A DNA stretch of 21,000 nt from a virus, in the IMG/VR virus record IMGVR_UViG_3300003409_000015, positions 17,315-38,314 of that record; one strand, written 5' to 3'. Positions 1 through 21,000 of this stretch are shown here, in pieces. The notes below the pieces were generated by a model. That model did no database searches, had not been told where the DNA came from, and worked only from the letters and a program-made list of their open reading frames with translations. Each line of letters begins with the position of its first letter. The stretch's first letter is position 1. A program made the translations under genes and the position numbers.

Positions 1-3000
1 GTATTTGTATTGAATCCACGACCACCAAAGCTATCTGCTTCTCCGTCATCGTTATACGTACTTCCGTCATCTGGATTACGTAGTCTTACTTCAAATATAC
101 CACCATTAACAACGTTTGCACTATCTACTGCTGCGCCAAAACCTGCACCTGAAATACCGTATGTAGCAGTTGTATAGTCTTGACCTGCATTAGTATATTC
201 AACATGTAGTACTTCGTTACCGTCAGTTAATACATAACCAATTTGTGCTTCTAATTTGCGGTTATCAATTGTACCAGTGATTGGAACTTCTGTTTCGTCA
301 ACACCTTCTGATACAGCGCCGAAGTCGCCATATGAACAGTTACCGTTAGTGCCACGAATCTTACCGCCTTCTTCTGCTAGATAACCAATGTGTCCATAGT
401 ATGAGAAGATACTAACAAGTTCTGCTCTACCTAAGTTAGTTACCCATGCACCAATACCGTCACTTAGTACCTGTGTAAAGTCGTTAGCAACAATCGAATC
501 GTTACCGCCATCGTGGATGGCACCGTCTACTTTAATACCTACACAGCCTGTACCAAATGTTGTTACACCTTGTACATATGGTGAACGTGTTTGAATCCAT
601 ACACGGTCGTCTTCTGTTCCCCAACCTGGATCAAGTGATGTATATGCACCTGCTGTTGGACGCTTAGTACCGTAGCTGTTTGCTGCTCCAAGTGTACCAT
701 TTAATCCAGCTGTTGTCATGTTACGAATACCAGTTGCATCTCGTAGTAAGTACATGTTTTCTAATTGTGAACCTTGTACACTGTTTGTGTAGAACAAGCC
801 TGCCATTAGTGTTTCATAGTTACCCGGATATGCTAGGTCGTATTTAAATGCATCAATATATGCGCGAACGTCACGCTCACATGCAGTTTCGTCGTAATCG
901 TAAGCAGGATAGTCATCGTTGATCTTGCTAGTAACTTCTCTAGCAATGAAGTCTTTGTTAAGCTCTAGCAATCTAATTGCACGATAAATTTGCTCATCAT
1001 CAACTCGGGTATTATTGCCACCAAATACTGGTGCTGTTGAGTCACCAGTAGCACCATTGATTTCATAATCAATTTTATCATATAGCTGTTGTACTAGATT
1101 TTGCACAAGTGTAGCTGTTCCTGCATCTGCATGAGGAAGACTATCATCTTGTGTTAATGTGTTGCCAGTTGTTGGTGTAATAGGATTACCAGTTACGATA
1201 TCATCGATAACATCTTGTAAGTGTACAAGACCTGCTAGTGAGTATGTAACATCGCCCGAACCTGTTAATTGTCCTGCTGGCTCAACTCTTGTTGAACGTA
1301 GTTCGTCACCTTGGATCACACAGCGTTCTGGAACACGGATTGGAAGTACTTCAGTAAATCTTCCTGTCTTAACCATAATGCTTGTATGACGCTTAACTTC
1401 TGCTGGAAGAGTCAAACCACCGCCTAGTGTAATTGAATTTTTCATTACAGTGTGCAATGTTGTAATGTCTGTTAATACACCAGTTTCTGCAGGCTTGCTA
1501 GTATCTTTAACTTGGATATACTGATTTGCTAGTGCAATACTACCTTCTGTCTGATAGTTTACATCTGGATCGACACTGTTGATAACTTTATCAATTAGTA
1601 CTAGTGCATAATCAAGTGCAGCAACGTTTTGAGATTCGCCGCCTACGTTAAACCAGTCACCGTCTGTCTGATTAATAAATGTATTTGCAACACGTCTTGT
1701 GTTTACATTTCCGCCCTTGCGTATATCTAAAATAACTGCGTCTATTACAAATCCAACAATACGTTCAAACTCTAACTGATCAAAATCAAAACCAATGAAG
1801 AACGGATCAGTTTCTGTAACAATCTGACGCTTAGTCCATTCACCTACTTCTTTTTGGATATAAGTTCTGTTAACTTCTAGCAAATAAGTTGCGTTAGGTG
1901 CCTTTGTACCTTTTTCAACTTGTTCTGCTGCATAACGGATTGTTTTCCAAGGACGGTCTAGTGTAATACCGTAGCTAGGCGCTGGAGAGTCTACACCGTT
2001 GCTAGCAACATAATAAACATCATCAGTTGCACCAAAGTCTGTCCATTCTGGAATACCAGCAGCACTAACACTTAATACTTGACCTTCTTCGCCAATTGGC
2101 AGTCTTGCTGGTCCTGATCCACTTTGATAAAGGATATCACCTTCTGTAGTTAGAGCACTTTCTTCAGCACCTGATGCTAAGTTATTCCAAAAGTCGCCTA
2201 GTGAATCGTTGTCTGGACGATTTGCTGTTTCTGATGTGTGTGCAGCAATACAAATGTAGCTGATTAGACCATAGCGTACTGCGTCACCTGCATCATAGAA
2301 AGTAGCAGTTAACCATTCATCTTTCCATTCAATACCCTGGTTTAGTCTTTCCCAGTATGTTGCGTTTGGTGGACGTTGTCCTTCGTGATTAGTAACACAA
2401 AGATATGTATAGCCGCCTAGTCTTACAACATCACCTACACGATATTCTTGGTTAGTTGAGTCGTCTCCCCAGTCGCCACGGTTACGGAACCCGGTTGTTA
2501 ATAAGTCCCACGAATCATCTACGCCAGGCTGTCTATTGTAGTTGTTTACAGTAGCAACATATCCAAAACCACCAAATGTTACAAAGTCACCTGGTTGATA
2601 ATTTCTATTATAGTCCCAAGTGTTTTCAAATTCTAATCCTGGTACAAAAATTTCCCAGTTGTCTTGATCTGCTTTTAGTGTACCTGTTCCTGAATCGTCA
2701 GCTGGTACAACTGAAGTGTGGGGAACTGTACAAATCCAAAGCGTAGCACCGTACTTAACAACATCGTTTACTTTGTAGCGTGTTGCATTCGCCCATGTGC
2801 CTTTGTAATCGAAACCTTCGTTTAAGTAATCCCATTTTTCTTGGTCGTCTTCTAATCCTAGACCACTAGTTGCGGCAGAAGTGTGGCCTTGGTTACAAAC
2901 ATAAGTTGTTCCACCAAACTTAACAATGTCGTTTACTTTATAACGGGTGCTAGTAGCCCAAGTTGCTTTCCACTCAAGACCTTCGGAGAATAAGTCCCAG

Positions 3001-3479
3001 CTGTTTTGATTAGCTTCTAATCCTAGAGCATCTGTAACAGCAGCAGTGTGACCAGTGTTACAGAAGTAAATATTACCTCCGTACTTGACCAAGTCGTTTG
3101 CTTTGTACTGTGTACCTGCAACCCAATCTGATTTCCATTCAATAGATGTAGCAAACAGATCCCATTTTTCTTGATCGTCTTCAAGAATTGAGCCAGCTAA
3201 GTGTCCTTCGTTACAGATATACAAAATACCACCGTATGCTACGATGTCATTTTCTTTATAAAACGTTCCTGTTGTCCAGTCGTTTTTCCATTCTGTACCG
3301 TCACTAAACTTGTTCCAATGATCCTCGTCATTGTAAAAGTTTGATGATGCTGTATGTCCGCGTACTGCTACATATGTTCTACCACCGTAGCGAACAATAT
3401 CGTCCTTTAGATATTCTGTACTAGGAGACCAAACTCCTTTCCATATAAATCTAATTCTACCTAACTTAAATTCTGCCAT
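1..3479 (-). CDS. Giant modular virion/adhesin protein A (partial, 3' end off window)
   Basis: The reading frame starts at ATG 3479 and stays open to the left edge, giving at least 1159 residues without its C-terminus. A GGAG Shine-Dalgarno lies 7 nt upstream of the ATG. Visible layout: residues 1-440, eight tandem repeats of a chitin-binding (CBM5/12-like) type with W-K-x-x-W, D-I-V-x-Y-G-G and Y-x-C/A-x-x-x-H-T; near 457-470 a fibre-like RLPIG-x-x-GQVL motif; from 487 YYVASNGVD, the start of a pectin-lyase-like beta-helix; 709-734 a helix strand ending GDELRST; 529-601 and 831-894 two copies of a predicted helical module (DFI/YIQ...ERDV...D-A...D-L...GGN/PGN); 964-1054 a block with SPYVQGVTT, VANDFTQVLSDGIGAW and GHIGYLAEEGG. 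It is a paralogue of protein B and aligns with it up to about B residue 1035. Late promoter upstream at 3507. Role as a tail-fibre or surface adhesin is inferred; no signal peptide or membrane segment is seen. Confidence 0.9.
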   Translation of the reverse strand, partial: MAEFKLGRIRFIWKGVWSPSTEYLKDDIVRYGGRTYVAVRGHTASSNFYNDEDHWNKFSDGTEWKNDWTTGTFYKENDIVAYGGILYICNEGHLAGSILEDDQEKWDLFATSIEWKSDWVAGTQYKANDLVKYGGNIYFCNTGHTAAVTDALGLEANQNSWDLFSEGLEWKATWATSTRYKVNDIVKFGGTTYVCNQGHTSAATSGLGLEDDQEKWDYLNEGFDYKGTWANATRYKVNDVVKYGATLWICTVPHTSVVPADDSGTGTLKADQDNWEIFVPGLEFENTWDYNRNYQPGDFVTFGGFGYVATVNNYNRQPGVDDSWDLLTTGFRNRGDWGDDSTNQEYRVGDVVRLGGYTYLCVTNHEGQRPPNATYWERLNQGIEWKDEWLTATFYDAGDAVRYGLISYICIAAHTSETANRPDNDSLGDFWNNLASGAEESALTTEGDILYQSGSGPARLPIGEEGQVLSVSAAGIPEWTDFGATDDVYYVASNGVDSPAPSYGITLDRPWKTIRYAAEQVEKGTKAPNATYLLEVNRTYIQKEVGEWTKRQIVTETDPFFIGFDFDQLEFERIVGFVIDAVILDIRKGGNVNTRRVANTFINQTDGDWFNVGGESQNVAALDYALVLIDKVINSVDPDVNYQTEGSIALANQYIQVKDTSKPAETGVLTDITTLHTVMKNSITLGGGLTLPAEVKRHTSIMVKTGRFTEVLPIRVPERCVIQGDELRSTRVEPAGQLTGSGDVTYSLAGLVHLQDVIDDIVTGNPITPTTGNTLTQDDSLPHADAGTATLVQNLVQQLYDKIDYEINGATGDSTAPVFGGNNTRVDDEQIYRAIRLLELNKDFIAREVTSKINDDYPAYDYDETACERDVRAYIDAFKYDLAYPGNYETLMAGLFYTNSVQGSQLENMYLLRDATGIRNMTTAGLNGTLGAANSYGTKRPTAGAYTSLDPGWGTEDDRVWIQTRSPYVQGVTTFGTGCVGIKVDGAIHDGGNDSIVANDFTQVLSDGIGAWVTNLGRAELVSIFSYYGHIGYLAEEGGKIRGTNGNCSYGDFGAVSEGVDETEVPITGTIDNRKLEAQIGYVLTDGNEVLHVEYTNAGQDYTTATYGISGAGFGAAVDSANVVNGGIFEVRLRNPDDGSTYNDDGEADSFGGRGFNTN
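2160..3470 (-). repeat. Eight-copy chitin-binding-like repeat array in protein A
   Basis: Eight degenerate repeats of about 50-60 residues each. Each opens with an aromatic W/Y/F-K-x-x-W core (for example FIWKGVW, TEWKNDW, IEWKSDW, LEWKATW), continues with Y-x-x-x-D-I-V-x-Y-G-G-x-x-Y-x-C/A and ends with H-T-S/A followed by a W-x-x-x-x-x-G linker. The pattern resembles carbohydrate-binding module families 5/12 (ChtBD3-like). Family assignment rests on pattern recognition alone; a glycan ligand is inferred. Confidence 0.75.
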
Positions 3480-3506
3480 TTAATTGCTCCGTTTACTAGC
3501 TTTTTT

Positions 3507-3515
3507 ATATTTATC
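3507..3515 (-). promoter_or_regulatory. T4-type late promoter box for protein A
   Basis: The minus strand reads GATAAATAT two bases after the stop codon of protein B and about 28 nt upstream of the protein A start. The core ATAAATA matches the T4 late consensus TATAAATA, read by the phage gp55-type sigma factor. Four other genes in the window have a near-identical box in the same position, which supports the call. Confidence 0.65.
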
Positions 3516-3516
3516 T

Positions 3517-6500
3517 TTATCCGTTAAAGTCATCCTGCGATGTCATTGCTGCCATAAACAATGAATTTGCAAGCATGTCTCCATCCACTCCGCCGGTAAA
3601 GTTTGTAGTTTCACTGAAGTTAACAATACCTTCAGTAGTTCCTATTTCGTTATTTGTAGCAAATACAACACCTGCTGTAATTTTGTTAGTAAACAGCGTT
3701 GCTCCACCACCTGTAATACGATTTTCTAAGTAGTCTCCAATTGCTCTCTGTGTAGGAATAATTGCATCTGAGTTTGCAGTCATTGTATTATCTGTTGAGA
3801 ACTCTCTAATTGTAGCCTGTGTACCGCCTACTTGAATACCACCTAGTCTCAATTCATCTAGTCCGCCTAGATCAAAGAAGTCTGCGTTTAGTGTTAAGCC
3901 ACCTGATGCCTGTGCAACTCGGAATAGTTCACCTACTCTAAAGTTACCGTCTTGGTCAGTACTTGTGTAGAACACTCGTCCACCATTGGCTTCGACAATT
4001 TCGTTTGCCTGGCGTGTTTCGTTAATAGCTTCACGACCAAATACATATAGCTCTGGATAGTTTGTATCTTCAAAGTTACCAGTACCAATGTCTAGGAAGT
4101 CATGTCCTGTTAGTCGTACTTGTGAAAAGTCCTCACGTATTGTAATTGCTTCTTCATGATCTGGCGAAGTATCAATTGCAATCAATGGACTAATTCTTAC
4201 CTTAATATCAAAATTAGGTGCTACTCCGCTTGTCTCTTCAACAAGTACAATACGATAGATTGTATCTGGTTGACCTGCAAGACGTAAGTTTGATCCTGGA
4301 CCTGGAACTTTTGCAACATTTTTAAGAACTAAGCTTTGACCTAGCTGATAAATGTCAGCATATCCGTTGCCTGTTAGTGTAGTTACAGCAGTAATATATC
4401 CGGTTCCTCTATTATAAAATGTCGGCTGCGGTAGTACTCCGTCATTAACATTTGTTTGTATTAACGGTTCGATATACTCTTCCGGATCTGTTACTGTAAC
4501 TAAAGGTGTAGTTGCGTAACCTGAACCTGGATCTAAAACAATAAATCTGTTTAAGTTATTGTTAGCAACGGTTACACGCATTAATGCTCTACGTCCGCCA
4601 GTAATAGTAACACCTGTGTCTGATCCGTCTTTGGTTAGCCATGTAGGTTGTCCGTTTACTACGCCGCCTGCAACAGATCCGTAACCTGGTAAGTCAGCAC
4701 GTTGTATCCAGTTTGCACTATCATCCGACGTTAGTAGTGTTCCGTTACTACCTACAGCAATAAATTCGCCGCCAGCATAAGCAATATTCCAATCTTGGCG
4801 TACTGAGTCGCCTACTAGATCACTGTCTAGCCAGTTTACACCGTCTGGTGAGTAAAAAATTCTGTCTGCATCATTTACAGAAGCAACAAATTTGTTGTCT
4901 CCCCATACAATTTCGTTATACGCTTCGGGGCTAGACGGTGCAGGTAAAAGTCCACCTGTCCATGTATCGCCGTTGTCTTGACTATAAACTGTGTACCCGT
5001 CTGAACTAATGGCAATCCATAAGCCTGCACCATATGTAATGTCTACCCAGTCTCTGCTAGCTGGTAAACTTACTGTTGTCCATGTATCAGGAGCAATACT
5101 CGAGTCCACACCTTGTGTAATTGTACCTTTTAGAACATTATCTTGTCCAGTAGCACATAAAATTACAGTATCGTTGTCTCTACCACCAACTGCAACACCT
5201 GTCCAGTCCCATGTTTGACCTAAATTTACATAGTCCCATAGTGTTCCTTCGTTTGAGTAGTGCAAATTAGCAGATCCTTGCGATGCAATCAACATCATTG
5301 GACCGCTTTTAGCAATAGCACTCCATGTAGCACTATTTTCTAGCTGATTAGTTGTCCAAGTTGTACCGCTATTAGTACTTACCTCAACATCATTAGTACC
5401 GCTTAGTGCATAGTAGAAGTTTCCACCTGCAAAACCCATAATTCCTAGTCCTGCACGAGTTACGTTAGTTGTACTATTCCAGTCTGGATCTGCAACACTT
5501 ACTCTAGGTTCAATTTCGTACTTAGTAGTTTCGTCAAGTGTTAATTCTATTTGATTTGCACCAAGAATATTGTCCCAACCAATAGTATTTGTTGATTCTT
5601 TGTACACCGTAACTAGCTTGCTAACTTCATTATACGACTGAATCCAGCCATATTGACTTACACCTCGGCCGCTTGTAATATAAATTCTCATTCCAACAAG
5701 CTGCGCTGACAATCTTTCTTCAGATTGTGCTAGTGTAATAGTTGTTGCAGTGCCACTTTGAGCAAAATTAGTAATAAATTTATAACCTGCGCCGCCGGCT
5801 GTACTACTGTCTTCTGGTTTTAGAATTCTAACATCACTAACAGCATTATCACGGAATTCGTTCCATTCAACGTCTAGTCCTGTTCCTGCACTGTTAATAG
5901 TATTAATACTTGCACTTGTATAATGTTGTCCTGCATTAAAATATCCAAATGCTATTACTTCGTCAGTATCAGTATATGTTTTTTGTACCTGTGCTTCTAA
6001 ACTTTGGTTGTTTACTTCGCCGGTAACTGGAATTTCTGTAGCTGAGAATCCTTCAGCAACTGAACCAAATGTACCATACGAGTTGTTACCGTTAGTAGCA
6101 CGTAAAATACCACCTTCTTCTGCAAGATATCCAATATGTGCATAGTATGTAAACACAGATACAAGCTCAGAGCGTCCTCCATTTGAGGCCCAATACCCAA
6201 TTCCGTCACTTAGTACTTGTGTAAAGTCGTTGGCAACAACACTTCTGTTTCCGCCGTTATGCAATGCACCGTCAATCTTCATACCTACACAATTATTACC
6301 AATTGTTGTAACACCTTGTACATAAGTCGACTTATCACGTACCCATACACGCTGATCATCTGGGCCTTCACCTGGGTCAAGACTTACAAATGCGCCTCCT
6401 GTTGGACGTTTTGTTCCGTAATCGTTAGCGTCTGATAGTAAACCAGTCAATCCTTTCATCGATAACTGTCTAATACCACAGCCGTTGCGTACATAGAACA

Positions 6501-8865
6501 TGTCTAGTTCATTGTTGTTTGTAGGAATAACTAGTTCTTCTTGCGGTTGAATAATGCCGTGCAAGTTAGTTCTTTCGCTTAATATAACATCCCTTCCTTC
6601 TTCTGCAGGACGAATTGTAGTAGAACGTAATTCGTCTCCTACAATAGCAACGTCTTCAGGAACAATAATCGGAAGGATTTCTGCATAATCACCAGTCATT
6701 ACACGAATAGTGGCTCCGCCGCGCGGTGGATTTTTAACTAGAGCAGGTAAACTTCCTAGTCCGTTTGCTACTACGTCAGTAACGATTGCCATATAGTCTG
6801 TAACTTCGTCAGCTGCACCTGTTTCAGATGTAAATGCATCAGTATATTGTGTACTCTTTGTTTGAATACTCGAATATAGTGAGTTTGCTATTACGTAATC
6901 ATTAATTAGGTCACGTGCAAAGTTTAAGGCTGCAACAGTTTGATCCTGTTGACCATTTACTAAGCTAACTGCACCATTCCAGTAAGACTGTGCAGATCTT
7001 CTTGTCTGCTCATTACCGGTATATGTCATATCTGTAGCCATACTATTAACAATAATAGCTACATCTCTAGCACATTTTTCTGCATTATAAGTAAAGCCGC
7101 TCCAAATACCTGTTCCTGCTGCTACATTTGCATCAATCCATGCTGTTGTTTCGTCTTTGATAAAATCTACGTTCTTTCTCATCAAGTTTGTTGCTCTTTC
7201 AAAGAATCTATCACGCAATCCTGAACGATTCTTTTCGTCACGTAGAATATAATTACATGCAAAGCGCAATGTACGGAACGGAGCGTTTAATGTTCCGCCT
7301 TGCGATTCGTCGTCGATGCCATGTGTTGCAACATAATAAACATAATTGTGCTTATCAATACTATCCCACGCTGGCAAGTTTGATGTAGCTCTTAATGCTT
7401 GTCCTGTTGTACCAATTGCTAAACGCTGTGTGTCAACTGCTGTACTGTCTTGATCATCGTATGTTTTAATATCACCAACTCTTGCAAGTTTGTTAGTTAA
7501 TGTACCTTTGATCATGTATTTCCAGTAAGTGTCATCTGTATTGTTGACATCTAGATCTGGACGACTGTCTGATTCTGTAGATCTATGATATTTTAGTGCA
7601 ATATAGCTAGTACCTTGCCAAGTAACAATATCACCTGGATAGTATTCTACATCGTCTTCCCAAACATTACGGAATTGGCGTCCATCCGATAATACTTCCC
7701 AAACATTTGGATGCAAATCTGGTTGTTGGTTAAGGTTGTCAGCTGTTGCAAGATATACATTTCCAGAAAAACGAACTACATCACCAGTTCTATAATTTAT
7801 AAAACTAGAATCTTCGTTTTGAGTATTCCACTCTCCGAGAAATCTATATGCTACTAGGTTTAAATCCCAATCACTAGGGTTAGTACTTGGAATTGTACTT
7901 ACATTATAAGTTAATGCTTTATATGTGTAACCACCGTAACGTGCAATATCGCCTGGTTGATAGCGTGTACCGTCTTCCCATTCGCCTTCGTATTCTTGTC
8001 CTGGTAGATATACTTGCCATTTATCGCCATCGTCGGTAAATTCTTCACCCGATACGTGTGCAGTAATACATTTTACTGCTGACGGGCCTCTTTTTACAAC
8101 ATCGTTTACACGATATTTAATTTCAGGTGTCCAATCAAATCTATAATCAGTACCTTCGACTAAAATTTCCCATTTACCTTGGTCTTGTTCTAGGCCAATA
8201 TCGATATTATCTGCACTTGTATGTCCAATTGCACAACGATATACAATACCGCCATATTTAATAATATCATTTGTTCTGTAGCGTGTGCCAATACCCCAGT
8301 CGCCGCGCCAACTGTCGCCGTCTGATAATACTGCCCATTTGTTTTGATCTGATTCAAGACCTACAGCATTTGTCGAGGCAGAAATATGCTGTTCTAGTGC
8401 CTTGTAAACACGACCATTATAGCGTACAATGTCGTTTCGTCTGTATAGTGTGTTAGTTGACCAGTTGTATTTCCAATCTGTGTCTGATACAGCAACTACT
8501 TTCCATTTAGTAATGTCTTCAATAAGACCGTCTGTGCCTGAACTAAATGTTGGGCTTGATACGTGTTCTTCGATACATTGATAAATGCCTGAACCATACT
8601 TAACAATAGCGCCTTCTGAATACGTTGTGCTAGTTGCCCAGTTTCCTTTCCATACTACACCGTCGGATTGTAGTTCCCATTTTGGTCTTGCCGGACTTAC
8701 ATCTGCACCTTCAATGTCATTAGAAAAAGTTGATGCTGTGTGTACTCTTAACGCTACGTAGGTTTTACCTTCGTATTCGATCATATCGTCAACTACATAG
8801 TCTGATCCTGATGTCCAAGATCCTTTCCATGTAAATCGAATTCTATTTAACTGAAATTCTGCCAT
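3517..8865 (-). CDS. Giant modular virion/adhesin protein B with beta-propeller
   Basis: Complete protein of 1782 residues. I take ATG 8865 as the start because it gives MAEFQLNRIRFTWKG, matching the MAEFKLGRIRFIWKG start of protein A; an in-frame TTG six bases upstream (8871) is less likely. AAAGG lies 11 nt upstream. Layout: residues 6-449, eight chitin-binding-like repeats; about 480-490 RLAIG-x-x-GQAL; 507 onward YYVATHGID and a beta-helix core, with GDELRSTTIRP near 745; 559-626 one helical module (DFI...CARDV...YTGN); 841-936 STYVQGVTT to GYLAEEGG; about 1122-1419 repeated Asp-box-like units (STNSGTTW, SQDNGDTW, SPDGVNW, SDDSANW) that indicate a beta-propeller; 1432-1542 GSGYATTP-type strands; 1631-1651 VFYTSTDQDGNFRVGELFRV; then a fibre-like C-terminus. 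Probably a virion adhesin; the function is inferred from domains. A late promoter lies directly upstream. Confidence 0.93.
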   Translation of the reverse strand: MAEFQLNRIRFTWKGSWTSGSDYVVDDMIEYEGKTYVALRVHTASTFSNDIEGADVSPARPKWELQSDGVVWKGNWATSTTYSEGAIVKYGSGIYQCIEEHVSSPTFSSGTDGLIEDITKWKVVAVSDTDWKYNWSTNTLYRRNDIVRYNGRVYKALEQHISASTNAVGLESDQNKWAVLSDGDSWRGDWGIGTRYRTNDIIKYGGIVYRCAIGHTSADNIDIGLEQDQGKWEILVEGTDYRFDWTPEIKYRVNDVVKRGPSAVKCITAHVSGEEFTDDGDKWQVYLPGQEYEGEWEDGTRYQPGDIARYGGYTYKALTYNVSTIPSTNPSDWDLNLVAYRFLGEWNTQNEDSSFINYRTGDVVRFSGNVYLATADNLNQQPDLHPNVWEVLSDGRQFRNVWEDDVEYYPGDIVTWQGTSYIALKYHRSTESDSRPDLDVNNTDDTYWKYMIKGTLTNKLARVGDIKTYDDQDSTAVDTQRLAIGTTGQALRATSNLPAWDSIDKHNYVYYVATHGIDDESQGGTLNAPFRTLRFACNYILRDEKNRSGLRDRFFERATNLMRKNVDFIKDETTAWIDANVAAGTGIWSGFTYNAEKCARDVAIIVNSMATDMTYTGNEQTRRSAQSYWNGAVSLVNGQQDQTVAALNFARDLINDYVIANSLYSSIQTKSTQYTDAFTSETGAADEVTDYMAIVTDVVANGLGSLPALVKNPPRGGATIRVMTGDYAEILPIIVPEDVAIVGDELRSTTIRPAEEGRDVILSERTNLHGIIQPQEELVIPTNNNELDMFYVRNGCGIRQLSMKGLTGLLSDANDYGTKRPTGGAFVSLDPGEGPDDQRVWVRDKSTYVQGVTTIGNNCVGMKIDGALHNGGNRSVVANDFTQVLSDGIGYWASNGGRSELVSVFTYYAHIGYLAEEGGILRATNGNNSYGTFGSVAEGFSATEIPVTGEVNNQSLEAQVQKTYTDTDEVIAFGYFNAGQHYTSASINTINSAGTGLDVEWNEFRDNAVSDVRILKPEDSSTAGGAGYKFITNFAQSGTATTITLAQSEERLSAQLVGMRIYITSGRGVSQYGWIQSYNEVSKLVTVYKESTNTIGWDNILGANQIELTLDETTKYEIEPRVSVADPDWNSTTNVTRAGLGIMGFAGGNFYYALSGTNDVEVSTNSGTTWTTNQLENSATWSAIAKSGPMMLIASQGSANLHYSNEGTLWDYVNLGQTWDWTGVAVGGRDNDTVILCATGQDNVLKGTITQGVDSSIAPDTWTTVSLPASRDWVDITYGAGLWIAISSDGYTVYSQDNGDTWTGGLLPAPSSPEAYNEIVWGDNKFVASVNDADRIFYSPDGVNWLDSDLVGDSVRQDWNIAYAGGEFIAVGSNGTLLTSDDSANWIQRADLPGYGSVAGGVVNGQPTWLTKDGSDTGVTITGGRRALMRVTVANNNLNRFIVLDPGSGYATTPLVTVTDPEEYIEPLIQTNVNDGVLPQPTFYNRGTGYITAVTTLTGNGYADIYQLGQSLVLKNVAKVPGPGSNLRLAGQPDTIYRIVLVEETSGVAPNFDIKVRISPLIAIDTSPDHEEAITIREDFSQVRLTGHDFLDIGTGNFEDTNYPELYVFGREAINETRQANEIVEANGGRVFYTSTDQDGNFRVGELFRVAQASGGLTLNADFFDLGGLDELRLGGIQVGGTQATIREFSTDNTMTANSDAIIPTQRAIGDYLENRITGGGATLFTNKITAGVVFATNNEIGTTEGIVNFSETTNFTGGVDGDMLANSLFMAAMTSQDDFNG
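7520..8850 (-). repeat. Eight-copy chitin-binding-like repeat array in protein B
   Basis: Eight repeats of the same type as in protein A, opening with FTWKGSW, VVWKGNW, TDWKYNW, DSWRGDW, TDYRFDW, QEYEGEW, YRFLGEW and RQFRNVW. Repeats 5 to 8 lose the leading tryptophan, and repeats 6 to 8 largely lose the H-T/H-S ending, in parallel with the matching repeats of A. This suggests the whole array was inherited as a unit before A and B diverged. Confidence 0.75.
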
Positions 8866-8894
8866 TTTCAATAATACCTTTTATCTTTATCTAT

Positions 8895-8902
8895 GTATTT
8901 AT
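8895..8902 (-). promoter_or_regulatory. T4-type late promoter box for protein B
   Basis: The minus strand reads ATAAATAC immediately after the TAA stop of the 119-residue gene, so stop and promoter form one continuous TAAATAAATAC. The protein B start follows about 29 nt downstream. It fits the T4 late consensus and the placement of the other late boxes here. Confidence 0.7.
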
Positions 8903-9262
8903 TTAGACCCCAGTAGGGTAAGTGTAATCTTCGTTTATACGTAGTACTAGTTGTCCTTCGTCGTCGATATAATACAACACACTTCTATTATCCCATTTAA
9001 ATTGTTCATAGTTTAAATTTTCATAAACAATTTGATGTTTAACATCTCTTCCTTCAAAGAAATCTTCACCCATTGCAAAGTCTGGATAGTTTTCTGCTGG
9101 ATCTCCTGATTTATTAATTTCAAGAGCTTCTCCTGCTTTCAGCTGATCAATCTTTGCTAAAAATAATTCGCCTTCGTCTGTTCTTCTAAAGCCGTAAAAA
9201 TATCTAGCATCAGTTTGATTTACAAGATCACCTACGCTTTGTCCTAAAAATCCGTCACTCAT
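8903..9262 (-). CDS. Small conserved T4-like phage structural-region protein (119 aa)
   Basis: The 119-residue product has no membrane segment or signal peptide. It is acidic, and its C-terminal half is rich in aromatic residues (YENLNYEQFKW, VLYYIDDEG, INEDYTYPTG). It looks like a small conserved protein carried in structural regions of T4-like cyanophages, but I cannot name a function. Its ATG overlaps the TAA of the preceding gene as TAATG, and a GGAG Shine-Dalgarno sits inside that gene, indicating translational coupling. It is the third and last gene of the unit that begins with protein C. It could be a virion component or a fibre assembly factor. Confidence 0.85.
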   Translation of the reverse strand: MSDGFLGQSVGDLVNQTDARYFYGFRRTDEGELFLAKIDQLKAGEALEINKSGDPAENYPDFAMGEDFFEGRDVKHQIVYENLNYEQFKWDNRSVLYYIDDEGQLVLRINEDYTYPTGV

Positions 9263-9594
9263 TATACAATCTCCACTGTGCTTACAATTACGTCAAGTGC
9301 GTCAGCTGTATCAGATTCGGCATATAATATGTCGCCGGGCTGTAATACAATCTTTTCACCTTTGCCAATTGGCTTTAAAGTTGAGTTCGGAGCACATTGT
9401 ATATCTTTTATTAAGTATACAACAACACTATCACTGCCGCTGCCAATTAAAAGACTTCCGCTTACTACTGATGTAGTTACGTTAGCCATGCTCAAGCCAA
9501 TAATTGTTGTTTTTGTCGACGGAGGACTTGTGTAAATAGGTGTTCTTACTGTTCCTACGTCTTTAATTAATGCATTTTTAAAATTCGTTGCCAT
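9262..9594 (-). CDS. Small beta-rich structural-region protein (110 aa)
   Basis: The product has 110 residues and looks almost entirely beta-stranded, with alternating hydrophobic residues and a terminal ILYAESDTADALDVIVSTVEIV-like strand pair. The length and layout match the 110-residue product at 18074-18406: an N-terminal A-x-x-x-N segment, TIIGLSMANV versus AITTLMICNV, and a late I-V-L-x-x-x-D block. The two look like distant paralogues, each placed just before a coupled gene in its own operon. The start has AGGA upstream within the 12-nt gap after protein C. Function unknown; a small virion decoration or fibre accessory protein is one possibility. Confidence 0.85.
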   Translation of the reverse strand: MATNFKNALIKDVGTVRTPIYTSPPSTKTTIIGLSMANVTTSVVSGSLLIGSGSDSVVVYLIKDIQCAPNSTLKPIGKGEKIVLQPGDILYAESDTADALDVIVSTVEIV

Positions 9595-9606
9595 TTTTCT
9601 TTCCTA

Positions 9607-12600
9607 TTACAATAGAATTGCAAACTTAATTGCAATGTCCTCTGCGTCATTAAAACTTACAGCACCAGTTGATCCTGCAACAGATACCCAGTTGCCGCCA
9701 ATATCATAAATCTCAACACGATCTTCGACTGTGTTGTAGCGCATCATACCAGTTTCTGGTGTTGGATGGCGTTCTTCGTTGTTACCCGATGGAATAACAA
9801 ATCCGCCTGTGCCAGGTACTTTAAAATATCCTGTTCCAACCTGTTCTAGTACTGTGACATCGCCGTCTACTAGGTTAGTAATTGTTCCGCCGTTAAATGC
9901 AAAGTTCTCAATACTAATAGTACCAGTACCGTTTGCACGTAGTTCTAAGTCTTGATTAGTGGTAATAGTTTGTAGTGTATTACCACTAATTTCAATGTCG
10001 TCAACTTGCAGTTTAGCTACATCAAATCTTTCTGTATTTACATCAGCTACAAGTACACCACCTGCATAAAAACGTAATGTATCATCGTCTGCACCTGGAG
10101 TAAGTTCTGGCGTAATGTATGTATCGCGGTCTTGATCGTACACACCGCCTAGCTCTGACCATTCACCGTCATATGCTTCGAAAACACCACTTTCAGTATT
10201 GTAACGAATCATACCAACTTCTGGAGTTCCGGGGCGTTCTGCTGTTGTACCTTTTGGAATTACTAAACTACCAGTGCCTTGTATTTCTACAACATCTGCA
10301 CTTGGTGATAATATAATACTTCCTGAATCATTAGTAATAGTATTATCTTTAATTTTGATATCGTCAATAACAACACTACCAGAAGCATTAGTAATAAGGT
10401 TGATATCACCTACTGAGTCTGTAGCCTTAATGTAGTTATCATTAATTTCTAGTGTGTCTACTAGTACCTTGCCAGTATGTAATTCTTGCCATGCAAGATT
10501 TTCGCTACCTAAATTATAAGTGTCAGTCACAGCTGGAAGTAGATCACTGTCAATTGCTGCTGTGATTTGAATACTATCAGTTGCAGCATCACCTAGTGTA
10601 ATGTTGCCGCCAATTGTTACATTACCAGTAACATCTAAACTACCTGTAATATTAACATCATCTTGTAGATTAATTGTTCCGCTTGCTGCGTCAAAGTTTA
10701 AGTCGCCGCTGATACTTTCTACAGTATTACCGCTGAATTTAATATTACCTGTTTGTACTTTTGTGCCGTCAATGATTGTAGTGTTACTACCGTCGGTAAA
10801 TGTAATACCTTCGTTATTATTAAACAAGAATTCTGCATTTGTAAACGAAACTTCACCAGTTTCTTGGTTAACACGGAATAAATCGCCTACTCTAAAATCA
10901 CCTTTGTGATCAACTGTTGAGTAGTAAACATTTGCATCGTTTAGAGAAACAACTTCGTTTTCTTGAATAACAGTGCTTGTATCGTTGCTAACATCTTTAC
11001 CATTACCAATATATGCAAAGTTTTGTCCAATTAGATATGCAACAACACCCGGACCGTCAGCATAGATACCATAGTTGCCGTAAACACTAGCACTTGCAAT
11101 TGCACGAATTTCTGCACCAAAGTCTGAGTAATCAACCAGCTCAAATTTTTCAGCAGTGTCGCCGCCACTGAATCTAATATCTTGTACAAATTGATTATCG
11201 TCTACAATAACTTGACTTCCAGTTTCGCCGTCCATGTGTAACATTAAAACAGTAGTTGAAGTTACAGGAAGTGCTGTTGTAGGAGCAGTAAAATTACTAC
11301 TATAACCGCTACCTTTTCTAACTCTAAAATCGTCTATTCTTAAATGAGCTGCATTATTACCTGTATAATCTGCTCCTAATTTAAGTGATTTAGTTAAACC
11401 TAAATTTGTAGAATTACTATTAGAAGATATATTACTACCATTAAGATATATTATCAAGTTAGATGAAACTCTTGAAACAGCAATATGATACCATGTATTT
11501 GAAACTAAAGTATTAGCTGGTTCTAATATATCAGTTTGACCAATTGCTAGTTTTAAATTTTTACTAGAATCTATTCTAAGATTTAGCCCTGCTGCATCGA
11601 TAGCACTTCCGGCTCTAAGATCAAAAAGATAACTGTCACTTACAGGATCAGATAATAATCTAAACCAACCTTCGATACTAAAGTCACCTGTACCAAATCC
11701 AAAGTCGGGTTGTGTTATTATTTCTGCATAATCGTCAGTCCCGTCTAATAGAAGAGATGCATTGCCTATTTGAGAAACATTTTGACTTATATTTGCGCCA
11801 TTTTTAGCAGTTACAGTTTTTCTTGCTCTTGTAGGTGCAAGTGACCAACCAGTTACTTTGCCGTCTAAGTAAAAATAATCTCCGTCGGCAGTTTCTACAG
11901 TTCCGGTTGCTAGTACAGTTGTACCGTCTGTATCGTAATATGTTAGTGTTTCGCCATTAGCAACGGCGCCGCTTAGGCCACTTACTTTTAGTTTAGTTTT
12001 ACCATTACCTGCAATGCCATCTGCACTATCATAAAAGTCCATACCCCTGTCAGCAAAGTATGTAAAGCTGTTAAGCCATTCTATTCTTGCACCGTTAGTA
12101 GCTTTTAAAGCTGTAACGCCTGGAGTAATAAATGTAACGGCATGGAAAAGCATACTTGCTTCCCTGCTAGTTGATGCAACTACACTACCGTCTAAGAATA
12201 CACCGGCTCCTGCGTCACCTGCATCAAATCCTCTTGGATCTGCACTAGTAACTGTAGTACCTTGTGTAATGACACTTATATTACGCACATAAGGTGAACG
12301 TTGTGTTACGTTCATACTTGGCGCAAAGCGGAAAGCATATCCTTTATCGTTATTACTGTCGTAATAGAAGTTTTTAATAGTAAGTTCTTCAACAGTTGAC
12401 TCGCCGTTCATTAAGAACACGTCTTCTGATTGGCTAGTGCTGTCTGGTGTAATTTCAACACTACGTAGACTTTCACCGCGTACTGTTACGCCTTGTGGAA
12501 CTGTTAGTGGAAATACTTCTTGATATTGTCCTGGATACAAATAAACAGTATCGCCTGCTTGTGCAACACTTAGTGCAAATTCAATTGTTCTAACTGGGTC

Positions 12601-13329
12601 TTGTGGATGTGCTCCAGTAGATAAATCTGAACCGTTTTGTGCTACGTAAATAACATTACCGGGTGTTGAAGTTAAATCTAAGTCACCAAAGTCAATATCG
12701 TTGGTTGTTAGTGTATCGACATATGTGTTGTTTACATACGCTGTTAACCAACGTTTTGTTTCGCTACCAATTGAATAAATTTCATTTTGATCTGGAATAA
12801 TGTCACTTGCAATTTCAGCGTTAATTGTAATAGTATCAGTATCTTCGTCACCAATTTGAATGTCGCCGTCTGCTGTAATATTACCAGTAGCATGAAGGTT
12901 ACCTGTAATAGTAGTATTACCTTCAATGTTAACGTTACCAGTGCCATTGGCTCTAATAAACAAGTCACTGTTAGTGTTTGTATTTTCAATAAAACTATCG
13001 TTAATTTCTAAGTCGCCAACAAGAACTCTATTACCGACAATAACACTGTCAGTAGTTGCAATTCTAAATTCTTGTGCGCTTGTAGAAATTGTATTTGTAC
13101 TACCGTTAATTGTTACATTACCGATATTAAATACTGGATTTGTGATTTCTAAATCTGTTACCCGTGCTATACCATCAACATCGAGGGGATATTGCGGACT
13201 TGTTGTTTTAACACCGATTCGACGGTTGTTAACATCAAGATATAAGAGGTCTGTCTCAAACGCTAAATCTACTCCATCACGTAGTAGATTCGACTTCAAG
13301 AGCGGACCGGAAATACGACCAATTGCCAT
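9607..13329 (-). CDS. Giant modular virion protein C with LamG-like domain
   Basis: Complete protein of 1240 residues with a very strong AGGAG five nt before the ATG. The N-terminus (RISGPLLKSNLLRDGVDLAF, then GVKTTSP) is a virion-protein start seen in T4-like cyanophages and shared with protein D. Layout: 222-290 beta-helix core with YVAQNGSD, YLYPGQYQEVFPL and RGESLRSVEI; 344-375 SPYVRN to DPRGFDAGDAG; 415-428 EWLNSFTYFADRGM; about 520-722 a LamG/ConA-like jelly roll (LLLDGTDDY, FSIEGWF, WYHIAVSR, LIIYLNG, IDDFRV); 745-759 SVYGNYGIYADG; 800-822 VYYSTVDHKGDFRVGDLFRV; then fibre-like repeats with GD-x-x-TD...SDLLP; two RYNT motifs at 1039 and 1192. It heads a three-gene unit with its own late promoter and long leader. 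Likely a receptor- or glycan-binding virion protein (inference). Confidence 0.93.
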   Translation of the reverse strand: MAIGRISGPLLKSNLLRDGVDLAFETDLLYLDVNNRRIGVKTTSPQYPLDVDGIARVTDLEITNPVFNIGNVTINGSTNTISTSAQEFRIATTDSVIVGNRVLVGDLEINDSFIENTNTNSDLFIRANGTGNVNIEGNTTITGNLHATGNITADGDIQIGDEDTDTITINAEIASDIIPDQNEIYSIGSETKRWLTAYVNNTYVDTLTTNDIDFGDLDLTSTPGNVIYVAQNGSDLSTGAHPQDPVRTIEFALSVAQAGDTVYLYPGQYQEVFPLTVPQGVTVRGESLRSVEITPDSTSQSEDVFLMNGESTVEELTIKNFYYDSNNDKGYAFRFAPSMNVTQRSPYVRNISVITQGTTVTSADPRGFDAGDAGAGVFLDGSVVASTSREASMLFHAVTFITPGVTALKATNGARIEWLNSFTYFADRGMDFYDSADGIAGNGKTKLKVSGLSGAVANGETLTYYDTDGTTVLATGTVETADGDYFYLDGKVTGWSLAPTRARKTVTAKNGANISQNVSQIGNASLLLDGTDDYAEIITQPDFGFGTGDFSIEGWFRLLSDPVSDSYLFDLRAGSAIDAAGLNLRIDSSKNLKLAIGQTDILEPANTLVSNTWYHIAVSRVSSNLIIYLNGSNISSNSNSTNLGLTKSLKLGADYTGNNAAHLRIDDFRVRKGSGYSSNFTAPTTALPVTSTTVLMLHMDGETGSQVIVDDNQFVQDIRFSGGDTAEKFELVDYSDFGAEIRAIASASVYGNYGIYADGPGVVAYLIGQNFAYIGNGKDVSNDTSTVIQENEVVSLNDANVYYSTVDHKGDFRVGDLFRVNQETGEVSFTNAEFLFNNNEGITFTDGSNTTIIDGTKVQTGNIKFSGNTVESISGDLNFDAASGTINLQDDVNITGSLDVTGNVTIGGNITLGDAATDSIQITAAIDSDLLPAVTDTYNLGSENLAWQELHTGKVLVDTLEINDNYIKATDSVGDINLITNASGSVVIDDIKIKDNTITNDSGSIILSPSADVVEIQGTGSLVIPKGTTAERPGTPEVGMIRYNTESGVFEAYDGEWSELGGVYDQDRDTYITPELTPGADDDTLRFYAGGVLVADVNTERFDVAKLQVDDIEISGNTLQTITTNQDLELRANGTGTISIENFAFNGGTITNLVDGDVTVLEQVGTGYFKVPGTGGFVIPSGNNEERHPTPETGMMRYNTVEDRVEIYDIGGNWVSVAGSTGAVSFNDAEDIAIKFAILL
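11165..11770 (-). other. LamG-like domain inserted in protein C
   Basis: This segment encodes a concanavalin-like jelly roll of about 200 residues, recognised from its ordered LLLDG-x-x-DY, FSIEGWF, WYHIAVSR and IYLNG strands. The corresponding place in the paralogue D has no such domain. The stretch 11341-11460 has 29 G+C in 120 bases by hand count (24%), against 24 in 60 (40%) at 10561-10620 in the same gene, consistent with separate acquisition. Confidence 0.75.
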
Positions 13330-13447
13330 CTCTTCTCCTCAGCACGGGGATCCTGTCCCTCCAACCAAATTCTCATCCCCTAAAGGCTCTTTGCTGGTTG
13401 ACCACAGTCTGGATTGCAAATGTCTTGGTCTACACTTGCATACAATA
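13330..13447 (-). promoter_or_regulatory. Long 5' leader of protein C with alternative hairpins
   Basis: About 110 nt separate the late promoter from the protein C start, in a genome where other leaders are 15-30 nt. No ORF is supported here. On the minus strand GGGGAT (13375-13380) can pair with ATCCCC (13346-13351) across a 23-nt loop; alternatively GGGA (13356-13359) can pair with TCCC (13347-13350) across a 5-nt loop. The two use the same 3' strand and exclude each other. The ribosome-binding site AGGAG sits just downstream, outside both stems. A regulatory role is speculative. Confidence 0.4.
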
Positions 13448-13456
13448 GTATTTATC
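13448..13456 (-). promoter_or_regulatory. T4-type late promoter box for the protein C unit
   Basis: The minus strand reads GATAAATACTATTG, close to the extended T4 late consensus TATAAATACTATT. It lies about 12 nt after the stop of protein D and 118 nt before protein C. Confidence 0.75.
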
Positions 13457-13468
13457 CAAAGATGGGAT

Positions 13469-16400
13469 TTAGTCTAGGATAACGTTCCAAAGGAAGTTTA
13501 ATTCTTCAACATCAGCTTCTTCTAGAGATTCGACATTACCAATTGAGATTTGCCACTGTGTTCCTGTATAAACTTCTAGATATTCTTGTTCAGTGTTGTA
13601 ACGAATATGTCCACGTTCTGGACTTACAGGACGAGCTGCATCATTGCCGAACGGAGTAACAATACCACTTACGTTATCAATTTTAAGATAAGAAGTTCCA
13701 ATAGTATCGGTTAGATTAAAACTAAATGTTGGTGCAGCGGTTGTATCACGCAATACACCGTTTTGGAATGTTAAATCTTCAATAATAGTTTTACCTGTGC
13801 CGTTAGAGCGCAAATAAACTCTTCCGTTTGTTTCTGCACTTGTAACTATATTACCGTCAATTTTAAATTTATTATCACTTGTAAATTGATCAGTAAATAA
13901 TCCAAAATTATTTAAAACTGCACGGCTAGTATTGTCAGTTACAAAGCTATATTGATTATTAGATAAGTCTAAGAATGTTCTGCGTGATGTTGAAAATATG
14001 CCTTCTAGCGATACACTACCGATTCCTACTACACCTTCAAAAACATCAAAGTCTGTGTTATATCTTAGACCACCTGTAACAGTTGGACGTTGGGCAGTGG
14101 TACCTTTGTTAACTAGCAAGTGACTAGTTGCGTCTATATCAAGATTATTAGTAGCTAATACAAGATTTCTAGTAGTTCCGCCGATATTGTTTGTAACAGC
14201 TTCCCAGTAGTCTAACACGGGTTCTGTTGTTGGAAAACTATAATTACCTGATTCTATGATTCCGATTATAATTCCGTCTGCTAGTCTTAAATCGCTAGGA
14301 GATGCAGGCGTCCATAGGTCTTCTATGTCTGCATCCCTCCAAGTATTTGATCCTGCATAAGTTGACAATGCAAGGTAAAAATACTCATAAACTAAATTTT
14401 CATAATTTAAACCTGTAGGGTCAGTATACCGTGCAAACGGTGGATAGTTATAACTTGGTAGTCCACCTGCTTGGAATCCTCCACGAGCATTATCCATAGC
14501 AACTGTTAACGCTGTAGGACGATTAAAGCCTAAATCGCTGTATGCAACTGTGTAACCTTGTTTGATAAGGAAATATCTTAAAATTCTTTCTAATGTTTGA
14601 TCTCTGTTCCCGCCAACACTATCACCTTGGAAATTGTTCATTTCATTTTCATAAACACTTGTTGTACGTGATTTCCAAGATCCTAATGCAGCATTTATTA
14701 CTGTTTCGTCAGCACTATTTGCATAGACAACAATTCCTTTGTCGCCGTTGATAAATTCTGCATACATAGTAGCATCGTCAACTACTCCGTCGTAGTCATT
14801 GTCTAAATATCCTGCTAATAAGTTAGCTGCATGAATCATTGCAGCACGAGATGCTAGTGCAGTACGCATTACTGGAATGCCGTATACTTCTACACTTTCT
14901 GGAAAATACTGTGTCAAACTTTCAAAACTATCAAAAATTTCTAGAGATGATTCGTCAGTCTCAAGTACCGTAAATTCGCCAGCTCTATCAAATTTACTTG
15001 CAATAGTATTATCACTTATTTCTACATTTTCAAAATATACTTTACCAGTATTGTTTGCACGTAGTTCTAAATCAGCGTTACTTAATGTTGTACTAATACT
15101 TGTAGGAGAAATTGTAATGTCATTAATCGATGCAAGATTAACGTATGTATTACGCCACGTTTTACCAACATCACCAATTTTATGAGCTTCACTTCCGCCC
15201 GGTAATAGATCCTGTTCTAGTCTAACATTAAAGTCTACAGTATCAGTAGGTTCGTCACCGATATTGATTACTGTACCACCAATAGTAATATCGCCTACAA
15301 TATCTACATTTCCTGATACATTAGTGTTTGTAAGGAAGTTTAAATCTGTTGTAAATGCTTTTAAGTTTAAATCGTTACTGGTTGTAAGTACTGTATTTCC
15401 AGTAACATAAATGTTGTCAAGGCGTAATTGAGTAGCATCAATGTATGCTTCTGAGTCGTCACCAATAATTTTAACAACGGAGTTAGTAGCAAAGATACTT
15501 TCAATATCAAAAGTAGTCCTACCGTTTACTTGATCTACTTGAAAAAAGTCGCCTACATTAAAATTGCCTTTTTCATCTTGACTTGTGTAGTAGACTTTTG
15601 CATCATTTGATGTTATAGTAATATTGTCTGCATTTGATAAACTTGCATCGTTTGACGAATCTTTGCCTGCGCCAATGTAAGCAAAGTTATGATTGATTAA
15701 ATAAAATATACAATCAGCGCCATCGGCCTCGGCACCTACGTTGCCGTATACGTTTGCACTGCCAATTGAACGCAATTCTACACCATACTGTCTTGTGCTG
15801 TCAGGTAATAAACGACCTTGCTCGCCTTGGCTTGCAACCATACCTTTGCTGGCAAAATAAATGAAGCTGTTAAGCCATTCAACTCTTACACCATTACGCA
15901 TTACAATACATTCTACACCTGGTGTAAAGAATGTTGCACTTTGGAACAACATAGTAGCATTTGTACTATTTTCGTTTACATTACGACCATCGATAAGGGC
16001 ACCTCGTCCTGCATCACCCGAGTCATAACCTCGTGGATCGCTAGGTGAAGTTGTTGTGCCTTTCGTAAGTACAGTTACATTACGAATATAAGGACTACGT
16101 GCACCTGATACATAATCGTCTGCAAAACGGAAAGCATATCCTGTATCTGCTTCACTGTTATAGTAGTAGTCTTTAATAGTGACATTTTCTATGTTTGATC
16201 CGCCTTGAAAAACAAATGCATCATTTGATTGCGTTTCTGTAGTTGGATAAATTTCTACGCCTCTTATACTGTCACCTTGTATAGTAACGTCACTAGGTAC
16301 TACTAGAGGAAAATCTTCTTGATATTGTCCAGGATAGATGAAGATGTTATCACCTGGCTGTGCAATACTTAATGCTTTACCTAGTGTAGCAAAAGGACCT

Positions 16401-17518
16401 CCTGGGTGTGTACCACGGTTTAAATCAGATCCATTGTTTGTTGAGACAAAAATGTTTCCTGTGCTTTTAGTTAACTCGATACCTTGATAAACAATGTTAT
16501 TAGCTCTTACATACGATGTATCTAAGGTTTCTACATATAAATCAAATCGTTTCCCTTCATCGGGGCCAGTACTATCGTCGTCTCTACCAATTGTATAATT
16601 AGCGTCTAGATCAGGAATAAGATCACTTGCAAAATCTGCTAAGAATCTTGCATTGTCGGTAGAATCGTCACCAACTGTTAAATCTGTTCCGCCGTATGTA
16701 ATGTTACCAGTTGCATGAACATTACCATTAACATTTAATGTGCCGCCAGTTTGTAATTGTAGATCTCTTGGAACACTTCTCGGATAATGTGTTTCTACGT
16801 ATGTTTTAAATGCTTCAGTATCTGCATGGTCTGCTAGTGTACGTGTTGCTGGAAAATATGCACCATTAATAAACTGACTGTTCATTTGCAGAATATCAAG
16901 TGCATCGTCTACTTGAACATCGCCGTCGCCGTCAAAATCAAATGCTGCTAGTTGTTCTGGTGTAGGGTTTCCTACTTGTGCAATTGCAAGTGCTTCTTGA
17001 TATAATCTGTCGCCGTCGTTTTCTGGAGCATCTGCACTATTTTTTGGACCTGGATACCAATAGTCACCGTAGTTTTGATCATAGTTCCATGCTTCGGTCA
17101 TGCCTGCAAGATATGTTGATCTAATGCCTACATTTGCATTAGTAACAATCGACTCAATTGCACCGTTGTCTTTTACAGCAAAGTTAAAACTACCTAAACC
17201 TCCAGTAACAATATAACCTGCTGGATCTGTACTTAAAATATTAATATTGCCAGTAGGCGCACTAGCGCCTTCAGTACTAATAGTTAAGTCGCCGATTGTT
17301 AGACTATTATTAAAAATAATATCTGGGTCGCTAGTACCACTAGCTACTTTTAGTGTACCGTTTACTGTTAAATCGCGGGGAGTAGTTGTAGTGTTTACGC
17401 CAAGTGTACCGTTGCGTTTTACTACAAGTAAATTAGTATCAAATGCTAGATCGGCTAGTTCTCTTTCGAGATTTGCAAATAATAGCTGACCGCCAATTCG
17501 TTGTACTTGTTGTGCCAT
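13469..17518 (-). CDS. Giant modular virion protein D with EF-hand and calcium-site domain
   Basis: Complete protein of 1349 residues; GGGAG lies 7 nt before the ATG. The N-terminus (RIGGQLLFANLERELADLAF, GVNTTTTP) is paralogous to that of C. Layout: 190-208 a single EF-hand/dockerin-like loop, DFDGDGDVQVDD; 280-305 GDDSTD...SDLIPD fibre repeat; 353-423 beta-helix core (VSTNNGSD, YPGQYQEDFPL, QGDSIRGVEI); 470-505 SPYIRN to DPRGYDSGDAG; 547-560 EWLNSFIYFASKGM; 640-660 VYYTSQDEKGNFNVGDFFQV; 752-773 second fibre repeat; about 848-1107 a separate domain containing DNDYDGVVDD (903-914), AMDNARGG and YEYFYLALS; then two RYNT motifs and a fibre-like end. Late promoter 17537 sits directly upstream. 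Probably a virion adhesin stabilised by calcium; location and ligand are inferred. Confidence 0.93.
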   Translation of the reverse strand: MAQQVQRIGGQLLFANLERELADLAFDTNLLVVKRNGTLGVNTTTTPRDLTVNGTLKVASGTSDPDIIFNNSLTIGDLTISTEGASAPTGNINILSTDPAGYIVTGGLGSFNFAVKDNGAIESIVTNANVGIRSTYLAGMTEAWNYDQNYGDYWYPGPKNSADAPENDGDRLYQEALAIAQVGNPTPEQLAAFDFDGDGDVQVDDALDILQMNSQFINGAYFPATRTLADHADTEAFKTYVETHYPRSVPRDLQLQTGGTLNVNGNVHATGNITYGGTDLTVGDDSTDNARFLADFASDLIPDLDANYTIGRDDDSTGPDEGKRFDLYVETLDTSYVRANNIVYQGIELTKSTGNIFVSTNNGSDLNRGTHPGGPFATLGKALSIAQPGDNIFIYPGQYQEDFPLVVPSDVTIQGDSIRGVEIYPTTETQSNDAFVFQGGSNIENVTIKDYYYNSEADTGYAFRFADDYVSGARSPYIRNVTVLTKGTTTSPSDPRGYDSGDAGRGALIDGRNVNENSTNATMLFQSATFFTPGVECIVMRNGVRVEWLNSFIYFASKGMVASQGEQGRLLPDSTRQYGVELRSIGSANVYGNVGAEADGADCIFYLINHNFAYIGAGKDSSNDASLSNADNITITSNDAKVYYTSQDEKGNFNVGDFFQVDQVNGRTTFDIESIFATNSVVKIIGDDSEAYIDATQLRLDNIYVTGNTVLTTSNDLNLKAFTTDLNFLTNTNVSGNVDIVGDITIGGTVINIGDEPTDTVDFNVRLEQDLLPGGSEAHKIGDVGKTWRNTYVNLASINDITISPTSISTTLSNADLELRANNTGKVYFENVEISDNTIASKFDRAGEFTVLETDESSLEIFDSFESLTQYFPESVEVYGIPVMRTALASRAAMIHAANLLAGYLDNDYDGVVDDATMYAEFINGDKGIVVYANSADETVINAALGSWKSRTTSVYENEMNNFQGDSVGGNRDQTLERILRYFLIKQGYTVAYSDLGFNRPTALTVAMDNARGGFQAGGLPSYNYPPFARYTDPTGLNYENLVYEYFYLALSTYAGSNTWRDADIEDLWTPASPSDLRLADGIIIGIIESGNYSFPTTEPVLDYWEAVTNNIGGTTRNLVLATNNLDIDATSHLLVNKGTTAQRPTVTGGLRYNTDFDVFEGVVGIGSVSLEGIFSTSRRTFLDLSNNQYSFVTDNTSRAVLNNFGLFTDQFTSDNKFKIDGNIVTSAETNGRVYLRSNGTGKTIIEDLTFQNGVLRDTTAAPTFSFNLTDTIGTSYLKIDNVSGIVTPFGNDAARPVSPERGHIRYNTEQEYLEVYTGTQWQISIGNVESLEEADVEELNFLWNVILD
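14200..14975 (-). other. Inserted calcium-site domain in protein D
   Basis: About 260 residues between two fibre-like repeats, absent from paralogue C. Ordered landmarks are VYGIPVMRTA, HAANLLAGYLDNDYDGVVDD, LERILRYFLIKQGY, AMDNARGG, LVYEYFYLALSTYAG and FPTTEP. From memory these match, in order, a family of uncharacterised secreted proteins of marine bacteria and some animals, which carry EEVLHLI where this protein has LERILRY. The homology is a recollection and not a search result. Confidence 0.5.
16895..16950 (-). other. Single EF-hand/dockerin-like calcium loop in protein D
   Basis: The encoded DFDGDGDVQVDD has acidic or amide residues at loop positions 1, 3, 5, 7, 9 and 12, glycine at 6 and a hydrophobic residue at 8, an exact canonical EF-hand loop, followed by a helix ALDILQM. 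A PTPEQLAAF segment precedes it, as in dockerin-type repeats. Only one copy is present. Confidence 0.75.
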
Positions 17519-17536
17519 AGTAGCTCCCTCTTAATA

Positions 17537-17544
17537 GTATTTAG
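17537..17544 (-). promoter_or_regulatory. Late promoter box for protein D
   Basis: The minus strand reads CTAAATACTATTAAGAGGGAG between the stop of the 174-residue gene and the protein D start. CTAAATA is a variant of the T4 late box; the downstream CTATT matches the extended consensus. The gap is only 31 nt, so the leader would be about 15-18 nt and includes the Shine-Dalgarno. Confidence 0.6.
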
Positions 17545-17549
17545 CGGGA

Positions 17550-18074
17550 TTACTTGTCAAAGTTATGCAGTACGTTTACAGGTTTTCCTGCCGGGACGGC
17601 ACTACCAAATACTAAGTAATATCCTGGTGCATACGGTGCGCCCGGTCCACTAGACGGATTTTGTACAAGTGTGTAGTTTGATACAGGTAACTGAAAAACG
17701 TTTTCAACAAACACAAGAACGTTTGTTTCTGCAATAGGTACAGGATAAAATGGGTCTCCGCTGTCCAACGGACCAAAAGTAGTTTCTACGCCATCGCCGT
17801 TACCTAGATTTTGATTAGTAACTGTAATCGGTTCTCTAAATCGTATCGGCTTCCATTGAGATCCTTGATAAACTTCAAAGTTTCCTTCGTCGGTATTATA
17901 ACGTATTAGGCCTTCTTCAGCAAAAAACGGACGACTTGCCTGTGGTCCTTTTGGAACAACTATACTGTTCTCTGAATTAAATCTAAACTGACCATTTGTG
18001 TCATAGTTTAATCCTGGAGATCCATCTCCTACATGTCTTGTTTCTGCTAATTTATGGCTTTTTAAAAATCTCAT
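17550..18074 (-). CDS. Small fibre-like structural protein with RYNT motif (174 aa)
   Basis: The 174-residue product has three parts. Residues 1-35 form a short lead; 36-80 hold VVPKGPQASRP and GLIRYNTDEGNFEVYQGSQW, the same RYNT module found twice each in C and D; the C-terminal half (NLGNGDGVETTFGPL, VLVFVENVFQLPVSNYTL, GKPVNVLHNFDK) is a beta-rich module that I recall in T4-like cyanophage structural proteins. The start overlaps the stop of the preceding gene as TAATG and has GGAAG upstream, so it is translationally coupled and ends the four-gene operon. It may be a fibre tip, adaptor or accessory subunit; the assignment is by module only. Confidence 0.87.
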   Translation of the reverse strand: MRFLKSHKLAETRHVGDGSPGLNYDTNGQFRFNSENSIVVPKGPQASRPFFAEEGLIRYNTDEGNFEVYQGSQWKPIRFREPITVTNQNLGNGDGVETTFGPLDSGDPFYPVPIAETNVLVFVENVFQLPVSNYTLVQNPSSGPGAPYAPGYYLVFGSAVPAGKPVNVLHNFDK

Positions 18075-18406
18075 TATACTTCCAAATAACTCAATGTAGC
18101 TGTTAGTCTATTAGCAATCTGTGCTGCAAGTACTACTGTGTCGTTTTCATCAATAATAATTTTTTCTGTATCAAATGTAAACGTATCTGCACCTGCAACA
18201 TTAAGACTATTAACGACAATATTAGCAGGACCAATTGACTGACCATCTGGTATAATATGCAAGTCAAATGTACAATCATTTGCTCCACCGCTGTCATAGT
18301 TTGCAACATTACAAATCATTAGTGTTGTAATAGCATATTGTTTTCCAGTAGGAACAGTGAGTAAAGTTGTATTTGTTGTTCCGATTCTTGCGTTTGCTAT
18401 AGCCAT
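18074..18406 (-). CDS. Small beta-rich structural-region protein (110 aa)
   Basis: A product of 110 residues, predicted to be all beta, with AITTLMICNVANYD, TFDLHIIPDG and IIIDENDTVVLAAQ strands and no signal peptide or membrane segment. It is the apparent distant paralogue of the 110-residue gene at 9262-9594. Both are immediately followed by a gene coupled through TAATG. AAGGA precedes the start, and the gap to the previous gene is 10 nt. I do not recognise a named family; the fold resembles small phage virion decoration or receptor-binding beta-sandwiches only in general character. Confidence 0.85.
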   Translation of the reverse strand: MAIANARIGTTNTTLLTVPTGKQYAITTLMICNVANYDSGGANDCTFDLHIIPDGQSIGPANIVVNSLNVAGADTFTFDTEKIIIDENDTVVLAAQIANRLTATLSYLEV

Positions 18407-18416
18407 TTATAAATCC

Positions 18417-19385
18417 TTAAAATATCATACTATAAAGTAATGATCTATTTCTTCCAATTACTTCGTCTGAGTTGTTATTACTATTTACATAATACAAACC
18501 TGTTGTACCTAAACCCGGTTCTTTACCGTAAATAATAATACCGGTTGATGAACTAGGATCACTTATTTGATTTGGTAGTTTTAATACACCGTCTACAGTA
18601 ACACTACCGCTACCAAAACTAGCAAGAGTTAAATCGTCACCTGTTGTTGCTGTTGTAATAGTATTACCTGACAAGGTAATGTCTGCGATAAATGCTGTTG
18701 TTTCTTCAAATCTTGCAATTTCATTTCCATTGATTTCTACGTTAAAGTTTGAAATTACTGGTTCGATACTATCATCAAACAGTTCAACTTTAGAATCACC
18801 TTGCTGAATACGTTTAATTGTAATAGCTTGAATACCGGCAACAATTGCATCGTCTACATATTTTTTGTTAGTTAAAATATCATCTTCTGTAACTTTGGCA
18901 GTATAATCGTCGTCTGACGAATTTACAATTCTTGCAACACCAGCACCGCCGTTAAAGTCTAAAAATAAATCAGAACCACCACTAGTAATACTATTTGTTC
19001 TAATACCGACTAGTGTACCGTTTTCTTGTCTAAAAATAAATCCGCCAGTTTTGTTTGTTTGTGTAGCAGGATCATTCCATGTTACATTTTCATCAAAAAC
19101 AAACTCTACAATCGGATACTGTGCAGAATTAATTCCGCGATCAATTTTTAATCCACTTTTATCTAAAGTAATACCATTAGAACCTTGATCGCCGTTGTTT
19201 AACTCGATCATGTTGTCTTTAATAAGCATTTCTTCTGACTCAACTGTAACAGTATTACCTTCTACAATTAAATCACCCGAAACACGAACTTCACCAGTTT
19301 CAACTCCAGTATCAAGACGAATTGTGCCGCCTGACTGGACCTCAACTGTATAATCTCCATTTGGTATTTTTAAATACTTTGACAT
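18417..19385 (-). CDS. Fibre-like structural protein (322 aa)
   Basis: The 322-residue product begins with beta-rich repeats of short-tail-fibre type (VSGDLIVEGNTVTVESEEML, IKDNMIELNNGD), has a middle region with GGFIFRQENG and GGSDLFLDFNG, a typical fibre segment ILTNKKYVDDAI at about residues 168-180, and further beta repeats (FNVEINGNEIARFEE, SGNTITTATTGDDLTL). Protein B shares the TQRAIGDYLEN version of the central motif near its end. The start has AGGA upstream after an intergenic hairpin. It is the second gene of the four-gene late operon. Likely a trimeric fibre or virion surface protein; the assignment is by repeat style. Confidence 0.87.
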   Translation of the reverse strand: MSKYLKIPNGDYTVEVQSGGTIRLDTGVETGEVRVSGDLIVEGNTVTVESEEMLIKDNMIELNNGDQGSNGITLDKSGLKIDRGINSAQYPIVEFVFDENVTWNDPATQTNKTGGFIFRQENGTLVGIRTNSITSGGSDLFLDFNGGAGVARIVNSSDDDYTAKVTEDDILTNKKYVDDAIVAGIQAITIKRIQQGDSKVELFDDSIEPVISNFNVEINGNEIARFEETTAFIADITLSGNTITTATTGDDLTLASFGSGSVTVDGVLKLPNQISDPSSSTGIIIYGKEPGLGTTGLYYVNSNNNSDEVIGRNRSLLYSMIF

Positions 19386-19401
19386 ATTGTTTCCTAAAAG
19401 T

Positions 19402-19419
19402 AGGGGGACTATGCCCCCT
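19402..19419 (-). terminator. Intergenic G/C hairpin between two structural genes
   Basis: The minus strand reads AGGGGG-CATAGT-CCCCCT, a perfect six-base stem with a six-base loop in the 38-nt gap after the 125-residue gene. It is followed by ACTTTTAGG, so only four T residues come after a two-base spacer, and that run abuts the next ribosome-binding site. It may be a weak attenuator or an mRNA-stabilising processing hairpin; a full terminator seems unlikely. Confidence 0.5.
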
Positions 19420-19423
19420 TAAA

Positions 19424-19801
19424 TTAGATTGCAGTTAAAATGATAACTGATGATGTTGAGTCATCATCAAGTTCCCAAGTATAACGATTGCTATTAGCAT
19501 CTACCGCTGTTCTATTAAATAACTTAACAAGCCTAATTGCAGCAGTATCTCTATTGCCTACATATCCTTCGATCATTGCTTCGCCTTCTGCATTCGGAGT
19601 ACTTCCGTCAGCTGTTAATCTTACAACTACATCAGTCGGTGGTGAAGTATCAGGATTTCTAACTGTAAACTTATTAGTACCTTTTTGATTTAAAATAAAA
19701 CCTTCTACAACAGTTTGGCCGTTGTGGAAAGAAATTGGAATATTTGGATCTGCATCTGTACCTAATGCACCAAAGAATCTATCGTTAAGTGGACGTCCCA
19801 T
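19424..19801 (-). CDS. Small structural protein, MGRPLN-type N-terminus (125 aa)
   Basis: The 125-residue product starts MGRPLNDRFFG, an N-terminus that I recall in structural proteins of T4-like cyanophages, followed by a beta-rich body (VEGFILNQKGTNKFTV, VVVRLTADG, AMIEGYVG, RYTWELDDD). There is no signal peptide. AAGGAG lies six nt before the ATG. It is the first gene of the operon 19801-17550, and a late promoter at 19885 drives it through an 80-nt leader. Function is unknown; a head or fibre accessory role is inferred from context. Confidence 0.86.
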   Translation of the reverse strand: MGRPLNDRFFGALGTDADPNIPISFHNGQTVVEGFILNQKGTNKFTVRNPDTSPPTDVVVRLTADGSTPNAEGEAMIEGYVGNRDTAAIRLVKLFNRTAVDANSNRYTWELDDDSTSSVIILTAI

Positions 19802-19884
19802 TGTTTTCTCCTTATGTTGACGTTCTAGGTCTACGCGGCGGGTACCGCATAAGTCCTCATCAGAGAGGCACGCTCTTTGACATT
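19802..19884 (-). promoter_or_regulatory. 5' leader with small hairpins before the four-gene operon
   Basis: The roughly 80-nt leader holds no ORF I support. Two short hairpins are visible on the minus strand: AGAG-CGTGC-CTCT (19864-19876) and GCGG-TAC-CCGC (19838-19848). The second is unusually GC-rich for this sequence. The ribosome-binding site AAGGAG is outside both. A role in mRNA stability or translation control is possible but unproven. Confidence 0.4.
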
Positions 19885-19893
19885 GTATTTATC
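19885..19893 (-). promoter_or_regulatory. T4-type late promoter box overlapping the glycosyltransferase stop
   Basis: The minus strand reads GATAAATACAATG, and the TGA stop of the glycosyltransferase supplies the GA at the start of the box (TGATAAATAC). The match to the T4 late consensus core ATAAATAC is exact. It would drive the operon from the 125-residue gene through the 174-residue gene. Confidence 0.75.
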
Positions 19894-20530
19894 ACTTTGC
19901 TGTAGTACTTAAATCTTTAACACGCCCTATATATGTTTCATCAAGTCTTACTACACTAGCAGTCACACTTTTAATATCAATAAAAGTATTTTCTATAAAT
20001 CTGTCTACGCTTTTTATTCCTTTACGTTGAGCACGTTTTATTAACTTTTTTGCTCCTTGAGGACTAACTACGTAACCATAGTATCCTACGTAATGCGTAT
20101 TAAATTCAGTCGGTAGTTTTAATATTTGTATTTCTTTAGTTAAACTATTTTTAATTTGGAGTTCGTAATCGTTCTTCCAGTGCATGAATGGCTCTAATCT
20201 TAAGACATCTATAAAATCTAAGTTACTAGGTAATGGTCTTAGAAAAACTCCGTCATGTTCACATATAACAATAGGTTCTTGTAAAGCAATACACTTTTGC
20301 CAAAGTTGAAAGTGTGCAAGAAAACACCCTTGCTGACCTTTAAGTTTAGATTCAAGGCTTGCTATTTTAGTAATACCGTAAGGCGCAAATTCTTCTTTAA
20401 ATGTTTTTGTAATTTTTACACCAGGGTGCATGTGTGCGTCTAGTCCAAAACTCTTAGCTATTTCTATATTTTTATAGCCAAGTTTCTCGCCTAAATCGTG
20501 TCTAGGTAATATAATGTGGAATGACTTCAT
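19892..20530 (-). CDS. Glycosyltransferase, family 25-like
   Basis: The 212-residue product is about the usual length for a single-domain GT25 (LPS-type) transferase. Landmarks in order: MKSFHIILPRHD at the N-terminus; GCFLAHFQLWQKCI near residues 89-102, the family G-C-x-x-S/A-H-x-x-x-W motif; VICEHDGVFLRPLP near 108-121, where EHD takes the place of the usual E-D-D metal-site motif; and GYVVSPQGAKKLIKRAQ near 148-165. It is cytoplasmic and presumably transfers a sugar to a phage or host glycan; donor and acceptor are unknown. It sits between the capsid gene and the fibre genes, behind a terminator, so it probably has its own promoter. No Shine-Dalgarno is visible before the ATG. The stop overlaps the next late promoter. 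Confidence 0.85.
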   Translation of the reverse strand: MKSFHIILPRHDLGEKLGYKNIEIAKSFGLDAHMHPGVKITKTFKEEFAPYGITKIASLESKLKGQQGCFLAHFQLWQKCIALQEPIVICEHDGVFLRPLPSNLDFIDVLRLEPFMHWKNDYELQIKNSLTKEIQILKLPTEFNTHYVGYYGYVVSPQGAKKLIKRAQRKGIKSVDRFIENTFIDIKSVTASVVRLDETYIGRVKDLSTTAK

Positions 20531-20532
20531 AA

Positions 20533-20541
20533 CGTATTTAA
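20533..20541 (-). promoter_or_regulatory. Possible late promoter giving a leaderless glycosyltransferase mRNA
   Basis: The minus strand reads TTAAATACGTTATG, where the final ATG is the glycosyltransferase start. If this TTAAATA acts as a late box, the start site would fall near the ATG itself. The same TTAAATACG occurs inside protein A (839-847), so chance is a real alternative. Confidence 0.3.
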
Positions 20542-20546
20542 GTCAT

Positions 20547-20573
20547 AAAAAAAGGCCCCGAAGGGCCTTTTTT
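20547..20573 (-). terminator. Rho-independent terminator after gp23, UUCG tetraloop
   Basis: The minus strand reads AAGGCCC-TTCG-GGGCCTT followed by a run of seven T residues in all. The loop is C(UUCG)G, an exceptionally stable tetraloop. The stem is perfect and the flanking A and T runs extend it. The plus strand also ends in six T residues, so it could work in both directions. It lies 23 nt after the capsid gene stop, as expected for a highly expressed gene. Confidence 0.92.
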
Positions 20574-20595
20574 CTTATTGCTGTCTAAGTAAAAC

Positions 20596-21000
20596 TTAGC
20601 TGAAGCTTACGTTTGCAATTGAAACGTTAGCTAGGTAATCAGCTGCGTTACCTAGTGACGAAGCTGTGTTGTTTAGCTCAACATAACCGTAGCGTGTCAT
20701 AAAGCTTACGACTGGCTCGAATGATGTTGGGTCTAGTACCACACCGCTTGACATTAGTGGGATATAAGGAGCATAGAACGCTGCTGCGTCTGACTCGCTT
20801 GTACCTTTGTAACCAACTAGTACGTCTTTTGTATCAGCTGCATATGTATCAACATATACTTTCATTGCGTTGTTCAAAGTACCTACGAACTTAGTGTTTG
20901 TTGGTGCTTCAAATGTACCTTCTGTAGTACGTGCAAATGCTGATGTAGTTGCTGACTGTAGGATAGTTAGTGCATATGGGCTAACAACTGCAAAGTTACC
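20596..21000 (-). CDS. gp23: Major capsid protein gp23, C-terminal part (5' end off window)
   Basis: The frame is open from the right edge to a TAA stop at 20596, giving the last 134 residues of a protein usually around 450-520 residues long. The sequence GYKGTSESDAAAFYAPYIPL and SFEPVVSFMTRYGY is the C-terminal signature of T4-type gp23 in cyanophages and relatives, and GNFAVVSP at the edge fits the region before it. gp23 forms the hexameric lattice of the prohead and is processed by the prohead protease before packaging. The part visible shows no break. A strong terminator follows. This gene anchors the identification of the window as a T4-like myovirus. Confidence 0.95.
   Translation of the reverse strand, partial: GNFAVVSPYALTILQSATTSAFARTTEGTFEAPTNTKFVGTLNNAMKVYVDTYAADTKDVLVGYKGTSESDAAAFYAPYIPLMSSGVVLDPTSFEPVVSFMTRYGYVELNNTASSLGNAADYLANVSIANVSFS

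Follow-up and report, generated by a model that had tools for sequence, protein, structure and literature searches.

Marine T4-like phages possess a host-recognition cluster in which tail fibres are found together with glycosyltransferases (PMC7029224). YHYH and concanavalin A-type binding domains have been reported in the structural proteins of these phages (PMC7029224). Another relevant group consists of zincins with substituted active sites. In these proteins histidine is replaced by arginine or lysine above expectation, and the literature treats such substituted sites as inactive (Lenart 2013, PMC3650047). Here we describe a domain in a phage virion protein that recalls both systems.

The domain is part of protein D, a virion protein of 1349 aa from the tail/baseplate-fibre region. 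Its gene occupies 13469-17518 on the minus strand of the window, by which we mean the whole 21,000-nucleotide stretch of DNA analysed; every feature of the window located below lies on that strand. The window was taken from a 39-kb IMG/VR virus record that also contains a Gp23 capsid gene. Protein D was assigned from its open reading frame together with PHROG and cyanophage matches: residues 345-566 match PHROG baseplate wedge families (E = 3e-88), and residues 346-719 are 39-46% identical to cyanophage gp7-type baseplate wedge proteins. The carrier is thus homologous to virion tail/baseplate proteins and lies within a structural cluster, where PHROG tail fibre matches also occur. Two tail-fibre-like proteins (3-3479 and 3517-8871) each have seven CBM5/12 repeats of the chitin-binding type. 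A virion protein paralogous to protein D (9607-13329) has a LamG/concanavalin-type lectin domain at residues 529-670 and no EExxH-like domain. A glycosyltransferase family 25 gene (19892-20530) lies between virion structural genes. This neighbourhood fits the kind of host-recognition cluster reported from marine T4-like phages. The N-terminal part of protein D includes DFDGDGDVQVDD (residues 194-205; 16904-16939), a dockerin/EF-hand-like calcium loop.

An earlier note, made from the sequence by a reader who ran no database searches, placed at 14200-14975 a possibly captured domain resembling a family of uncharacterised secreted proteins. The EExxH-family domain proper (residues 866-1101; 14216-14923) does lie there, although the full inserted segment is slightly larger (residues 836-1108; 14195-15013). 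Four peptides had been quoted: HAANLLAGYLDNDYDGVVDD (residues 896-915; 14774-14833), LERILRYFLIKQGY (976-989; 14552-14593), AMDNARGG (1007-1014; 14477-14500) and YEYFYLAL (1044-1051; 14366-14389). All four are found in the protein D open reading frame, and these landmarks occur in the same order in a bacterial family. The domain is also present at 100% identity in a 92-kb contig, IMGVR_UViG_3300025608_000013.

Single-sequence searches with the domain gave no match in Pfam, NCBIfam, PHROGs, the PDB, INPHARED phages or PLSDB, and no relatives came from an initial scan of genomes in which the alignment was phage-heavy. The bacterial family was reached solely through peptide-pattern scans. A degenerate pattern, AxYLDNDxDG, scanned against GTDB genomes, returned at least 119 loci, mostly from marine bacteria and spread over many phyla; 58 near-complete domains from the first 80 loci made up a bacterial-only profile. 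This profile matches residues 866-1101 of protein D at E = 7e-38 (127 bits, profile positions 5-242 of 245), a value that rejects chance matching, and it matches 30 viral open frames in total. That family is real, and profile similarity to it, on which the earlier claim depended, was found. By homology the phage domain belongs to this family: it has the H of HAAN, the YLDNDxDG loop, the Asp before EE, the first Glu, ARGG and YP, even though the nearest bacterial sequence is only ~30% identical. It falls outside the site-bearing subtype, and it is found inside a large virion protein, not as a separate secreted protein with a signal peptide or lipobox.

The bacterial family is secreted, mostly marine, unstudied and without a name. 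It comprises 118 open frames in a profile search of the fetched genome loci, some of which overlap, with secreted or lipoprotein-like N termini; judged by eye, many members have a lipobox-like N terminus, and one (L078) has a type 9 secretion tail. The consensus reads VFGI-IYA..KLLHAANVMAQYLDNDEDG..DN...ET...FDA.LEEVLHLIT..GYA.AYP..FGE..GS.LA.AMD.ARGG.F..IP..YP..AWYTYDD.TCDY.CM.TEY.YWALTS.LGAQ...YxLPTxLPDGxY. No model in Pfam or NCBIfam covers the family, 57 members searched against Pfam gave scattered weak matches and no zincin, a PDB sequence search found nothing related, and PHROG contains no relative. Its distribution is patchy and rare: a search of 297 Bacteroidota genomes gave two clear matches, of which one is the centre genome itself. 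The domain is fused to a TAP-like alpha/beta hydrolase in the Colwellia member (L108) and to a YHYH domain in another (L208). A Cellvibrionaceae genome (L071) has two site-less copies, each in a ~1120-aa protein; the copy that was scanned has long BspA-type LRR arrays, an adhesin-like setting that parallels the phage one. In an uncultured Polaribacter (G010:C5), a site-less and a site-bearing copy (L209 and L199) lie ~2 kb apart, like an enzyme/pseudoenzyme pair.

How does the phage domain differ from its bacterial relatives? The bacterial EEVLH aligns with LERILR within the altered motif D973-QTL-E977-R978-IL-R981 (14576-14602). E977 is kept; R978 stands where 54 of the 58 cellular domains have Glu, and R981 where 54 of 58 have His. 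The loss of a conserved histidine and one acid, as first suspected, is thus confirmed, and the description of the altered site can be refined: the first Glu of EE and a distant Glu are kept, and the replacement is invariably Lys or Arg.

Both parts of the site can be read in 87 distinct bacterial sequences. In 82 of them the TEY Glu occurs alongside the second Glu and His of EExxH. In the other five, from Polaribacter, the L071 genome and L086, all three residues are gone (Fisher p 2.7e-8, relatedness not corrected for). Because they are lost together, this covariation points to the second Glu, the His and the distant Glu as one functional site. Invariant in bacteria, site-less copies included, are the first Glu of EE, the H of HAAN and the preceding Asp. 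H896 of HAAN (14831-14833) is found in all 58 cellular and all 15 phage sequences, and DNARGG (residues 1009-1014; 14477-14494) is near-invariant across the family. The acidic loop DNDYDG (906-911; 14786-14803), in which D908 and D910 become Asn in some phages, may resemble a calcium-binding loop.

The phage clade, about 20 distinct sequences, always has E-[KR]-x-x-[KR] and keeps the Glu of (x)EY. In protein D, E977-R978-IL-R981 takes the place of EExxH, though the distant Glu remains: E1045, of E1045-Y1046 (14381-14386), is kept in all phages, and the corresponding Glu is lost in the bacterial copies without EExxH. The phage pattern therefore differs from the bacterial losses, since Glu and His become basic residues while their partner Glu stays. 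At the level of sequence, the site has been replaced throughout the phage clade. Pseudogene decay is rejected by dN/dS values near 0.11-0.17 and by the invariant Lys/Arg. A Lys/Arg salt bridge in place of a metal would be the natural reading of the phage site.

Further scans show that the phage clade consists mostly of a ~1350-aa protein with the domain at the same place. The clade is monophyletic (100/100 support) on a long stem, and its position among the bacteria is uncertain. In close pairs the domain evolves at dN/dS 0.11-0.17, comparable to the rest of protein D, indicating purifying selection. Six orthologs from related marine phages (L237, L238, L241, L242, L246 and L256) are without exactly residues 836-1108 and align on both flanks, with ~59-60% identity on the N-terminal side and 46-50% on the C-terminal side. 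The segment is thus a clean optional module, and these empty-site orthologs reject the idea that the carrier architecture requires it. The empty-site forms are one clade; outgroup rooting would make that clade a loss of the insert, though the outgroup branch is long. The capture proposed in the earlier note fits both the homology to the bacterial family and the clean insertion into a tail/baseplate protein; judged from sequence, a phage has taken up a domain of this family.

A second phage carrier is found in IMGVR_UViG_3300012950_001160 (L020:4078-9954). There the same domain lies at the end of an open frame of 1965 aa that the contig border truncates. Like protein D, this is a large virion-type protein adjoining baseplate wedge genes, in a baseplate operon. 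Unlike protein D, it has an intact EEILH, its carrier has no PHROG match, and its domain holds a separate place in the tree. It is possibly a virion-borne active form.

What fold might this be? Confident AlphaFold2 models of the Pseudoalteromonas luteoviolacea domain (L105; pLDDT 96.2, pTM 0.92) and of the phage domain (pLDDT 91.3, pTM 0.90) are much alike in the order of their elements. In Foldseek searches of the PDB, M9 collagenase peptidase domains and PPEP-2 make up the twelve best matches of the bacterial model, all weak (E 0.02 upward), with 4l7a and other PPEPs ranking lower. Collagenase and PPEP also lead for the phage model, with other folds mixed in (weak, E 0.17 upward). Neither model has a PDB match under 0.001, and searching viral structure models yielded nothing useful. 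An HHalign comparison with the zincin family Peptidase_Mx1, an alignment of only two sequences, did no better than shuffled columns. A long helix of the bacterial model (109-126) carries the EExxH motif, and a helix further on (173-189) carries the distant Glu, which is the layout predicted for a gluzincin with Glu in place of its first His. The HExxH of zincins is itself replaced, by EExxH in bacteria and by ERxxR/EKxxK in phages. On this weak structural evidence, a zincin fold is the putative assignment for the EExxH family.

We propose, with a probability of roughly 0.55, that the phage domain is a captured extracellular metallo-hydrolase-like domain, disarmed and then retained for binding within the host-recognition cluster. 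A marine T4-like phage lineage would have acquired, once, a complete domain of the unnamed secreted family, cleanly inserted where the beta-rich middle of protein D gives way to its C-terminal part. The bacterial domain is probably a zincin-like metallo-hydrolase, likely a peptidase, whose site combines the EExxH of one helix with a Glu from a helix further along. Disarming in the phage clade would have come about when Lys/Arg took over from the presumed catalytic Glu and from the His ligand. The positive side chains may substitute for the metal by forming salt bridges to those Glu residues that were kept, and so preserve the fold. The resulting protein would be a non-catalytic binding module, most likely directed at a host-surface or extracellular-matrix protein or glycan, and it would adjoin the lectin-like and chitin-binding-type modules of the same cluster. 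Sticking or holding rather than catalysis is suggested because an active-site-like Glu and His are replaced by positive residues. The site-less bacterial copy in a BspA-type LRR adhesin-like protein (L071) offers a supporting parallel. As the earlier note supposed, retention for fold or binding alone is the best inference. The weak Foldseek E-values and the HHalign result with the two-sequence Peptidase_Mx1 alignment count against this proposal. Even site-less copies keep E977, which occupies the place of the first His in HExxH, and it may be structural instead of a ligand; and the L020 protein shows that a phage can retain the site. More tentatively, marine phages may have taken up an unrecognised EExxH metallo-hydrolase class into baseplate proteins at least twice, once as an intact, possible virion-borne peptidase (L020) and once as a receptor-binding pseudoenzyme in which an invariant Lys/Arg pair takes over from the metal.

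Several of these observations could be read otherwise. The clean optional insertion, with orthologs that are otherwise similar without it, would suit a spacer: a stable, knob-like decoration or thickening of the fibre without specific binding, in which selection keeps only the fold, perhaps stabilised by calcium bound at the conserved acidic loop. We think this unlikely. The K/R pair, ARGG, H896 and E1045 are invariant over large divergence, suggesting a conserved pocket, and the domain is located among known binding modules. The secreted or lipoprotein-like character of the family in marine bacteria would fit a decoy that mimics a host extracellular enzyme and binds its substrate, inhibitor or partner on host or competing cells, and the intact and site-less Polaribacter copies are arranged as an enzyme/pseudoenzyme pair might be. 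That the phage domain shares only ~30% identity with its nearest bacterial sequence and that the family is so rare among Bacteroidota make this rather improbable.

Might the domain still be an enzyme with changed chemistry, its K/R pair forming a new active site with E977 and E1045? The strict conservation of K/R in the phage clade would agree with this, as would the retention of E1045, which the bacterial site-less copies have lost. However, we know of no zincin-like enzyme that works with Lys/Arg at both positions. Substituted sites of this type are regarded as inactive (PMC3650047), and we consider new chemistry very improbable. A different question is whether the family is zincin-like at all. 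The fold could instead be a new one, in which E, H and distant E make up a metal or catalytic site of another type that the phage copy has lost. This reading overlaps with the binding-module proposal and rivals only its fold assignment. The structural matches are all weak and no sequence links the family to any zincin; yet nearly all of the bacterial model's highest-ranking matches are zincins, and the arrangement of its two helices, a long one with EExxH and then one that carries the Glu, is that of gluzincins. A non-zincin fold is, in our judgement, doubtful.

The finding has implications beyond this phage. An unannotated secreted bacterial family is now linked to phage virions, and the covariation by which Glu, His and the distant Glu disappear jointly provides the family with an active site that can be tested. 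One phage protein that occurs with the module and also without it, plus a second phage protein that retains the site, make up a clean natural experiment. If the binding role is true, protein D illustrates how extracellular enzymes of bacteria can be taken over by phages for adhesion.

The bacterial family, represented by Pseudoalteromonas luteoviolacea (L105), Colwellia (L108), Saprospiraceae (L043) and Sulfidibacter (L111), resembles the phage domain over its whole length, from VFGI to YxFPTxxPxxxY, with all landmark motifs in order and the same predicted secondary structure. The phage domain differs in the Lys/Arg that replace the second Glu and His of EExxH, in its missing conserved Cys pair and in being embedded in a virion protein. 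M9 collagenase peptidase domains, PPEP and 4l7a, the best structural matches, share an HExxH-like helix and a downstream Glu helix; relative to these zincin metallopeptidases, the family has Glu for the first His, the similarity is weak and no sequence relation was found. The inactive zincins with substituted HExxH, CLCA and others, show the same preference for Arg/Lys in place of His and likewise conserve their substitutions, whereas they belong to a different family and are not described there from phage virions (Lenart 2013, PMC3650047). The YHYH and concanavalin A-type domains of marine T4-like phages (PMC7029224) are also extracellular-type domains within structural proteins; their folds are other than that of the phage domain, and one bacterial member of the family is itself fused to YHYH.
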